A stretch of 64,000 bases of DNA from Planctomicrobium piriforme. Lineage in GTDB: Bacteria > Planctomycetota > Planctomycetia > Pirellulales > UBA1268. Numbering within the stretch: the first letter of the stretch is position 1; every line of letters begins with the position of its first letter. The notes under the pieces were generated by a model. It made no database searches. It had not been told where the DNA came from and was given only the letters and a program-made list of their open reading frames with translations. A program made the translations under genes and the position numbers. Shown piece after piece: positions 1 through 64,000 of the stretch. The stretch is from positions 1-64,000 of the forward strand of contig CAMAVC010000002.1 of assembly GCA_945861585.1 (NCBI GenBank), read 5' to 3'.

Positions 1-905
1 CCGCCCTGGCCGAGCAGTCGCGCGCGACGGCTGCCGCCCTCGGTGATTCGATCCACGCCTGTCAACTCGAGGCAGGCGATGCCCGGCATCACCGTTCCCG
101 AATTCTCGAACGGATCCGCGACGAATACGACATCGATCTGGAGGCCGAACGCAACGCCGGCACCCTTTCGACGACACCCACGGAGGGCGAAACGATCCCC
201 GCCGACAGGGCCGAGACCGAGATCGAGATCGAGATGCTCCGCAAAAAACTCGCCGGCATGTCGACCGTCAACCTCGAGGCGCTGGCCGAGGCCGACGAGC
301 TCGCACAGCGTCTAGCCACGCTCGAGGCGCAATTGGCCGACGTCACCAACGCCAAGCACTCGATCGAGGAGCTGATCTCGCGAATCGACGAAGAGAGCCG
401 CCGCCTGCTCGGCGAGACGATCGAGACGGTGCGGGGCTACTTCCGGGAGCTCTTCGAGCGGGTGTTCGGCGGCGGTGAGGCCGACGTGGTCCTGGAACCG
501 GGCGTCGACCTGCTCGAGACGTCCGTCGAGATCGTGGCCCGCCCCCCCGGCAAGGAGCCGCGGAGCATCTCACTGCTCTCCGGGGGCGAAAAGACGATGA
601 CCTGCGTCGCGCTGCTGCTGGCCATCTTCCGGTCGCGGCCGAGCCCCTTCTGCGTGCTCGACGAGGTCGACGCCGCGCTCGACGAGGCGAACGTCGATCG
701 GTTCGTGGGCGTGCTCCGGGATTTTCTCTCGTCGACCCAGTTCATCATCGTGACGCATTCGAAAAAGACGATGGCCGCCGCCAACACGCTGTACGGCGTC
801 ACCATGGAGGAGCCTGGCGTGTCAAAACGCGTGTCGGTGCGGTTCGAGTCGACCGTGGCCCAGACAGGCTCCCACGGCGGCTCGCGAGCGGCAAAAGCCG
901 CCTGA
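1..905 (+). CDS. smc: Chromosome segregation protein SMC, C-terminal part
   Basis: This is the carboxy-terminal part of the SMC ATPase that condenses and segregates the chromosome; the start lies before the window and the frame is open from base 3. The first ~400 bases encode the end of a Glu/Ala/Arg-rich coiled coil. The head lobe follows: the ABC signature LLSGGEKTM, the Walker B/D-loop stretch CVLDEVDAALDEANV and the switch histidine in FIIVTHSKKTM. The protein ends with an Ala/Gly-rich tail after the usual end of the head domain. The hinge and the Walker A lobe are outside the window. The motif set is specific for SMC rather than RecN or SbcC, so the call is firm although the gene is partial. 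Confidence 0.93.
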   Translation, partial: ALAEQSRATAAALGDSIHACQLEAGDARHHRSRILERIRDEYDIDLEAERNAGTLSTTPTEGETIPADRAETEIEIEMLRKKLAGMSTVNLEALAEADELAQRLATLEAQLADVTNAKHSIEELISRIDEESRRLLGETIETVRGYFRELFERVFGGGEADVVLEPGVDLLETSVEIVARPPGKEPRSISLLSGGEKTMTCVALLLAIFRSRPSPFCVLDEVDAALDEANVDRFVGVLRDFLSSTQFIIVTHSKKTMAAANTLYGVTMEEPGVSKRVSVRFESTVAQTGSHGGSRAAKAA

Positions 906-1322
906 GAGCGGGATTTCGCGGCGTCGTGAGCCCCGCATTCGCGGCCCGGACACCCGTCACCACCGGCGCCGTCCGGAAGAACGGCTCAAGTCTCACCACT
1001 GGATCTTTCGATCTACCCTCTTGGACGGTCATGCCGCGAACGTGTCTCGGTGCAATCCGGGAAACGCCAGCGGGATGGAAGCAGGGGGGGATACCTGCGA
1101 GTCGTGGCGTCCGACGGCGACGCGCCCTTCACCGGGCGCACCGACGTCGGTGCCTCTCTCATGCCCCCTCCGCGCTTTACGCCGGCCTTCGTGGGGCATC
1201 GACGACGCGGTCGATCCCACGGTGAATTGCCGCGTCACAGGGGGGCTGTGTTCCGCTGCCCACAAGGGGCGGGCTGGCCAAATCGTTTCCGGACACAAAA
1301 GATCGAAATGGAGTAAGAAGCG
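906..1322. other. Intergenic region without a supported gene
   Basis: These 417 bases separate smc from the HTH-receiver gene. Open frames on both strands here have no recognisable motif and look like GC-driven shadows. No tRNA, repeat copy or hairpin terminator was found. A purine-rich ribosome-binding site (GGAGTAAGAAG) occupies the last ~15 bases before the next ATG, so the promoter of the downstream gene should lie in this stretch, but no clear -35/-10 pair can be read. Confidence 0.5.
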
Positions 1323-1895
1323 ATGAAGGTTTTCACGACAGGCCAGGTCGCCAAAATCTGTAAAGTGGCTCCCCGCACGGTGAGCAAGTGGTTCGATTCC
1401 GGTCGCCTCAAAGGCTACCGCATCCCGGGTTCGCAAGACCGGCGCATCCCGCGTGAATACTTGATCAAGTTCCTCAAGGAGCACGGCATGCCGCTGGGCG
1501 ACCTCGAGGACGAGGCGATGGCGAAGGTGCTGCTCGTCGGCCAAGATCAGGTGCTCATCGAAAACCTCAAGAAGCATCTGCCGGTCGAGCGGTCGTTCAA
1601 GATCCAGGTCGCTGCGAGCGGCTTCGAAGCGGGCATTCAGGCCGAGAGCTTCCACCCCGACTGCATTGTGGTGGACTACTCGATCGGCCGGATCGACGCC
1701 CAGCAGATCTGCCAAAACCTGCGCCGGAATCCGGAGTATGCCGACACGATCGTGATCGCCCTGCTGCCGGACGACGGCTCGCAGATCACGGTCGATCGTG
1801 CCCACGTCAACGAGAGCTTCAAGAAGCCCTTCGACGTGGCCCTGCTCGCCGAGCGGCTCCGCACCCTGATCGGGGCCCGCAAAGAGCTGGTCTGA
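1323..1895 (+). CDS. Helix-turn-helix (MerR/excisionase-type) protein with C-terminal receiver domain
   Basis: This 190-residue protein joins an excisionase/MerR-like DNA-binding domain (residues ~1-50, starting VFTTGQVAKICKVAPRTVSK) to a response-regulator receiver fold (residues ~66-187). In the receiver the acceptor aspartate is present (D118 in CIVVDYS) and so is the conserved lysine (K168 in FKKPFD). The N-terminal acidic pair is reduced to GQD at 73-75, so phosphorylation may be altered or absent. A good Shine-Dalgarno sequence precedes the ATG, and a 15-bp-stem terminator follows within 30 bases, so it is probably a single-gene unit. Role inferred: a DNA-binding regulator with reversed domain order compared with usual response regulators. 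No partner kinase is adjacent and the target is unknown. Confidence 0.8.
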   Translation: MKVFTTGQVAKICKVAPRTVSKWFDSGRLKGYRIPGSQDRRIPREYLIKFLKEHGMPLGDLEDEAMAKVLLVGQDQVLIENLKKHLPVERSFKIQVAASGFEAGIQAESFHPDCIVVDYSIGRIDAQQICQNLRRNPEYADTIVIALLPDDGSQITVDRAHVNESFKKPFDVALLAERLRTLIGARKELV

Positions 1896-1921
1896 CCCGC
1901 GACACTGCTTCGACTCCATTC

Positions 1922-1965
1922 CCGCGGCCCGGTGCGACCCAAGCGCACCGGGCCGCGGCGTTTTT
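1922..1965 (+). terminator. Strong intrinsic terminator
   Basis: A perfect 15-bp GC-rich stem (1922-1936 with 1944-1958, arm CCGCGGCCCGGTGCG) with a 7-base loop is followed by CG and five T. It lies 27 bases after the stop of the HTH-receiver gene and should end that transcript. Confidence 0.9.
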
Positions 1966-1988
1966 CGCGTGGTGAAGACTCCTCAAGC

Positions 1989-2100
1989 GGAAGCCCGAGG
2001 CGTAAGCCGAGAGGATGCCCCGGTGGCGAAACACGACGCGTCTTCCCTTCGGCTCACGCCTCGGGCTTCCAGACGGGGAGGCTCGGGGTTACCCCGAGCC
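1989..2100. repeat. Long inverted-repeat intergenic element, copy A
   Basis: The arms 1989-2009 and 2050-2070 are inverted repeats of 21 bp with one mismatch (arm begins GGAAGCCCGAGGCGT). The 40-base loop contains GAGGATGCCCCGGTGGC. A second small hairpin (2080-2088 with 2092-2100, arm GGCTCGGGG) follows. The same arms and loop recur near 25865-25943, and the right arm recurs at 20852-20872. It sits between the terminator of the preceding gene and the 3' end of fumC. It encodes nothing recognisable and looks like a mobile or structural intergenic repeat. Confidence 0.75.
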
Positions 2101-2123
2101 GGCGCGCTACGACACGTACGAAG

Positions 2124-3539
2124 TCACGTCGCGAGTGGGCGGGTCATTTCGACGGGCACGACCCACGCGTCGTATTGCTCGGGTGTGACGTAGCCCAGTG
2201 CGACGGCGGCGTCTTTGAGGCTCGTGCCCTCCACGTGGGCTTTCTTCGCGATCTTGGCCGCCTTCTCGTAGCCGATGTGCGTATTGAGGGCCGTCACGAG
2301 CATCAACGAGTCGTCGAGGTGGTGCTTGATCCGGGCAAGGTTGGGCTCGATGCCTTCCGCGCAGTGGATCCGCATCGAGTCGCACGCATCAGCGATCAGA
2401 TCGGCGCTTTCGAGCACGTTGTGGATCATCACCGGCTTGTAGACGTTGAGCTGAAAGTTGCCCTGGCTACCGGCGAAGGCCACGGTGGCGTCGTTGCCGA
2501 ACACCTGCGCGCACACCATCGTCATCGCTTCGCACTGCGTGGGATTCACCTTGCCTGGCATGATCGAACTGCCCGGCTCGTTTTCCGGGATCGAAATCTC
2601 GCCGATGCCGCAGCGCGGGCCCGAAGCGAGCCAGCGGATGTCGTTCGCGATCTTGAGGAGGGCCATCGCGAGGCCACGCTCGGCCGCGCTCACTTCCACG
2701 AGGGCGTCGTGGGCGGCGAGAGCCGCAAACTTGTTGGGGGCCGACACGAAAGGATGCTGTGTTTCCTTCGCGATGAAGCCGGCCGCCACGTCGCCGAACC
2801 GCGGGTGGGCGTTGAGCCCCGTGCCCACGGCCGTGCCGCCGATCGCGAGCTCGTAGAGCCCGGGGAGCGCCCGCTCGACCGATTGGATCCGGTCGTCGAG
2901 CTGGGCCCGCCAGCTCGAGATCTCCTGGCCGAGTGTGATCGGGGTCGCATCTTGCAGGTGGGTGCGGCCGATCTTCACGAGGCCCGCATGCTCGCGCTCG
3001 AGCCGTGCGAACACGTCGCGCAGGCTGCGCACGGCGGGCAGGAGCCGGTCGTGGATCACCTCCACCGCAGCGATGTGCATCGCGGTCGGAAACGTGTCGT
3101 TGCTCGATTGGCCGCGATTGACGTCGTCGTTGGGATGCACCGGCTTCTTCGAGCCCATCACGCCACCGGCGATCTCGATCGCCCGGTTCGAGATCACCTC
3201 GTTGGCGTTCATGTTCGACTGCGTGCCGCTGCCCGTCTGGAACACGACGAGCGGAAAATGGTCATCGAGCTTGCCGGCGATCACCTCGTCGGCCGCCTGG
3301 ACGACGAGCTTCACCGTTTCGGCCGGCAGCTGGCCGAGCTCGCCGTTGGCCAGGGCCGCGCATTTCTTGAGGATGCCGAGCGACCGCTTTACCGCGCGGC
3401 CCCACTGGAAGCGGTCGACGCCGATCTTGAAGTTGTCTCGCGACCGCTCCGTCTGGGCGCCCCAGTAGCGGTCGGCGGGAACCCGCACCTCGCCCATGCT
3501 GTCGGATTCGGTGCGAAACTGGCCTGGCTGTGTGTGCAT
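2124..3539 (-). CDS. fumC: Fumarate hydratase class II
   Basis: This enzyme interconverts fumarate and malate in the TCA cycle. The 471-residue length fits the iron-independent class II family. Visible landmarks are SGTQSNMN (residues ~104-111), the [10 protein letters not shown] block with its histidine near 194, and the superfamily signature [13 protein letters not shown] (~323-335). The ATG at 3539 gives the normal N-terminus, with the conserved [14 protein letters not shown] segment from residue ~24. It appears to be a single gene: the large unknown gene upstream on the same strand ends 36 bases before it. Long frames on the opposite strand are shadows. Confidence 0.97.
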
Positions 3540-3575
3540 CGGAACCTCCGGTGCACAGTGTAGGCGAGCGCGACG

Positions 3576-6179
3576 TCAGCGGAAGACGCGCGGCCGGTCG
3601 GCGGCCGTCTTGCCGGACGCGGTGTCGGGCTTCGCGACCGTCGTCTCGCCCTCGCGGATGCCGAGCGCGAGCGCGAGCCAGCCGTCGGTGCTCACGGCCT
3701 GCAGCACGCGCAGGCCGTCGAGCCGAGGATTCTTCACGAGCCGCTCGGGCAGAATGGGGATCGGCCGCTCCTTGGGGAAGATCTTGCTGAAGATCGTGCG
3801 CAGGGCGAACTCGATCCGCCCTTGATGGCCCGGCCCGCTCAACTGCACCGGCCCATCGCGTTCGAGGAACACCTGGGGCGCCGCGATGGCCGGCTTGTAG
3901 GAGACCCGCGCGACGATGTCGTACCAGCTGCGGCGGCCGCTCTCGATCGCATCGAGTGCCACCTGCATGTGGACCAGGCCGTCTCGGCATTCGATCCGCA
4001 GCGGTTGCCGACGGGCGAACGTCACGTGCACGCCCTCGGGCAGGTCGTCCGGAATGCGTGGCTCGAAGCCGGCCTGCTCGGCGATGATGCCGAGCAGTTC
4101 CTCCAGTGACAGCCGCCTGCCCGCGAGCCCGAGCCGTTCGAAGGCGTTGTTGAGCGTCGACTCGTTCACCTGCAGGCTGAACATCGCGTCGCCCGGCGCC
4201 CGCGGCCGCGGGGTGTGGGCCGCGAGCTGTTCGTCGGCCGCCAGCCGCAGGCGCAGCGTCGCGGTCGTGGCGGTCGTCTCCATCGCCACGGGCGTCGGCT
4301 CGAGCCCGAGCCGCACCAGCGGCATCCACACGCGTTCGCGGATGCGGTCGCCGATCTCGACGAACTTCGGCTCGGCCTGAGCGTCGACCTCGCGGCAGGC
4401 CCGCGATACGATGTGATCGATCACCTCGCGATTGGCTTCCGGCAGCGTCTCTTCGTGCTGGTTGCGCACCATCGTGCGCACGAGCGACCGCATGATCGGC
4501 ACCGAGTCGAAGCTCGTCTGCACATTCGCCAGCTGGGAGCGGTTCGTCGCCACGCCCGTCGCCGTGCCGAAGAGAAGCCCGGCAGACGACACCTTGATCG
4601 GCTTGCGGACCGTGAACGACGAGTCGCCGCGAGACGTGACCGACACGGGGCCGGAATCGGTGATGGTGCGCGACTCCACGTCGCCATGCACCTCGAGGTC
4701 GAAGGAGATCTCGTCGGCGTCGGGAACGAACCGCACCGTGGTGGTGCGCTGCACGGTGCGGGTGCCACGGACTTTGCGGCCGAGGACCACGTCGTCGACG
4801 GGGCCGGTGGTGACAGCGGCTGCCGGCAGCAGTTTTTCCAGAAATTGCTGGTGCATGGCGATCCGCACGTTGGCGGAGAGATAATGGTCGCTCACCGCCT
4901 TCGCGAGGCCATCGGCGCCGGGGTGGCCGGCGTCCGCCAGAACGTCAGCCGACCGCGCCGCCACGGCCGCATCGTCGGGCGATGTGGAACGTTCGAACCG
5001 CTCGACCGCGTCGATCAGTCGGGCCACTTCCCCTTCGAGCCGCGGGTCGGCCGAGGAGTCGCCGCACAGACCGGACGCAGCCCGCCAGACGGCGACCCGC
5101 CGCGCGAGGGCGAGGGCCGCACGGCGCGTGGCCGATGCCTGAGAGTGGTCCGACGTGGCGTCGGCCACGCCCATCCCGGCATGCACCGATTCGCCGAGCG
5201 TCACGAGGGCTGGATTGGCGGCGCTGTCGCGCGGGCCCGCCGTGGCCAGCACGCCGCGGAGCCGGTCGTGTGCCTCGCGGGCCCAGATGGCCGCGGGGCT
5301 TGTCGGCGTCGCGCCGCCGATCTGCTCGATCTGCTCAACGAGTTTGTGGGGCGCGGGCCAGGAGCGTATGTCGGGCAGGGCCGACGCTCCGTCGTTCGTC
5401 GTCACCGCGTCGGTCGCATCGCCACCGCGGTCACGTCCGAGAAGACGCTCGCCCACGCGCAGCCGCGGTCGGAAGCCGAGCCGCGGTGCCGGCACGGTCG
5501 GTCTGATGGCCGGATGAACCAGCGGCACGTCCGACCAGTTCACGCTGTCAGGGTCGACCCACTCGTCGCCGGGGAGCGGCGGGGCACCGAGTCGGTCGTC
5601 GGTGACGGGCTCGTCGTGCGTCATCGCGGCCACCGTGGACGGCGGTGTGATGCGGCGCGGCAGTGGGGGCTCGATCGCCAGCGGAGGCCGGGCCGCCTGC
5701 ACCCGTGTGACGAGGGCGCGGAGCGACTCGGGCGGAGGTACTGGAGCCGGCGCCGACACGGCGTGGTCCGCAGACGGCTCGGGGTTCGCAATGACCACGG
5801 GCATGGGCACGATTGCGGGAGCGTGCTCAGGCACCGGCGCTGCGGTGGCCTGGGGGATCGCGACGGGGGTCGAGAGAGCCAGTGGGGGAGCGGCAGCGAG
5901 CGCTTCGCGGGCGGCGAGCGCTGCCGCCTGCACGGCGATATCCGTTGCCGATGAGGCCGCCGGCTCCTTGTAAGCCAGGCGTTCTGGAGGACGTGCCGGC
6001 CGTGCTTCAAAGGCAGTCGGGAGGGCGGATTCGACAGTCGCCGGGCCCACCGGCTCGTCGAGCCCGAAGAACGGCTCCGGCACCGGCTCCCAGGCCCGGG
6101 GGGCGAAAATGCCCGCCGCGAGCAACAGCCCCGCGACGAACGACGAGGCTACGATTCTGCCAGCCCGTTTGTCGGACAT
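3576..6179 (-). CDS. Large exported/anchored protein of unknown function
   Basis: This 867-residue protein is not recognised. The start chosen is the ATG at 6179, which has a G-rich ribosome-binding stretch just upstream and places a single N-terminal membrane anchor or signal segment at residues ~8-28 (VASSFVAGLLLAAGIFA). Residues ~30-230 are Pro/Ala-rich and low in complexity. A helical region follows, and the C-terminal ~400 residues look globular, with beta-rich stretches and a final Arg/Lys-rich tail. No catalytic motif was seen. It lies directly upstream of fumC on the same strand with a 36-base gap, so co-transcription is possible. Inference: a periplasmic or envelope protein with a disordered linker. 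An alternative start 57 bases upstream would place charged residues before the anchor and is less likely. Confidence 0.6.
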   Translation of the reverse strand: MSDKRAGRIVASSFVAGLLLAAGIFAPRAWEPVPEPFFGLDEPVGPATVESALPTAFEARPARPPERLAYKEPAASSATDIAVQAAALAAREALAAAPPLALSTPVAIPQATAAPVPEHAPAIVPMPVVIANPEPSADHAVSAPAPVPPPESLRALVTRVQAARPPLAIEPPLPRRITPPSTVAAMTHDEPVTDDRLGAPPLPGDEWVDPDSVNWSDVPLVHPAIRPTVPAPRLGFRPRLRVGERLLGRDRGGDATDAVTTNDGASALPDIRSWPAPHKLVEQIEQIGGATPTSPAAIWAREAHDRLRGVLATAGPRDSAANPALVTLGESVHAGMGVADATSDHSQASATRRAALALARRVAVWRAASGLCGDSSADPRLEGEVARLIDAVERFERSTSPDDAAVAARSADVLADAGHPGADGLAKAVSDHYLSANVRIAMHQQFLEKLLPAAAVTTGPVDDVVLGRKVRGTRTVQRTTTVRFVPDADEISFDLEVHGDVESRTITDSGPVSVTSRGDSSFTVRKPIKVSSAGLLFGTATGVATNRSQLANVQTSFDSVPIMRSLVRTMVRNQHEETLPEANREVIDHIVSRACREVDAQAEPKFVEIGDRIRERVWMPLVRLGLEPTPVAMETTATTATLRLRLAADEQLAAHTPRPRAPGDAMFSLQVNESTLNNAFERLGLAGRRLSLEELLGIIAEQAGFEPRIPDDLPEGVHVTFARRQPLRIECRDGLVHMQVALDAIESGRRSWYDIVARVSYKPAIAAPQVFLERDGPVQLSGPGHQGRIEFALRTIFSKIFPKERPIPILPERLVKNPRLDGLRVLQAVSTDGWLALALGIREGETTVAKPDTASGKTAADRPRVFR

Positions 6180-6341
6180 GCCCCGCCCCTGCCGCTCGCC
6201 GGCGCCGCACCCGGATTCCGCCCATGTGCCGGCCACCCATGCTCGATCCCTGCACGTGGATCGTCAGGCACGACCCGAAAAATCGATCCAGGCAGACCCG
6301 CGCGTCAGGGTTTGCCGTCGATCGCCGCCGCGCGCGGTAAG

Positions 6342-7394
6342 TCAGGTCGGCTGGGCAAGCCGGGGTTCTTCCAGAAGCGCCGTCCAGGCGTCGATGAGGA
6401 CCGGCAGGTAGGCGTTGCGGTCGATGCCGTCGAGCGCGTCGAGCGTCTGCGCGAGGCAGGTCGCCGCCCGTTCGTCGTCGGCCCGCCAGGCGGCCACGGC
6501 CGCCGCGAGCGCGGGGTCGGACGATGATTCACCGGTCGCGTCGTGTCGCAGGGCCGCCCGAAAAAACTCGAGGGCGAATCCCAACACCATCCGCAGGCGG
6601 GCCCGGCGGGGCGGAGCCTCTTTTCCGACGGCATCCACCACCGCGAGCACCTCGCGGGCGAGATCGACACCGTGCAGCGGCCGCGCGCCGAGCATCCGGA
6701 ACAACGCCGCCCGAAACGCCGTCAGCTCGTCATCGAGCAACTGCCGCGCCCGCTCCAGACTTCCACCGGCGTGGGCTGCGCACGTTTGCAGCCGCGCGTC
6801 ATCCACCCGGGTCGGGTCGTGCTCCGCCCGCAGCACGCGCAACAGCTCCTCGGGCCCGAGCGGTCGGAAGCGCACGATCTGACAACGCGAGCGGATCGTG
6901 GGCAGTTGCCGCTCGAGCGCGGTGCCCACGAGGATGATGACCGCCTCCGGAGGCGGCTCCTCGAGTGTCTTGAGCAGGCAGTTGGCGGCCTCATCGGAGA
7001 GCAGATCCGCGTCGAGGATCACCGCCACCTTCCGGCCGCCGAGCGCGGGCTTGAGCAGCAGCCGCCAGCAGAGGCCCTCGCGCATCCGATGGTCGGCATC
7101 ACCGATGAGCAGATCGAGCGGAATCGTCGCGCGATCCTCGGGCTTTTGCACCACATCGATGTCGGGATGGCTGCCGGCCTCGGCCTGCACGCACGATGCG
7201 CAGGCATTGCACGCCACGAGCCCGGGGCGTGGCGCCGCGCACGTGAGCGCCTTGGCGAGCCGGCGGGCGAACGTGCCCTTGCCCACGCCCGGGGGACCGA
7301 TGAAGAGATAGGTGCCGGCGACGCGGCCCGAGGCATGGGCCCGCGCGAAGTCAGCCGCGATCGCGTCGTGCCCTTCGATTCCTTGCCAGGCCAT
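6342..7394 (-). CDS. holB: DNA polymerase III subunit delta-prime
   Basis: This is the clamp-loader delta-prime subunit, which helps load the sliding clamp during replication. The N-terminal AAA+ domain shows a P-loop (GPPGVGKGT, residues ~33-41), a zinc-binding cluster (CNACASC, ~62-68), the sensor region around DADLLSDEAANCLLKTLEEPP and the IRSRC arginine-finger motif. Delta-prime often lacks an intact P-loop, so the complete one is worth noting and a DnaX-like paralogue is the main alternative. The length (350) and the absence of a long C-terminal tail favour HolB. It starts three bases after tmk ends, and the tmk-holB pairing is a common replication/nucleotide operon. Confidence 0.9.
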   Translation of the reverse strand: MAWQGIEGHDAIAADFARAHASGRVAGTYLFIGPPGVGKGTFARRLAKALTCAAPRPGLVACNACASCVQAEAGSHPDIDVVQKPEDRATIPLDLLIGDADHRMREGLCWRLLLKPALGGRKVAVILDADLLSDEAANCLLKTLEEPPPEAVIILVGTALERQLPTIRSRCQIVRFRPLGPEELLRVLRAEHDPTRVDDARLQTCAAHAGGSLERARQLLDDELTAFRAALFRMLGARPLHGVDLAREVLAVVDAVGKEAPPRRARLRMVLGFALEFFRAALRHDATGESSSDPALAAAVAAWRADDERAATCLAQTLDALDGIDRNAYLPVLIDAWTALLEEPRLAQPT

Positions 7395-7397
7395 GCG

Positions 7398-8027
7398 TCA
7401 CCGCGCGTCGGGAAAACGTTGACCGAGCGCCGCCCGCAGTCGGCCGGCGACGACCTCCGGCTCGGCGACGGCGTCGATCACGGCGATGCGTTCGGGATCG
7501 CGGGCCGCCTCCGCCAGATAGCCGGCGCGCAAGCGGGCCCGAAACTCGTCGCCACGATTTTCGAGCTTGTCGAGCGGCCGGTCGAGCCGGCGGGCGGCCG
7601 TCGCGAGATCGACGTCGAGCACGAGCACGCAGTCGGGCTCGAGCCCGCCCGTGGCGACCGCGCCCACGCGGCGCACCACGTCGGGGCCGAGCCCGCCGGC
7701 ATGTCCCTGATAGACGATGTTCGCCAGCAGGTAGCGATCGGATACGACCCACTCGCCGCGGGCGAGCGCCGGGCGAATCACCTCCGCCACGAGCTGGGCG
7801 CGGGCCGCCATGTAGAGCAGCATCTCGCTCGTCGGGGCGAGGTGAATCTCGTGGCGGTCGAGCAGGATCGCGCGAATCGCGTCGCCGGCCGGCGTGGAGC
7901 CCGGGTCGCGGCAGGTCGTGACGGTGCGACCGCCCGCTTCGAGCCACTGCACGAGCGGCTGGATCTGCGACGACTTGCCGGCACCGTCGATGCCGTCGAG
8001 CACGAGGAAGCGGCCCGCCGCAGTCAT
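7398..8027 (-). CDS. tmk: Thymidylate kinase
   Basis: This enzyme phosphorylates dTMP to dTDP. The 209-residue protein begins at the ATG at 8027, giving FLVLDGIDGAGKSSQIQPL with the P-loop GIDGAGKSS at residues ~11-19. The DRYLLANIVYQG segment corresponds to the family DRY motif. The ATG overlaps the TGA of the TPR gene upstream as ATGA, which fixes the start and shows translational coupling. A longer frame reading further upstream lies inside that TPR gene and is a shadow. holB follows three bases later. Confidence 0.95.
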   Translation of the reverse strand: MTAAGRFLVLDGIDGAGKSSQIQPLVQWLEAGGRTVTTCRDPGSTPAGDAIRAILLDRHEIHLAPTSEMLLYMAARAQLVAEVIRPALARGEWVVSDRYLLANIVYQGHAGGLGPDVVRRVGAVATGGLEPDCVLVLDVDLATAARRLDRPLDKLENRGDEFRARLRAGYLAEAARDPERIAVIDAVAEPEVVAGRLRAALGQRFPDAR

Positions 8028-8548
8028 GGCAGCTCCTTCCGCGTTGCATGGCGAGGCTGACTGCGGGCGGCGGCAACCAGGGCGGCGAGCGCCAGCGGGT
8101 CGGTCGGATCGAGCGTGGTGGTGCGGCGCACGATATCCTCGGCCACGGTCAGCTTGCCGGTGGCGACGAGACAGTGCACGAGCCCTTTCGCCGCTTCGAA
8201 GAACGGCTTGTTGCCGGCCAGCGCGTAAGGCAGTGGCCGCGGGCTGCCCGCCGCTTCGAGCGCCCGGAGGCCGAGCTCGTAGGCGCGGCCGAAGTGGCCG
8301 CGGGCGAGCTTCGGATCCTCGTCTTCGAGTGCAATCAGGCCGAGATGGAGGTGGGCCTCGAGAAAGTCGGGGCATTCCGAGAGCAGCCACACGAGCTCGT
8401 CGCGGGCGATCTCGGCTTCGCCGGCAGCCACCATGGCCTCCACCTCTTCGATGTCGTCACGTCGCTTGCGGGCGCAGCGCGGATGCACGAATTCCCAGGC
8501 TGGGCCCGGGGCGTCGCGCTGTTCCTGGAGGCGAAGTTTTTCAGCCAT
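8024..8548 (-). CDS. TPR-like protein, first gene of the tmk-holB operon
   Basis: This small soluble protein of 174 residues starts at the ATG at 8548; a second ATG at 8584 would add 12 residues. Residues ~45-160 form helical pairs with TPR-like spacing (DELVWLLSECPDFLEAHLHL, then ARGHFGRAYELGLRA, then LTVAEDIVRRTTTLDPTDPL). No enzyme motif is visible. Its stop codon overlaps the tmk start by four bases, so it is translated with tmk and holB. A scaffold role is a guess; the family is a conserved hypothetical one. mutY is transcribed divergently from the other side of a 126-base gap. Confidence 0.7.
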   Translation of the reverse strand: MAEKLRLQEQRDAPGPAWEFVHPRCARKRRDDIEEVEAMVAAGEAEIARDELVWLLSECPDFLEAHLHLGLIALEDEDPKLARGHFGRAYELGLRALEAAGSPRPLPYALAGNKPFFEAAKGLVHCLVATGKLTVAEDIVRRTTTLDPTDPLALAALVAAARSQPRHATRKELP

Positions 8549-8674
8549 GAGGCCGCGCCACTGCCGCGGGGAAGACCGATACACTCACGTGGTTGGAACG
8601 GAACAAAAACCCGATTGCAAGAGGCTGGAGTGAAGGTCGCACGGATTCGCCCGCCCCGCTCGGCCGCAGCCGGC

Positions 8675-9661
8675 ATGCCGAACATTTCCGGGCCGCTGGT
8701 GCGCTGGTTCGCCCGCGTCGGCCGGGATCTTCCCTGGCGGCGGTCGCGGGATCCCTACGGCGTGTGGCTGAGCGAGATCATGCTCCAGCAGACCCAGGTG
8801 GAACGGGTCAAGGACTACTACACCCGCTTCCTCGCCACCTTTCCCGATGTCCACACCCTCGCCGCCGCCCGCGAGGAGCGCGTGCTCAAGCTCTGGGAAG
8901 GGCTTGGCTACTATCGCCGGGCGCGGCAACTGCACGCCGCCGCCAAGCGGATCGTGGCCGACCACGGCGGCGTGTTTCCGCGCACGGCCGCGGAACTGCG
9001 GTCACTGCCCGGGATCGGCCGCTATACGGCCGGCGCCATCGCATCGATCGCGTTCGACGCCCCCGAGCCGATCGTGGAGGCGAATTCGAGGCGCGTACTC
9101 GCGCGGGTGGCCGGCCACGACCGACCGCTCGACGGCCCGCGCGGCGAGGCAGCGATCTGGGAGATCGCGGCGGCCGTCGTGCCGCGCCGGGCGGCGGGGC
9201 GGTTCAACCAGGCGCTCATGGATCTCGGGGCGCTGGTGTGCACGCCGACGCGGCCCCTGTGCACCGCGTGCCCCCTGGCCACCCGGTGCGTGGCCTGGCG
9301 GACGCGCCGGACGGATGCCATCCCGGTGCCGGCGTCGCGGCGCGAGACGAAGCGCGTCCGCGAGACGGCGCTCGTGATCCGGCACGGCGACCACGTGCTC
9401 GTGGAGCGGAGAAAGCCGGGCGAGTGGTGGGAGGGGCTGTGGGACTTTCCTCGCGACGCGGCTGCGGCGCGGGGGCGGAAGCTCGGGGCCGTCCGCTACA
9501 CCGTGACACACCACGCCATCGAGTGCATCGTGCGCGAGCGGGCCGCAGCCCGGCGGGCACGACCGACGAAAGACCGGCGCTGGGTGACGGCGGCCGGCCT
9601 CGCGACGCTCGCGATGACGGCCCCGGGCCGGAGGATCGCCGCCCTGCTGAAACCGGGCTGA
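8675..9661 (+). CDS. mutY: A/G-specific adenine DNA glycosylase
   Basis: This enzyme removes adenine mispaired with 8-oxoguanine. The 328-residue protein has the helix-hairpin-helix glycosylase domain: the catalytic glutamate near residue 34 in WLSEIMLQQTQV, the hairpin LPGIGRYTAGAI at ~111-122, and the [4Fe-4S] cysteines C189, C196, C199 and C205. A C-terminal NUDIX-like domain follows (from ~residue 220), ending in the expected MutY 8-oxoG-recognition region. At the usual catalytic-aspartate position (DGNVxRV in E. coli) this protein reads IVEANSRRVL, so glutamate takes its place. The ATG at 8675 fits family N-termini; an in-frame GTG at 8630 with a nearby GAGG is an alternative that adds 15 residues. 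Confidence 0.93.
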   Translation: MPNISGPLVRWFARVGRDLPWRRSRDPYGVWLSEIMLQQTQVERVKDYYTRFLATFPDVHTLAAAREERVLKLWEGLGYYRRARQLHAAAKRIVADHGGVFPRTAAELRSLPGIGRYTAGAIASIAFDAPEPIVEANSRRVLARVAGHDRPLDGPRGEAAIWEIAAAVVPRRAAGRFNQALMDLGALVCTPTRPLCTACPLATRCVAWRTRRTDAIPVPASRRETKRVRETALVIRHGDHVLVERRKPGEWWEGLWDFPRDAAAARGRKLGAVRYTVTHHAIECIVRERAAARRARPTKDRRWVTAAGLATLAMTAPGRRIAALLKPG

Positions 9662-9716
9662 TGTATTTGGTAGTCTCCAGCAGCCTCGACCCATTCGCCT
9701 GGGAGTCTGTTTCACG

Positions 9717-10586
9717 ATGCCCATACGGTGCCTTGTTCTCGGTGCGGCCCTTCTGGCCGCAGTGTCTGTGCCCGCAGCCGACGCAGTGAAGCCGCTGCGG
9801 GTGCTTCTCGTGGCCGGTGGCTGCTGCCATGACTATGCAACGCAGACCCGCCTCCTCGAAACGGGAATCGAGGCCCGGGTGCGGGCTGATGTCGAGGTGG
9901 TCTTCAATCCCGACAAATCGACGAAGGCCACGTTCGAGATCTACGGCAACCCCGACTGGGCGAGTGGCTACGACGTGGTCATCCACGACGAATGCTCGGC
10001 CGACGTCACCGACCCGGCCTATGTGGAGCGGATCCTCGCGGCCCATCGCCGGGGCACGCCCGCAGTGAACCTCCACTGCGCGATGCACTCTTATCGCTGG
10101 GGCGATTTCCGCCAGGCTGTCGCGACGGGTGCCGAGAACGGTGGCTGGTTTGAGATGCTCGGCCTGCAATCCACCGGGCACGGGCCGCAGCAGCCGATCG
10201 AGATCGTCTTCACGGACCGGGCACATCCGATCGCGAAGGCGTTGGCCGATTGGAAGACCGTCAACGAGGAGCTCTACAACAACATCCAGGTGCTCCCCAC
10301 TGCCAAGGTGCTCGCCACGGGCCGCCAGCTCGTGCCACCGAAGCCGAAGAAGGACGAGCCTGTCGATCCTGCGGCAAAGCCGACTGAGTCGAATGCGGTC
10401 GTCGCCTGGACCAACGAATATGGCCCAAACAAGACGCGGATCTTCAGCACCACCCTCGGCCACAACAACGACACGGTCGCCGACGACCGCTACCTCGACC
10501 TCGTGACCCGCGGCCTGCTCTGGGCTGCCGGCAAACTCGGCGACGACGGGACACCGGCTCCGGGGCTCGCACTGGAGGCGAAGTGA
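9717..10586 (+). CDS. Secreted ThuA-domain protein
   Basis: A signal peptide (residues ~1-23, ending PAADA) is followed by a ThuA-like domain with a glutamine-amidotransferase-type fold: [18 protein letters not shown], a central DYVVIHDE-like strand ([13 protein letters not shown]), [16 protein letters not shown], and [14 protein letters not shown] near the end. Planctomycetes carry many ThuA proteins, often linked to carbohydrate use, but the substrate cannot be read from the sequence. The C-terminal ~20 residues form a Gly/Pro/Ala tail. The stop codon overlaps the GTG of carA, so the two genes may be translationally coupled although no pathway link is evident. Confidence 0.87.
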
Positions 10587-11731
10587 CGATGGCACGCGCG
10601 GCACTGGCGCTCGAAGACGGCACGGTCTATGTCGGCGACTCCTTCGGGGCGACGGGCACCGTCTCCGGCGAGGTCTGCTTCAACACCTCGATGACCGGCT
10701 ATCAGGAGATCCTCACCGACCCCTCCTATCGCGGTCAGATTCTCGCGATGACCGCGCCGCAGATTGGCAACTACGGCGTGAATCCGGCCGATGTCGAGAG
10801 CGGCCGGCTCCAGATGGCGGGCTTCGTGGTGCGCGAGGCCAGCCGGATCCCGAGCAACTTCACCGCCACCGGCACGCTCGGTGACTATCTGGCCCAGGCG
10901 GGCGTCGTGGGCATCACCGGCATCGACACGCGGGCCCTCGTGCGCCGGCTGCGAATCCGCGGCGCCATGACGGGCGTACTCTCGAGCGAGGTGCTCGATG
11001 CCGTGAAGCTCGTGGCCATGGCCCGGTCGGCCCCGCCCCTCGTGGGCCGCGATCTTGTCCGCGAGGTGATGCCCGAAGCAGAGATCGCTTGGACGGAGCC
11101 GCTCGACGCCTGGGGCACGCCGCTCCCGCAGCCCCTCGTGGGCGGCGAGTTTCCCGCCGTCACGGCGCACGCCGGCACGAAGCATGTGGTGGCGCTCGAC
11201 TACGGCATGAAGTGGAACATCGCCCGGCACCTCACGAGCAGTGGCTGCCGGGTGACCGTGCTCCCCGGCAAGGCGACTGCCGCAGACGTCCTTGCTCACC
11301 GGCCCGACGGCGTGTTTCTCTCGAACGGCCCGGGCGATCCCGAGGTGCTCGACTACTGCGTGGCCACGGTCCGCGACCTCGTGGGCAAGGTGCCGCTGTT
11401 CGGCATCTGCCTCGGCCATCAACTCCTCTCGCTCGCTTGCGGCGCGAAGACGTTCAAGCTCAAGTTCGGCCATCGTGGCGCCAACCAGCCGGTCATGGAT
11501 CTCGAGACCGGCAAGGTGGAGATCACCTCGCAAAACCACGGCTTCGCCGTCGACGAGGCCACGCTGCCGCCCGATCTCGTGGTGACGCACCGCAATCTGA
11601 ACGACGGCACGATCGAGGGCGTCCGCCACCGGTCGGGCAAGGCTGCGAGCGTGCAGTATCACCCCGAAGCCGCCGCCGGCCCGCACGACTCGGCGTATCT
11701 CTTCGACCGCTTCCGCGCCATGATGGCGTGA
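10583..11731 (+). CDS. carA: Carbamoyl-phosphate synthase small subunit
   Basis: This is the glutaminase subunit that feeds ammonia to CarB for arginine and pyrimidine synthesis. The N-terminal CPSase small-chain domain ([13 protein letters not shown], then [20 protein letters not shown]) is followed by a class I amidotransferase domain with the nucleophile C276 in FGICLGHQL and the His/Glu pair in QYHPEA (~359-363). Length 382 is typical. Two starts are possible: the GTG at 10583, which overlaps the previous stop (GTGA) and has GGAGG four bases upstream, and the ATG at 10589. carB is not in the window. Confidence 0.96.
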
Positions 11732-11792
11732 GCAGGCGCTCGCCGAGAGGCTTGGTAAAAGCGGCCTGAATATGGGCCGTGAAGCCCTTTTT

Positions 11793-11821
11793 TTGACAAT
11801 TCCGTAGCGTGTGCCAGAGTT
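11793..11821 (+). promoter_or_regulatory. Possible promoter before the Cys-rich gene
   Basis: A perfect TTGACA hexamer (11793-11798) follows a T-run in the 186-base gap between carA and the Cys-rich gene. Seventeen bases later stands AGAGTT, a poor -10 match. The placement is right for the downstream gene, but the weak second box keeps this tentative. Confidence 0.3.
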
Positions 11822-11917
11822 GCTGGAAGGCCGGGCCGCATCCCGTCTTCACCCGCGCACGGCTCGCGCCACGCCGTGAGCGGTCCCCCCAGTCTCTGCG
11901 ACAAGGAGTTTCCTCCC

Positions 11918-12418
11918 ATGGTTCGTCTGTCGTTCATCGTTGGTCTTGCGACCGCATTTGCGCTCGTCATCGGCTCGTTTGCCGATGCCGGCTTCGGTCA
12001 TCACCGCCGTCAGCTCGATCCGTCGTGTGCCGTCGAGCCGGGCTGCAGTGCCTTCGAGCCGGCCTGTGCCATCGAGCCTTCGTGCGAGATGGAGCCCGAT
12101 TGCGGTGCCGTCACGTGCTGCCCGAGCAATCCCTGCATCAAGTACCGCCACAAGCACGCCCACAAGCACAAGCACGACTGCGGCTGCTGCCCCGAGCCGA
12201 CGTATGAAACCGTGCTCACGCCGACGAGCCCGGAGACCTGCTGCACGGTGAACGTGCCGGTCTGCCTGCCGGCCTGCTGCCAAGGCTGCCCGTGCGAATC
12301 GTCGCGGTGCACCGTGTTTGGCTGCGGCCAAGTGAAGTACGACTACGCCTGCGGCTGCTCCGTGGTCGTGCGGTTCCAGAAGCACGGCGACATTCTCGTC
12401 ACCTATCATGGATTTTAG
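11918..12418 (+). CDS. Small secreted cysteine-rich protein
   Basis: This 166-residue protein starts at the ATG at 11918, ten bases after AAGGAG. A signal peptide (~1-23, ending FADA) is followed by Cys-rich segments: short repeats of the form x-EP-x-C (AVEPGCSAFEPACAIEPSC), a His/Lys stretch (KYRHKHAHKHKHDC), then CCxC/CxC clusters and a final beta-like VVVRFQKHGDILVTYHGF. The EP-C repeats and the general composition recall the N-terminal part of the YTV protein at 40.4 kb, which has ASEPSCAAKPSC, so the two may act in the same disulfide-rich envelope; this is inference. The gene stands alone and is followed by a strong terminator, suggesting an independent and possibly high-level transcript. 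No known family is recognised. Confidence 0.75.
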   Translation: MVRLSFIVGLATAFALVIGSFADAGFGHHRRQLDPSCAVEPGCSAFEPACAIEPSCEMEPDCGAVTCCPSNPCIKYRHKHAHKHKHDCGCCPEPTYETVLTPTSPETCCTVNVPVCLPACCQGCPCESSRCTVFGCGQVKYDYACGCSVVVRFQKHGDILVTYHGF

Positions 12419-12449
12419 GCCGCGGCCGGCATCCAGCCGGCCGTTGTAG

Positions 12450-12467
12450 GACAGGCTTCAGCCTGTC
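12450..12467. repeat. Palindromic repeat GACAGGCTTCAGCCTGTC, one copy
   Basis: One exact copy of the 18-bp palindrome (8-bp arms, two-base centre) lies 31 bases after the stop of the Cys-rich gene. It is preceded by TAG as in other copies, but here that TAG is not a gene's stop. Confidence 0.9.
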
Positions 12468-12489
12468 ACTGCGACTGATGACATATCGA

Positions 12490-12530
12490 CCCGGCCGGGA
12501 GGCGACTCCCGGCCGGGTTTTTCTTTTTTG
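12490..12530 (+). terminator. Intrinsic terminator after the Cys-rich gene
   Basis: A perfect 11-bp stem (12490-12500 with 12507-12517, arm CCCGGCCGGGA) with a six-base loop is followed by TTTTTCTTTTTT. It lies ~70 bases after the stop of the Cys-rich gene, beyond the palindromic repeat. Confidence 0.92.
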
Positions 12531-12636
12531 GGCCTGGCTGTAACGGATTGGCGGCAGACGCGTTTTCATGGCAGACGGATCGACCGGCCTTCCGGTATGA
12601 AGGTCGATCTCCCGCACGACTCCAGGAGCGGAAACC

Positions 12637-12851
12637 ATGTCGGCCAGCGGCGATCCCCACGGCTGGGTGCTCGAAGCCGTCGATCTCTACGAACTGCCGC
12701 TCCAACGCTACGCCCGCCGGCTGCTCGGTGACTTCGACCTCGCCGCCGACGCCGCCCCGGCCGACCTGCGGTTCGCCGCGACGAAGGCGGCTACCGGGCC
12801 GAGTTCCTCGACCTCGTCCGGAGGGCTGAAGGTCCTGGCGTGGCCTGGTAG
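12637..12851 (+). pseudogene. Remnant of a sigma-70/ECF factor gene joined to the end of a VWA (YfbK-type) gene
   Basis: A ribosome-binding site (AGGAG) and ATG open a frame whose first ~39 residues (WVLEAVDLYELPLQRYARRL, then LGDFDLAADA) look like the start of an RNA polymerase sigma factor, region 2. The frame then changes to DLRFAA, which resembles the conserved C-terminal block of YfbK-type von Willebrand proteins. In another frame (12780-12848) comes DEGGYRAEFLDLVRRAEG and then TAG, which matches the expected C-terminus of that same family. The middle of the sigma gene and most of the VWA gene are therefore missing. The 91-residue open frame to 12912 could still be translated but would not be a working sigma factor. 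The two family assignments come from memory of these domains and need a search. Confidence 0.6.
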
Positions 12852-12924
12852 CCGTGTCCTTACCGGAAAAAACGAAAGATTCGATCCCACGCGACCGATC
12901 TATCCCCTCTAGCGAGGTATCTGC

Positions 12925-14280
12925 ATGTGGTCGTGGGACATCCTTCGATTCGACGCCGGATCAGGCCGAGGCTCGTCCGGCGCAGCAAAGCCGCGGATCT
13001 ACGTCGATTGCACGCAGACCCTGGCGCGGCCGGTGACCACGGGCATTCCGCGGGTGGTGCGGAGCATCGTGCGGCACGGGGCTCTCGTTGCGGAGGCCCA
13101 CGGTGCCACACTCGTGCCGGTGCGGTTCCAGTGGGGGCGGTTCGTGCCGGTGCCCGTTGGCCCGGAGGGACTCTTGCGGCCGATGGCCCCCGAGCATCCG
13201 CTCACGCGCCGGCTCCGCAAACTGCTCGTGCCGCGCACGCTCGTGCGGAAGGCCAACCGCCTCGCGGCCCGGCTGCGCGACCAATCGCCGGCGAGTCCCG
13301 GCATCGCGTTCGGCCGCCATGATGTGTTGCTCCTTCCCGATTCCTCATGGGGCGAGGAGTTCTGGGGAGCAATTGACGCAGCCCGTGCAGTGGGAACGCG
13401 GCTCGGTGTGGTGCAGCACGACTTCATTCCGCTGCGCCATCCAGAACTCGTGCCGCCCAAGAGCACCGCCGTCTTTCGCCGCTGGATGCGGGCCACGCTC
13501 ACGCGGGCCGACTTCGTGCTCGCCGTTTCGGAAACCGTGGCCCGCGAGACCCGTGCCGAGCTGCTCGCGCTCGGCCGCGCCGAAATCGCCAAACGACACG
13601 TGGCCACGTTTCGCAACGGGTCGGATTTCTGCGAAACAAAACCGCTACAGGGGGCCAGATCGCGCGTGCGCACGTCCCTGCAGCGCTTCCTGGCCGCAGG
13701 CTCCGTGGCTCCGTTTCTCACCGTGGGCACGATCGAGCCGCGGAAGAACCAGGCACACCTGGTCGAGGCGTTCAGGAGGCTACATGCGGTGGATCCGACC
13801 GCGCGGCTGCTCGTTCTGGGAATGGTCGGCTGGAAGGGGCAGTCGGTCGCAGCAGCCATGCGCCGCCATCCGGCCTGCGGCAGCGGAATCCTCCACGTAT
13901 CCGACGCGAGCGACGCGGAGCTGCTCCATGCCTACCACCACGCCCGGGCTCTCGTCTTTCCGTCCCTGGCCGAGGGCTACGGCCTGCCGATCGTCGAGGC
14001 GCTCGCTGCGGGCCTGCCGGTGCTTGCGTCCGATATTCCGGTGCACCGGGAGGTGGGAGGCAGGCACTGCACCTACTTCGATCCCCGCTGCCCCGACGTC
14101 CTCGCTGCCTGCCTGCGCGACTTCTGCCGGCACGGTGCGCGTGGGAGGCGCGGCGTCCGGCCCGACCGTCTGCCCTCCTGGACGGAAGCCGCCGAAAAGA
14201 TCGTGACGACGGCCCTTACTCCCGTGGATCGCGGTTCCACGCCCCGAGTCGCCGCGGCCCGACTACGGCTTGCCGGCTGA
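12925..14280 (+). CDS. Glycosyltransferase family 4 (group 1)
   Basis: This 451-residue GT-B enzyme transfers a sugar from a nucleotide or lipid donor. The N-terminal Rossmann half begins at IYVDCTQTLARPVTTGIPRV. The C-terminal half has the donor-binding hallmarks: FLTVGTIEPRKNQAHLVEAF, VSDASDAELLHAYHHARALV and the E-x7-E motif region FPSLAEGYGLPIVEALAAG. The donor and acceptor cannot be named; LPS or exopolysaccharide synthesis is the usual role. A GAGG precedes the ATG. No other polysaccharide genes are adjacent, and it lies directly after the sigma/VWA remnant, so it may be a leftover or independently transferred gene. Confidence 0.9.
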   Translation: MWSWDILRFDAGSGRGSSGAAKPRIYVDCTQTLARPVTTGIPRVVRSIVRHGALVAEAHGATLVPVRFQWGRFVPVPVGPEGLLRPMAPEHPLTRRLRKLLVPRTLVRKANRLAARLRDQSPASPGIAFGRHDVLLLPDSSWGEEFWGAIDAARAVGTRLGVVQHDFIPLRHPELVPPKSTAVFRRWMRATLTRADFVLAVSETVARETRAELLALGRAEIAKRHVATFRNGSDFCETKPLQGARSRVRTSLQRFLAAGSVAPFLTVGTIEPRKNQAHLVEAFRRLHAVDPTARLLVLGMVGWKGQSVAAAMRRHPACGSGILHVSDASDAELLHAYHHARALVFPSLAEGYGLPIVEALAAGLPVLASDIPVHREVGGRHCTYFDPRCPDVLAACLRDFCRHGARGRRGVRPDRLPSWTEAAEKIVTTALTPVDRGSTPRVAAARLRLAG

Positions 14281-14634
14281 GCCCGACGCTGGGCCGGGCC
14301 GCGAGTGTCCTGCTCCCGAAACCCTGGAAAACGTGGGTGGGTGGCGACTGAAGGGGGAGCGAGTTGCCTCGGCTTGCCGGTGTGCGGATGGTTGCCCCGT
14401 CGGGAGCGTCGTGAGAGCGGGTTCCGCCTGCACGACGTTTCACCGTCACCTCATCGGTAGACGAGTTGCTGGACGCTGCGCCTCTCTGGCGAAGTTCCGG
14501 CGCAGCGTAGACCGAAGTCGGTCGAGCGGTACGAGTCTCTCGCCGCAGTGGCCGATTTCGTGGCGTCTGCAGCCAGGTGGACGCTTGTCGTGAACGGACG
14601 CTTTCCGTCGGTGAGTCCCTGTGAGGCGTTGACC
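14281..14634. other. Intergenic region without a supported gene
   Basis: These 354 bases lie between the glycosyltransferase and the PEP-CTERM gene. Short open frames occur on both strands but none has a motif or a convincing ribosome-binding site. No repeat copy or terminator hairpin with a T-run was found. Confidence 0.45.
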
Positions 14635-15402
14635 ATGACCTGCAAAACCACGTTGTTTCGTTTCCTGCATCTCACGCTGTCGCTCGGCCGTGTCCTGGCC
14701 GCGATGGCGGTCGTTTGCGGTGCTGCGACTTTCTGCCGTCCGGCGAGCGCGGCCCCATTTTTTACCGTGACGAGTGGTTCCTCCTTTTCGACGCTGCTCG
14801 AGAGTTTTCTGTGGGTCGGGCCGCGCGATCCGGTCACTGACCAGGTGCAGCTCTGGGAAGGGGCCACCGTCGGCCTATCCGAGCCGGGCTTCATCACACT
14901 CGAATACATCGGAAAGGAGGCGCTCTACGCCGACAACGTCTTCCGGTGGAGTGGCGTCGACATTTTCTCGACGGGTCCGTCCAGTCCACTCATTGTCGGG
15001 CAGACCGCTGCGACGCCATTTCCACCGGCGGCACTCGCGACCTACGTCGTGCCCGGGGTCGTGCCGGCGGGCGCGCTGCCCTTCAGTTTTTTCATCACGG
15101 AGACCACGAAAAACGTGCCCAACGACGGCAGCAATCTCGACATCGGATTATGGCCGTTACCCTCACCCCCCGTTGGCAATCCGGCGGATTTCGGGAGTAC
15201 GATCTACCTGATGCTCGACGACGAGAACACAGTCGATGCCGATCACGACGACATGATCGTACGGATGTCGGTGTCGGCCGTTCCGGAACCGGGCACGCTC
15301 GTGCTGGCGGTGTTCGGCGCTGGCGGCGTAGCGCTGGCGGTGCGCCGGCGACACGTGCAACGTAAGACAGGCTTCAGCCTGTCACGAATACCGACAGGCT
15401 GA
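14635..15402 (+). CDS. PEP-CTERM sorted extracellular protein
   Basis: This exported protein of 255 residues starts at the ATG at 14635 (MTCKTTLF), with a signal peptide ending around RPASA. The mature part is a beta-rich domain of unknown function. The C-terminus has the sorting signal: VPEPGT, a hydrophobic helix (LVLAVFGAGGVALAV), then RRRH. This signal is processed by an exosortase, which is not in the window. The reading frame then runs through the first palindromic repeat and ends at a TGA inside the second, so the last 12 residues (KTGFSLSRIPTG) are encoded by repeat DNA. The upstream in-frame start at 14548 would hide the signal peptide and is rejected. Confidence 0.85.
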   Translation: MTCKTTLFRFLHLTLSLGRVLAAMAVVCGAATFCRPASAAPFFTVTSGSSFSTLLESFLWVGPRDPVTDQVQLWEGATVGLSEPGFITLEYIGKEALYADNVFRWSGVDIFSTGPSSPLIVGQTAATPFPPAALATYVVPGVVPAGALPFSFFITETTKNVPNDGSNLDIGLWPLPSPPVGNPADFGSTIYLMLDDENTVDADHDDMIVRMSVSAVPEPGTLVLAVFGAGGVALAVRRRHVQRKTGFSLSRIPTG

Positions 15403-15410
15403 AGCCTGTC
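15366..15410. repeat. Palindromic repeat, inverted pair between convergent genes
   Basis: Copies at 15366-15383 (TTC form) and 15393-15410 (GAA form) face each other across nine bases. The first is translated as part of the PEP-CTERM protein and the second supplies its TGA stop. On the minus strand the second copy directly follows the TAG stop of trxB. A longer hairpin between the two copies is possible, so the pair may end transcription from both sides. Confidence 0.92.
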
Positions 15411-16472
15411 CTACGCGCCCTGGGCCGCCAGCCAACGCTCGGCGTCGAGCGCCGACATGCAGCCAGTGCCCGCGGCCGAGATCGCCTGGCGGTAGTAGTC
15501 GTCGGCCACGTCGCCCGCGGCGAACACGCCCTCCACGCTCGTGTCGGTGCGGAAGTGCTTCTTCCACACGAGATATTTTTTCGGCGTGAGTTCCAATTGG
15601 CCGTCGAGGAAGCCCGTGTTGGGCGTGTGGCCGATGGCGAGAAACACGCCCGCCGCGTCGAGCGTCGTGCCCTTGCCCGGCTCGGTCGTGCTCTCGAGCC
15701 GCACGCCCGTCACCCCCTTCGCATCGTCGCCGAGCACCTCGGCGAGAGCCGTGTTGAAGTGGATTTTGATCTTCGGATCGTCGTGGGCCCGCTGGGCCAT
15801 GATCTTGCTGGCCCGCAGGGCGTCGCGGCGGTGCACGAGATGGACCGTGCTTGCGAACTTCGTGAGGTAGGTCGCCTCCTCGACGGCCGAGTCGCCGCCG
15901 CCGACCACGACGAGATGCTGGTTGCGAAACCGTGGCAGGGCCCCGTCGCACACGGCGCACGCACTGACGCCGCGATTCTTAAAACGCTCCTCGCTCGGCA
16001 GGCCGAGCCAGTTGGCGCTGGCGCCCGTGGCCACGATTACGCAATGTGCGAAGACGGCCGGTCCATCGACGGGCTGAAGCATGAAGGGACGCTTCGAGAA
16101 ATCGACCTTCAGGATGTCGTCGGTGACGATCCGCGTGCCGAAGTTCACAGCCTGCTGCCGCATCAGTTCCATGAGCTCTGGGCCCGTCACGCCTTCTCCA
16201 GCGTGGGGGGCCATCATTTGCCGCCGCTCGGCCGGCAGGGCGGAGTCGAGGAACGCGCCCAGGTTGCCGTGGGGGAAGCCGGCGTAGTTTTCCACTTCGC
16301 TCGTCAGGGCAAGCTGGCCGAGCGGGAGCGTGCCGGCCATACGGTTCTTTTCGCTGATCGCCCCTTCGTAGACGAGCGGCTGCAGCTGGGCGCGGGCGGC
16401 ATACGTCGCGGCCGACCAACCGGCCGGGCCACTGCCGATGATGACGAGTTTCTCAACGTTGGATGACGACAT
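15411..16472 (-). CDS. trxB: Thioredoxin-disulfide reductase
   Basis: This flavoenzyme reduces thioredoxin with NADPH in the cytoplasm. The 353 residues show the FAD-binding GxGxxG ([18 protein letters not shown], residues ~11-28), the redox-active pair C172-A-V-C175, the NADPH site [15 protein letters not shown] and the late FAD motif ([14 protein letters not shown]). It is slightly longer than the ~320-residue E. coli enzyme, with an extra stretch near residues 75-95. The stop codon is the TAG that abuts the palindromic repeat, yet the protein ends where homologues normally do. cstA is divergent. Confidence 0.96.
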
Positions 16473-16611
16473 GCTCCCGCTCCGTTTACCGTGTTAGTGC
16501 CGATTCGACGTCCGTGTGCCGATCGACCATGATGGTGAAATTCGCGGCGGGTAGGAAGCCCCGCCGACCCTGCCCGGCGGAATGCCCGCGGCAATCGACT
16601 CGAGGTCTGTC

Positions 16612-18402
16612 ATGAGCCTGCTTGCGATCCTCGTGCCCAGCGCCGTCGTTTTGGCCGTCGCCTATCGCGTCTACGGCGGGATCCTGGCCCGGCTGTTTCG
16701 CCTCGACGACGCAGAGCCTACGCCCGCCGTGACGCTCCGCGACGACATCGATTACGAGCCGATCGCGCCGCAGATGCTCATGGGGCAGCACTTCTCGGCG
16801 ATCGCAGCCGCCGGCCCGATCGTGGGGCCGATCCTCGCGGGCGTGGCCTTCGGCTGGCTGCCGGCGCTCCTCTGGATTCTCATCGGCAGCATCTTCATTG
16901 GCGGCGTCCACGACTTCGCCGCCCTCGTGGCCTCGATCCGCCACAAGGCCCGGTCGATCGCCGAGGTCGTCCGCGATCATATGAGCCGTCGCGCCTACGT
17001 GCTCTTCCTGGCGTTCGTATGGATCGCGCTGGTGTACATCATCGTCGCCTTCACGGATATCACGGCCTCCAGCTTCATCGGTCGGCAGACGCTCGAAAAT
17101 GGCGACATGGTGTCGGGGGGCGGCATCGCCACGTCGAGCCTGCTCTACCTCGTGCTGCCCGTCGTGATGGGCGTATGCATGCGGTATTTGAAGATGCCGC
17201 TGTGGGCGGCGACGGTGATCTTTCTGCCGCTCGTGGGCCTCGCCATCTGGGCCGGGCAGAAGATCCCCTTCGACCTTGGGCAGGCGCTCGGCACCAGCGA
17301 CCTCATGGCCCAAAAAATCTGGGGCGTGGCCCTGCTCGTCTACTGCATCGGGGCGGCGATGGCGCCGATGTGGATGCTGCTCCAGCCCCGTGGCCACTTG
17401 GGCGGCTGCTTTCTCTACGTGGCCCTCGCGGGGGCGGCGATCGGCCTGGTGGCCAGCGACACGCTCGTGGCAGGCGATTCGCAGGTGCGGTATCCGGCGT
17501 TCACTTCGTGGCAGACGGCGAAGGCGGGCGACCTGATTCCGATGCTCTTCATCACGATCGCCTGCGGCGCCTGCTCGGGCTTTCATTCGCTGATCGCATC
17601 GGGCACCACGAGCAAGCAGCTGCGGCGGGAGACCGACGCCAAGCCGATCGGCTACGGCACGATGCTCCTGGAGGCGATGGTGGCGGTCGTGAGCCTGTGT
17701 TGCGTGATGGTGCTCACCGCGGGCGACGCCCGGGCCAATCAGCCGCCGAATTTCATCTACGCCCTCGGTCTCGGCCGGTTCCTGGAGATTCTCGGCGTGC
17801 CCACGGCGATCGGCGTGTCGTTCGCGCTCACGGCGTTCACGACGTTCGTCTACGACACGCTCGACGTGTGTACGCGTCTGGGACGCTACATCGTGCAGGA
17901 GCTGACAGGCCTCACTGGCAAGGCTGGGGCATGGCTCGGCACGGTGCTCACGGCCGGTGTGCCGATGCTGTTTCTCCTCCGGCCGCAGCTCGACGGCAAC
18001 GGCAACGCCGTGCCCGTCTGGAAGACGTTTTGGAGCTTGTTCGGCGCGAGCAACCAGCTGCTCGCGGCGCTCACGCTCCTGGGTGTGACGGTGTGGCTGT
18101 GGCGCACGCGGCGGGCCGCGTGGGTGTGGCTCGTGACGGGGCTGCCGACCGCGTTCATGTATGCGATGAGCACGTGGGCCCTGGCCACGATGACGCTGCC
18201 GCGGTTTCGCTCGAATGCCGGGTTCACGCTGCCGGCCGACCCCGTGCCGTGGGCGGGGCTGGTGCTGCTCGTGCTGGCGCTCGTGATGCTCGTGGAGGCG
18301 ATCCGCGTGATCGCCCTGCCGCAGGGGCCAGGCGGACCATCGGGCACGAAACGCACGAGCCAGCTGCCGGAGCCACGCGGATGGGACGCAAAAACCGCCT
18401 GA
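16612..18402 (+). CDS. cstA: Carbon starvation protein A / peptide or pyruvate transporter
   Basis: This multi-membrane-segment protein of the CstA family imports peptides or pyruvate under carbon limitation. The 596 residues include the family landmarks [33 protein letters not shown] and [16 protein letters not shown]. The chosen ATG at 16612 is preceded by GAGG; the ATG at 16582 would add ten hydrophilic residues and is possible. The C-terminal tail beyond the last membrane helix (from ~560) is Pro/Gly-rich. The end of the gene overlaps the DUF2256 gene by 22 bases in another frame, implying coupled translation. Confidence 0.93.
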
Positions 18403-18542
18403 GCAACGACAAGGCCCGGCTGCCGCAGAAACCGTGCGCGGCCTGCGGCCGGCCGTTCACGTGGCGGAAAAAATGGGAGCGGTGCTGGGAGCAGGTGCGG
18501 TATTGCAGCGACCGCTGCCGCAACGCAGGCAAGGCCGGCTGA
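18381..18542 (+). CDS. DUF2256 small zinc-ribbon-like protein
   Basis: This 53-residue protein has the family pattern [20 protein letters not shown] followed by RYCSDRCR. The four cysteines (CxxC and CxxxC) probably bind zinc, and the basic TWRKKW stretch is the family signature. Its function is unknown; homologues often neighbour photolyase-related genes, which is not the case here. The ATG lies inside the last 22 bases of cstA. Confidence 0.85.
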
Positions 18543-18550
18543 GCGAGCGG

Positions 18551-20656
18551 CTACCTCAACTCGCGGCTCACAAACGTCCAGCCGAGAGCGTCCATGAAGG
18601 CGCGCTGCTTGTTGTCGGCGGCGCCGCCGTGGCCGCCTTCGATGTTTTCGTAGTACAGGACGTCCTGCTTCCGCTCGAGCAGGAGCGCCGTCATCTTGCG
18701 GGCGTGGCCGGGATGCACGCGGTCGTCACGCGTGGAGGTGGTGATCAGGATCGGTGGATACGTCTGCGCCGGGTCCACATTGTGATACGGTGAAAACGTG
18801 CGAATGAAGGCCCACTCGTCGGGCTTGTCGGGATCGCCGTATTCGCCCATCCAGCTCGCCCCGGCGAGGAGCTTGTTGAACCGCCGCATGTCGAGCAGCG
18901 GCACCTGGCAAACGACCGCGCCGAAGAGATCGGGCCGCATCGTGTACATGTTGCCCACGAGTAGGCCGCCGTTACTGCCTCCCATGCAGCCGAGGTGCCG
19001 TGGCGACGTCACCTTCCGGCGGACGAGGTCCTCAGCCACGGCGCTGAAGTCGTGATAGGCCCGCGGCCGCTGTTCCTTGAGCGCCGCCTGATGCCATCGC
19101 GGGCCGAACTCGCCGCCGCCCCGGATGTTGGCGATCACATACACGTGGCCTCGTTCGAGCCAGGCCGATCCGGAGACCGCGTGGTAGCCGGGCACGAGCG
19201 GAATCTCGAACCCGCCGTAGCCGTAGAGCAGCGTGGGCGCGGAGCCGTCGAGGGGCAGATTCGCCGGCCCGATCTGGAAATACGGAATCCGCGTCCCATC
19301 TTTCGAGACGGCTTCGTGCTGCTCGACCGTCAGGCCGTCCGCGTTGAAGAAAGCGGGCGAGTGCTTGAGTTTCTCCGGGGCCGAAGCGGGCAGCGAGGCG
19401 GAACCAAGTGCGAGCGTCGACGGCTCGAGCGGGCTCGACGTGACGAGCCAACAGGCGTCTGATTCCAGTTCGTCGACGGCCGTCGCCGAGGCCGTGCCGA
19501 ATTCCGGTACGCCGGCCAGCGGCTGCCGGGCCCACGCGCGATCGACGAACGTGAGCGATTCCACACGGCTGCGCACGTTGTCGAGCGTGGTGATGAGGAC
19601 GTGATGCCGGGTGCCGGCCCAGGCGACGAGCGACGTGCGATCGGTCGGCTCGAAGAGCACGTGGAACATCCGGCCCCCGGCCAGAAAACCATCAAAATCT
19701 GTGGCGAGCAGGCTCCCTGCCCTGTAGGTCGCGTCGCCGACGGTCCAATCGCTCCGGAGTTCGATCAACAGCCACTCGCGGTGCGCCCCGGCGTTCGCAT
19801 CATCGGGCTTCTCAACGCGGATCAGTCTGCCGTCGCGCCGCAGGAAGAGCTCATTCGTCCAGAACGTGACCTGCCGCTGCACGAAGTCGCGCTCGAAGCC
19901 GGGTGTGAGGTCGCGGTATGCCACCACCCGCATATCGTCGGGCCGGCCCTCGTAGACGAGCGGTGCGGAAGCCAGGGGCGTGCCCCGGGTCCATTCACGC
20001 ACCGTGCGCGGATACCCCGACGTGGTGAGCGAGCCGGGGCCGAAGTCGGTGGCGACGAACAGGCTGTCGCGGTCCCGCCATGCGACCTGGCTCTTGGCCT
20101 CGGGCAAAGAGAAGCCGTCAGCCATGAACTGCTTTGCCGTCAGGTCGAACTCCCGCACCACGTCGGCGTCGGCTCCGCCGCGGGAAAGCGACACGAGGCA
20201 CAGGTGATCCTCGGGTTTGAGCACGCTGGCCCCGTGCCACACCCAGTTCTCATTTTCAGCCGCGGCCAGCGCATCGAGATCGAGCACGGTCTCCCAGGCG
20301 GGCTCCGGCTTCCGGTACTCCTCGAGCGTCGTCCGCCGCCAGACGCCCTTTGGGTTCTTGGCATCGCGCCAGAAGTTGTAGAACCGGTCGCCGATCTTCG
20401 ACACCATCGGGATTCGGTCTTTCGAATCGAGAATCGCGAGCAGCCGCTTCTCCAGCGTTTTGAAAGCTTCTGATTCAGCGAGCGACTTCACGCTCTCGGC
20501 ATTCCTCTCACGCACCCACGCGAGCTGTTTTTCGCCCGTCACATCTTCGAGCCAGAGATGGGAATCGGCGGGCGGTTCGGCGGCGTGGGCGGTGTGCATG
20601 GGAGTGAAGCAGATGCCAAGGGAAAAAAGACAAAGGATGGAAGGAAATTGCGTCAT
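18551..20656 (-). CDS. Prolyl oligopeptidase family S9 serine peptidase, exported
   Basis: This 701-residue peptidase cleaves short peptides after proline. The ATG at 20656 gives a signal peptide (MTQFPSILCLFSLGICFTP, ending near HAA), followed by the N-terminal propeller starting HLWLEDVTGEKQLAWVRERN. The C-terminal alpha/beta-hydrolase domain has the nucleophile in GCMGGSNGGLLVGN, the aspartate in STRDDRVHPGHARK and the histidine in IEGGHGGAADNKQ. The order and spacing fit S9A. It ends eight bases from the DUF2256 gene in convergent orientation. The frame continues upstream to 20845, but that part lies in the repeat element and has no signal sequence. Confidence 0.94.
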   Translation of the reverse strand: MTQFPSILCLFSLGICFTPMHTAHAAEPPADSHLWLEDVTGEKQLAWVRERNAESVKSLAESEAFKTLEKRLLAILDSKDRIPMVSKIGDRFYNFWRDAKNPKGVWRRTTLEEYRKPEPAWETVLDLDALAAAENENWVWHGASVLKPEDHLCLVSLSRGGADADVVREFDLTAKQFMADGFSLPEAKSQVAWRDRDSLFVATDFGPGSLTTSGYPRTVREWTRGTPLASAPLVYEGRPDDMRVVAYRDLTPGFERDFVQRQVTFWTNELFLRRDGRLIRVEKPDDANAGAHREWLLIELRSDWTVGDATYRAGSLLATDFDGFLAGGRMFHVLFEPTDRTSLVAWAGTRHHVLITTLDNVRSRVESLTFVDRAWARQPLAGVPEFGTASATAVDELESDACWLVTSSPLEPSTLALGSASLPASAPEKLKHSPAFFNADGLTVEQHEAVSKDGTRIPYFQIGPANLPLDGSAPTLLYGYGGFEIPLVPGYHAVSGSAWLERGHVYVIANIRGGGEFGPRWHQAALKEQRPRAYHDFSAVAEDLVRRKVTSPRHLGCMGGSNGGLLVGNMYTMRPDLFGAVVCQVPLLDMRRFNKLLAGASWMGEYGDPDKPDEWAFIRTFSPYHNVDPAQTYPPILITTSTRDDRVHPGHARKMTALLLERKQDVLYYENIEGGHGGAADNKQRAFMDALGWTFVSRELR

Positions 20657-20699
20657 GATTGTCACCTTATCCACGCCGGCTTCGGGCTCTCCGTATCCC

Positions 20700-21030
20700 G
20701 TCGCCGGACGTTCACTGCGGCCCTCCAGGCCTCCGTTCACTCGACTCCGGCTGCGCTGCGCCATCCATGGCTGCGCTTGCCTGCATACGCCGTCTCCAGG
20801 ACACGGAGAGCCCGAAACCTCCCGGTCGCGAACCACCATGCACATTCCCTTCGGCTCACGCCTCGGGCTTCCGGTTGGCGAGGCGAGGGGCTGCCCCTAC
20901 CGTCGAGACGGCGTATGTGACCAGCGAAGCCATGGATGGCGCAGCGCAGGCACATCCGAGTGAGCGGAGGCCACGAGGGCCGCAGCGAACGTCCGGCGAG
21001 ACGGTACGGGGCAGCACCGAGCCGGATTGT
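20700..21030. repeat. Long inverted-repeat intergenic element, copy C (most complete)
   Basis: Two imperfect inverted arms of about 100 bp (about 20700-20796 and 20905-21003) can pair; both contain CCATCCATGG or its complement with flanking GCGCAGCGC. Between them lies the arm CGGCTCACGCCTCGGGCTTCC split across 20852-20872, shared with copies A and B. The stretch 20880-21028 is closely similar to 25950-26101. Together this fills the 391-base gap between the S9 peptidase start and the 3' end of proA. No protein is encoded. Confidence 0.78.
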
Positions 21031-21047
21031 GCAAATTGACAACAACA

Positions 21048-22307
21048 CTACGCCCGCACCTGCCCCGAGCCCGTCACCACGAATTTGTACGTCGTGAGCT
21101 CCTTCGTGCCGCAGGGGCCGCGGGCGTGGAGCTTGTCGGTGGAGATGCCGATCTCGGCGCCGAGGCCGAGCTCGCCGCCGTCGTTGAACCGGGTGCTGGC
21201 ATTCACCATGACCACGGCCGTATCGACCCGAGACGTGAACCGATCGGCCGCGGTCCGGTCGGCCGTGACGATCGAATCGGTGTGCCGTGAGCCGTAGCGA
21301 TTGACATGCTCGATGGCGGCGTCGACCGAATCAACGACGGCCACGGAGATCTTGGGGCCGAGATACTCGGTGGCCCAGTCGGCCTCGGTGGCCGGGCCCG
21401 CCGCCGGCACGAGCCGCCGCGTGGCCTCGTCGCCCACGATTTCCACGTGGAAGCCGGCCAGCGCCCCGGCGACCTCCGGCAAAAACCGGTCGGCCACGTC
21501 CTTGTGCACGAGCAGCGACTCGGCCGCGTTGCACACGCCCATCCGCTGGCACTTGGCATTCACCGTGATCGCCTTGGCCATGGCGAGGTCGGCCGCCTTG
21601 TCCACATAGACATGGCAGTTACCCGTGAAGTGCTTGAGCACCGGCATCCGCGCCTCGGAGCAGACGCGGCGGATGAGGGCCTCGCCGCCGCGCGGAATGA
21701 CGATGTCGATGAGGTCGTCCATCTTCAGAAACTCCCCCACCGCCTCGCGGTCGGGCGTATCTACGAGCTGCACGCTATCGACGGGCAGGCCGCTGTCGGC
21801 GATGGCCGCCCGCATGCTCTCGACGATCCGGGCGCTGGAGTGAGCCGCCTCCTTGCCGCCGCGGAGGATGATCGCATTGCCGGCGGCGAGGGCCACGGCC
21901 GCTGCGTCAGCCGTGACGTTGGGCCGCGACTCGTAGATGAAGAACACCACTCCCAAGGGCACGCGGATCTTTCTGACGACGAGCCCATTCGGCCGCGTGG
22001 TTTCCTCGAGCACCTCACCGACGGGGTCGGGCAGATCTGCCACGGCCTCGACGCCCGCGGCGATCCCCTCCACCCGCTTGGCATCGAGCGTGAGCCGGTC
22101 GATCGCTGCGGCCGTGAGGCCGAACCCCGGCGCTGCGGCGATGTCGAGGGCGTTGGCAGCGAGAATCGCATCGACGTCGGTGCGGATCCTCGTAGCCGCA
22201 GCCCGCAGGCCGGCGGCCTTCGCGGCGGCCGGCACGGAGGCCAGCTCGATGGCCGCCTGACGGGCTCGGGTGGCAGTGTCGCGGCACTGGGAAGCAAGCG
22301 TGTTCAT
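21048..22307 (-). CDS. proA: Gamma-glutamyl phosphate reductase
   Basis: This enzyme reduces gamma-glutamyl phosphate to the semialdehyde in proline synthesis. The 419-residue length is typical. The catalytic cysteine lies in LKHFTGNCHVYVD, and the NADPH-binding region includes GVVFFIYESRPNVTADAAA. The ATG overlaps the TGA of folP (ATGA), so it is the last gene of the leftward recO-bamD/lptE/folP/proA operon. proB is not present in the window. Confidence 0.96.
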   Translation of the reverse strand: MNTLASQCRDTATRARQAAIELASVPAAAKAAGLRAAATRIRTDVDAILAANALDIAAAPGFGLTAAAIDRLTLDAKRVEGIAAGVEAVADLPDPVGEVLEETTRPNGLVVRKIRVPLGVVFFIYESRPNVTADAAAVALAAGNAIILRGGKEAAHSSARIVESMRAAIADSGLPVDSVQLVDTPDREAVGEFLKMDDLIDIVIPRGGEALIRRVCSEARMPVLKHFTGNCHVYVDKAADLAMAKAITVNAKCQRMGVCNAAESLLVHKDVADRFLPEVAGALAGFHVEIVGDEATRRLVPAAGPATEADWATEYLGPKISVAVVDSVDAAIEHVNRYGSRHTDSIVTADRTAADRFTSRVDTAVVMVNASTRFNDGGELGLGAEIGISTDKLHARGPCGTKELTTYKFVVTGSGQVRA

Positions 22308-23191
22308 CCCGACATCGTAGCAAACAGTTCAAGAGCCGCGCGGGTGAGGCCCACGGCGTGGACGCGCACGATCTGGATGCCCTGCGCGGCCAGGCCGCAG
22401 GCGGCGCCTGCCGTGCCCGCATCGAGCTCGTCGCGCGAGGCAGGCCGGCCGAACGCCTGCTCGAGCAACTTCCCGATGAAGCCCTTCCGGGAATGGCCCA
22501 CGAGGATCGGCACGCCAAGATCGAGAAACCGCCCGGCTGCAGCCATGAGCGCGCGATTATGGGCGTGCGTCTTGCCGAAGCCGATGCCGGGGTCGAGGCA
22601 GAGTTTTTCGAGCGGAATGCCGGCGGCGAGCAGGGCATCGCGTCGGGCCAAGAGATGGCCGTGGATTTCGGACACGACGTCGTCATAGTGGGGATCGACC
22701 TGCATCGTCTGTGGAGTGCCCCGCATGTGCATGGCACAGATGCCGGCCCCGCTGTCGCGGGCGACCGCGAGCATGTCGGGATCACCCTCGAGGCCGGTGA
22801 CGTCGTTGATGATCTCCGCGCCGAGTTCCACGGCTCGGGCCGCGACCACGGCCTTCGAGGTGTCGATCGACACGGGTACGCTCGTCTCCGCGGCCAGCCG
22901 TCGCACCACGTCGCTCACCCGGCGCAGTTCCTCCGTGGCTTCGACCGGTGTCGCGTAGGGCCGCGTGCTTTCGCCACCGACGTCGAGGATGTCGGCCCCT
23001 TCGGCCACGAGCGCCAGGCCGTGGGCCACGGCCGCCTCGACCGAGGCATGCCGGCCGCCGTCGGAAAAACTATCGGGTGTGACGTTCACGATCCCCATCA
23101 CGAGCGGCCGCTGGAGCGCACCGCCCGGGCGCGGCAAAGGGAGCGATCGCGTGCGGATGTGCCAGTGCGTGGGGATGGCATGCGAGGGCAT
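22304..23191 (-). CDS. folP: Dihydropteroate synthase
   Basis: This enzyme condenses the pterin diphosphate with p-aminobenzoate in folate synthesis and is the sulfonamide target. The 295 residues contain both family signatures, VMGIVNVTPDSFSDGG and ADILDVGGESTRP, plus the late IGFGKTHAHN and GHSRKGFIG loops. The ATG at 23191 is preferred over an in-frame TTG three codons upstream. The N-terminal ~30 residues before the first signature are a little longer than in E. coli. The stop overlaps the proA start by four bases. Confidence 0.96.
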   Translation of the reverse strand: MPSHAIPTHWHIRTRSLPLPRPGGALQRPLVMGIVNVTPDSFSDGGRHASVEAAVAHGLALVAEGADILDVGGESTRPYATPVEATEELRRVSDVVRRLAAETSVPVSIDTSKAVVAARAVELGAEIINDVTGLEGDPDMLAVARDSGAGICAMHMRGTPQTMQVDPHYDDVVSEIHGHLLARRDALLAAGIPLEKLCLDPGIGFGKTHAHNRALMAAAGRFLDLGVPILVGHSRKGFIGKLLEQAFGRPASRDELDAGTAGAACGLAAQGIQIVRVHAVGLTRAALELFATMSG

Positions 23192-23209
23192 GCAGGGCAA
23201 TGTACCGTC

Positions 23210-23743
23210 CTACCAGGGCTCTTCCATGAGGCCCACGATCTGCTGGGCCATCTTCACGAGGCCCTCCTGCTGCGTGCTCACGACGGAACGGCCGAATTCG
23301 GGCACGAGCATCGCGGCCTGGCCCACATCGACGCTCGCCGCCGGCAGCGGGACCTGGCCCGAGGCGAGCACCGAGCCCCCACGGTCGGCCCAGGTGACAA
23401 GCACCTGGAGGTTCATCTCCACCTGCCGCGATTGATCGGTGGGGCTCTCCACCACCATGCGCTTCGTGTCGGCCACGATCCGGGCGGTGAGCACGCTGTC
23501 GGCATTCGGGTCGCCGACGACCTTGAACGGCGTGCGTTTCTCGATCTCCTTGCAGACGGCCTCCGTGAGTCGCTCGCCGAGGTCGACGCCGGGAGTCGTG
23601 CGGTAGCTCTCCGACTGGATCATCGGCACGTACACGGTGCGCACGTTCGGGGCGTAGAGCGTGTTGTTGCCGAGGCGATAGCTCGCGCACCCGACCGTGG
23701 CGAGGCTGGCCAGCAGGAGCGTGGCGATGACGGTGCGGCCCAT
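23210..23743 (-). CDS. lptE: LptE-like outer-membrane lipoprotein
   Basis: This 177-residue lipoprotein has a signal with the lipobox ATVGC (cysteine at residue ~19) and then YRLGNNTLYAPNVRTVYVPM, the typical opening of LptE-type proteins that plug the LPS-export barrel LptD. The rest is alpha/beta with strands and a late helix (FGRSVVSTQQEGLVKMAQQI). It follows the BamD-like part of the preceding fused frame by 14 bases, so two outer-membrane assembly lipoproteins are made from one operon. The LptE call rests on the overall pattern; a DUF4136-like lipoprotein is the alternative. Confidence 0.72.
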   Translation of the reverse strand: MGRTVIATLLLASLATVGCASYRLGNNTLYAPNVRTVYVPMIQSESYRTTPGVDLGERLTEAVCKEIEKRTPFKVVGDPNADSVLTARIVADTKRMVVESPTDQSRQVEMNLQVLVTWADRGGSVLASGQVPLPAASVDVGQAAMLVPEFGRSVVSTQQEGLVKMAQQIVGLMEEPW

Positions 23744-23757
23744 GCAAGCTCCCGGGC

Positions 23758-25770
23758 TCAGCGGATCGGCGCGCCGGCGCCGGAGGTATCTCCCCGGGCG
23801 ATCACGGCGTCGGCCTCGGCCATCGCGTCGAGTTCGGCTTCCTTGAGCGAGTCGGGGTTGAGCACGCGCGTGAGCATCGGGAAGGGGTCGTCGGAGACGT
23901 CATCCTTCCCGGCGAGCAGGTTGAGCTTTTCCCGCGACACCTGCGCGAGCTGCGTCTTCGGGTAGTCGCGGGCGATGAGGGCGTAGTAGATCCGTGCCGA
24001 CGTATAGTGCTTTCCCTTGGCATAGAACTCGGCCCGATTCCAATGCCGCTGAGCCTGCTGCGCGGCGATCTCGGCCCGCGTCTTGCCGACGCGGGTCTGC
24101 TCCTCGGCGTCGAGCTGGTCGGGAAACTGCACGAGGATCTGATCGGCGAGAATCTCCGCCTCGTCGAGCACGCCCCCCTCGTAGCCGGCTCCCTGGTACG
24201 AACGCAGCTTGGCTTGGAGGCCGAGCAGGTGGGCCTGGAGGAGGAAGTCGCTGTCGGGGTATTCGGTGCGCAACAGTCCGTAGAAGTAGTCGGCGTCCAT
24301 CCACTGGCGATCCATGAAGTGGGCGTTGGCCTGGGCCATGATGCTGTCGTCGGCGAGTGAGCCGCGCGGGTCGTTGATCCGCACGTGGTCGTAGGCCTTG
24401 AGGGCCCGTCCGCGGGTGTCGAAAATCGGCCGACTTCGATCGGCGAGGTTCGGCACGAGCAGCGGCAGATGGTGCTTCTGATCGATCGCGATCCAATACT
24501 GGGCGATCACGAACTGCCGCTGGGCGATCCGGTCGAGATAGCGGGTGTTGGCGTACTTCTTCACCAGTTCGTCGTACTGGTCTTCCGCCTTCGGATACTG
24601 GTCGGTGAAGAACCAGCATTCCGCGAGCTGCCACATCGCGTCTTCCTCGATCACTGAGTCGGGCCAGCGATCGATCGCCACCTTGTACTTCGGGATCGCC
24701 TTGGCGTACTTGGCTTCGCGGAACAAGCTGTCGGCCTCGGCGAGCGCGTTGCGGGCGACCGGTTCGTTCGGCCCGCGGCCCACGAGCTTCTTCCAGCGCT
24801 TCTTGATGTTCTCGCCCTTGAAGAAGTCCCAGCCGAATTCTGTCTCGGCCTGGGCGTATTCCGAGGAGATCACGGCGGAGTCGGCGTCTTGGCCCGGCTC
24901 TCCCGCAACCTTGCCCTCGACGTCGGGCTGCTTCTTGGCCCACGGCATCGTGGGCGCGGAAAACGTCGCACATCCCGACGCTGCCAACAGGCACATGACG
25001 ATGCCCGCCGTCGCGGCCCGTCTCACACGGCCCGATGCGACACGGAGCGGCCGGCCCAGCAGGTTTGCGAAATAGGTGTTCATGATCGCCCGTAGCTCTC
25101 CGGCGACGCGGTCGGGCAGATCGATCGAGCGCCACGCGTCGCGTTCCCCGCCGAGCCTGCGGAGTGCCGCCAGCGCGTCGGCGGACACCGCCACCACCGA
25201 CCGCTTGCCGGGGCGGCAGCGAGGGCACAGCGTGCCACCGTCGAGCATGCCGAAGGCGGTGCGGCCGGCAGGCGGCAGAGGGTCGGCACACTCCGCGCAG
25301 GTAGCGAGTGCCGGCGCATGCCCGGTGAGTTGCAGCAGCGAGAGCTCGGCCTGGATGACGAGCGCCTGGACGGGGCCGTCGGGCCCGCGCCAGTCAGAGA
25401 GCGCGACGATCGTGGCTGTGGCTGCATCGAAGAGTTCCGGGTGCGGATCGGCGTCCGCGGTGAGCACATCGAGCAACTCGGCCATCTGCATTCCGGCACG
25501 GAAGGCGACCACGCTGCCGCCGACGCGAAATCGCCGGTCGAGCCGCGCCTCTGTGAGCACGTCGAGCTGATCCGAGGATTTGCGGAGGACGAGTACCTGA
25601 CCGATCGAAAGCAGGTCAAGGGCGCCGTCGAACGCGCTCTTCGGCCGCCACGCCCCCTTTGCCAGCCCCCGCAGCTTGCCAAAATCACGGGTGAACAGCG
25701 TCACCACGGCGCTCGTCTCGCCGAACGGAATCGCCCGGATCACGATCGCCTGCGTCTTGTCGGGGGTCAT
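23758..25770 (-). CDS. RecO repair protein fused in frame to a BamD-like TPR lipoprotein
   Basis: One uninterrupted frame of 670 residues holds two proteins. Residues ~1-245 are RecO, the recombination mediator: OB-fold start KTQAIVIRAIPFGETSAVVT, helical domain, and zinc cysteines CAEC and CPRC at ~158-185. Residues ~249-670 resemble the BamD/YfiO lipoprotein of the outer-membrane barrel assembly complex: a positively charged hydrophobic signal, lipobox LAASGC (Cys ~267), then TPR repeats (YAKAIPKYKVAIDRWPDSV, then QYPKAEDQYDELVKKYANT). No stop separates them. An in-frame GTG at 25026-25024 sits exactly where a separate lipoprotein would start, but lacks a clear ribosome-binding site. Either the two are made as one protein, or internal initiation gives the lipoprotein. 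The ATG at 25770 is the start; the TTG just upstream is less likely. Confidence 0.85.
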   Translation of the reverse strand: MTPDKTQAIVIRAIPFGETSAVVTLFTRDFGKLRGLAKGAWRPKSAFDGALDLLSIGQVLVLRKSSDQLDVLTEARLDRRFRVGGSVVAFRAGMQMAELLDVLTADADPHPELFDAATATIVALSDWRGPDGPVQALVIQAELSLLQLTGHAPALATCAECADPLPPAGRTAFGMLDGGTLCPRCRPGKRSVVAVSADALAALRRLGGERDAWRSIDLPDRVAGELRAIMNTYFANLLGRPLRVASGRVRRAATAGIVMCLLAASGCATFSAPTMPWAKKQPDVEGKVAGEPGQDADSAVISSEYAQAETEFGWDFFKGENIKKRWKKLVGRGPNEPVARNALAEADSLFREAKYAKAIPKYKVAIDRWPDSVIEEDAMWQLAECWFFTDQYPKAEDQYDELVKKYANTRYLDRIAQRQFVIAQYWIAIDQKHHLPLLVPNLADRSRPIFDTRGRALKAYDHVRINDPRGSLADDSIMAQANAHFMDRQWMDADYFYGLLRTEYPDSDFLLQAHLLGLQAKLRSYQGAGYEGGVLDEAEILADQILVQFPDQLDAEEQTRVGKTRAEIAAQQAQRHWNRAEFYAKGKHYTSARIYYALIARDYPKTQLAQVSREKLNLLAGKDDVSDDPFPMLTRVLNPDSLKEAELDAMAEADAVIARGDTSGAGAPIR

Positions 25771-25833
25771 CAAGGCATTTTAGCCCCGATTGTTTTTGCC
25801 TGTGCAGCTCGTTTTGGTGATGCGCCGGCGAGC

Positions 25834-26101
25834 GGGACACGGGGAGCCCGAAGCCTCCCCAACGAAAGCCCGAGGTGCAAGCCGAGAGGATGCCCCGGTG
25901 GCAAAACACTCCGCGTATTCCCTTCGGCTCACGCCTCGGGCTTCCAGGCGGGGAGGCGAGGGGTTACCCCTACCGATGAGACGGCGTATTTGACCAGCGC
26001 AGGCAGGATGCCGGAGCGCAGGCAAATCCGAGTGAGCCGAAGCCTGGAGGGCGGAGGCGAACGTCCGGCGAGACGGTACGGGGTAACCCCGAGCCGGATT
26101 G
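25834..26101. repeat. Long inverted-repeat intergenic element, copy B
   Basis: The left arm 25865-25884 and right arm 25925-25943 are inverted repeats like those in copy A, with the same loop text (GAGGATGCCCCGGTGGC). The stretch from 25950 to 26101 matches the right half of copy C, including GAACGTCCGGCGAGACGGTA. The element fills most of the 394-base gap between recO-bamD and the CNNM gene, both on the minus strand. Confidence 0.78.
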
Positions 26102-26116
26102 GGCGAGTTCGGGCAT

Positions 26117-26134
26117 GACAGGCTGAAGCCTGTC
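26117..26134. repeat. Palindromic repeat, one copy
   Basis: One exact 18-bp copy in the GAA orientation lies 33 bases beyond the stop of the CNNM gene and immediately beside long element copy B. The following bases read CTCC rather than the usual CTAC. Confidence 0.9.
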
Positions 26135-26167
26135 CTCCAGCAGCAAGCGGGATGCTTGCCCCGCACC

Positions 26168-27445
26168 CTAGCGCACGCGTTCGATGCGCACGAGGTCGAT
26201 GCGGCGGCCGGTGGCAGCGAGCACTTCGAGGGCCACGCCGTGCGATTCGATGCGGCGGCCCACTTCGGGGATGCGGCCGCACTGGTGAAACACGAAGCCG
26301 CCCACCGTCTCGAAGTCGGCCTCCTCTGGCAGGGAGATCCCCATTTTTTCGTTGATCTCGCCGATCCGCACCTGGGCCTGGGCCTCGCACACGTCGGGCG
26401 ACACCATGCGGATGCCGTCGGAGAGAGCCTCGTCGTGCTCGTCGACGATTTCGCCGACGATCTCCTCGAGCACGTCCTCGATCGTCACGAGGCCGCTCAC
26501 ACCGCCGAATTCGTCGGTCACGATCGCCATGTGGGTGTGGGTGCGCTGGAAGTCGCGGAGCAGGCTCTGCACGCTCATCGATTCGGGGATGAACCATGGC
26601 GGCCGGAGGAGCGGTCGCAGGTCGTGGGTGGCGGGCTGGCCGGCGGCCGGCGGAGGCGTCACGAGTTGCGTGAGCAACTCGCGGGTGTGGAGGATGCCGA
26701 TCACGTCGTCCGGGGAGCGATCCCAGACGGGCAGCCGCGTGTGGGCGCTCTCGGAGGCGATCTGCAGCACGTCCTCCCAGGGGGTCGCGATCGGAATCGT
26801 GACCATGGCGGTGCGCGAGGTCATGATCTGAGCCGCGCGGGCCTCCTTGAGGTCCATCACGCCCTCGATCATGTCGCGGGCCGCACCTTCGAGCCGGCCC
26901 TCGCGGTGGGCCTCGTCCACCACCAGCCGCAGTTCGTCCTGGGCGCTCGAGTCCGACGGTTCGGCGGGAGCCTTGCTGAGGTGCCGCCCCAGGAAGGCGG
27001 CCGCAGAGCCGAGGCACCGCACAGCGGGCGCGGCGACGCCGACGATCGGCTTCCACATACGCCACGTGGCGACCACGATCGCCGCTCCCGCGAGCCGGGT
27101 CACGAGCATCGGCACGACCACGAGCATGGCCCACACGAGGGCGATCCAGCCGGCCAGGGCCGTGGCGTCGATGACGAAGGCCCCACCGCTCATGTCGCCG
27201 AGCGATCTCGACGCCAGGAGCGTGGCCACGACGGCCGCGATCGCCACGACCGACGCCGCGAGAAAGGCGATCGTTTCGCTCCCGGCCACGATTTCGTCGT
27301 ACCGTTCGGGCCGGCCTCGCTGGCGGCAGAGTTCGTGCAGGCGATGTCGCTGCGCCCCGCGCACCGCCCGTGCCTGCACGGCGGCCAGGCAGGCCACCAC
27401 GAGCAGGGCGAGCGCCGTTTCGAGTTCCAAGGCTGCAAGGTTCAT
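26168..27445 (-). CDS. CNNM/CorC-type transporter-associated protein (HlyC/CorC family)
   Basis: This 425-residue membrane protein has an N-terminal DUF21-like membrane part (residues ~5-25, 58-80 and 95-150), a CBS pair (from ~200 to 310, with MTSRTAMVTIPIATPWEDV and IVTDEFGGVSGLVTIEDVLE) and a C-terminal CorC_HlyC domain ending IDLVRIERVR. The family is linked to magnesium or cobalt homeostasis; the direction of transport is not readable. The ATG overlaps the TGA of ybeY (ATGA). The order phoH-pgpH-ybeY-CorC-like is a widely conserved operon and supports the call. Confidence 0.9.
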   Translation of the reverse strand: MNLAALELETALALLVVACLAAVQARAVRGAQRHRLHELCRQRGRPERYDEIVAGSETIAFLAASVVAIAAVVATLLASRSLGDMSGGAFVIDATALAGWIALVWAMLVVVPMLVTRLAGAAIVVATWRMWKPIVGVAAPAVRCLGSAAAFLGRHLSKAPAEPSDSSAQDELRLVVDEAHREGRLEGAARDMIEGVMDLKEARAAQIMTSRTAMVTIPIATPWEDVLQIASESAHTRLPVWDRSPDDVIGILHTRELLTQLVTPPPAAGQPATHDLRPLLRPPWFIPESMSVQSLLRDFQRTHTHMAIVTDEFGGVSGLVTIEDVLEEIVGEIVDEHDEALSDGIRMVSPDVCEAQAQVRIGEINEKMGISLPEEADFETVGGFVFHQCGRIPEVGRRIESHGVALEVLAATGRRIDLVRIERVR

Positions 27446-27939
27446 AAGGGTCTCGTGCCAGGCCGGCGGCGCGGGGGAACGGGCAGGCCGAGGCCGCGCA
27501 TCACGCCCCGCTCACGGGCCCGCATCGCCCGCCGCCGTGCGGGCGATGTGTCGTCGTGCCCCGTGAGATGCAAGAGGCCATGCACCACGTAGTAGGCGAG
27601 CTCCTGCCGGGCGGCCCAGCCAAACTCGCGGGCCCGCCGCCGGGCCGTTTCCGCGCTCACGACGATGTCGCCCGCGAGCGAGTCGTCCGCCGGGTCCGAC
27701 AGTGGAAACGTGATCACGTCGGTGGGGCTCGGATCGTCGAACCATTCGGCGTGGAGCCGGCCGATCCGTCGGTCGTCGACGAGCGTGAGAGAGATCTCGG
27801 CCCGGGCCACGCCTTCGGCGGCGAGCACCCGGCGCACCAGCCGCTCGAGCCACGGCGCGCCGACGCGCATGCAACGCTGGCGATCGGCCACCGCCACGTT
27901 CACCGCCTGTTCGCAGGCCTCGCCAGACCGTCGGCCCAC
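27442..27939 (-). CDS. ybeY: Endoribonuclease YbeY (16S rRNA maturation)
   Basis: This metal-dependent RNase acts in 16S rRNA 3' maturation and ribosome quality control. The 165-residue form starts at the GTG at 27939, whose first base is the last base of the pgpH TAG; the longer open frame upstream lies inside pgpH. Core motifs are DPSPTDVITFPLSDP, GDIVVSAETA and the metal site VVHGLLHLTGHDD. In the family pattern HxxxHxxxxxH the third histidine is replaced by aspartate here, with a histidine two positions earlier. The C-terminal tail is Arg/Pro-rich. The stop overlaps the CNNM start. Confidence 0.92.
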   Translation of the reverse strand: MGRRSGEACEQAVNVAVADRQRCMRVGAPWLERLVRRVLAAEGVARAEISLTLVDDRRIGRLHAEWFDDPSPTDVITFPLSDPADDSLAGDIVVSAETARRRAREFGWAARQELAYYVVHGLLHLTGHDDTSPARRRAMRARERGVMRGLGLPVPPRRRPGTRPL

Positions 27940-30398
27940 TAGGCGGTCCTTTGGTCGGGATATTTCACGCGGCCGTGATACACGGCGGTGAGGCTCTTCA
28001 CGAGGCTCTGCTCGACGATCTCGAGCTCCTCGAGCGTGAGTCGGCACTCGTCGAACTGCCCGTCAAGGAGCCGTTTCATGGCGAGCTCGTGGACGAGGCT
28101 CGCGATTCTGGCGGGCGTGGGTTCGGTGAGAGCCCGGCTCGCACTCTCGACCGCGTCGGAGAGCATCAGCACCGCCGATTCGCGGGTGCCCGGCTTGGGC
28201 CCTGGATAGCGGTAGGTCTGCTCGTCGATCTCCGTGCCGTTGGGGTCGTGCTGCTGGCGTTCGGCGGCGCGGCGGTAGAAATACTCGACGAGTGTGGTGC
28301 CGTGGTGCTCGGCGATCAGGTCGACGATCGGTTGGGGGAGGTTGTATTGGCGGGCCAGCTCGGCACCTTCCTTCACGTGCGCAATGATGATCAGCGTGCT
28401 CATTGCGGGCACGAGGGATTCATGGCGGTTTTCCTGGCCCTGGTTTTCCACGAAGTAGGCGGGCTTGAGCATCTTGCCGATGTCGTGGAAATACGCGCCG
28501 ACGCGCACCAGAAGCCCTCGCGCGCCGATCGCCTCGGCCGCCGCTTCGCCGATACTCGCGACGTTGATCGAATGGTTGTAGGTGCCCGGTGCCCGCCGCA
28601 CGAGCTCCTGGAGCAGCGGGTGGGCGACGTCGCCCACTTCGAGCAGGCTGAGGTCTGTGAGCACGCCGAACGACCGCTCGATGAACGGCAGGAGGCCCGT
28701 CATCAGAAAGCCCGCGAGCAGCGTCCACACGCCGAGCCGCCCCGCTTCCTCGAGCAGCTGCATGTCGAACGGCCGCTCCTCGAGCAGATGCGCACCCACC
28801 TGGGTGGCCATCGCCACCGCGCCAGCCCACAGGCCCACGTAGATCAGCTTGCTGCGGCTGCGAATCCGGCCCATCCAGAAGATCATGGCCGCGGCTGCGG
28901 CGGTGAGCGTGACGTAGTCGCCGAGCCCGTGCCCGAGGCCGACCACCACGACGAGCGCCACTTCGGCGGCGAGGAGGAGGGCGAGGTCTTCGTCGTAGGC
29001 GATCGCCACGGTCATCGCGAACACGAGCAGCGGGACGATCTCTGCCTGCCAGTTTTCGTTCGCCGAGAGGAGGCACAGCACGACCGTCGTGATCGAGAGT
29101 CCCAGGAGGGTCGCGACGTGGCCGAGGTCGTCGAGCACATCGCGGTGGTGCAGGTGCAGATAGAAGCCGGCGAGCGTGAACATCGCGATGAACAGGCCCA
29201 CCATCGACGCCGCCCGCCCGGCCCGCTGGCGCACGTCCTGCTGCCGCACGTATTCATCGTGCTCGCGCTCGAGCAGCACGAGCTCGTCGGCCGTGATCGG
29301 CTTGCCTGCGGGGGCCAGGAGATCGCCTTCGGCATAGCGCACGAACTGTTGCGGTGTCTTGGCGACGGCGTCGGCCTTGGCTTTCGTGGTCGATTCCCGG
29401 TCGGTCTCCAGCGAGCCCGACACTTTCGGCTCGATCCAGCCGAAGATCCGCTCGACGAAGGCCCCCGCGCCGAGTTCCTCCTCGAGGCTGGCCCTGAGCC
29501 GCACCTTGGCTTCGCCAAAGAGCACGTCGGCGACCTGCACTCGGGTGAGCTCCGCGGCGTTGCCGAGCGGATGGACGTCGATTTCGGTCTGGCTGCCCTC
29601 GTCGATGCCGTGCTGAATCTTGTCGAGCACGCCGATCTTCTCGACCGCGGCGAAGGCACGATCGAGCGCCTTTTCGAATTCCAGCTGGCGCTCCTTCGTG
29701 TCGAGCTTCGCCCGAAATTTCTGGAATGCCTCTTCCGCTGCTGCGACCACCCCATCGACCGGCGGCTTCTCCGCCGCGGCGTCGGGGGCGGGATCCGGCC
29801 GCTGGCCGCTGGCATCCGCCGCGTCCCCCGTCGGCTTCGGCTCCGGCGCGACGGTTGCAGCGGCGCGGGCGGCCGTGGCGGGCGGCTCCGGGGCAACGGG
29901 GGCGTCGGGCTTCGGCGGTTTCATACCGGGAACCGGCTTGGGGAGCCGCTCGAACGCCTTGGCGGCATCCGGGGCGAATTCGAGCCAGGCTTCGCGCGAC
30001 ACCGCAGCCAGCGTTTCGGCCGCCGCGATTTCCGCCACGCGGTTTTTGAGCCCGTCGCGCAGCCGCACGAGCGGCGCCTTGTCTTGGGCGTAGACCACGC
30101 GCACCTGGGCCGCGGCTCGGTCTTGCGCGGCCCGCGTGCGTTCGGGATCGGGCTTTTCGAAAGGCACCCGCGCCACCACGCCATGCGGTGCGATCGAGCC
30201 CTTCCGAAACGGCTGCGGCTCGCTCCACCCGTGCAGCAGCACGAGCAGTACGAGCGCGCCGGCGAGGCAGAGCGCGAGCCGCACGATGTTTTCGACGCGT
30301 GAGATCCGCTCGAGCAGGGCCGCCCAAAACCCCTGCGGGCCCTCGACGGAGCCGCCGCGGCGGGCACGGCGCTGGTAGGAGGAGGGTGCGATCGTCAT
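27939..30398 (-). CDS. pgpH: 7TMR-HD family membrane phosphohydrolase (PgpH type)
   Basis: This predicted cyclic-di-AMP phosphodiesterase (819 residues from the ATG at 30398) has an N-terminal membrane helix (~35-57), a large extracytoplasmic 7TMR-HDED region that contains a Pro/Ala/Glu-rich insert at ~170-230, a block of about seven membrane helices (~400-610) and a cytoplasmic HD domain. The HD motifs are TYNHSINVASIGEAAAEA, VGAYFHDIGKMLKP and the later EHHGTTLVEYFY. Substrate specificity is taken from the Firmicutes homologue and is not proven for planctomycetes. It sits between phoH and ybeY, its usual neighbours, and its stop shares a base with the ybeY GTG. Confidence 0.9.
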   Translation of the reverse strand: MTIAPSSYQRRARRGGSVEGPQGFWAALLERISRVENIVRLALCLAGALVLLVLLHGWSEPQPFRKGSIAPHGVVARVPFEKPDPERTRAAQDRAAAQVRVVYAQDKAPLVRLRDGLKNRVAEIAAAETLAAVSREAWLEFAPDAAKAFERLPKPVPGMKPPKPDAPVAPEPPATAARAAATVAPEPKPTGDAADASGQRPDPAPDAAAEKPPVDGVVAAAEEAFQKFRAKLDTKERQLEFEKALDRAFAAVEKIGVLDKIQHGIDEGSQTEIDVHPLGNAAELTRVQVADVLFGEAKVRLRASLEEELGAGAFVERIFGWIEPKVSGSLETDRESTTKAKADAVAKTPQQFVRYAEGDLLAPAGKPITADELVLLEREHDEYVRQQDVRQRAGRAASMVGLFIAMFTLAGFYLHLHHRDVLDDLGHVATLLGLSITTVVLCLLSANENWQAEIVPLLVFAMTVAIAYDEDLALLLAAEVALVVVVGLGHGLGDYVTLTAAAAAMIFWMGRIRSRSKLIYVGLWAGAVAMATQVGAHLLEERPFDMQLLEEAGRLGVWTLLAGFLMTGLLPFIERSFGVLTDLSLLEVGDVAHPLLQELVRRAPGTYNHSINVASIGEAAAEAIGARGLLVRVGAYFHDIGKMLKPAYFVENQGQENRHESLVPAMSTLIIIAHVKEGAELARQYNLPQPIVDLIAEHHGTTLVEYFYRRAAERQQHDPNGTEIDEQTYRYPGPKPGTRESAVLMLSDAVESASRALTEPTPARIASLVHELAMKRLLDGQFDECRLTLEELEIVEQSLVKSLTAVYHGRVKYPDQRTA

Positions 30399-30411
30399 GG
30401 GATTGCGAGGC

Positions 30412-31347
30412 TCAGGTCTGGTCGTCGTAGGCGTCGACGATCCGCTGCACGAGCGGGTGGCGGACGATGTCCTGGCCGCCCAGGCGAACGCGGCAGCAGC
30501 CACGCACGTCTTGCAGCCGGTTCATCGCATCGACGAGGCCGCTCGACCGATTGGGCGGCAGGTCGATCTGGGTGGTGTCGCCGGAGATCACCATCTTCGA
30601 GCCCATGCCCAGGCGGGTGAGAAACATTTTCATCTGCGAGATGGTGGTGTTTTGGGCTTCGTCGAGAATCACGAAGGCGTTGTTGAGGGTGCGGCCGCGC
30701 ATGTAGGCCAGCGGTACCATCTCGATCACATCCTGCTCCGTGAGCCGCTTGAGGATGTCGTAGTCCATCATTTCGCGGAGCGCGTCGAGCAGCGGCCTGA
30801 GGTAGGGGTTGATTTTGGCCTGGAGATCACCGGGCAGGAATCCGAGGCTCTCGCCCGCCTCCACGGCCGGCCGCACGAGCACGATCTTGCGCACCTGCTC
30901 AGCCCGCAGGGCGGCCACGGCCATTGCCACGGCGAGAAATGTCTTGCCGCTGCCGGCCGGGCCCGCGCAGAGCACGATGTCGTGGTCGCGGATCGCCCGC
31001 ACGTAGGCCGACTGACCTTCCGACCGCGGCTGCACCTGGCGGCCGGGCCGCTGCACTTCGATCGGATCGTGCGTGGCCGCAGGTTTCTCACCCGTGGCGA
31101 TGGCGAGCAGGTGGGAAACCTGTTCGGGCTCCACCGCGCCCTGGTCGCGAGCGATGCGATCGAGCTGTTCGAATAGTTCCGTCGCCTTGAGTACGGCCGG
31201 CTCTTCCCCCTCGATCTGGATCGAGTCGTCGCGGGCCGACACACCCACACCGAGCGCCGCACGAATGCGACGCAGGTGCTGGTCTCTCGGACCAAAGATC
31301 GTCAGCAGCCGTTTGGAGTCGACAACCGCGATGGTCGTGCGGGACAT
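30412..31347 (-). CDS. phoH: PhoH-like ATPase
   Basis: This 311-residue PhoH/YbeZ-type P-loop ATPase has Walker A in CAGPAGSGKTFLAVAMA, Walker B in NAFVILDEAQNTT and the sensor MVISGDTTQIDLP. A short N-terminal KH-like region precedes the ATPase. The chosen ATG at 31347 gives the normal N-terminus; the frame upstream to 31458 is not conserved. PhoH-like proteins act with YbeY in RNA handling, which fits the phoH-pgpH-ybeY order seen here. A 13-base gap separates it from pgpH. Confidence 0.93.
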   Translation of the reverse strand: MSRTTIAVVDSKRLLTIFGPRDQHLRRIRAALGVGVSARDDSIQIEGEEPAVLKATELFEQLDRIARDQGAVEPEQVSHLLAIATGEKPAATHDPIEVQRPGRQVQPRSEGQSAYVRAIRDHDIVLCAGPAGSGKTFLAVAMAVAALRAEQVRKIVLVRPAVEAGESLGFLPGDLQAKINPYLRPLLDALREMMDYDILKRLTEQDVIEMVPLAYMRGRTLNNAFVILDEAQNTTISQMKMFLTRLGMGSKMVISGDTTQIDLPPNRSSGLVDAMNRLQDVRGCCRVRLGGQDIVRHPLVQRIVDAYDDQT

Positions 31348-31471
31348 CGGAGCCCGCGGCGACGGTGGGTCGCTGACGGTCTCGAAAGGTACGGGATCAC
31401 GGAACTCAAATATACCCGCTCTCCGGGCCCGGCCCGCGGATCGGTGAAATTCCCACAAAAACCAACGGTTT

Positions 31472-32398
31472 TCAGCGGCCGGCGGCCCAGAGGAGCCAGG
31501 CCACCGGGGCGGCGAAGAGGAGCGAATCGACGAGGTCGAGCACGCCCCCGAGGCCGCCGAGGGAGCGGCCTGAATCCTTGGCCCCCGCCTCTCTCTTGAG
31601 GAGCGATTCGGCGAGATCGCCCACCATGCCGGCGAGTCCCACGGCGAGGCCGTACGCGGGCCAGCCGCCCCAGGGCTGCGCCGCCGGCGCGAGGCTCGTC
31701 CCGTGCAGCACCACCCACGCCGCGCCCAGCGATCCGGCCACCGATGCGGCGGCGCCCTCCCATGTTTTGCCGGGGCTCAAGACCGGTGCCATGCGATGGC
31801 GGCCGATGAGCGACCCGACCACGTAGGCGGCCACGTCGCCTGCTTTCACCACCGCGACGAGGCTCACGAGCGGCACGATGCCGAGGTGGCCAAGGCCCCT
31901 CTGTTCGGGGCCGAGATTCTCCACGCAGATCAGCCGCAGGCTCACCATGAACGCCAGCGGCAGGCCGACATACGCCACGATGAAGGTCGCCGTTGTGAGC
32001 CGATCGATCGACCGCCCGTGGGGCCGGTAGCCCGCCACCTCGAACGTGAAGAGGGCGAGCATAAAGAGCGCGAATGCGCCCGCAGCCCAGCCGAGGGCGG
32101 CGGTGGGGGCTGCCAAGGCCGTGGCTGCCGAGAAGGCCTGGGCCCCGCAGGCGGCCGCCAGGGGTATCGCCACGGCTGCGGGCCTGAGCAACCACGTCGG
32201 CATGAGCAGATCGCTCGTGCCACACAGTCGCACGAGCTCGTCGACGCCGCCGATCGCGACCACGATCACCACCGGAAGCAGCCACCACGCCGGCGCCGCG
32301 CCGGCGAGCCCGGTCGTATCGGCCCAGACGAGGCCCGCAAACACGGTCGCAACGATGCTGGCGACGACGATCCGGTTCGATGTGGTGCCCGCGCTCAT
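31472..32398 (-). CDS. cdsA: Phosphatidate cytidylyltransferase
   Basis: This membrane enzyme makes CDP-diacylglycerol for phospholipid synthesis. The 308 residues contain about eight hydrophobic helices, and the C-terminal CDS signature region reads SLLKREAGAKDSGRSLGG followed by VLDLVDS. Relative to the usual pattern (KRxxxxKDxG, then PGHGGxxDRxDS) the histidine and arginine of the second half are replaced by leucine, while the key Lys-Asp and the last Asp are kept. The ATG overlaps the uppS TGA (ATGA), giving the common uppS-cdsA pair. Confidence 0.92.
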   Translation of the reverse strand: MSAGTTSNRIVVASIVATVFAGLVWADTTGLAGAAPAWWLLPVVIVVAIGGVDELVRLCGTSDLLMPTWLLRPAAVAIPLAAACGAQAFSAATALAAPTAALGWAAGAFALFMLALFTFEVAGYRPHGRSIDRLTTATFIVAYVGLPLAFMVSLRLICVENLGPEQRGLGHLGIVPLVSLVAVVKAGDVAAYVVGSLIGRHRMAPVLSPGKTWEGAAASVAGSLGAAWVVLHGTSLAPAAQPWGGWPAYGLAVGLAGMVGDLAESLLKREAGAKDSGRSLGGLGGVLDLVDSLLFAAPVAWLLWAAGR

Positions 32399-33165
32399 GA
32401 CTCGGCGAGCCCCCCGAAGCGGCGCTCACGGCCGGCGAACGAACGGATCGCGTCGTCGAGGTGTGCCTCGGTGAAGTCCGGCCAGCACGTGTCGGTGACC
32501 CACAGCTCGGCGTAGCTGCTCTGCCAGAGCAGAAAGTTGCTCAGCCGCAGCTCGCCGGCGGTGCGGATCACGAGGTCGGGGTCGGGCATGCCCGCGGTGT
32601 CGAGCCGCGCGGCAAGCGTCTCTTCGGTGATCGAGGCAGGGTCGAGGCGACCCACGCGACACTCCTCGGCGAGCGCCCGGGCCGCTGCCGTGATCTCCGC
32701 GCGGGATCCGTAGTTGATCGCCAAGCAAAGCCGCATGCCATCGTTGCCGGCACACATCGCCGCGGTGCGGTCGAGCGCGGCGAGCGTCGCATCGGGCAGG
32801 CCGGCACGGCTGCCGATCATCACGATTCGGATCCGTTCGCGCATCAGGAGTTCCCGCTCTTCGATCATGTATTGCTCGAGCAGGTGCATGAGGAAGTCAA
32901 GCTCGGCCGCAGGCCGCCGCCAGTTTTCACTCGACAGGCAGTAGAGCGTGAGCTGCTCGATGCCGATCCGGGCACAGTGCTCCGTGATGCGCCGCACACT
33001 GGCGACGCCTTGCCTGTGCCCCTCGATCCGTGGCAGGCCCCGCTGCCGCGCCCAGCGGCCGTTGCCGTCCATGATGATGGCGATGTGCCGCGGGAGGGCG
33101 TCGGCGCCAGCCGCGGGAGCGGCCGTCACGCGTTCGCCGGCGCGGGGTGCTGGGGTCGTGGCCAT
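32395..33165 (-). CDS. uppS: Isoprenyl transferase (undecaprenyl diphosphate synthase)
   Basis: This cis-prenyltransferase makes the lipid carrier for envelope polymers. The 256 residues contain IAIIMDGNGRWARQRGLPR with the catalytic aspartate, LYCLSSENWRRP, and the C-terminal DLVIRTAGELRLSNFLLWQ block. The ATG at 33165 lies 40 bases inside the end of purA, and the stop overlaps the cdsA start. The N-terminal ~25 residues are Ala/Pro-rich and variable. Confidence 0.96.
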   Translation of the reverse strand: MATTPAPRAGERVTAAPAAGADALPRHIAIIMDGNGRWARQRGLPRIEGHRQGVASVRRITEHCARIGIEQLTLYCLSSENWRRPAAELDFLMHLLEQYMIEERELLMRERIRIVMIGSRAGLPDATLAALDRTAAMCAGNDGMRLCLAINYGSRAEITAAARALAEECRVGRLDPASITEETLAARLDTAGMPDPDLVIRTAGELRLSNFLLWQSSYAELWVTDTCWPDFTEAHLDDAIRSFAGRERRFGGLAES

Positions 33166-34448
33166 GGGTGCCGCTTCGGGGCCGGGTCGCAGAAGATCGT
33201 CTGGGCGCGGTCGGGGCCCACCGACACCACCGTCACGGGCCGGCCGAGCAGTTCGCCGATCCGGGCAAGATACCGGCGGGCGTTTTCGGGCAGGTCGTCG
33301 TAGCGCCGCACGCCCGTGAGCTCCTCGTGCCAGCCCGGCAGCATCTCGTAGACGGGCTCGGCCCGCTTCACGTCGTCGATATGGCTCGGAAACTGCGTGA
33401 CCCGTCGGCCGTCGATCATGTAGGCCGAGCAGATCGCGAGTTCGTCGAAGCCCGAGAGCACGTCGAGCAGCATCACGGCCAGTTCGTCGACGCCGGAGAG
33501 CCGGGCGGTGTAGCGGGCGGCCACGGCGTCGAACCAGCCGCAGCGCCGCGGACGGCGCGTCACGGTGCCGTATTCGTTGCCGCGGTCGCGGATCCGCTGC
33601 CCCACGGCGTTGTCCTGCTCGGTGGGCATCGGGCCCCCGCCCACGCGCGTGGAGTAGGCCTTCACGACGCCGATCACGCGCTCGATCCAACGGCCGGGCA
33701 CGCCCGAGCCGTTCGAGATGCCGACGCCCGAGGAGTTGCTGCTCGTCACGAAGGGATACGTGCCGTGATCGACGTCGAGGAGCGCGCCCTGCGCCCCTTC
33801 GAAGAGCACCTTGCGACCGGCCTCGACGGCGTCGAGCAGATACGACGTGGTGTCGCAGACGAAGGGCCGCAGCCGCTCGGCATACTGCCGATACTGCTCC
33901 CGGATTGCAGCCACGTCGAACTCAACGCCGAGCAGTTTCGCCTTCAGGGCCGTGATGTGAGCGAGCTGTGCGGGGAACTCGGGCCGGTAGAGGTCGCCGA
34001 GCCGGATGGCGAGCGAGCGGCCCACTTTGTCGCGGTAGCAGGGCCCGATGCCGCGGCCCGTCGTGCCGATCGGCTCGCCACCGGACAGGCTGCCGTCGAG
34101 GAGCTTGTCTTCGGCCACGTGCCAGGGAAACACGACGTGGGCCCGGTCGCTCACGAGCAGTTTGCCGGCGATCGTCACGCCGCGCGATTCGAGGCCATCG
34201 ATTTCCTTGATGACGGCGGCCGGGTCGAGCACCACGCCGCCGGTCACGACGCAGGCCACGCCGTTGCGGAGGATTCCGCTGGGGATCAGCGAGAGCTTCC
34301 AGGTCTGGCCGTCGGAAACGACGGTGTGCCCCGCATTCGCCCCGCCCGCATAGCGGACGACGATTTCGTGCTGCTCGGTCAGAATGTCGACGAGCTTGCC
34401 CTTGGCCTCGTCACCCCACTGCAGACCGACGACGCATGTGCCGGGCAC
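33126..34448 (-). CDS. purA: Adenylosuccinate synthetase
   Basis: This enzyme converts IMP and aspartate to adenylosuccinate in AMP synthesis. The 440 residues show the GTP-binding loop QWGDEAKGKLVDILTE (one alanine where GDEGKGK is more usual), the IMP-binding stretches GGANAGHTVV and TTGRGIGPCYRDKVGRS, and GTVTRRPRRCGWFDAVA. The start is a GTG at 34448, with GAGGA about ten bases upstream; the longer frame to 35495 is antisense to the pseudouridine-synthase gene. A Pro-rich tail of ~12 residues extends into the uppS start. Confidence 0.95.
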   Translation of the reverse strand: MPGTCVVGLQWGDEAKGKLVDILTEQHEIVVRYAGGANAGHTVVSDGQTWKLSLIPSGILRNGVACVVTGGVVLDPAAVIKEIDGLESRGVTIAGKLLVSDRAHVVFPWHVAEDKLLDGSLSGGEPIGTTGRGIGPCYRDKVGRSLAIRLGDLYRPEFPAQLAHITALKAKLLGVEFDVAAIREQYRQYAERLRPFVCDTTSYLLDAVEAGRKVLFEGAQGALLDVDHGTYPFVTSSNSSGVGISNGSGVPGRWIERVIGVVKAYSTRVGGGPMPTEQDNAVGQRIRDRGNEYGTVTRRPRRCGWFDAVAARYTARLSGVDELAVMLLDVLSGFDELAICSAYMIDGRRVTQFPSHIDDVKRAEPVYEMLPGWHEELTGVRRYDDLPENARRYLARIGELLGRPVTVVSVGPDRAQTIFCDPAPKRHPWPRPQHPAPANA

Positions 34449-34595
34449 GGTTGAAAGGTCCTCACGCGGGGGGCAACGGCGAACGCCTCGTGGAGGCTGC
34501 CGTCGTGAGGCCTCCCCACAAATCATAAAAACGCCGGGAACAGGGTCAAGGCATGTGGGGCAAGCGTCCCGCGTGCCACGTGGTACGCTCGATCT

Positions 34596-35576
34596 ATGAA
34601 GCAAGCTCCGGGCAAGGTGCATCACGTGACGGCCGCCGAGAAAGGGCAGACGCTTGCGGCGTTTCTGCGGGCGAAGCTCGACGGGGCGAGCTGGGGCCGC
34701 GTGCAGAAGCTCGTCCGCTCGCGGCACGTGATGATTCACGGCAACATCTGCACCGATGTGGCCCGGCGGCTGAAGGAGCGCGAGGTGGTGAAGGTGCTCG
34801 ATGCCGCCGCCGCCGCGCCCCCAAAGGCCGACGACGTCCGCATCGTGCACCTCGACGACGAGGTGGTGGTGGTCGAGAAGCCGACGGGCATCACCACCAC
34901 GCGCCATTCCGAAGAGCAGTCGTGGCCGGCCCGCCGGCGGCAAGTGCAGCCCACGCTCGACGAGATGGTGCCCGACGCGATCGGCAAGTATCTCGCGCGG
35001 CGGTTCAAAGCCCGCGGCGCGAAGCCGCGCCGGCAGCCACCGGTGCGGGCCGTTCACCGGATCGACCGCGAGACGAGCGGCCTCGTGGTGTTCGCTCGCA
35101 CGGTGCCTGCCGAACGGATTCTCGCGGAGCAGTTTCGGGCGCACGCCACGCACCGCCGCTATCTCGCCCTGTGTGTCGGCCGCGTCGGCACGGGCACGAT
35201 CCGCACGAACCTGATCCGCGACCGGGGCGATGGCCGGCGCGGCTCGAGCGGCACCGAGGAGGGCAAGCCCTCGGTCACGCACGTGCGGCCGGTCGAACAT
35301 TTCGGCGACGCCTACACGCTCGTCGAATGCCGCCTGGAGACGGGCCGCACGCATCAGATCCGGATTCACCTGGCGGAGACGGGGCATCCGGTGTGCGGCG
35401 AGCGGGTGTATTCGGCCCCGCGTCACTTCGAGGTCGTCGACGAGTCGCAGGCCCCGCGCGTGATGCTCCATGCCGCCGAACTTGGTTTCGTGCATCCCGA
35501 GACGGGCGAAGAACTGAAGTTCGAGAGTCCGCTGCCTGCGGATATCGAGCGCGTGCTCGCCGCGCTACGGCGTTAA
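34596..35576 (+). CDS. RluA/RluD-family pseudouridine synthase
   Basis: This 326-residue enzyme isomerises uridine in rRNA. An S4 RNA-binding domain is at residues ~10-70 (QTLAAFLRAKLDGASWGRVQ, then LVRSRHVMIHGN). The catalytic domain contains VHRIDRETSGLVVFA with the catalytic aspartate, and the late ETGRTHQIRIHLAETGHPV block. The S4 domain followed by this HRIDxxTSG motif places it in the RluC/RluD group; the exact target site is unknown. It is divergent from purA and convergent with the DUF1559 gene, overlapping its end by 12 bases. Confidence 0.93.
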   Translation: MKQAPGKVHHVTAAEKGQTLAAFLRAKLDGASWGRVQKLVRSRHVMIHGNICTDVARRLKEREVVKVLDAAAAAPPKADDVRIVHLDDEVVVVEKPTGITTTRHSEEQSWPARRRQVQPTLDEMVPDAIGKYLARRFKARGAKPRRQPPVRAVHRIDRETSGLVVFARTVPAERILAEQFRAHATHRRYLALCVGRVGTGTIRTNLIRDRGDGRRGSSGTEEGKPSVTHVRPVEHFGDAYTLVECRLETGRTHQIRIHLAETGHPVCGERVYSAPRHFEVVDESQAPRVMLHAAELGFVHPETGEELKFESPLPADIERVLAALRR

Positions 35577-36575
35577 CATCTCGCCGCCGGCCCGTGTGGC
35601 GAGCGCCTTCCACACGGCGGGATCGACCGCGTCGCTCACGAACTGCCCCGAGCCGTCGGCCATGACCACGTTCACGCCGCCGGTGTGCCGGCTCCGCGCC
35701 GCCCGCCAGCCATACCCGGCATACATGCGCGCAAGGTCGGGCGTGCTCATGAGAGCTGCCAGGCAGTCCAGCACGGGCGAGTTGGGAACCCGGGCATGGT
35801 TGTACAGCGTCGTCCGATATTCACCGTTGGCCCACGAGAACCCCCGCAGGTCGGTGAAGTTGTAATAGAACGGTCGGCTGCATGGGCCTTCGTCGAGGGG
35901 CGCGGTGAATGTAAATCCGTAACCAGTCTGCGCATCGATCCCTGCGCGGTTGGTCGTCGCCCGCTGCCCAGCACCCAGCAGGCTTTCCGAATAGGCGACC
36001 GTCCGTGACAGGCCATCGACGATGTCGCGAGGACGAGTCCGTGAGTTGATGCCGAACAGGCCGTCCGTTTCAAACGGGGTTCCTCCGCCCGCGCCGCTGC
36101 CCGTGCAGCCGGCGTAGTTGGTGGGACCGAAGGAGTCGGAGACTGCCCGGCCTGCGTCACTCGGGCAGAGAAAGAGCGGCACCGTGAGTTTGACGATCGG
36201 CTTGTTCTGCGGCGCGATCGCATCGGCCGTCAGGCCCACGTAGAGCGGCACCGACAGGTCGAGGCCTCGAAGGAGCGTCTCCAACTCGTAGAACGGCGCT
36301 AAATGCGCCAAGACCGACCAGCGGAAGAACTGATGCGGGAAGTCCGGCCGCTCGGCCCATTCCCGAGACTCCGAACCGATCGGATACCGGCCCCGGGCTG
36401 ATTCGTGATTCGCAGTTGCGAGGCCGATCTGGCGAAGGTTGTTGGTGCAGTGGGTTCGTCTCGCCGATTCACGCGCCTGCTGCAGCGCCGGCAGGAGCAG
36501 GCCCACGAGCAGGCTGATGATCGCGACCACCACGAGGGTTTCGACGAGCGTGAACGCCCGGCGGCCACGTTGCAT
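35565..36575 (-). CDS. DUF1559 protein with prepilin-type N-terminus
   Basis: This 336-residue protein has a type IV pilin-like signal (RRAFTLVETLVVVAIISLLV, residues ~6-25), cleaved before the Phe by a prepilin peptidase, then the DUF1559 body with the conserved LLLPALQQARESARRTHCTN and NLRQIGLATANHES. The C-terminus has the family H-x9-DG pattern (RHTGGVNVVMADGSG). This family is greatly expanded in planctomycetes; its function is unknown. The ATG shares its first base with the stop of the PEP-CTERM gene upstream, so the two form an operon. Confidence 0.92.
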   Translation of the reverse strand: MQRGRRAFTLVETLVVVAIISLLVGLLLPALQQARESARRTHCTNNLRQIGLATANHESARGRYPIGSESREWAERPDFPHQFFRWSVLAHLAPFYELETLLRGLDLSVPLYVGLTADAIAPQNKPIVKLTVPLFLCPSDAGRAVSDSFGPTNYAGCTGSGAGGGTPFETDGLFGINSRTRPRDIVDGLSRTVAYSESLLGAGQRATTNRAGIDAQTGYGFTFTAPLDEGPCSRPFYYNFTDLRGFSWANGEYRTTLYNHARVPNSPVLDCLAALMSTPDLARMYAGYGWRAARSRHTGGVNVVMADGSGQFVSDAVDPAVWKALATRAGGEMLTP

Positions 36576-37585
36576 CAGTCGACCTTCGATCGGCGCTTCC
36601 GTCCGCGGACAGCAGCGAGAGCAACTCCGCCGATCGCGAGGGCCAACGCGGAGGGTTCAGGGACTGCGACCACCCCACCGATCTGACCCAGACCAGTGGC
36701 GTAGGTGTCGAGGAGCGTGCCGTCCGATCCAAACCGGTAGATGGCCCCGCTGCCGCTGGGGCTTCCGGCGAGCAGACCACCGTCAGAGAGAAGGGCGAGC
36801 GAGCCGACCTCGAACGGGCCGCCGGCGCTGGCAAAGGCAGTCGTCGCGTCGGTCGCGAGATTCGTCTGCACAATAGTTCCGGCCATGATGCTCGCCGTGT
36901 AGAGCGTCGAGCCATTGATGGCCAGGCCGGTCGGGCCGAAGAGGCCACTTGACCCGCTCGCGATCACCTCTCCCACATAGACGCCTGCCGGGTCGAAACG
37001 TTTCACCGGTCCAGACGCCACGTTGGATATGAAGCTGTATGTCTGGTCGCTCACGTAGAGAGTTCCGTCAGCGCCGAGTGCCAATCCTGGGCTGCTGGCG
37101 AGTGTGCCACCGTCCGTGTAGTCGCTGACCGCTATTGGTCCGCTGATGGCGCCCGTCAGTTGCACGATCGGGCCGGTGTTGCTGAAAAACGGATTGCGGC
37201 CAACAAGGAGATCGTTGCCCTTGAAGGCGAGGCTGCCTGGAAAAACGTCGAACGCCGCGAATGTATGAACGATAGAGAGCGAGTTGTTGGACAGGTTGAA
37301 GCGTGAGATTCGCGGGGCGTACGTGGCACCATCGCCAGCCTCGCCGATGTAGAGGTTTCCATCAGGGCCAAGCGCGAGGGCCGCTGGCTTCACGGTCGAG
37401 CCACTTCCGGAAAGCACCGTTGCCGTGCCTGCCGGATTCGTCGTGTCGTACCGAACGAGTGCCCCGGTCGTGAAACTCGTGAAGTACGCGATGTCGGCCC
37501 GGGCTGCCGTCGGCGTGCCCACGGCGATCACCAGGCTGAGGATTCCGAGGACGCGGCGAAGCCGGCTGTCGATTGCCCGAGGCAT
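36575..37585 (-). CDS. PEP-CTERM protein with beta-propeller-like repeats
   Basis: This 336-residue secreted protein has a signal peptide (~1-30, ending ARA) and a repeated pattern of the form ALGPDGNLYIGEAG, ALGADGTLYVSDQ and LLSDGGLLAGSP, as in NHL/SMP-30-like propellers. The C-terminal sorting signal is VPEPSA, a hydrophobic helix and RGRKRRSK. No enzyme role is visible. It is translationally joined to the DUF1559 gene. Together with the gene at 14.6 kb this makes two exosortase substrates in the window, with no exosortase seen. Confidence 0.85.
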   Translation of the reverse strand: MPRAIDSRLRRVLGILSLVIAVGTPTAARADIAYFTSFTTGALVRYDTTNPAGTATVLSGSGSTVKPAALALGPDGNLYIGEAGDGATYAPRISRFNLSNNSLSIVHTFAAFDVFPGSLAFKGNDLLVGRNPFFSNTGPIVQLTGAISGPIAVSDYTDGGTLASSPGLALGADGTLYVSDQTYSFISNVASGPVKRFDPAGVYVGEVIASGSSGLFGPTGLAINGSTLYTASIMAGTIVQTNLATDATTAFASAGGPFEVGSLALLSDGGLLAGSPSGSGAIYRFGSDGTLLDTYATGLGQIGGVVAVPEPSALALAIGGVALAAVRGRKRRSKVD

Positions 37586-37687
37586 GATGTGCTCCAGAAG
37601 GCGGGGCGAAGACCGTCACCATGCTCGCCAACCGCTGCGGCCGATGCAAGCATGTGGCCGTCAGGGGGGACGCCGCTGGAAAGAAAC

Positions 37688-37758
37688 TTGCCCGACTAGG
37701 ATTCGAACCTAGACAAAGGGAACCAAAATCCCTTGTGCTACCGTTACACCATCGGGCA
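37688..37758 (-). tRNA. tRNA-Gln (anticodon UUG)
   Basis: Read on the minus strand, the 7-bp acceptor stem TGCCCGA/TCGGGCA, a D-arm, an anticodon stem AGGGA/TCCCT with loop TTTTGGT (anticodon TTG), and a T-arm with GGTTCGAATCC are all present. The discriminator base is A and CCA is not encoded. Confidence 0.95.
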
Positions 37759-37796
37759 GGGGGGGCGGCTTCGAATGCTAATGTAATCGATCCTGG

Positions 37797-39272
37797 TCAC
37801 GTGCCGCAGAACGTGCGGTAGGGGCCGCAGCCGGCCAGCGGGCCGGTGCGATACGGCTGGTTATCGGGCGTGTCGTCGAACGGCCTTCGGATCGCGGCGA
37901 GCACCCGCTCGAAGGGCGCGAGGTCGCCGGCTTCCGCGGCAGTGAGGGCCTCTTCCACGCGGTGGTTGCGCGGGATCACGAGCGGGTTCACGCGGCCCAT
38001 CTGGGCGGCCGTGTCGGCCGGTGAGCCCGGCTGGCGGGCGAGCCGGGCCCGCCATTGCGTGCACCATGCCGCGAAGGCTGCGCCGGCGGCTCCGCACGAT
38101 GCGGGGGTGTCTGCTTCCGCCTGCGTCGCGAGGCCCGCGAACGTGGCCGTGAAGTCGGCGCCCGTTTCGTGCATCCACCGCAGGACCGCCATGAAGAGTT
38201 CGCGGTCGCCCGGCTCCTCGGTCGTGAGCCCGAGTTTCGCCCGCGCGCCCGCGAGGTAGTGCCGCTCGAACCGCTCTGGGAACGTCGCGATCGTGCTCTT
38301 CGCCGCTTCGAGCGCGGCTTCTTCGCCCCCCGGGACGAGCCCGAGCAGGCTCTCCGCGAGTCGGGCCAGGTTCCAGTGGGCGATCCCCGGCTGACTGCCG
38401 TAGGCGTAGCGGCCGTCGCGGTCGATCGAGCTAAACGTGGTGGCCGGATCGTACGCATCGAGAAACGCACAGGGCCCGTAGTCGATCGTCTCGCCCGACA
38501 CGGCCATGTTGTCGGTGTTCATGACGCCGTGCACGAACCCCACGAGCATCCAGCGGGCGATGAGCGCGGCCTGCCGCTCGATCACGGCGTCGAGAAACGC
38601 CGCCGCCTTGTCGTCGGCCGCCGCGACCTCGGGATAGTGGCGGGCGATCGCATGGTCGAGAAGCGCGGGGAGCAGGGCAGGATCGCCGAGTGCCGCAGCG
38701 TATTCGAACGTGCCCACGCGGATGTGGCTCGCGGCCACGCGTGTGAGCACGGCCCCCGGGAGGGGCCGCTCGCGGAGCACCGCCTCGCCCGTCGTGGCCA
38801 CGGCGAGGCTGCGCGACGTGGGAATCCCGAGGGCGTGCATTCCTTCGCTGATGAGGTATTCGCGGAGCATCGGCCCGAGGGCGGCCCGGCCGTCGCCGTT
38901 GCGCGAGTACGGGGTGCGGCCCGAGCCCTTGAGTTGGATGTCGAACCGCCGGCCGTCGGGAGTGAGCTGCTCGCCGAGGAGGATCGCCCGGCCGTCGCCG
39001 AGGTTCGTGAAGTGGCCGAACTGGTGGCCGGCGTAGGCCTGCGCGATCGGCTCGGCACCCGGCGGCACTTCGTTGCCGGCGAAGAGTGCGGCGCCCGCCT
39101 CCCGCAGGGCGGCGGTGTCGAGGCCGAGGTCGGCCGCGACGGGGTCGTTGAGCACGACGAGCCGGGGGGCGCTCACGGGCACGGGCATCGTGCGGGTGAA
39201 GAGGGCCTCGGGCAGCCGGGCGTAGGAGTTGTCGAACTGCCAGCCGGCGTCGGGTGGGGTGGGGGCGAGCAT
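37797..39272 (-). CDS. selO: SelO family protein adenylyltransferase (YdiU/UPF0061)
   Basis: This 491-residue pseudokinase-fold enzyme AMPylates proteins and links to the redox stress response in other organisms. Landmarks are the N-terminus GWQFDNSYARLPEALFTR, AQAYAGHQFGHFTNLGDGRA, LKGSGRTPYSRNGDGRAALG, and GVMNTDNMAVSGETIDYGPC, the family's metal-binding segment. The C-terminal selenocysteine of some eukaryotic forms is absent; the protein ends CGPYRTFCGT. It is followed upstream by a cluster of palindromic repeats and then rex, on the same strand. Confidence 0.93.
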   Translation of the reverse strand: MLAPTPPDAGWQFDNSYARLPEALFTRTMPVPVSAPRLVVLNDPVAADLGLDTAALREAGAALFAGNEVPPGAEPIAQAYAGHQFGHFTNLGDGRAILLGEQLTPDGRRFDIQLKGSGRTPYSRNGDGRAALGPMLREYLISEGMHALGIPTSRSLAVATTGEAVLRERPLPGAVLTRVAASHIRVGTFEYAAALGDPALLPALLDHAIARHYPEVAAADDKAAAFLDAVIERQAALIARWMLVGFVHGVMNTDNMAVSGETIDYGPCAFLDAYDPATTFSSIDRDGRYAYGSQPGIAHWNLARLAESLLGLVPGGEEAALEAAKSTIATFPERFERHYLAGARAKLGLTTEEPGDRELFMAVLRWMHETGADFTATFAGLATQAEADTPASCGAAGAAFAAWCTQWRARLARQPGSPADTAAQMGRVNPLVIPRNHRVEEALTAAEAGDLAPFERVLAAIRRPFDDTPDNQPYRTGPLAGCGPYRTFCGT

Positions 39273-39297
39273 GGAATCGAGGATAGCAGGAACGTAG

Positions 39298-39373
39298 GAC
39301 AGGCTTCAGCCTGTCACGACCGGCAGACAGGCTGAAGCCTGTCCTACATCCGGATCACAGGCTGAAGCCGGTC
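39298..39373. repeat. Palindromic repeat cluster, three copies
   Basis: Copies lie at 39298-39315 (TTC form), 39326-39343 (GAA form) and 39356-39373 (GAA form with two changes: CACAGG at the left and CCGGTC at the right). On the minus strand the last copy directly follows the TAG stop of rex. The cluster occupies nearly all of the gap between rex and selO. Confidence 0.9.
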
Positions 39374-40054
39374 CTACAACGCGCCAGCCTTCGCGAGCTT
39401 GCTCGTAACGGCAAAGGAGAGCTGCTCGAGCTCGATCGCGAGGTCCACCGACACGCTCTGCACGTGTGCGGGCAGCGTGAGCGTGACGGGCGCGAAGTTC
39501 ACGATCCCCTCGATGCCCGCGGCCACGAGCCGGTCGGCTGCTTCCTGGGCCCGCACGGCAGGCACCACGATCATGCCCAGGCGAATCCCCTTGGATTTCA
39601 CGACGGCGGGCAGCTCGTCGACGTGCTGGATGCGCAGCCCCTGGATCGTCTGGCCGACCTTCGCGGGGTCGGCGTCGAAGGCCGCCTCGATGGAAAAGTT
39701 TTGCCGGCCGAAGCCGCGGTAGCCGAGCAGCGCCTGGCCAAGGTTGCCGACGCCCACCATCACCACGGGCCACGCATGATTCGTGCCCAGGATGTCGCGC
39801 ATCGCGTGAATCAACTCTTCACAGCGATAGCCCACGCCCGGGTAGCCGAACTGTCCGAAAAACCCGAGATCTTTGCGGACCTGGGCGTCGCTGAATCCCA
39901 GGAGCGTGCCGAGCTGGCTCGACGAGATCGTCTGCTGGCCGGAGGCCTCGAGCCGCTGCAATTCGCGCAGGTAGAGGCTGATCCGGCTGACGACGACCTT
40001 GGGCACCGTCGCGTCGGAGGGGATCTCCCCAGGCTGTGGTCGAAAGTCGGTCAT
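39374..40054 (-). CDS. rex: Redox-sensing transcriptional repressor Rex
   Basis: This 226-residue repressor senses the NADH/NAD+ ratio. The N-terminal winged-helix domain has RISLYLRELQRLEASGQQTI and the recognition region QVRKDLGFFGQFGYPGVGY; the Rossmann domain has VVMVGVGNLGQALLGYRGF. The ATG at 40054 is chosen over a TTG one codon upstream. The stop is the TAG adjoining a degenerate palindromic repeat, and the C-terminus has the normal family length. No Rex operator of the TTGTGAAATATTTCACAA type was seen in the upstream gap, so its local targets are not evident. Confidence 0.95.
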   Translation of the reverse strand: MTDFRPQPGEIPSDATVPKVVVSRISLYLRELQRLEASGQQTISSSQLGTLLGFSDAQVRKDLGFFGQFGYPGVGYRCEELIHAMRDILGTNHAWPVVMVGVGNLGQALLGYRGFGRQNFSIEAAFDADPAKVGQTIQGLRIQHVDELPAVVKSKGIRLGMIVVPAVRAQEAADRLVAAGIEGIVNFAPVTLTLPAHVQSVSVDLAIELEQLSFAVTSKLAKAGAL

Positions 40055-40367
40055 CAACTCGGCCCGTGATGGCCCGCGGTATGCGCCCCGTCGGCCGGCT
40101 GTGGCGAGCCCGACCAGCGGCAGACTCTACCCGCCCCACCCCCCCAATCGCAACGAAACCCAGGATCACGGTCAGCCTGCACCGGTTGTAACGCGCCTGG
40201 GGCTCTGGAAAAGACGCGCCGATTGCGGGGAGTGATCAACCTGCGGGGAGTTTATGGCCGATCTTCTAGATGGTGCGGAAGTGGGTCGCCACTGCCGCGC
40301 TCCCAGCGTTTCGTTCCCAGTTTTTCCCAGCGTTTTTCAGGAGCCGCCCTCGAGAGAGGCAGCAGAC
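40055..40367. other. Intergenic region between divergent rex and YTV genes
   Basis: This 313-base gap should hold the promoters of both genes. A direct repeat GCGGGGAGT occurs twice around 40217-40250, and CCCAGCGTTT occurs twice at about 40300-40335. No sigma-70-like pair and no Rex operator could be recognised. Confidence 0.4.
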
Positions 40368-42518
40368 ATGAGTAGGACGTGGCTAATGTGTCTGCTGGCA
40401 CTTTGCTGTATCGCGTCGTCGGTCAACCGAGCCGACGCCGCCTACTGCGGGATCGCCAGCTACAAGCACGGGGCCGCGAAACTGACTACGGTCGGTTTTG
40501 CGCATGCCCGGGCGAAGTGTTCGAGTTGTGAGACGTCGGCCAGCGAACCGAGCTGTGCCGCCAAGCCGTCGTGCGCGGGCACGCGGATGGTGAAGGACGT
40601 CGTGTACGAGCAGAAGCAGTACACCTGCTACAAGACGGTCTGCGAAAAGATCGTCGAACAGAAGCAGATCGACTGCGTCCGCTACGAGACGGAGAAGTCG
40701 TTCAAGAGCGTCGAATACACCGTCTGCAAGCCGGTGTGGGAGACCCGTTCGCGCACCATCAACTACACCGTGTGCAAGCCGGTGTGGGAGACGGTCACGA
40801 AGGAGATCCCGTATACGGTGTGCAAGCCCGTGTACGAGACCCGCGAGGAGACCTACACGGTCTGCAAGCCGGTCTCCGAGACGCGGACCCGTGAGATCCG
40901 TACGACCGTCTGCAAGCCGGTCTACGAGACCTGCACGAAGGAAATCCCCTACACGGTGTGCAAGCCCGTGTACGAGACCCGCGAGCAGTGCTACACGGTG
41001 ATGAAGCCGGTGTATGAGACGATGACGAAGGAGATCCCGTATACGGTGTGCAAGCCCGTGTACGAGACCCGTCAGCAGTGCTACACCGTCTGCAAGCCGG
41101 TCTACGAGACGCGGACCCGCGAGATCCCCTACACCGTGTGCAAGCCGGTGTACGAGACCCGCGAACAGACCTACACGGTCTGCAAGCCCGTGTACGAGAC
41201 GATGACGAAGGAGATCCCGTACACGGTGTGCAAGCCCGTGTATGAGACCCGAGAGCAGAGCTACACGGTGTGCAAGCCGGTCTCCGAGACGCGGACCCGC
41301 GAGATCCCCTACACCGTGTGCAAGCCGGTGTACGAGACCCGCGAACAGACCTACACGGTCTGCAAGCCGGTCTACGAGACCTGCACGAAGGAGATCCCCT
41401 ACACGGTCTGCAAGCCCGTGTACGAGGAGCGGCAGGAGACCTACACGGTGTGCAAGCCCGTGAAGGAAGTCTGCACGAAGGAGATCCCTTACACGGTGTG
41501 CAAGCCGGTGTGGGAGACCCGCGAGCGCGACGTCTGCAAGACGGTGTGCAAGCCGGTTCACTTCACCAAGACCATCAAGGTCTGCGGTGGCAGTTGGGAG
41601 ACGGAGACCTGCGAGATCCCCGGCCCGGTGATCACGAAGTGCATCCGCGAGCCCGGCTGCTGGGTGTGCGATCCGTGCACCGGCAAGAAGTGCTACGTGC
41701 CCGGCAAGGTGTGCAAGGTCGAGGAGCAGTGCCCGCCCCGCACCATCACGAAGAAGAAGTGGGTGCCGACGGTCTGCGAGAAGGAGATCCAGTGCGTCCG
41801 GTACGAGCGCGAGACGATCGTCGAAAAGCAGTGCTACAAGGTCTGCAAGATGGTCGCCGAGCAGCGGGTGAAGACCTGCTCCTACACGGTCTGCAAGATG
41901 GTGCCTGAGCAGCGCGTCCGCTGCTACAAGGTCTGCAAGATGGTGCCCGAGCACCGCGTCCGCACCTGCTCCTACCAGGTGTGCCGCATGGTGCCGGAGC
42001 AGCGTGTCCGGACGTACCAGGTGTGCCGCATGGTTCCCGAGCAGCGTGTCCGCACGTGCTCGTACCAGGTGTGCCGCATGGTTCCGGAGCAGCGTGTCCG
42101 GACGTACCAGGTGTGCCGCATGGTGCCCGAGCAGCGTGTCCGCACGTGCTCGTACCAGGTCTGCCGCATGGTGCCCGAGGTGCAGGTCCGCCACTGCACC
42201 TACCAGGTGTGCAAGATGGTTCCGGAACAGCGTGTCCGGACCTACCAGGTCTGCAAGATGGTGCCCGAGCAGCGTGTTCGCACCTGCTCGTACAAGGTCT
42301 GCAAGATGGTGCAGGAACAGTGCTCCCGCGAGGAGTGCTACAAGGTCTGCACCATGGTCAAGGAGACCCGCACCAAGGAGGTGCCGGTGTGCACGACCCG
42401 TCCGGTCCACTACACGAAGACCGTGGACGTGGTGCGGATGGTGCCGAAGCAGGTCGCCTACACGGTGACCCGCTGCGTGCCCAAGACCGTGTACCGCGAG
42501 GTGCCCTGCTGCGAGTAG
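40368..42518 (+). CDS. YTV-repeat cysteine-rich cell-wall protein
   Basis: This 716-residue secreted protein starts at the ATG at 40368, with a signal peptide ending NRADA (~residue 24). About 19 repeats of the form YTVCKPVYETR with variable tails (TREIP, TKEIP, EQT) run from ~residue 115 to 400. A non-repeat centre with CWVCDPCTGKKCYVPGKVC follows. About 12 repeats of a second type (YQVCRMVPEQRVRT) then run from ~480 to 690. Nearly every repeat carries one cysteine, so the protein could be heavily disulfide-linked. It matches the YTV proteins reported from Rhodopirellula cell-wall preparations (established knowledge, from memory). A strong terminator follows, which fits a separately transcribed, abundant protein. 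Confidence 0.9.
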   Translation: MSRTWLMCLLALCCIASSVNRADAAYCGIASYKHGAAKLTTVGFAHARAKCSSCETSASEPSCAAKPSCAGTRMVKDVVYEQKQYTCYKTVCEKIVEQKQIDCVRYETEKSFKSVEYTVCKPVWETRSRTINYTVCKPVWETVTKEIPYTVCKPVYETREETYTVCKPVSETRTREIRTTVCKPVYETCTKEIPYTVCKPVYETREQCYTVMKPVYETMTKEIPYTVCKPVYETRQQCYTVCKPVYETRTREIPYTVCKPVYETREQTYTVCKPVYETMTKEIPYTVCKPVYETREQSYTVCKPVSETRTREIPYTVCKPVYETREQTYTVCKPVYETCTKEIPYTVCKPVYEERQETYTVCKPVKEVCTKEIPYTVCKPVWETRERDVCKTVCKPVHFTKTIKVCGGSWETETCEIPGPVITKCIREPGCWVCDPCTGKKCYVPGKVCKVEEQCPPRTITKKKWVPTVCEKEIQCVRYERETIVEKQCYKVCKMVAEQRVKTCSYTVCKMVPEQRVRCYKVCKMVPEHRVRTCSYQVCRMVPEQRVRTYQVCRMVPEQRVRTCSYQVCRMVPEQRVRTYQVCRMVPEQRVRTCSYQVCRMVPEVQVRHCTYQVCKMVPEQRVRTYQVCKMVPEQRVRTCSYKVCKMVQEQCSREECYKVCTMVKETRTKEVPVCTTRPVHYTKTVDVVRMVPKQVAYTVTRCVPKTVYREVPCCE

Positions 42519-42591
42519 TCGCAGGCCCCCGGCCGCGGGTTAACGCCCCCGCGGTCCGCTGAAGGCTGATTCGAAACGATTGGGAACGGGC

Positions 42592-42630
42592 ACGGCCCGG
42601 GTCAGCAATGGCCCGGGCCGTCGCTTTTTT
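42592..42630 (+). terminator. Intrinsic terminator after the YTV gene
   Basis: A perfect 10-bp stem (42592-42601 with 42612-42621, arm ACGGCCCGGG), a ten-base loop and a T6 run three bases later. It lies ~75 bases after the YTV stop and before the DUF11 gene, so the two are separate transcripts. Confidence 0.92.
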
Positions 42631-42750
42631 CCCGCCCCATCGTTGCGATCACGATTTTTTGCATTCGACGCGGGCGTCGGCTAGTGTCGATTCGACATGT
42701 GATTCGGCCGCGGCGGATGCGGCCGGTCTTTCCTGGAGATGGGCTGAAGC

Positions 42751-45700
42751 ATGGCGAAATCGTATGGACGGCGATCGAGGACGGCACGGCGACACACGCG
42801 AAACCTGTGCGTCGAGCAGTGCGAACGGCGACGGCTGCTGGCCGTCACCACGCCGTTCACCGTGCGGTTCACGGCCAACGACACGGGCGACATCACGTTC
42901 GCGGCCAACACGCTCATGACGGCGGGGCCGCCCGCCACGCCCACCGAGATTGCGAACGTGCAAAACGGCATCGGCACGAAGCTCAACAACAACGACTTCA
43001 CGATGACCTATGTCGACGTCGACGGCGACGCGTCGACGTTTAACTCCAGCACGTCGCAGTTGCTCATGCCGAGTGGCTCGGAGGTGCTGTTCGCGGGCCT
43101 CTACTGGGGCGGCCGCACGAACAGCACGTTTCCCACCGGCCTCACCTCGCAGCGTGATACGGTCAAGTTCAAGGCGCCTGGCGATTCGGGCTACCGCGAT
43201 CTCACCGGCAAGACGGTGGGCACGTCGTCGAGCAGTTACCAGTCGTTCTACGACGTGACGGCGATCGTCGAGGCGGCAGGCGACGGTGCTTACACCGTGG
43301 CCAACGTCCGGTCGGTCACCAACGCGAGCGACTACTACGCCGGCTGGTCGCTCGTCGTGGCCTACCGCGCCCCCGGCGCCCCGGCCCGCAACCTCACCGT
43401 GTTCGACGGCTACGGCACGGTAGCCAACAACGCGGCCGACAAGACGATCAACGTTTCGGTGTCGGGCTTCAAGGCTCCGCCCAGCGGGCCCGTGCGGGCC
43501 ACGCTCGGGTTCATCGCCTACGAGGGTGATCTCGGATCCGACGGCGACAAGGTGCTCTTCGACGGCGGCCTCGGTCCAAAGCAGCTCTCCGACGCGTCCA
43601 ATCCGGCCAACAACTTCTTCAACAGCACGATCTCTAACCGCGGCAGCCTCGTGTCGACGAAGAACCCCAACTACGTCAATCAGATGGGCTTCGATGCCGA
43701 TCTCGTGAAGGCCGACGGCGTCATCAAGAACGGCGCCACGGGCGCCACGATCACGATGACCACGGGCGGCGAAACCTACTATCCCGGGGTGGTCACGAGC
43801 GCCATCGACCTCTTCGCTCCCGAGGTCACGGTCGTCAAGCAGGTGCAAGACCTCAATGGCGGCGTGGTGATGAGCGGCGATGTGCTGCGCTATACGGTGA
43901 CCGTGTCGAATGCCGCCGCGGCGCTCGACTCGGCCGTCAACGTGCTCTTGAACGACGAGATCCCCGTGGGCACGACGTACAAGCCGGGCAGTCTCGTGGT
44001 CACGAGCGGCGCCAATGCCGGCACGAAGACCGACGCCGCCGACGGCGATCAGGCGGAATTTCTGGCGGGCACGAACAGCGTGCGGTTTCAGCTCGGCACG
44101 GGTGCCGCCGGTTTCGGCACGAGCGGCGGTAGTCTCGCCGCGGGCCAGTCGACGACGGTCACGTTCGAGGTCACGGTCAACGCGGGGATCCCGCCGGCCA
44201 CACTGATCGAGAACACGGCCGACGTCACCTACACGGGGGCCACGAGTGGCTTCAACCTCACCGCCACCGCGTCGGCCGACATCGCCAGCTCCGGCGCCGC
44301 CGACCTGCGCGTGACGAAGACCGACGGCAAGACGCAGTACGTGCCGGGCACGACGAGCACCTACACGATCGTGGTCACGAACGACGGCCCGACGGCCCTG
44401 ACGGGCGCCCGGGTTGTCGACGTGATGCCGGCCGAGTTCTCGAGCCCCACGTGGACGGCCACGTACAGTGCGGGATCGAGCGGGCCCGCCTCGGGAAGCG
44501 GCACCATCGACGCCCTGGTGAATCTGCTCAATGGCGGCACCGTCACGTTCACGGTCACGGCCCCCGTCCGCTCCGAGGCGTTCGGCGACATCACGAACAC
44601 GGTCACGGTGACGCCGCCGGCGGGCATTCCCGACCCCGACGAGTCGAACAATACGGCCCGCGACACCAACACGTTCCTGGCCAAGGGCACCCTCCGCCTG
44701 CAGAAGACGGTCTCCGACCTGAACGGTGGCTTCGTGCAGGCTGGCGACGTGCTCCGCTACACGCTGATCGTCCGCAGCGGCGCGCCGGGCGCCGCCCCGT
44801 CGTCGCAGGAGGCGGCTGCAAACGTCATCCTCACCGACCTGGTCCCGACCAACACGACGTACAAGCCGGGTTCGCTGCGCGTGGTGGACGGCCCCAACGC
44901 CGGAACCAAGACCGATGCCGTCGACGCCGATCAGGGCGAGTACTTCAGCGGTTCGAACACCGTGCAGTTCCAACTCGGTGTCGGTGCCGGCTCGGGCACC
45001 GGCACGCCGGTGGGCGGCACGCTCGCGGCGGGTGGCTTCACGGAGGTCACGTTCGAGGTCATCGTGGCCGCCGGGATTCCCGCCAGCACGGTGATCACGA
45101 ACACCGCCACGGTCACGGGCACGGGCGCCACGTCGGGGCTGCCGATTTCGGCGACCGATAGCGTGGGGATCGCCACCCCCACGGCGGCCGATCTCTCGAT
45201 CCAGAAGCAGGCGGCGGCCACGTTTACGCCCGGCAGCACGGTGACCTACATCGTCACGGCCGCCAACCTGGGGCCGAGCGCGGTGACCGGGGCCACCGTC
45301 GTCGACACGCTGCCCGCGGGGCTCTCGGGGGCCACCTGGACGGCGACGTATACGGGCGGGTCGACGGGGCCGGCGTCGGGCTCGGGGTCGCTCAATGCCA
45401 CGGTCAACCTCGCGAATCAGGGGACGGCCCGATTCGTGATCCGGGCGACGGCCGCCGCTGATTTTCCGCTCACCGACGAACTCACCAACACCGCCACGGT
45501 GAGCGGTCCGGCGGGTGTGCCCGACCCGAATCCAGGCAACAACACCTCCACCGTCACGACCACCCCTGCGGCCGTCACCGATCTGGCCGTCACGAAGACC
45601 AATAGCCAATCGCAATACGTGCCGGGGAGGCCCGTCACCTACACGATCACGGTGACCAACGCCGGGCCGAGTTTTGCACCGCAGGCCGCCGTCGTGGACA

Positions 45701-48138
45701 CGCTCGATCCCGCGATCATTTCCTCGGCCACCTGGACGGCCGTGTTCACTGGCACGGGCTCGACCGGCACCGCCTCGGGCACGGGGTCGATCAGCGAGAA
45801 CATCGATCTGGCCGTCGGTGGCACCGCGGTCTACACCGTCGTCGCCCAGACGCGAAGTACGGCGACGACGAGCCTCGTCAACACCGTCACCGTCGCGTCG
45901 TCGAACCTGTCGAACGACCCCAACCCCGGCAACAACACCGCCACCGACACCGACACGGTCCTCCTGCCCGCGTCGCTCACGCTCGCCAAGACCGTGCGCG
46001 ATCTCAACGGCGGCGTCGTGCTCGATGGCGACAGGCTCCGCTACACGATCGTGGTCACGAACCAGGCCGGCACACCCGCCCGCGAGGCGGCCGTCAACGT
46101 CACGCTTGCCGACCTGATTCCTTCCTTCACGACCTACGCCGGCAACCTCACGTTCACGCAGGGCTCGCTCACCGGCTCGCAGGGCGCGGGCGTCGCCGGC
46201 ACGCTCGGCACGCTGGCGGCGGGTCAGTCGGCCACGGTCACCTTCGACGTGACGGTCAACGCCAGTACCCCGAGCAGCACCGTGATCAGCAACACCGCGA
46301 CCGCTTCGGGCGCAGGCCAGGTGAGCGGCCAGCCGCTCTCGGCCTCCGACACGGTGGGCGTGGTGACGCCGCCGGGCGCCGATGTGGCCGTGAAGAAGAC
46401 GGCTGCCGCGACCTACGTGCCCGGCAGCCCGCTCGTCTACACGATCGTCATTTCGAACGCGGGCCCGAGCACCTCCACGAACGCCCGTGTCGACGACGCG
46501 CTGCCAGCCGGCGTGACGGCCGCCTCGTGGTCGGCAGTCACCGCGGGCGGGGCCACGATCGCCGGCGGCTCGAGCGGCAGCGGCTCCATCAGCAAGTTCG
46601 TGACGCTGCCGGCCGGCTCCACTGTCACGTTCACCGTGACGGCGCAGACGAATCCCGCCTTCCGCACCGTGATCACCAACGAGGCGACCGTCACGCCCAC
46701 CGATGGCCTCCCCGACCCGAATCCCGACAATGACCAGTCGACGGTCACGAGCGATCCGCGGCCCACGGCCGACCTGCAGATCGTGAAGACCGATGGCGTG
46801 ACGACCTACACGCCGGGCCAGTCGGTGACCTACACGATCACCGTCACGAACGCCGGCCCGAGCGCCGTCACCGGTGCCCGCGTGCGCGACGCCTTCCCGG
46901 CGGTCATCTCCTATGCCACGTGGACGGCTTCCATCACGAGCGGTTCGGGCACGCTGCCGCGCCCCTCGGGCACGGGGAATATCGACGAACTCGTCGACCT
47001 CGCCCCGGGGGCGGTCGCGACGTTCGTCGTGCAGGCGCTCACGAGTTCCGCGGCCACCACCACCCTCACGAACACGGCGACGGTGACGGCTCCTGCGGAC
47101 GTGACCGATCCGAACCCCGCCAACGATTCGTCAACCGACATCGACACGCCGAAATTCGCGCCGGCGCTCATCGTGTCGGACGACGGCAGCTGCGGGATCT
47201 CCGCACCGGTGCGGGTGCTCGATCCGGTCACCGGTGCCGAGAAGGCGGCATTCTTTCCCTACGAGCCGACGTTCAAGGGAGGCGTGCGGACGTTCGGCTA
47301 CGACGTCACGGGCGACGGCATCCAGGAGATCATCACGGCCCCGGGCCGCGGCCGCCCCGGCGAGGTGCGGGTGTTCACGCAGAACGGCGTCGAATTGCCG
47401 CAGTATCGCTTCTTCCCGTATGGGCCAGGCTATGTCGGTGGCGTCGAGGTGGCGGGCGGGCCGGTGCTCGGCGTCGGCCGGACGAACATCGTCACCGCGC
47501 AGAGTTCGGGCACGAGCCTGGTGAGCGTGTTCGACGTCACGCCCGCCGCACCGCGGCCTGTGGCACCGGCCCCGGCGCGGCAGTTCCAGCCGTTCGGCGC
47601 CCGCTACGCGGGCGGAGTCACGATCACCACGGCCGACATGGGCACGTTCGCCGGGCGCACGCTCACGGCCGCGGCCCCCGACGGCATCCTGGAGATCGCG
47701 GTGGGCACGGGCCCCGGCATCCGGGCGATGGTCAACACCTACAACGCCGTGACGGCGCCGGTGTCGCTCGTGAATACGGTGTTGCCTATCGGCCCGGCCT
47801 TCACCGGCGGTGTCCAGGTGGCCGCGCTGCCGATGGGCGGCGGGCTCGCCGACCGCCTGCTCGTGGCGGCCGGCCCGGGCGGTGGATCGAAAGTGGAGAC
47901 GTACTCGGGCGTCGGCAAGTTGCCGACGGCATCATTCGCCGCGATCGGGGGCACGGCCGCGCGGGCCGGAGTGTCCGTGGCGGCGCTCGGTGCCACGGAG
48001 ATTTTCAACGTCCAGGGAACCGGTGGCACCACCGGGGGCGTGCGCAAGAACACGTCGCCATCCGGTGGCGCGTCGTCGACGCTGCCCTCGTCGACCGGGC
48101 TCCTGCCGCCGATGCGGATCAGCGTGCTGCGGAACTGA
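42751..48138 (+). CDS. Giant DUF11-repeat surface protein with LEPR-XLL-like N-terminus and FG-GAP-like C-terminus
   Basis: This 1795-residue protein begins with a basic region and CVEQCERRRLLAVTTPF, a variant of the LEPR-XLL motif that starts many planctomycete extracellular giants. A globular domain follows (~40-360). Eight DUF11-type beta domains run from ~360 to 1460, in two alternating flavours: KTDGxxxYxPG-xxYTIxVTN, and KxVxDLNGGVVxxGDxLRYT. The C-terminal ~300 residues have FG-GAP-like pieces (DVTGDGIQEIITAPGRGRPG, then GEVRVF). Such stacked domains usually make adhesins or S-layer-like stalks. A GGAG lies ~15 bases before the ATG. It is flanked by the YTV and BBP7-like genes. Confidence 0.87.
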   Translation: MAKSYGRRSRTARRHTRNLCVEQCERRRLLAVTTPFTVRFTANDTGDITFAANTLMTAGPPATPTEIANVQNGIGTKLNNNDFTMTYVDVDGDASTFNSSTSQLLMPSGSEVLFAGLYWGGRTNSTFPTGLTSQRDTVKFKAPGDSGYRDLTGKTVGTSSSSYQSFYDVTAIVEAAGDGAYTVANVRSVTNASDYYAGWSLVVAYRAPGAPARNLTVFDGYGTVANNAADKTINVSVSGFKAPPSGPVRATLGFIAYEGDLGSDGDKVLFDGGLGPKQLSDASNPANNFFNSTISNRGSLVSTKNPNYVNQMGFDADLVKADGVIKNGATGATITMTTGGETYYPGVVTSAIDLFAPEVTVVKQVQDLNGGVVMSGDVLRYTVTVSNAAAALDSAVNVLLNDEIPVGTTYKPGSLVVTSGANAGTKTDAADGDQAEFLAGTNSVRFQLGTGAAGFGTSGGSLAAGQSTTVTFEVTVNAGIPPATLIENTADVTYTGATSGFNLTATASADIASSGAADLRVTKTDGKTQYVPGTTSTYTIVVTNDGPTALTGARVVDVMPAEFSSPTWTATYSAGSSGPASGSGTIDALVNLLNGGTVTFTVTAPVRSEAFGDITNTVTVTPPAGIPDPDESNNTARDTNTFLAKGTLRLQKTVSDLNGGFVQAGDVLRYTLIVRSGAPGAAPSSQEAAANVILTDLVPTNTTYKPGSLRVVDGPNAGTKTDAVDADQGEYFSGSNTVQFQLGVGAGSGTGTPVGGTLAAGGFTEVTFEVIVAAGIPASTVITNTATVTGTGATSGLPISATDSVGIATPTAADLSIQKQAAATFTPGSTVTYIVTAANLGPSAVTGATVVDTLPAGLSGATWTATYTGGSTGPASGSGSLNATVNLANQGTARFVIRATAAADFPLTDELTNTATVSGPAGVPDPNPGNNTSTVTTTPAAVTDLAVTKTNSQSQYVPGRPVTYTITVTNAGPSFAPQAAVVDTLDPAIISSATWTAVFTGTGSTGTASGTGSISENIDLAVGGTAVYTVVAQTRSTATTSLVNTVTVASSNLSNDPNPGNNTATDTDTVLLPASLTLAKTVRDLNGGVVLDGDRLRYTIVVTNQAGTPAREAAVNVTLADLIPSFTTYAGNLTFTQGSLTGSQGAGVAGTLGTLAAGQSATVTFDVTVNASTPSSTVISNTATASGAGQVSGQPLSASDTVGVVTPPGADVAVKKTAAATYVPGSPLVYTIVISNAGPSTSTNARVDDALPAGVTAASWSAVTAGGATIAGGSSGSGSISKFVTLPAGSTVTFTVTAQTNPAFRTVITNEATVTPTDGLPDPNPDNDQSTVTSDPRPTADLQIVKTDGVTTYTPGQSVTYTITVTNAGPSAVTGARVRDAFPAVISYATWTASITSGSGTLPRPSGTGNIDELVDLAPGAVATFVVQALTSSAATTTLTNTATVTAPADVTDPNPANDSSTDIDTPKFAPALIVSDDGSCGISAPVRVLDPVTGAEKAAFFPYEPTFKGGVRTFGYDVTGDGIQEIITAPGRGRPGEVRVFTQNGVELPQYRFFPYGPGYVGGVEVAGGPVLGVGRTNIVTAQSSGTSLVSVFDVTPAAPRPVAPAPARQFQPFGARYAGGVTITTADMGTFAGRTLTAAAPDGILEIAVGTGPGIRAMVNTYNAVTAPVSLVNTVLPIGPAFTGGVQVAALPMGGGLADRLLVAAGPGGGSKVETYSGVGKLPTASFAAIGGTAARAGVSVAALGATEIFNVQGTGGTTGGVRKNTSPSGGASSTLPSSTGLLPPMRISVLRN

Positions 48139-48144
48139 GCGGCA

Positions 48145-49155
48145 CTACCAGCGGGCCTCAAGGCCGAGATTCGCGCCCGTCAGAAACACGCTCCCCGACG
48201 GCTGGAGGAGCGTGCCGGCGGTCGAGGCTGCGCTGAAGTCGAATTGGTTCAGCGCCTGGGCGATGCCGCCCAGCCAGATCACGTTGTAGCCGGCGCGAAT
48301 CCCCCATGTGTCCGTGAGGCGGTAGATCGCGGTCAGGTTGATGTCGGCGATCATTCCCGCCGTCGTGCCGGTCGACGATCGCGCGTCGCGCACGAGCGCC
48401 CCGTTCTCGTCGAGGATCGTGCCTTGATATTGCGACTGGAAGTTGCCGAGGAGGCCGGCCTTGCCCCACGTCTCGACCGCCCAGCGGTTCCAATTCCAGC
48501 GGGCGCGGCCGCCCACCTGACCGCCGAACATGTTGTTGCTCGTGCCAGCGTCGTACGAGGGAGTCGAGGTGCCGTTGCAGCAGACCAGGCCGATGGTCGC
48601 CGCGTCCTCGACACCCACGTAGCGAAAGCCCGTGAGCCAGTCGATCTCCATCCACGCGTCGCGGCGATCGTTCCAGCGCTCGAAGTGATGGAACACGTTC
48701 GCCTCGGCGCCGTTGATCGTCGTCCGCGTGGTCACAGTCGCGAGATCGGCCCCGACCGGATCGATCGCGAACCCCAGCGCGCCGGGCATGTAGAGGAGCG
48801 TGCCGACGGCGGCGGCCGACGTGCTCGCGGCTGCCGTGAGGTTGTAGAGGCCGAAGTAGCCGACTTCCCAGCCGCGGCAGTCGGGGCCGATCGCTCCATA
48901 GAACGTGCGGAATCCGCCGCCGAAGGGAGACTGCGGACTCTGCGCCGAGAGAAAGTTTTCCACGCCGCCGATGTCGGTGACGAGCGTCCGGTCGAAGGCC
49001 TGGTTGTCGCGGCCCATGATCAGGGCCTCGCCATAGGCGTAGCGCGTCCAGTCGGGGGAAGGCGTCAAAGCATCGTCGGCCCGGGCCCCGGCCGCCATCA
49101 GCATCAGAACGAGGGCCGCGAGCGACGACGCGGCCAGGCGGTGTACGGCACCCAT
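48145..49155 (-). CDS. BBP7-like outer-membrane beta-barrel protein
   Basis: This 336-residue protein has a signal peptide (~1-26, ending ARADD) and alternating strands ending in an aromatic residue (LGLEARW), typical of an outer-membrane barrel. The segments NNMFGGQVGGRARWNWNRWA and YRLTDTWGIRAGYNVIWL match the BBP7 family expanded in planctomycetes. The function is unknown. It is convergent with the giant DUF11 gene, six bases from its stop, and ends the surface-protein block. Confidence 0.78.
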   Translation of the reverse strand: MGAVHRLAASSLAALVLMLMAAGARADDALTPSPDWTRYAYGEALIMGRDNQAFDRTLVTDIGGVENFLSAQSPQSPFGGGFRTFYGAIGPDCRGWEVGYFGLYNLTAAASTSAAAVGTLLYMPGALGFAIDPVGADLATVTTRTTINGAEANVFHHFERWNDRRDAWMEIDWLTGFRYVGVEDAATIGLVCCNGTSTPSYDAGTSNNMFGGQVGGRARWNWNRWAVETWGKAGLLGNFQSQYQGTILDENGALVRDARSSTGTTAGMIADINLTAIYRLTDTWGIRAGYNVIWLGGIAQALNQFDFSAASTAGTLLQPSGSVFLTGANLGLEARW

Positions 49156-49283
49156 GAAGATTCCCTCCGAGGATTGAACGGAGGAATCGTCATCATCCGC
49201 GGGCCGGGTGAATCCGTTGCAACCACTACGACCGGTCCGCCAGGACCACCCACCTTGCCATGGCGACTATCCGCCCGCGCGAG

Positions 49284-49357
<74 letters not shown>

Positions 49358-49440
49358 GTCGTAATGATCGTAGCGGTTGGATGGTGACGGGGCGATGGGT
49401 TCGTTTGACCGCCGGGCGAATTTGGGCAATCATCGCTCCT

Positions 49441-50106
49441 ATGGCCCACGTCACGCTCAGAGTGCTGCACGGCTCCGATCGCGGGCGGACGTTCGATCAT
49501 CTGCCGACACCAGTGACCATCGGCCGCGAGGAGGGCAACTCGATCCAGCTCAACGACGAGCGGATCAGTCGCTACCACCTCAAGCTCCAGGAAGACAACG
49601 ACAAGATCGTGCTCACCGACCTCGAGAGCACCAACGGCACGAAGGTCAACGGTGAAGACATCCATGTGCGCATCCTCAGAGATGGCGACCTGATCTCCGT
49701 CGGCCGCTCGCTCCTGCTCGTCGGATCCCACAGCGACATCGACCGCCGCATCGCCGAGATCGCCGCCAAGCTGCCCGGCCATGCCGAGGCCCGGGCCAAG
49801 CAGATGGGGGAGCGGCTCGATCGGATCGCGAGCCATGAGTCCGACGTCATCGAAGACCTGTCGGAGGTGCGCACACCGCTCCTGCCTGGCGGCCCGCCGC
49901 CGCTCCCGGGCCGGCTCTCGCCGGCCCAGTCAGCCGAGCTTGCGGAACTGCTCGACTACATTCAGGGGATCCTGCGCGAGGCGAGCGAAGACGCCGTGAT
50001 GCGGCCAGGCAACGAGACCGTCGAGATCGATTTCGCCCACTGGCAGGCGATGCTCGACCTTCAGGCCCGCCTCGCCGCGATGCTGCGCGAGATCGGCCAG
50101 GCATAG
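49441..50106 (+). CDS. FHA-domain protein
   Basis: This 221-residue cytoplasmic protein has an N-terminal forkhead-associated domain (residues ~1-100) that binds phosphothreonine: VTIGREEGNSIQLNDERISR, YHLKLQEDNDKI and LTDLESTNGTKVNG contain the usual Gly-Arg, Ser-Arg-His-like and Asn-Gly positions (here SRYH). The C-terminal half is helical with a Pro-rich linker. A partner is not named by the sequence; a Ser/Thr kinase lies 7 kb downstream and is a speculative partner. The frame is open far upstream across the BBP7 gene, but the ATG at 49441 is the first after the tRNA. Confidence 0.9.
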   Translation: MAHVTLRVLHGSDRGRTFDHLPTPVTIGREEGNSIQLNDERISRYHLKLQEDNDKIVLTDLESTNGTKVNGEDIHVRILRDGDLISVGRSLLLVGSHSDIDRRIAEIAAKLPGHAEARAKQMGERLDRIASHESDVIEDLSEVRTPLLPGGPPPLPGRLSPAQSAELAELLDYIQGILREASEDAVMRPGNETVEIDFAHWQAMLDLQARLAAMLREIGQA

Positions 50107-50117
50107 GGCATACGGAC

Positions 50118-50135
50118 GACAGGCTTCAGCTTGTC
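50118..50135. repeat. Palindromic repeat, one degenerate copy
   Basis: GACAGGCTTCAGCTTGTC, one base different from the consensus, lies 12 bases after the FHA stop and 24 bases before the GH38-like gene. Confidence 0.85.
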
Positions 50136-50159
50136 CCACGGCACAGGAACCTCTCGCAC

Positions 50160-52430
50160 ATGCACCTCGAGCGCATCGCAGTCTTCTTCCCCTGCCATTC
50201 GCTCGACGATTTCCCGATCTGGCTCGACGAGCCCGAAGCCGACGAGCTGCTCGCGGCGTGGACGGCCGCCTGGCATCCCGCCCTGATCGCCGCAGTGGGG
50301 GCGGCCCCCGGCTGGGCGAGCGTCGAGGTGCCGCCGAGTGATCCGGCCGGCCTGCTCGGCATCGTGCCCCCGGCGTGCGATGAACGTTTTGCCGCCATGC
50401 TCGACATCGCCGGCCTCGCCGGCTCCCACTTCGTGCGGCAGGTTCATGGCCACCACGCAGTCGTCGCAGCCGCGCAGGCCGCCCTCGCCGACGCGGGCGT
50501 CGCGGTCGCCGCTGGTACCTCGCTCGACGACGATTTCCAGGCGCTCGGTCTGGCCTGGCTGCTCGCCGAGCTCCTCGCCCGACGCATGCGATCGTCGATG
50601 GGCATCGTGGCCGATGATTTCGCGGCGGCCGTCGTGGCCGCGGCGCGGGCTGCAGTCGCGGGCGACGAGCCCGCCGCCCGCGAGAAGCTCCGTGAGTGCT
50701 TCGCCGCCCTCGAGGCCACACGGTCGCAATACTATGCCGTAGACGTCTGGCTGCTCGATCTCGTGCTCGTGGCCGAGTCCACGCTCGGCGCCAGGCTTGC
50801 AGGCGAGCTCGATTCGCCGGTGCCGCTCGGGCTCGTCGTCACGGGCCAGCTCCTCGAACGGATCGCCCACGACGATCCCGCGCTGCTCGCGCGGCTGCGA
50901 GCCTGCATCGCCGCCGGCGCCGTGGAAATCGTGGGCGGTCGCGACGATGCCACGCCGGTCGACTGTCTGCTGCTCGAAAGCCTCGCCGCCTCGCTCGACC
51001 GCGGGCAGGCGATCTGTCGCGACCTCGTCGGCGCCGTGCCGACCACCTTCGGCCAATGCACCGGCGGCTCGTCGGCGTTTCTGCCCAAGCTGCTCGTCGA
51101 GCGTGGCTACCGCGGCATGCTCTGGAACCTGTTCGACGGCACACCGCTCCCAGATCCGGGCACGAGCCGGATCCGCTGGCAGGGCACCGAAGGCTCGTGC
51201 ATCGACGCGGTGGCCCATGTACCGCTCGACGCCCGCGCCGCCGGCACGATCCTCCAACTAGCCGACAAGATCGGCGACGCGATGGATCACGATCACAGTT
51301 GCATCGTGTCGTTCGCGCACTACGCCGGCACAGCCAGCCCGTGGTTCGCCATCCTGCGGCGGGTCGCCTCCTGGACGACGCTCCTCGGCCGATTCGTGAC
51401 GCCCGCCACGCTGTTCGCCGAGACGGAGCATGCGGGCACGCTGGCGGATTTTCCCGCCGATGCGTTTTCGCCTAGCCTGCCGCCCGAAAGCCGGGCGGGC
51501 GGAGGTGATCCCATCGGCGAGCGGGTGGCGGCCGCGGAGGTGGAGGCCCGGTCGCTCGCCGAGTCGGTGCCGGCGCTCGACCACGCCGTGCCGGGGGCCA
51601 CCACCGCCGGCCCGGCCACGCATCGAGCAGGAGAGAGTGCGGGCCTCTGGCGCGGGCTCGTGGGCGGCTTCGGCCGATCGAGGAACGACGCCGACACCCG
51701 CTTCGTGCTCGAAAACGGCGCGTTTCGAATCGCGGTGCATCCGCGCACCGGGGGCCTCGTGTCGCTGCGCGGGGCGCACGCCCGGGCCAACCGGCTTTCG
51801 CAGGTGCTCGCGGTGCGGTCCACGCGGCCGGCGCCGCCCGTCGGCTCCGCCTGGGAAAGCGTGGAGGAGCGGGCCGAGTATTCCCGGATGGTCGCCGAGC
51901 GGATCGACCGCGAGTCAGACACGCGGATCGTGAGCCAGGGCACGCTCGTCGCGACGTCGGGCGCACGGCTCGGCTCGTTCACGCAGCGGTTCATGCTCGT
52001 AGGCGCTCTTCCACTCGTGCGGCTCGAGATCGACGTTCATCTCGATCAGCCCCTCGATGGTCCGCTCTTCGAGTCGCATGTGGCCTGTCGGTTTGCCTGG
52101 AATGAAAACGACGACATCGACCTCTGCCGCAGCCTGCACGGCGAGTCGATCGTGACGGAGCGATCCCGATTCACGGCGCCGCATTTTCTCGAGCTGCGGA
52201 GTGCCGGCGACCGCACTGCCGCCGACCGTGTGCTCATCGCCACGGGGGGCCTCCCCTGGCACGCGCGGTGCACGCCGCACACCGTCGACACGATCCTCAT
52301 GGGCCCGGGAGTGGCTCATGCCTCGCGGCGGCTCGTGCTTGGGCTTGGCATCGCGGAGCCGCGGCCGGTAGCGTTGTCGGCGTTGTGCCAGCAGGCCGCC
52401 CTCCCGACAGCAGCCGGAGCCGTGTCATGA
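50160..52430 (+). CDS. Glycoside hydrolase family 38-like protein (tentative)
   Basis: This 756-residue soluble protein resembles GH38/57-type hydrolases at low level. The N-terminal half has VGGRDDATPVDCLLLESLAA, TTFGQCTGGSSAFLPKLL and ERGYRGMLWNLFDGT, typical of the (beta/alpha)7 hydrolase/deacetylase superfamily. The C-terminal half begins LENGAFRIAVHPRTGGLVSL with ANRLSQVLAVRS, as in GH38 beta domains, and ends in strands without a signal peptide. No catalytic residue can be assigned with confidence. The stop overlaps the cmk start (ATGA), putting an apparent carbohydrate enzyme in an operon with nucleotide and lipid genes. Most likely a conserved planctomycete family; the activity is inferred. 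Confidence 0.5.
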   Translation: MHLERIAVFFPCHSLDDFPIWLDEPEADELLAAWTAAWHPALIAAVGAAPGWASVEVPPSDPAGLLGIVPPACDERFAAMLDIAGLAGSHFVRQVHGHHAVVAAAQAALADAGVAVAAGTSLDDDFQALGLAWLLAELLARRMRSSMGIVADDFAAAVVAAARAAVAGDEPAAREKLRECFAALEATRSQYYAVDVWLLDLVLVAESTLGARLAGELDSPVPLGLVVTGQLLERIAHDDPALLARLRACIAAGAVEIVGGRDDATPVDCLLLESLAASLDRGQAICRDLVGAVPTTFGQCTGGSSAFLPKLLVERGYRGMLWNLFDGTPLPDPGTSRIRWQGTEGSCIDAVAHVPLDARAAGTILQLADKIGDAMDHDHSCIVSFAHYAGTASPWFAILRRVASWTTLLGRFVTPATLFAETEHAGTLADFPADAFSPSLPPESRAGGGDPIGERVAAAEVEARSLAESVPALDHAVPGATTAGPATHRAGESAGLWRGLVGGFGRSRNDADTRFVLENGAFRIAVHPRTGGLVSLRGAHARANRLSQVLAVRSTRPAPPVGSAWESVEERAEYSRMVAERIDRESDTRIVSQGTLVATSGARLGSFTQRFMLVGALPLVRLEIDVHLDQPLDGPLFESHVACRFAWNENDDIDLCRSLHGESIVTERSRFTAPHFLELRSAGDRTAADRVLIATGGLPWHARCTPHTVDTILMGPGVAHASRRLVLGLGIAEPRPVALSALCQQAALPTAAGAVS

Positions 52431-53092
52431 TCATCACCCTCGACGGCCCCGCCGGCGCCGGCAAGAGCTCTGCGGCGCGGGCGCTGGCGAAGCGGCTCGG
52501 GTGGTGCTACATCGACACCGGCGCGATGTACCGCGCGGTGGCGCTTGTGGCGCTCGAGCAGGGAGTGCCGCTCGACGAGGCCGCCCGGCTGGCGGCGCTC
52601 GCCGAGTCGATCCGAATCATGTTCGCCGACGGCTGCGTGCTCGTGGATGGCCGCGACGTGTCGCGCGAGATTCGCACCGAACGGATCACGCAGGCCACCC
52701 GCCCGGTGGCCGACGCCCCTGCCGTGCGCGATGCGATGAAGCAGCTGCAGCGGCGGATGGCCGATGGGATCGACGTGGTCACGGAAGGCCGCGACCAGGG
52801 TTCGGTGGTATTTCCGTACGCCGAGGTGAAGGTGTTCCTGACGGCGTCAGCCGAGGAACGGGCCCGCCGCCGGCATCGTGAGGAGGAGGCCCGCGGAGCC
52901 GGCATCACGCTCGACCAGGTGCGCGACTCCCAGGCCCAACGCGATGAAGGCGATCGCACGCGGCCGGTGGGCCGGCTCGAACCGGCCGCCGACGCGATTC
53001 TGCTCGAGACCGACGCGCTCTCTTGCGACGAAGTGGTCGATCGGCTCGTAGCCCTGATCGAGGCACGGCGCCGAGCCGGGGCGGAAGCATGA
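52427..53092 (+). CDS. cmk: Cytidylate kinase
   Basis: This 221-residue enzyme phosphorylates CMP and dCMP. The P-loop is MIITLDGPAGAGKSSAARAL (residues 1-20), followed by GWCYIDTGAMYRAVAL and the later TEGRDQGSVVFPYAEVKVFL and RARRRHREEE lid. Both ends overlap neighbours by ATGA, so the gene is coupled to the GH38-like gene and to plsC. The cmk-plsC pairing is common in bacteria. Confidence 0.95.
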   Translation: MIITLDGPAGAGKSSAARALAKRLGWCYIDTGAMYRAVALVALEQGVPLDEAARLAALAESIRIMFADGCVLVDGRDVSREIRTERITQATRPVADAPAVRDAMKQLQRRMADGIDVVTEGRDQGSVVFPYAEVKVFLTASAEERARRRHREEEARGAGITLDQVRDSQAQRDEGDRTRPVGRLEPAADAILLETDALSCDEVVDRLVALIEARRRAGAEA

Positions 53093-53748
53093 ACGACGCG
53101 GCCACGCGGCCACGCGGCCACAGCGTATTCGGTCGCTGTCTGTATATGGTGTTGTGGATCGTCTCTCGGGCGCTCGGCGTGTCGGTGTTCGGGGTGCGCA
53201 CCCGGTTCGCCGAGCCGCTGCCCGAGCGGGGCGGGCTGATCATGCTCTCCAGCCACCAGAGCCATCTCGACCCGCTCCTGCTGGGGCTGGCATGCGACCG
53301 CCGGCTGTCGAGCCTGGCGCGGAGTTCGCTTTATAAGTTCAAGCCGTTTGGCTTCATCATCACCGCGCTCGACGCGGTGCCGATCGACCGCGAGGCGTCG
53401 GCCGTGACGGCGATGAAGACGGTGATCAAGCGACTGGAGGACGGTGCGGCCGTGATCATCTTTCCGGAGGGCACGCGCACGGCCACGGGCCGCCTTGGTG
53501 AGATCAAAAGCGGCTTCGCCTTGATCGCGAAGAAGGCGAAGGTGCCGATCGTGCCGGTGGCGATCGTGGGCGCGTGGGAGTGCTGGCCGAAGACGCGGCT
53601 CCTGCCCCGGCCGGGCCGGATCCGGCTCGAGTTTGGCAGGGTGATCCGGCCGGAAGAGATCGCGGCCCTCGACGACCGTACGCTCGTGGCGGAGTGCACG
53701 CAGCGGCTCACGGACCTCGATGCTGCAGCACGTGCAGCGCTTTTGTAG
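53089..53748 (+). CDS. plsC: 1-acyl-sn-glycerol-3-phosphate acyltransferase
   Basis: This membrane-bound enzyme makes phosphatidic acid. The 219 residues contain the HX4D motif (SSHQSHLDPLLLG), FKPFGFIITALDAVPIDRE and the substrate block IIFPEGTRTATG. The ATG at 53089 overlaps the cmk stop; an upstream ATG at 53023 lies inside cmk and is rejected. The stop TAG directly precedes a palindromic repeat, and the protein ends at a normal length. Confidence 0.93.
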   Translation: MNDAATRPRGHSVFGRCLYMVLWIVSRALGVSVFGVRTRFAEPLPERGGLIMLSSHQSHLDPLLLGLACDRRLSSLARSSLYKFKPFGFIITALDAVPIDREASAVTAMKTVIKRLEDGAAVIIFPEGTRTATGRLGEIKSGFALIAKKAKVPIVPVAIVGAWECWPKTRLLPRPGRIRLEFGRVIRPEEIAALDDRTLVAECTQRLTDLDAAARAALL

Positions 53749-53826
53749 GACAGGCTTCAGCCTGTCGCCATGCACGACAGGCTGAAGCCTGTCCTACAAA
53801 GGGCACACGACAGGCTGAAGCCTGTC
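53749..53826. repeat. Palindromic repeat cluster, three copies
   Basis: Copies lie at 53749-53766 (TTC form), 53776-53793 and 53809-53826 (both GAA form), spaced 9 and 15 bases apart. The first follows the plsC TAG without a gap. The cluster separates plsC from the convergent 1046-residue gene. Confidence 0.92.
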
Positions 53827-53859
53827 CTCCATAGGGCACGACCGTCGAGACGGCTGTCG

Positions 53860-56800
53860 CTACGGCTGCTGTGCCCGGGCCCGTTTGAAGGGATCGACGC
53901 GGCCGCCGCCGGGGCCTGGCGGCGGCGCGTTCGACGGCTGGCCGAAGGGGAGGAGCTTCGGCCATTCGAGGTTCATGCCCGGCCACTGCGGCACAGCCGG
54001 CAGCGGCCGCGTTGTGTCGGCTTGCGCGTCGGGGCCCGCCGGCGGGCGCGGTACGGCCGGCCCGGGGAGTGGCACGGCGATCGTGCCCGGGCCCAGCATG
54101 TCGCCCGGCTTTGGAAAGGCACTCGCTCCCGGTGTTGGCGGCGTCGTCGAGACGAGCGTGCCACCCACGCCACCCATCCGGTCGAGCACCCGCACGGTCA
54201 CCTCGTCGATGCGCGCTTCGCCGAGGCCGGTGAGTGCAAAGGTCAGCGTGAAGGGTTCGCCTGCCGCGTCGGCTGGCACGATCCGGTAGAGCACGAGCCG
54301 GCGCCAGCCTGGCGACTGCCCCACCCGTTCGGCGAGCGCGGGCCCGCCCAGCGAGTCGAACACGAGCAGTCCGTCGACGCTCCCCTTGATCGGCTGCGGC
54401 ACCCACACGCGGGCCTCGATCTCGAGCAGCTTGCCAGTCGGTGGCTGGAGCGGCGGGGTGGTGATCCAGACGGGCGGCGTCTCCACCACGTCGGGGGCGG
54501 CTGCCGCATTGACGGCCTCTGCCCGCATTCGCAGCGATGCGTTGCCGCCGGCGGGTTCGCTGCGGGTGATTTCGACGGCCGTGCGCAGATCGGTCTGGGG
54601 GAGGGCGAAGTGCCGCCAGCCCGCGCCGGCGAGATCCTCGATGCGCTCCATGCCTCCGGCGGGCAGCAGGTTGTCGCCGGCCGCGATGCCGCCGAGGGCG
54701 TCGATGAATCGCCAGTGCTCGGCGAGCGTGGCGTCGGAGGTGGCGAGCGGCCCGGCCACGAGCGAGCCGATGGCCACGATGCCGCGCTCCCACGTGAGCC
54801 GTTCGAACTGCCCGCCGATCGCGGCTGCGCGTTCGAAGCGGGCGAGCGCCGTCGCGGGGTCGGTGACGGCGAGCGCTTCGCCTTCGGCGGCCGATCGCTG
54901 CGCCTCCCCGAGCATCCTCGCGGCCGGCAGGTGGCCGAGTGCCGAGGGGGGCAGCCGAGCCAGCAATTCGGCGCCGTCTGCCAGCACGATCGCCGCCTGG
55001 GCACGGGCGGAGGAGAGTGCGATCGGCGCGAGCTCCCGGGCCCGTTCCTGCACGTGCCCGGTCACGGCCGGTTCACCACTCAAGAGCAGCAGGCCCGACG
55101 AGCGAAACCCGTCGATCACGATCGACACGCCGCCGGTCACGCGGCGCTGGCGGGCGGGCCGCAGGCCGCCGGGATGCACCTCCCACGCCTGGTGCGCTTC
55201 CGGCACACCCGGCACGAGGAGCGTCAGCGGCGCTCCGTCGTCGGGCAGGTCGCCTGCGTAGTGGCGGGCGACCACCTGTGAGCCCTGCACGCCCCGCCAC
55301 ACGAGCACCATGCGGGCCCGCGCCGCCTCCACGACCACGGCCTTCACCTCCGGGTCGCTCGCCTGGGCGGTGGAGGCGTAGCGGCCGGCGGCGGCCCACG
55401 GTTCGAGGAGTTTGAGCTCGAGGTTCATCGCCTGGGCGGCGGTCGCCCGCGCTCGCGACTCACGGTCGTCGCCATCGATGCGGCGGGTCGACGCGAAGAG
55501 AATGCCGCGGCTGCCGGCGGCCACGGCCGTGAAGGCGGCGAGTGTCAGGCTCTCGGGATCGACCGCCAGCCCCCGGGCTCCGATGCCCGAGAGCGCCGCG
55601 GCCTGCCTGGCCGTGCGCGGATCGAGCTCCGTCGAGAGCGTGGCGATGATCGGGGTGCCGGGCCGCGAGAGCCGCGGCCGCTCCTTGAGCCAGGTGAGAT
55701 AATCGTCGAGCTCGAGGCTTGTTCCCAGCACCGTGCGCCGCGCCACGAGCATGTCGACATGCCGCGAGATCGTGCGCAGCCCCGAGTCGGCCGAGGCGAT
55801 GAGCCCGCGGCCGCCGCGTAGGTCGCAGGCCCGCACCCGGCGGGCCCGTTCCGCGAGCGCCTCCACGTCGGCCTCGGCGAGGCCCGCGCCGAGATCCCAG
55901 AGCAGCACGCGGTCCCAGTTCGAGGAAAAGACCGGTAGCGACTCGGGATCGCGGATATCCACGTCGGGCAAGAGGGGCGGCGGGCAGATCACCCACATGC
56001 CGGTGCGGCGCGCCTCGGCGAGCAGATCGCTCGAGGCGGGTGCCGGCAGCCGTACGCAGTTGAAGCCGAGCGCGGCGATCGTCTCGAGCGGCTCGCCATT
56101 GTGGTCGAGCGCTCGCGGGAAGAACGGCAGGCCGGCCACTTCCAACACGCCGCGGTTGATGCCGCTGGTCAGGTCGGCCGGTGCCGCGACTGGCGCGGGG
56201 GTGGTGGGCGCTGCGGGCGGCTGGGCCGGCTGGGCCGGTCCACTGCCTGCCGGCGGTGCGAACTGCGCCGGCACGACGGCGGGGTCGTGTCGCGTGGTGA
56301 TGGGCGCTGTGGCCACCGCGGGTGCCGGTGGCGTGGCGGCGAGCGTGGTGATGCTGCCCTGCACGAGCAGGTCGTCGATCGCCACGTCGTAGCGGCCCGG
56401 GCTCGAATAGAGTTCGAGCACGAGGTGCGTGACGACCGCGCCCGACAGGTCTCCCGTGGGGCCGTGTTCGGCGCGGAGGGCGAGCAGTTGTCGCTTGAGG
56501 CCGTCTGCGAGCGAGCCCACTTCGAGCAGTTCCCAGCGGTCGGCGTCTTTCGAGATCGAGCCCGGCACGAGCACGTCCACGGGCTGTCCGGTCTTGGGTG
56601 CGATGAAGTTTGGCAGCCGCACGCGGGCCGCGAGGCGGATGTCGGGCCGGGTGGCGCGCACCCAGAGCCCGGCCTTCCATTCGTCGATCACCCGGGCCTC
56701 GCCAACGGGCGTGTGCAGCCGCAGGGTGGTGCCGGCCGAGGCGTCGATCACGACGCGTTCGCAGGCGGCCCCACGATGCGGAGCTTCGCGCGATCGGGTG

Positions 56801-57000
56801 TGGGAGACGACGCGATGATTCACGTCCGACTCAGCCACCGTCCAGCTCGTGGCCGGCTCCTCGAAGGTCTCCTCGATCGTGGCGGCGGCCGCGGCATTCG
56901 CGAGGCCGATGCCCCACGCGACGAGGGCAGCCCGGCGCAGCCAGGCTGGAGGCGCGCGGCCGGCGGCAGATGGGCGAGGGTGCAGCGCAGCTCTCTGCAT
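53860..57000 (-). CDS. Large exported protein of unknown function
   Basis: This 1046-residue protein is not recognised. The ATG at 57000 gives a signal peptide (basic start, then RRAALVAWGIGLANAAAA). Residues ~40-220 look like a beta-sandwich (carbohydrate-binding-like). After a Pro/Ala linker, residues ~270-560 have a TIM-barrel-like run (GLPFFPRALDHNGEPLETIA, then ALGFNCVRLPAPAS and TGMWVICPPPLL), but no clear acidic catalytic pair. The remainder is mixed, and the C-terminus is Pro/Gly-rich and low in complexity. Such layouts occur in planctomycete secreted carbohydrate-active proteins; that role is inference. It is divergent from the kinase gene across a 122-base gap and convergent with plsC across the repeat cluster. 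Confidence 0.55.
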   Translation of the reverse strand: MQRAALHPRPSAAGRAPPAWLRRAALVAWGIGLANAAAAATIEETFEEPATSWTVAESDVNHRVVSHTRSREAPHRGAACERVVIDASAGTTLRLHTPVGEARVIDEWKAGLWVRATRPDIRLAARVRLPNFIAPKTGQPVDVLVPGSISKDADRWELLEVGSLADGLKRQLLALRAEHGPTGDLSGAVVTHLVLELYSSPGRYDVAIDDLLVQGSITTLAATPPAPAVATAPITTRHDPAVVPAQFAPPAGSGPAQPAQPPAAPTTPAPVAAPADLTSGINRGVLEVAGLPFFPRALDHNGEPLETIAALGFNCVRLPAPASSDLLAEARRTGMWVICPPPLLPDVDIRDPESLPVFSSNWDRVLLWDLGAGLAEADVEALAERARRVRACDLRGGRGLIASADSGLRTISRHVDMLVARRTVLGTSLELDDYLTWLKERPRLSRPGTPIIATLSTELDPRTARQAAALSGIGARGLAVDPESLTLAAFTAVAAGSRGILFASTRRIDGDDRESRARATAAQAMNLELKLLEPWAAAGRYASTAQASDPEVKAVVVEAARARMVLVWRGVQGSQVVARHYAGDLPDDGAPLTLLVPGVPEAHQAWEVHPGGLRPARQRRVTGGVSIVIDGFRSSGLLLLSGEPAVTGHVQERARELAPIALSSARAQAAIVLADGAELLARLPPSALGHLPAARMLGEAQRSAAEGEALAVTDPATALARFERAAAIGGQFERLTWERGIVAIGSLVAGPLATSDATLAEHWRFIDALGGIAAGDNLLPAGGMERIEDLAGAGWRHFALPQTDLRTAVEITRSEPAGGNASLRMRAEAVNAAAAPDVVETPPVWITTPPLQPPTGKLLEIEARVWVPQPIKGSVDGLLVFDSLGGPALAERVGQSPGWRRLVLYRIVPADAAGEPFTLTFALTGLGEARIDEVTVRVLDRMGGVGGTLVSTTPPTPGASAFPKPGDMLGPGTIAVPLPGPAVPRPPAGPDAQADTTRPLPAVPQWPGMNLEWPKLLPFGQPSNAPPPGPGGGRVDPFKRARAQQP

Positions 57001-57122
57001 CGGCGGTTCCGCAGGGATTCGGTGTGAACGCGGCTTGTAGCAGTCAACGCCGCGCCGGCTCCAGACCACCCTCCCGCCCCAAGCCACCCAAAGCCCTTGC
57101 ACTCTCGCGGCGGGGGTGAAAA

Positions 57123-58637
57123 ATGAAGAATTCGCCAGCTCCGCCGGTCGCCCTGCGTCAGCCCACTCGCATGAAACCCACCACGGCCGAGGAGCTCGCC
57201 AGCCGCGCCGAGGAGTTGCAACTCCTCGGTGCTGGCGATCTGCACGAGGTGTGGGCTGAGCTCGGCGGCCGCAACGTGCCGATCGAGGCGTTCGGGTCGG
57301 CGCTCCTGCGCCACGAACTGCTCACAAGCTACCAACTCGAGCGGCTGATCCGTGGCGACAAGCAGGGGTTTTTCTACGGCACCGCGAAGATCCTCTATCA
57401 GGTCGGTGCCGGGTCGTTCGCCCGGGTCTACCGTGCTCGGCACGTCGACACCGGTGCGACGATCGCCGTGAAGGTGCTCCGCAGTCGCTTCAGCGCCGAT
57501 CCGGAGAAGTGCAAGTCGTTTCGGCGCGAGGGCGAGATGGGCCGCCTGCTCCGCCATCCCAACATCGTCGCGATCGAAGACGTGGGGCAGCAAAACAACA
57601 CGAGCTACATCACGATGGAGTTCGTCGAGGGGCAGACGCTCCGCGAGCTCATCCGCATCCGCGGCGCGGTCGACGTGCCCCATGCCGTCGACATCCTCGC
57701 CCAGCTGCTCGCCGGCCTCGAGTATGCCCACCGGCGCGGCCTCACGCATCGCGATCTGAAGGCCTCCAACGTGCTCGTATCGGCGACGGGCGTGGCGAAG
57801 CTCGTAGACTTCGGTCTGGCGGGTGTCGATGCCGAGACGGGCGACAAGTCGCTTGGCAAGATGGATCAGCCGCGCACGATCGACTACGCGACGCTCGAGA
57901 ATCTCGCCGGCATGAAAGACGACAGCCTGCGGAGCGACATCTTCTTCCTCGGCACGATCGTCTACCTGGCGTTGTCGGGCAAATCGGCCCTCAAGGAAAC
58001 TCGGGATCGCGCGGAGCGGGGCAACCCGCGGCGGTTCACGTCGATCGAGCCCTTGCAAGCGGCTGCCCCGAAGGTGCCGCGCGACGTGGTCGACGTCGTG
58101 TCGCGGATGCTGGCGCTCGATCCGATGGATCGCTGGCAGACGGCGGCGGACGCCCGGCGGGCCGTCGAGCCGTTGCAGGCGAAATATGCCGGGGGCGACG
58201 GGGCCGTCGCCGCGGTCGGGGCGACGGCGGCCACGCCGGCCGGGGTGGCTCCGAAGGCCGCGACACGCGGCACGCTGATGGTCGTCGAGACCGGGGAGGA
58301 GTCGCAGCAATCGCTGCGGCAGATGTTTACGGGCCTCGGGTATCGCGTGCTCATGACGGAGAACCCGGAGCGTGCCCTGGGCCGGTTTTCCACGACGCCG
58401 CTGCCGGCCGATTGCCTCGTGGTGAGCGCCCAGGCGCTCGGTGACAAGGCACTCGAAGCCTTCAATAGGCTCTCGACCGACTCGTTTTTTTCAGGCGTGC
58501 CGGCGATCCTGCTCGTGAGCCCGGGCCAGCGCGAACTCGCCGCCCGGGCGCTCGTAGACGACCGCCGCAAGACGCTCGAAGCGCCCGTGAAGGGCCCCGA
58601 GATCACGGCCCTCATCGACGCGGTCGTCAAGAAGTAA
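57123..58637 (+). CDS. Serine/threonine protein kinase with C-terminal degenerate receiver domain
   Basis: This 504-residue protein has a Hanks-type kinase domain (~90-350): glycine loop VGAGSFARVYRA, K117 in IAVKVLR, catalytic HRDLKASN (H209-N216), and DFG at 229-231. The activation segment ends TIDYATLEN instead of the usual APE-type text. No transmembrane helix follows. After an Ala-rich linker, residues ~384-504 form a receiver-like fold (TLMVVETGEESQQSLRQMF) in which the acceptor-aspartate site reads CLVVSAQ, so serine replaces Asp, and the acidic pair is VET. The unit is therefore a kinase with a pseudo-receiver. Residues ~20-85, before the kinase, are helical and of unknown role. The second ATG (M17) is an alternative start. 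Confidence 0.88.
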   Translation: MKNSPAPPVALRQPTRMKPTTAEELASRAEELQLLGAGDLHEVWAELGGRNVPIEAFGSALLRHELLTSYQLERLIRGDKQGFFYGTAKILYQVGAGSFARVYRARHVDTGATIAVKVLRSRFSADPEKCKSFRREGEMGRLLRHPNIVAIEDVGQQNNTSYITMEFVEGQTLRELIRIRGAVDVPHAVDILAQLLAGLEYAHRRGLTHRDLKASNVLVSATGVAKLVDFGLAGVDAETGDKSLGKMDQPRTIDYATLENLAGMKDDSLRSDIFFLGTIVYLALSGKSALKETRDRAERGNPRRFTSIEPLQAAAPKVPRDVVDVVSRMLALDPMDRWQTAADARRAVEPLQAKYAGGDGAVAAVGATAATPAGVAPKAATRGTLMVVETGEESQQSLRQMFTGLGYRVLMTENPERALGRFSTTPLPADCLVVSAQALGDKALEAFNRLSTDSFFSGVPAILLVSPGQRELAARALVDDRRKTLEAPVKGPEITALIDAVVKK

Positions 58638-58675
58638 CTGTGTGACCAGCCAATGCCAGGCCCGGAGGCCTGTCG

Positions 58676-59398
58676 CTATTTCGAATGCAGGCCGCACTCG
58701 GTCTTCGCCGTGCCACTCCAGCGGCCGGCGCGTTCGTCTTCGCCGGCCGTCACCGCCCGGGTGCATGGCCAGCAGCCGATGCTCACGTAGCCCTGATCGT
58801 GGAGCGGGTTGTAGGGGATGGCTTCCTTCACGATCAGGTCCCACACCTTGGCCTTCGTCCAGTTGGCCAGCGGCGAGATCTTCACCACGCCGAACTTCGC
58901 ATCCCAGCCCACGATGGGCACCACGGCGCGGTCGTTGCTCTGGTCGCGACGGATACCGCTCATCCAGGCGTCGAAGTTCGTGAGCACCCGCTGGATGATC
59001 ACGATCTTTCGGTCGTGGCAGCAGCGGTTGGAGTCGGTGCGGTAGAGCGGGCCTCCGTGGAGCCGCTCGTATTCCTCGACCGTCGTCTCGGGCCGCTCCA
59101 AGGCCACCTCGATGCCATACCGCTTCGCGAGGCGGTCCCGAAGTTCCAGCGTCTCGGCAAACTGGTAGCCCGTTTCCAGGTTGAAGACGTGCGTTTTCGG
59201 GGCCACGGCGGCGAGCCAGTGGATGATCGCGCAGCCCTCGGGCCCGAAGGCGGTGGCCATCGTGAGTCGGTCGCCAAACCGTTCGGCCGCCCAGCGGATG
59301 ATCTCCGGTGGCTCAGCGGTTTCGAGCGCCGCGCTGGCGGCAGCCAGCTGCTCGAGCAGGGCGGGCGCGGGTTCGCGAGGTTCTGCGGAATTCGTCAT
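58676..59398 (-). CDS. cysH: Assimilatory adenylyl-sulfate reductase (CysH type)
   Basis: This 240-residue enzyme reduces adenylyl sulfate to sulfite in sulfur assimilation. It shows the PP-loop-like start TMATAFGPEGCAIIHWL, the [4Fe-4S] cysteines C126-C127 (NRCCHDRK) and C209-x2-C212 (GCWPC), and the catalytic C235 in TECGLHSK. The iron-sulfur cysteines mark it as an APS-using (thioredoxin-dependent) rather than PAPS-using form. No other sulfate genes are nearby. It is divergent from rhaB across a 107-base gap. Confidence 0.93.
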   Translation of the reverse strand: MTNSAEPREPAPALLEQLAAASAALETAEPPEIIRWAAERFGDRLTMATAFGPEGCAIIHWLAAVAPKTHVFNLETGYQFAETLELRDRLAKRYGIEVALERPETTVEEYERLHGGPLYRTDSNRCCHDRKIVIIQRVLTNFDAWMSGIRRDQSNDRAVVPIVGWDAKFGVVKISPLANWTKAKVWDLIVKEAIPYNPLHDQGYVSIGCWPCTRAVTAGEDERAGRWSGTAKTECGLHSK

Positions 59399-59505
59399 GC
59401 TTATCTAACGATAGGGGTTTTTGGGGGATTTATCGACCCTGGCTGTGGCGGCCGTTAGGCTGACGCCCACGCGGGTTTCCCCCCACACTTCAGGAGCAAA
59501 GGCGC

Positions 59506-61002
59506 ATGGCGCGGACCGTAGCATTGGCAGTCGATTTGGGGGCATCGGGTGGACGGGTGGTCTCCGGAGCGTTCGACGGCCGGCTTCTCGAACTCGAGGA
59601 GATTCATCGCTTCGAGAATGGGCCCGTGATGTTCGCCGGGGAGCTGGTCTGGGATCTCGTCCGGCTCTGGCACGAGGTGGTCCGGGGGCTGCGGCTGGCC
59701 GCCGACCGGCATGGCGCGGCGGTGAAGACCGTGGGCGTCGACACCTGGGGCGTCGACTTCTCGTTTCTGGGCGGCGACGGCACGCTGCTTGCCAATCCCG
59801 TCTGCTACCGCGACGCCCGCACCCACGGCATGCTCGCAGCCGCCGAGGCGATCGTGCCTCGCGCCGAGATCTTCGCGGCCACGGGCCTGCAGTTCATGGA
59901 GATTAATTCGCTCTATCAACTGCTCGCCCTCAAGAAGCGAAACGCCACCGTGCTCGAGGCGGCCGACCGGCTCCTGATGATCCCCGACATCTTCCATTGG
60001 CTGCTCTCGGGGCAGGCGTCCAACGAGCACACCAACGCCTCTACGTCGCAGTGCTACGACCCTCAGACGCATGACTGGGCGTTTGGGATGCTCGAGCGGT
60101 TCGGTCTGCCGCGGCAGGCATTCGGCCCGCTCGTGGAGCCGGGCACGTCGCTCGGTGGCCTGCGGCCCGAGGTCGCGGCCGAAACGAGCCTCAGGGGCGT
60201 GTCGGTCGTCGTACCCGGCACGCACGACACGGCCAGTGCCGTCGCCGCGGTGCCCGCCACCGAGCCGCCGAGCCCCCGGCCCGACTGGTGCTATGTGAGC
60301 CTGGGCACGTGGGCCCTCGTCGGCGCCGAGCTCGATCGACCGCTCGTCACGCCCGCGTGCCGGGCGCGCAACTTCACCAACGAGGGCGGCATCGGTGGCA
60401 CGACGCGGCTCCTGAAAAACGTCTGCGGCCTGTGGCTCGTGCAGCAGTGCCGCGCCGCCTGGCAACGGGCGGGCAAGGAATGGACGTGGGAGCAGCTCAC
60501 GGCGCTCGCCGCCGAGGCGCCGCCGCTCGTCACGCTCGTCGACCCAAATCATCCGTCGCTCGTCGCGCCGGCCGACATGCCCGAGGCCATCCGAAAGCTT
60601 GCCCGCGAGTCGGGCGAACCGGTGCCCGAGTCGACCGCCGCCGTGGTGCGCACGGCACTCGAGAGCGTGGCCGCGGCCGTGCGGGCCACGCTCGTCGAAC
60701 TCGACGAACTGGTCGGCCGCAGAATCTCGCGCATTCACGTGGTGGGTGGCGGCGTGAAAAACGCCCTGCTGTGCCAGATGATCGCCGATGCCACCGATCG
60801 ACCGGTACTGGCGGGTCCCGTGGAGGCCACGGCAATCGGCAATCTGCTCGTCCAGCATCTCGCTCGGGAAGGGGCGGTCGATCTGCGGAGTGTGCGGGCG
60901 GTGGTCCGCGACAGCTTCGAGATCACTCGCTTTGAACCGCGGGATCCGGCTCGCTGGGCGCTTCGGCTGGCGGGGGCAACGGGGCCCGAAAGGCGACGCT
61001 GA
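59506..61002 (+). CDS. rhaB: Rhamnulokinase
   Basis: This FGGY-family kinase phosphorylates L-rhamnulose. The 498 residues start with VALAVDLGASGGRVVSGAFD, then TVGVDTWGVDFSFLGGDG, the mid-region SNEHTNASTSQCYDPQTHDW, and the C-terminal HVVGGGVKNALLCQMIADAT nucleotide-binding block. These match RhaB more closely than xylulo- or glycerol kinases. A strong AGGAG precedes the ATG. No rhaA, rhaD or regulator is adjacent, so the pathway genes are elsewhere. The last 80 bases overlap a convergent gene. Confidence 0.9.
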   Translation: MARTVALAVDLGASGGRVVSGAFDGRLLELEEIHRFENGPVMFAGELVWDLVRLWHEVVRGLRLAADRHGAAVKTVGVDTWGVDFSFLGGDGTLLANPVCYRDARTHGMLAAAEAIVPRAEIFAATGLQFMEINSLYQLLALKKRNATVLEAADRLLMIPDIFHWLLSGQASNEHTNASTSQCYDPQTHDWAFGMLERFGLPRQAFGPLVEPGTSLGGLRPEVAAETSLRGVSVVVPGTHDTASAVAAVPATEPPSPRPDWCYVSLGTWALVGAELDRPLVTPACRARNFTNEGGIGGTTRLLKNVCGLWLVQQCRAAWQRAGKEWTWEQLTALAAEAPPLVTLVDPNHPSLVAPADMPEAIRKLARESGEPVPESTAAVVRTALESVAAAVRATLVELDELVGRRISRIHVVGGGVKNALLCQMIADATDRPVLAGPVEATAIGNLLVQHLAREGAVDLRSVRAVVRDSFEITRFEPRDPARWALRLAGATGPERRR

Positions 61003-61438
61003 AGGCGATCATCCCCACGAGCGACGCCACGATGAAGGCGGCCGCCCAGATCGACCGCTTCAGCCAGAGCTTCGCGATCCGCTCTTCCTCGGCATGCCGG
61101 GCCTTCGCCTGCTTCTTGCGATGCTCGAGGCTGTCTTCCTTGCGGAGCGTGAAGAGCTCGTTGCATTCCGGGCACACCACCTGCTGCTCGAGCATGTGGG
61201 GCTTGGCGGTGAGCACGTGGCCGCGCGGGCAGGGAATGCGATAGGTCTTCTGTTTCGTGGCCGCCTTTGGAGCCGCCGTCTGCGCGGGGGGAGCCGCCGG
61301 CAGGGCGGGCATGCCGGGCGGCGCTGGCGCCGCGGCCGCAGCCCGACAGATCGGGCAGACGGCCTGGCCGCCGACCGTGACGGTGGGGCCGCGATATCCG
61401 CAGGCACAACTGACGGCTTCGGCCACCCGCTCCGTCAC
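60923..61438 (-). CDS. Zinc-ribbon membrane protein of unknown function
   Basis: This 171-residue protein starts at the GTG at 61438, which overlaps the TGA of the ABC exporter (GTGA). It has two zinc-ribbon-like parts: CACGYRG with CPICR (~11-32), and IPCPRGHVLTAKPHMLEQQ then VVCPECNELF (~70-95). Between them is a Pro/Ala linker. One membrane helix follows (IWAAAFIVASLVGMIAFSVA, ~128-150), with a short acidic tail. The 3' end overlaps rhaB by 80 bases in convergent orientation. The translational coupling suggests a link with the exporter, but the function is unknown. Confidence 0.7.
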   Translation of the reverse strand: MTERVAEAVSCACGYRGPTVTVGGQAVCPICRAAAAAPAPPGMPALPAAPPAQTAAPKAATKQKTYRIPCPRGHVLTAKPHMLEQQVVCPECNELFTLRKEDSLEHRKKQAKARHAEEERIAKLWLKRSIWAAAFIVASLVGMIAFSVAFRAPLPPPAEAPSEPDPAVQSE

Positions 61439-63384
61439 GCAGCCTGCATCTGGGCAGCCGGCCGCTTCGTGACGACTCCGTGTTCCACCTTGATGATCGC
61501 GTCGGCGAGCGCCAGCGTGCTCGCCCGGTGCGTGATCATGATCACGGTACGGTTTTCGACATAGCGTGCAAGGGCCTCGTGGATGAGCCGCTCGCTCTCC
61601 ACGTCGATCTGGCTCGTGGCCTCGTCGAGCACGAGGATCTCGGCGTTGCGGAGAAACGCCCGGGCAAGCGCGATTCGCTGCCGCTGGCCGCCGGACAAGC
61701 GAAAGCCGTTGGGGCCCACCATCGTGCGGTAGCCGTCGGGAAATTCGGAGATGAATTCGTGGGCGTGGGCCTTCGTCGCCGCTTCGATGATTTCCTCTTC
61801 CGATGCGTCCCAGCGGCCGTAGCGGATGTTGTAGAGGATCGACTCGTTGAACAGCTCCGTCTGCTGCGTGACCATCGCGATCCGGCGACGCAGATCGTGG
61901 AGCATCATGTCAGTGAGCGGCACGCCATCGAGGAGCACGGCGCCCTGCGTCGGGTCGTAGAACCGGCAGACAAGGTTCACGAGCGTGCTCTTGCCGCCGC
62001 CGTTGGGGCCCACGATCGCCACCCGTTCGCCGAACGGGATCGTGAGGTTCACGCCTGAGAGCACCGTGTCGATGCCGTCGTAGCTGAACGACACGTTCTC
62101 CAGGCGGATCTCGCGATGCGGGCTGGCCACGGTCTTGGGCTCGGCCGGCTCGCTGAGCTTCGAGGGCGTGTCGAGCAGCGGGTAGAGCTGCTGGGCGCCC
62201 ACGATGCCGAGGTTCACGCCGGTGAACACGCCCGAGAGCTTGCGCACCGGGTCACTCGCCCCGATGAGCATTCCGAAAAACACCATGATCCCGGGCACCG
62301 TCATCGGCCGCTCCGTCATCGTGAGCCCGAAGATCTGCGTCTCTTGGTTGATCACCAGCCAGGCGCCGACGGCGATCGACGTGGCCACCATCCCGATGCC
62401 GAGGATCTCGGTGATCGGGTTGGCAAGCGCGAAGTAGAAGCTGTGCCACATGCCCGTCTTCATCATGTCGCGGGTGCAGGAGCGGAAGCGTTGCCGCTCG
62501 AAATCCTCCATCGTGTAGGCCTGCACGGTGAGCACGTTGTTGAGCGCCTCGAGGAGCACGTGGTGGAAGCCGAGCGCCTTGGCGAGGATGCCTCGCGAGA
62601 TGCCGCGGATCTGCCGGTTGAGCCACACCATCAGAAAGCCCACCACCGGGGCCATCGTCAGGCAGGCGAGCGTGAGCTGCCAGGAGATGCACATGGCCCC
62701 CGCGAGGCAGGCGGCGATCTTCAAGGGCTCGGTGACGGCCCCGCCGAACACGCTCGTGATGCCGCTTGTGAGCATCTCCGACGTGCCTGTGACCTGGGCC
62801 ATGAAGCCGGCCGAGCCGTTGCGCATGAACTGCGCGCGGTCGAGCGACAGCGCCTTGTCGAACACACGGAGACGCAGATCGCGGCTGATGTTCATAGCCA
62901 CCCAGGTGACGATCAGCGTGCTCGTGAGCAGGAAGGCATGTTTGATGAACGTGCTGGCCACGACGAAGGCCACGACCCACAGCACGGTGGTGAACGGATC
63001 GGTGGGCAAGAGGCGGTCGAGCCAGGGCCCGAGCTTCTCAGAGGAGTAGACCACGGCCTCGTCGCCACGAACCGCGAGCGAGAGTGCGTCGAGCCGGGTG
63101 CGGATGCGGGCCGCGTCGGCCACCGGCATCTCGCCGGCGGCGAGCTTCGTTTCGAGATCGGCCTGTTCCTTGCGGGCCGCCTCGACCCGCGTCTGGGCGT
63201 CGGAGAGGCGCCGGGTGTTCCATGACTGGAGCGAGTCGCCGTTGAGGGTCACCTCGATGATCGGAAACAGGGCGGCGATATTCGCGCCCCACAGGCTGGC
63301 CACGCCCGCCGAGCAGAGAAACGAGGCCACCAGCAGGGGCCATCGTTTGGCGGCGTCACGAAGGGCACGAAGAAAGTAGTGCAT
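61435..63384 (-). CDS. ABC exporter, MsbA-like, fused membrane and ATPase domains
   Basis: This 649-residue half-transporter has a six-helix membrane domain (~15-385) and a C-terminal ATPase: Walker A IVGPNGGGKSTLVNLV, Q-loop TQQTELFNES, signature RLSGGQRQRIALARA, Walker B ILVLDEATSQID and the switch histidine ITHRAST. Between the first two helices is an unusually long, charged, coiled-coil-like extracytoplasmic segment (~35-120). The MsbA/lipid-flippase subgroup is suggested by overall shape, but the substrate is not known. The ATG at 63384 is chosen; the frame upstream to 63558 has no conserved content. Confidence 0.85.
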   Translation of the reverse strand: MHYFLRALRDAAKRWPLLVASFLCSAGVASLWGANIAALFPIIEVTLNGDSLQSWNTRRLSDAQTRVEAARKEQADLETKLAAGEMPVADAARIRTRLDALSLAVRGDEAVVYSSEKLGPWLDRLLPTDPFTTVLWVVAFVVASTFIKHAFLLTSTLIVTWVAMNISRDLRLRVFDKALSLDRAQFMRNGSAGFMAQVTGTSEMLTSGITSVFGGAVTEPLKIAACLAGAMCISWQLTLACLTMAPVVGFLMVWLNRQIRGISRGILAKALGFHHVLLEALNNVLTVQAYTMEDFERQRFRSCTRDMMKTGMWHSFYFALANPITEILGIGMVATSIAVGAWLVINQETQIFGLTMTERPMTVPGIMVFFGMLIGASDPVRKLSGVFTGVNLGIVGAQQLYPLLDTPSKLSEPAEPKTVASPHREIRLENVSFSYDGIDTVLSGVNLTIPFGERVAIVGPNGGGKSTLVNLVCRFYDPTQGAVLLDGVPLTDMMLHDLRRRIAMVTQQTELFNESILYNIRYGRWDASEEEIIEAATKAHAHEFISEFPDGYRTMVGPNGFRLSGGQRQRIALARAFLRNAEILVLDEATSQIDVESERLIHEALARYVENRTVIMITHRASTLALADAIIKVEHGVVTKRPAAQMQAA

Positions 63385-63562
63385 TGAGGAGAGGAATCGG
63401 AATCGCGGGCAGGCGGCGTCAGTCAACGACCATTCATGACCACCCGGGAAAGCTGCCGCGGCTGCGCGAAACTGCGCAAGCAGGTGCGGCGGGCGATCCC
63501 GTGCGGGTGGGGAGAGTAGTACGGGCCCGGTCTCGGGCTCAAGCCCGGAAATGACCACGGAG

Positions 63563-63696
63563 GACAGGCTTCAGCCTGTCGGGAAGGTAGGACAGGCTTC
63601 AGCCTGTCGGCAGGTTGACAGGCTAAAGCCTGTCCTACGCGCAGGTTGACAGGCTAAAGCCTGTCCTACGCGCAGGTTGACAGGCTCAAGCCTGTC
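63563..63696. repeat. Palindromic repeat array, five copies, three in 31-bp tandem units
   Basis: Copies lie at 63563-63580 and 63591-63608 (TTC form), and at 63617-63634, 63648-63665 and 63679-63696 (minus-sense form; centre AA, AA, CA in place of GA). The last three are spaced exactly 31 bases apart and share flanking GCAGGTT and CCTACGC. On the minus strand the last copy directly follows the TAG stop of folD. It fills the end of the 312-base gap before the ABC exporter; the rest of that gap (63385-63562) shows nothing recognisable. Confidence 0.92.
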
Positions 63697-64000
63697 CTAC
63701 ATAGCCAGCTCCGCGGCCAGAAGCGTGTTGGCCAGGAGCATCGCCACCGTCAGCGGGCCCACGCCGCCCGGCACCGGCGAAATCTGGCCGGCCACGTTCT
63801 TCACGGCCTCGAAGTCGACGTCGCCCACGAGCCGGCCCTTGCCGTCTTCCTCGATCCGGTTGATGCCGACGTCGATCACGGCAGCGCCCGGTTTCACCAT
63901 GTCGGCCGTGATCAGCCGTGGCCTGCCCACCGCCGCCACGAGGATGTCGGCCCGGCGGCAGTGGTCGGCGAGATCGGCCGAGCGGCTATGGCAGAGCGTC
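63697..64000 (-). CDS. folD: Bifunctional methylenetetrahydrofolate dehydrogenase/cyclohydrolase, C-terminal part
   Basis: This folate one-carbon enzyme runs off the window end; 101 codons are visible. The segment contains [40 protein letters not shown] and the C-terminal signature [19 protein letters not shown], which is diagnostic for FolD. The upstream residues in the window ([18 protein letters not shown]) continue the NADP-binding domain. The stop TAG abuts the palindromic repeat array. Confidence 0.96.

Follow-up and report, generated by a model that had tools for sequence, protein, structure and literature searches.

Our analysis revealed that RecO and a BamD-like lipoprotein are encoded by one uninterrupted frame on the minus strand of the stretch of DNA that was analysed (64,000 nucleotides, hereafter the window), and that this fused frame is real, being neither an error nor an isolated lost stop. 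The frame runs without a stop from 25770 to 23758 (-), ends at the stop at 23758-23760 and encodes 670 aa from the ATG at 25770, from which all residues, including Cys267, are counted here. Positions 25773-25768 read TTGATG, with a TTG directly before the ATG, which places two possible recO starts one codon apart; begun at TTG 25773, the ORF would encode 671 aa. Within the ORF, a complete RecO comes first, then a lipoprotein signal that includes Cys267 and, after a disordered stretch, a TPR protein resembling BamD; the ORF stands in an operon-like row with a CNNM/CorC-type membrane protein, an LptE-like lipoprotein and FolP (Table 1).

A conserved frame with two recognizable halves

At 68% GC, an open frame in one genome alone would carry little weight. 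The fused frame is beyond chance because it is open in 8 of the 8 genomes in which the locus is assembled (five of the window's genus, g1, two of g3 and one of g12), because the junction changes in length only in multiples of three, and because purifying selection acts on both halves, with dN/dS of 0.11-0.27 in the RecO part and 0.04-0.14 in the TPR part; the junction itself gave ~0.2-0.6, a noisy value from a short stretch of 16-21 codons. The first-pass annotation had described this frame, with a lipobox LAASGC at about residue 267, and both statements were borne out. It had also allowed for a sequencing error that hides a stop. Such a sequencing, assembly or frameshift artefact could be suspected given that all genomes compared are MAGs or drafts and that a frameshift, genuine or spurious, occurs near the C terminus in one fused genome (G002), but we regard it as extremely improbable, as the same open junction is found in eight genomes of three genera, and the other seven are 64-89% identical to the window and show in-frame length differences only. 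In G002 (L010/L004), the last ~30 residues of the fusion ORF lie in another frame, which then continues to 1028 aa; this reflects a frameshift, real or false, or an assembly error near query residue 640.

Table 1. Coordinates of the fused ORF, its parts, candidate internal starts and neighbouring genes in the window
Feature	Position	Strand	Evidence or remark
RecO::BamD-like lipoprotein fusion ORF	23758..25770	-	Uninterrupted frame; single copy in genome; open in 8/8 genomes (g1, g3, g12)
RecO part, RecO_N + RecO_C, intact CxxC...CxxC zinc-type cysteines	25033..25770	-	Pfam/NCBIfam; AlphaFold match; dN/dS
In-frame ATG (GELRAIMNT of RecO), candidate internal start	25081..25083	-	Common to 8/8 fused genomes
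In-frame GTG of the first-pass annotation, 18 codons before lipobox Cys	25024..25026	-	Not conserved as start codon
Internal lipoprotein signal VRRAATAGIVMCLLAASG: basic flank, hydrophobic core, lipobox	24973..25026	-	Hydrophobicity; sole such internal signal in window
Codon of the lipobox Cys (Cys267), predicted to be residue +1 of the mature lipoprotein	24970..24972	-	Sequence
TPR region resembling BamD	23941..24753	-	TIGR03302 stretches 24526-24753 and 23941-24408, below cut-off; fold; profile match
LptE-like lipoprotein gene, 14 nt downstream of fusion	23210..23743	-	PF04390
FolP (dihydropteroate synthase) gene	22304..23200	-	PF00809
CNNM/CorC-type CBS membrane protein, upstream neighbour	26168..27445	-	PF03471, PF00571

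The first half is RecO by family score and by fold. Residues 6-244 match RecO_N and RecO_C (E 6e-18 and 5e-18; PF11967 65.0 bits, PF02565 65.8 bits), and the equivalog model TIGR00613 scored 85.0 bits against a cut-off of 48.7. The top Foldseek matches to the AlphaFold model were 3q8d and 1w3s, the RecO proteins of E. coli and Deinococcus (E 6.5e-7 to 1e-4, TM by target 0.59-0.68, with moderate model confidence in the N-terminal part). In domain composition, zinc-type cysteines and fold, this part is thus like canonical RecO (TIGR00613; PDB 3q8d, 1w3s), but its C terminus runs on into the lipoprotein signal and the TPR protein. No second RecO was found elsewhere in the genome.

The second half is best described as a BamD-like TPR lipoprotein. 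The closest curated families of its TPR part are BamD and YbgF, each below cut-off, and TIGR03302 (BamD) scored 47.7 bits against a cut-off of 81.4, placing it outside the family by score; besides the fusion ORF, no other TIGR03302 match was found in the same genome, G000. The mature lipoprotein modelled alone (mean pLDDT 78) was predicted better than the whole chain, and its top fold match was BamD of Rhodothermus (R. marinus, 3qky; E 7.7e-7), with a TM by target of 0.42 and extra helices. Its sequence profile also matched BamD (E 1.6e-9) at both ends, with extra residues between. BamD/YfiO (TIGR03302; PDB 3qky), likewise a lipoprotein with TPRs, is therefore the best natural match in both fold and profile, although the fused lipoprotein has ~400 aa rather than ~245, additional middle helices and a score below the family cut-off. 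Based on these matches, a BamD-like role is suggested.

Between the halves lies the segment LRVASGRVRRAATAGIVMCLLAASGC, with its lipobox LAASGC. A basic flank, hydrophobic core and lipobox Cys, the elements of a lipoprotein signal, are present in the sequence of all eight fused genomes; the Cys is also kept in the split relatives scored, and the hydrophobicity and positive N-flank of the internal signal are in the range of the true signal peptides of split relatives. Among the ORFs of at least 200 codons in the 64-kb window, the fusion ORF was the only one to pass a simple filter for internal lipoprotein signals. The predicted structure of the whole chain, with a mean pLDDT of only 64, contains the RecO domain, a separate helix at 246-263 corresponding to the signal, disorder at ~265-333 and then the TPR helices. 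Bacterial lipoproteins carry the signal at the N terminus; in this ORF the Cys is residue 267, and an N-terminal position of the signal would need internal initiation.

Fused and split loci and the origin of the fusion

As the first-pass annotation had suggested, related genomes were compared; most have two genes with a recO stop, and the fused state was found in three planctomycete genera, g1, g3 and g12. The locus is present, and fused, in five of the six g1 genomes. The contig of the remaining one (G005) ends inside the upstream gene, which explains the absence, and loss of the locus was rejected. In ~50 other genomes of the family, wherever both halves were readable, recO has a stop and the lipoprotein is an adjacent second gene. 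Among the matches listed for 248 genomes drawn evenly from the order, there was no further stop-free match across both halves. Loci were also fetched from the order's other families, mostly on account of a suspiciously long reported frame, and every one in which both halves were located proved to be split. The open-frame length reported for a pair of matches in the same frame can span a stop and so falsely suggest a fusion; apparent fusions in G013, G026, G031, G038 and G042, and several in other families, were rejected on account of a stop between the halves.

The split arrangement, recO - BamD-like lipoprotein - lptE - folP, has the same neighbours, gene order and two proteins as the fused one, but recO ends at a stop and the lipoprotein is started separately, 17-41 codons ahead of the Cys. 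Such a start was present in 50 of 50 scored split genomes (45 ATG, 3 GTG, 2 TTG) and overlaps the recO stop by 4 nt in 17 of the 50. The Shine-Dalgarno sequences of these native starts are generally weak (mean -2.8 kcal/mol). Because of the 4-nt stop/start overlaps and the weak Shine-Dalgarno sequences, lipoprotein translation in the split state is probably coupled to recO termination. At five split loci (L059, L062, L073, L078 and L081) the lipoprotein apparently starts at a GTG or TTG overlapping the recO TGA (GTGA/TTGA-type), and these loci have a stronger purine-rich site inside recO, unlike the weak sites elsewhere.

Measured from the GE.RA.MNT motif, a fixed point in RecO, the lipobox Cys lies 96–135 nt away in fused and 155–296 nt away in split genomes, and the two ranges do not overlap. 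This shorter span in fused genomes indicates that the fusion arose by a deletion, which removed the RecO tail, the stop, and the lipoprotein start and n-region, rather than by mutation of the stop codon to sense. The two-gene tree of RecO and the lipoprotein left the number of events undecided (single fused clade, AU p 0.095). In a five-gene tree (1530 columns), which is a locus tree as the genes are linked, g1 forms a clade (96/99), and the fused g3 joins the split g11 (99/98), both within a larger group that excludes g1 (97/95). The fused/split label required three changes on this tree throughout the bootstraps, and forcing all fused genomes into one clade was rejected (AU p = 0.0063); on the basis of this tree and test we rejected a single fused clade. 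The number of fusion events is thus at least two and probably three. We consider separate gains likelier than a single gain followed by losses, as a split could be restored only by acquiring both a stop and a start. The possibility, raised in the first-pass annotation, of an isolated mutation among relatives with a clear stop is correct in that most relatives have the stop and a separate start, but it fails in that the fusion is conserved across three genera and has more than one origin.

With ~2-5 Mb, compared with ~3-11 Mb in the order, the genomes of this family are small, and compaction of the genome together with tolerance of the fusion would suffice as an evolutionary cause. Coupling may also have been selected for. 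A stronger version, in which the fusion was selected rather than tolerated as a signal-peptidase-II-cut polyprotein, with 1:1 synthesis and a RecO whose membrane tail tethers recombination mediation to the inner membrane, seems to us unlikely. No viral contigs carrying the fusion junction were found.

Possible routes from one frame to two proteins

With no recO stop, termination-coupled reinitiation is impossible in the fused genomes. The first-pass annotation had assigned the lipoprotein to the in-frame GTG at 25026, placed for independent synthesis, so that one locus might give both RecO and a free lipoprotein. One locus giving both proteins is still plausible, but not by means of this GTG. 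Within the genus the codon is GTG in two genomes, ATG in one and CTC in one; it has no counterpart in G003, g3 or g12, and the GTG lacks a good Shine-Dalgarno; as a conserved start it was rejected. Furthermore, the stretch from the RecO MNT codon to the hydrophobic core contains no ATG, GTG or TTG in G003, both g3 genomes and the g12 genome, and the only candidate in G001 is a GTG placed after the basic residues, unusable as a dedicated start. A dedicated lipoprotein start is thus gone in at least four of the eight fused genomes.

The only ATG, GTG or TTG ahead of the signal that is common to all eight is the ATG at 25083, whose Met belongs to the last helix of RecO; in the window it precedes the Cys by 37 codons. 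As the main alternative to the polyprotein reading below, it is possible, though we give it a clearly minor share of probability, that ribosomes initiate inside recO at this ATG (MNTYFANLLGRPLRV...) or, in some members, at the GTG or ATG 18 codons before the Cys, yielding a free prolipoprotein while the full-length product supplies RecO. A peptide begun at ATG 25083 would have basic residues and a hydrophobic core behind a long but possible n-region (a signal of ~32-45 residues across the fused genomes), a purine-rich GGAGAG-like stretch lies upstream of the codon, and the native lipoprotein starts of split relatives have weak Shine-Dalgarno sequences in any case. However, the same site is an ATG in 41 of 44 scored split relatives, where it codes for a RecO residue and no such use is possible, so it is not a gain specific to the fusion. 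Pairing upstream of it, ~12 nt away, shows no gain in strength in fused genomes (-6.7, compared with -8.0 in split ones), local accessibility scarcely differs (0.42 fused, 0.38 split), and neither a new conserved Shine-Dalgarno nor an opened structure was found at this ATG in the fused genomes. These shared features argue against ATG 25083 as a selected start, and in the majority of fused genomes the codon at -18 is no start codon.

A single chain that contains a hydrophobic segment and an intact, single-copy RecO would also fit a permanent fusion, in which RecO is never cleaved off and stays linked through the inner membrane to the envelope lipoprotein as a membrane-anchored recombination mediator. 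We consider this quite improbable: no fused genome has lost the lipobox Cys, and Lgt and LspA are present, so that cleavage is expected, and a BamD-like role at the outer membrane would need release.

We favour, with modest confidence, a RecO-lipoprotein polyprotein that is cut in two after synthesis. The locus has the makings of one, namely two proteins in one conserved frame with a signal-peptidase site between them, and genes for Lgt, LspA and M50/RseP-type proteases are present; LspA was not found in G002, whose genome is incomplete. Polyprotein processing is the simplest reading because the dedicated start has been lost, coupling is impossible, the signal is kept in all eight genomes and the Lgt and LspA genes are present, and it accounts for the full set of fused genomes better than dual initiation at 25026 does. 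As predicted from the sequences, the deletion would leave one gene encoding the polyprotein, whose RecO part would be translated first, fold in the cytoplasm and stay there. In the manner of a signal anchor, the internal signal segment would insert N-in, and Sec would export the TPR domain. Lgt would lipidate Cys267 and LspA would then cut before it, freeing the lipoprotein for sorting. RecO would keep a short hydrophobic C-terminal tail, which may remain membrane-bound or be trimmed by a site-2 (RseP-like) M50 protease. Counting against the polyprotein, the RecO remnant might be unstable after cleavage, and our literature search returned no record of LspA processing behind a folded domain of ~250 residues. 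At G000:C81:3644-4108, a PF02163 (M50-type peptidase) match lies inside an 894-aa open frame, compared with frames of 304-393 aa in relatives, which is possibly another fusion or a long spurious frame.

Parallels and implications

The cytochrome b/c1 precursor of Bradyrhizobium (fbcH) reportedly arose by merging of adjacent operon genes, so that the signal peptide of the second protein came to lie inside the chain, where signal peptidase presumably cuts it. The RecO fusion resembles fbcH as an operon pair in one frame with an internal signal of the second protein. The two fbcH products are membrane subunits of a single complex, with signal peptidase I as the enzyme concerned, whereas in the present case the first partner is a cytosolic DNA-repair protein and the signal behind it is of the lipoprotein type, calling for LspA and a lipidated Cys. 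No report of a RecO/BamD fusion or of a signal-peptidase-II polyprotein was found in the literature searched; most subscription journals fell outside its scope, which makes this weak evidence of absence.

If the protein is made as one chain, a lipoprotein signal would function at an internal position, following a folded cytosolic protein, and Lgt and LspA could act as polyprotein processors. This has a bearing on gene calling, on localisation prediction, as signal predictors inspect N termini only, and on the reading of gene fusions as functional links. The separate fused lineages with sister split states make the question directly testable. Made as one chain, the fusion would also mean that neighbouring genes for cytosolic and exported proteins can fuse repeatedly with neither function lost.
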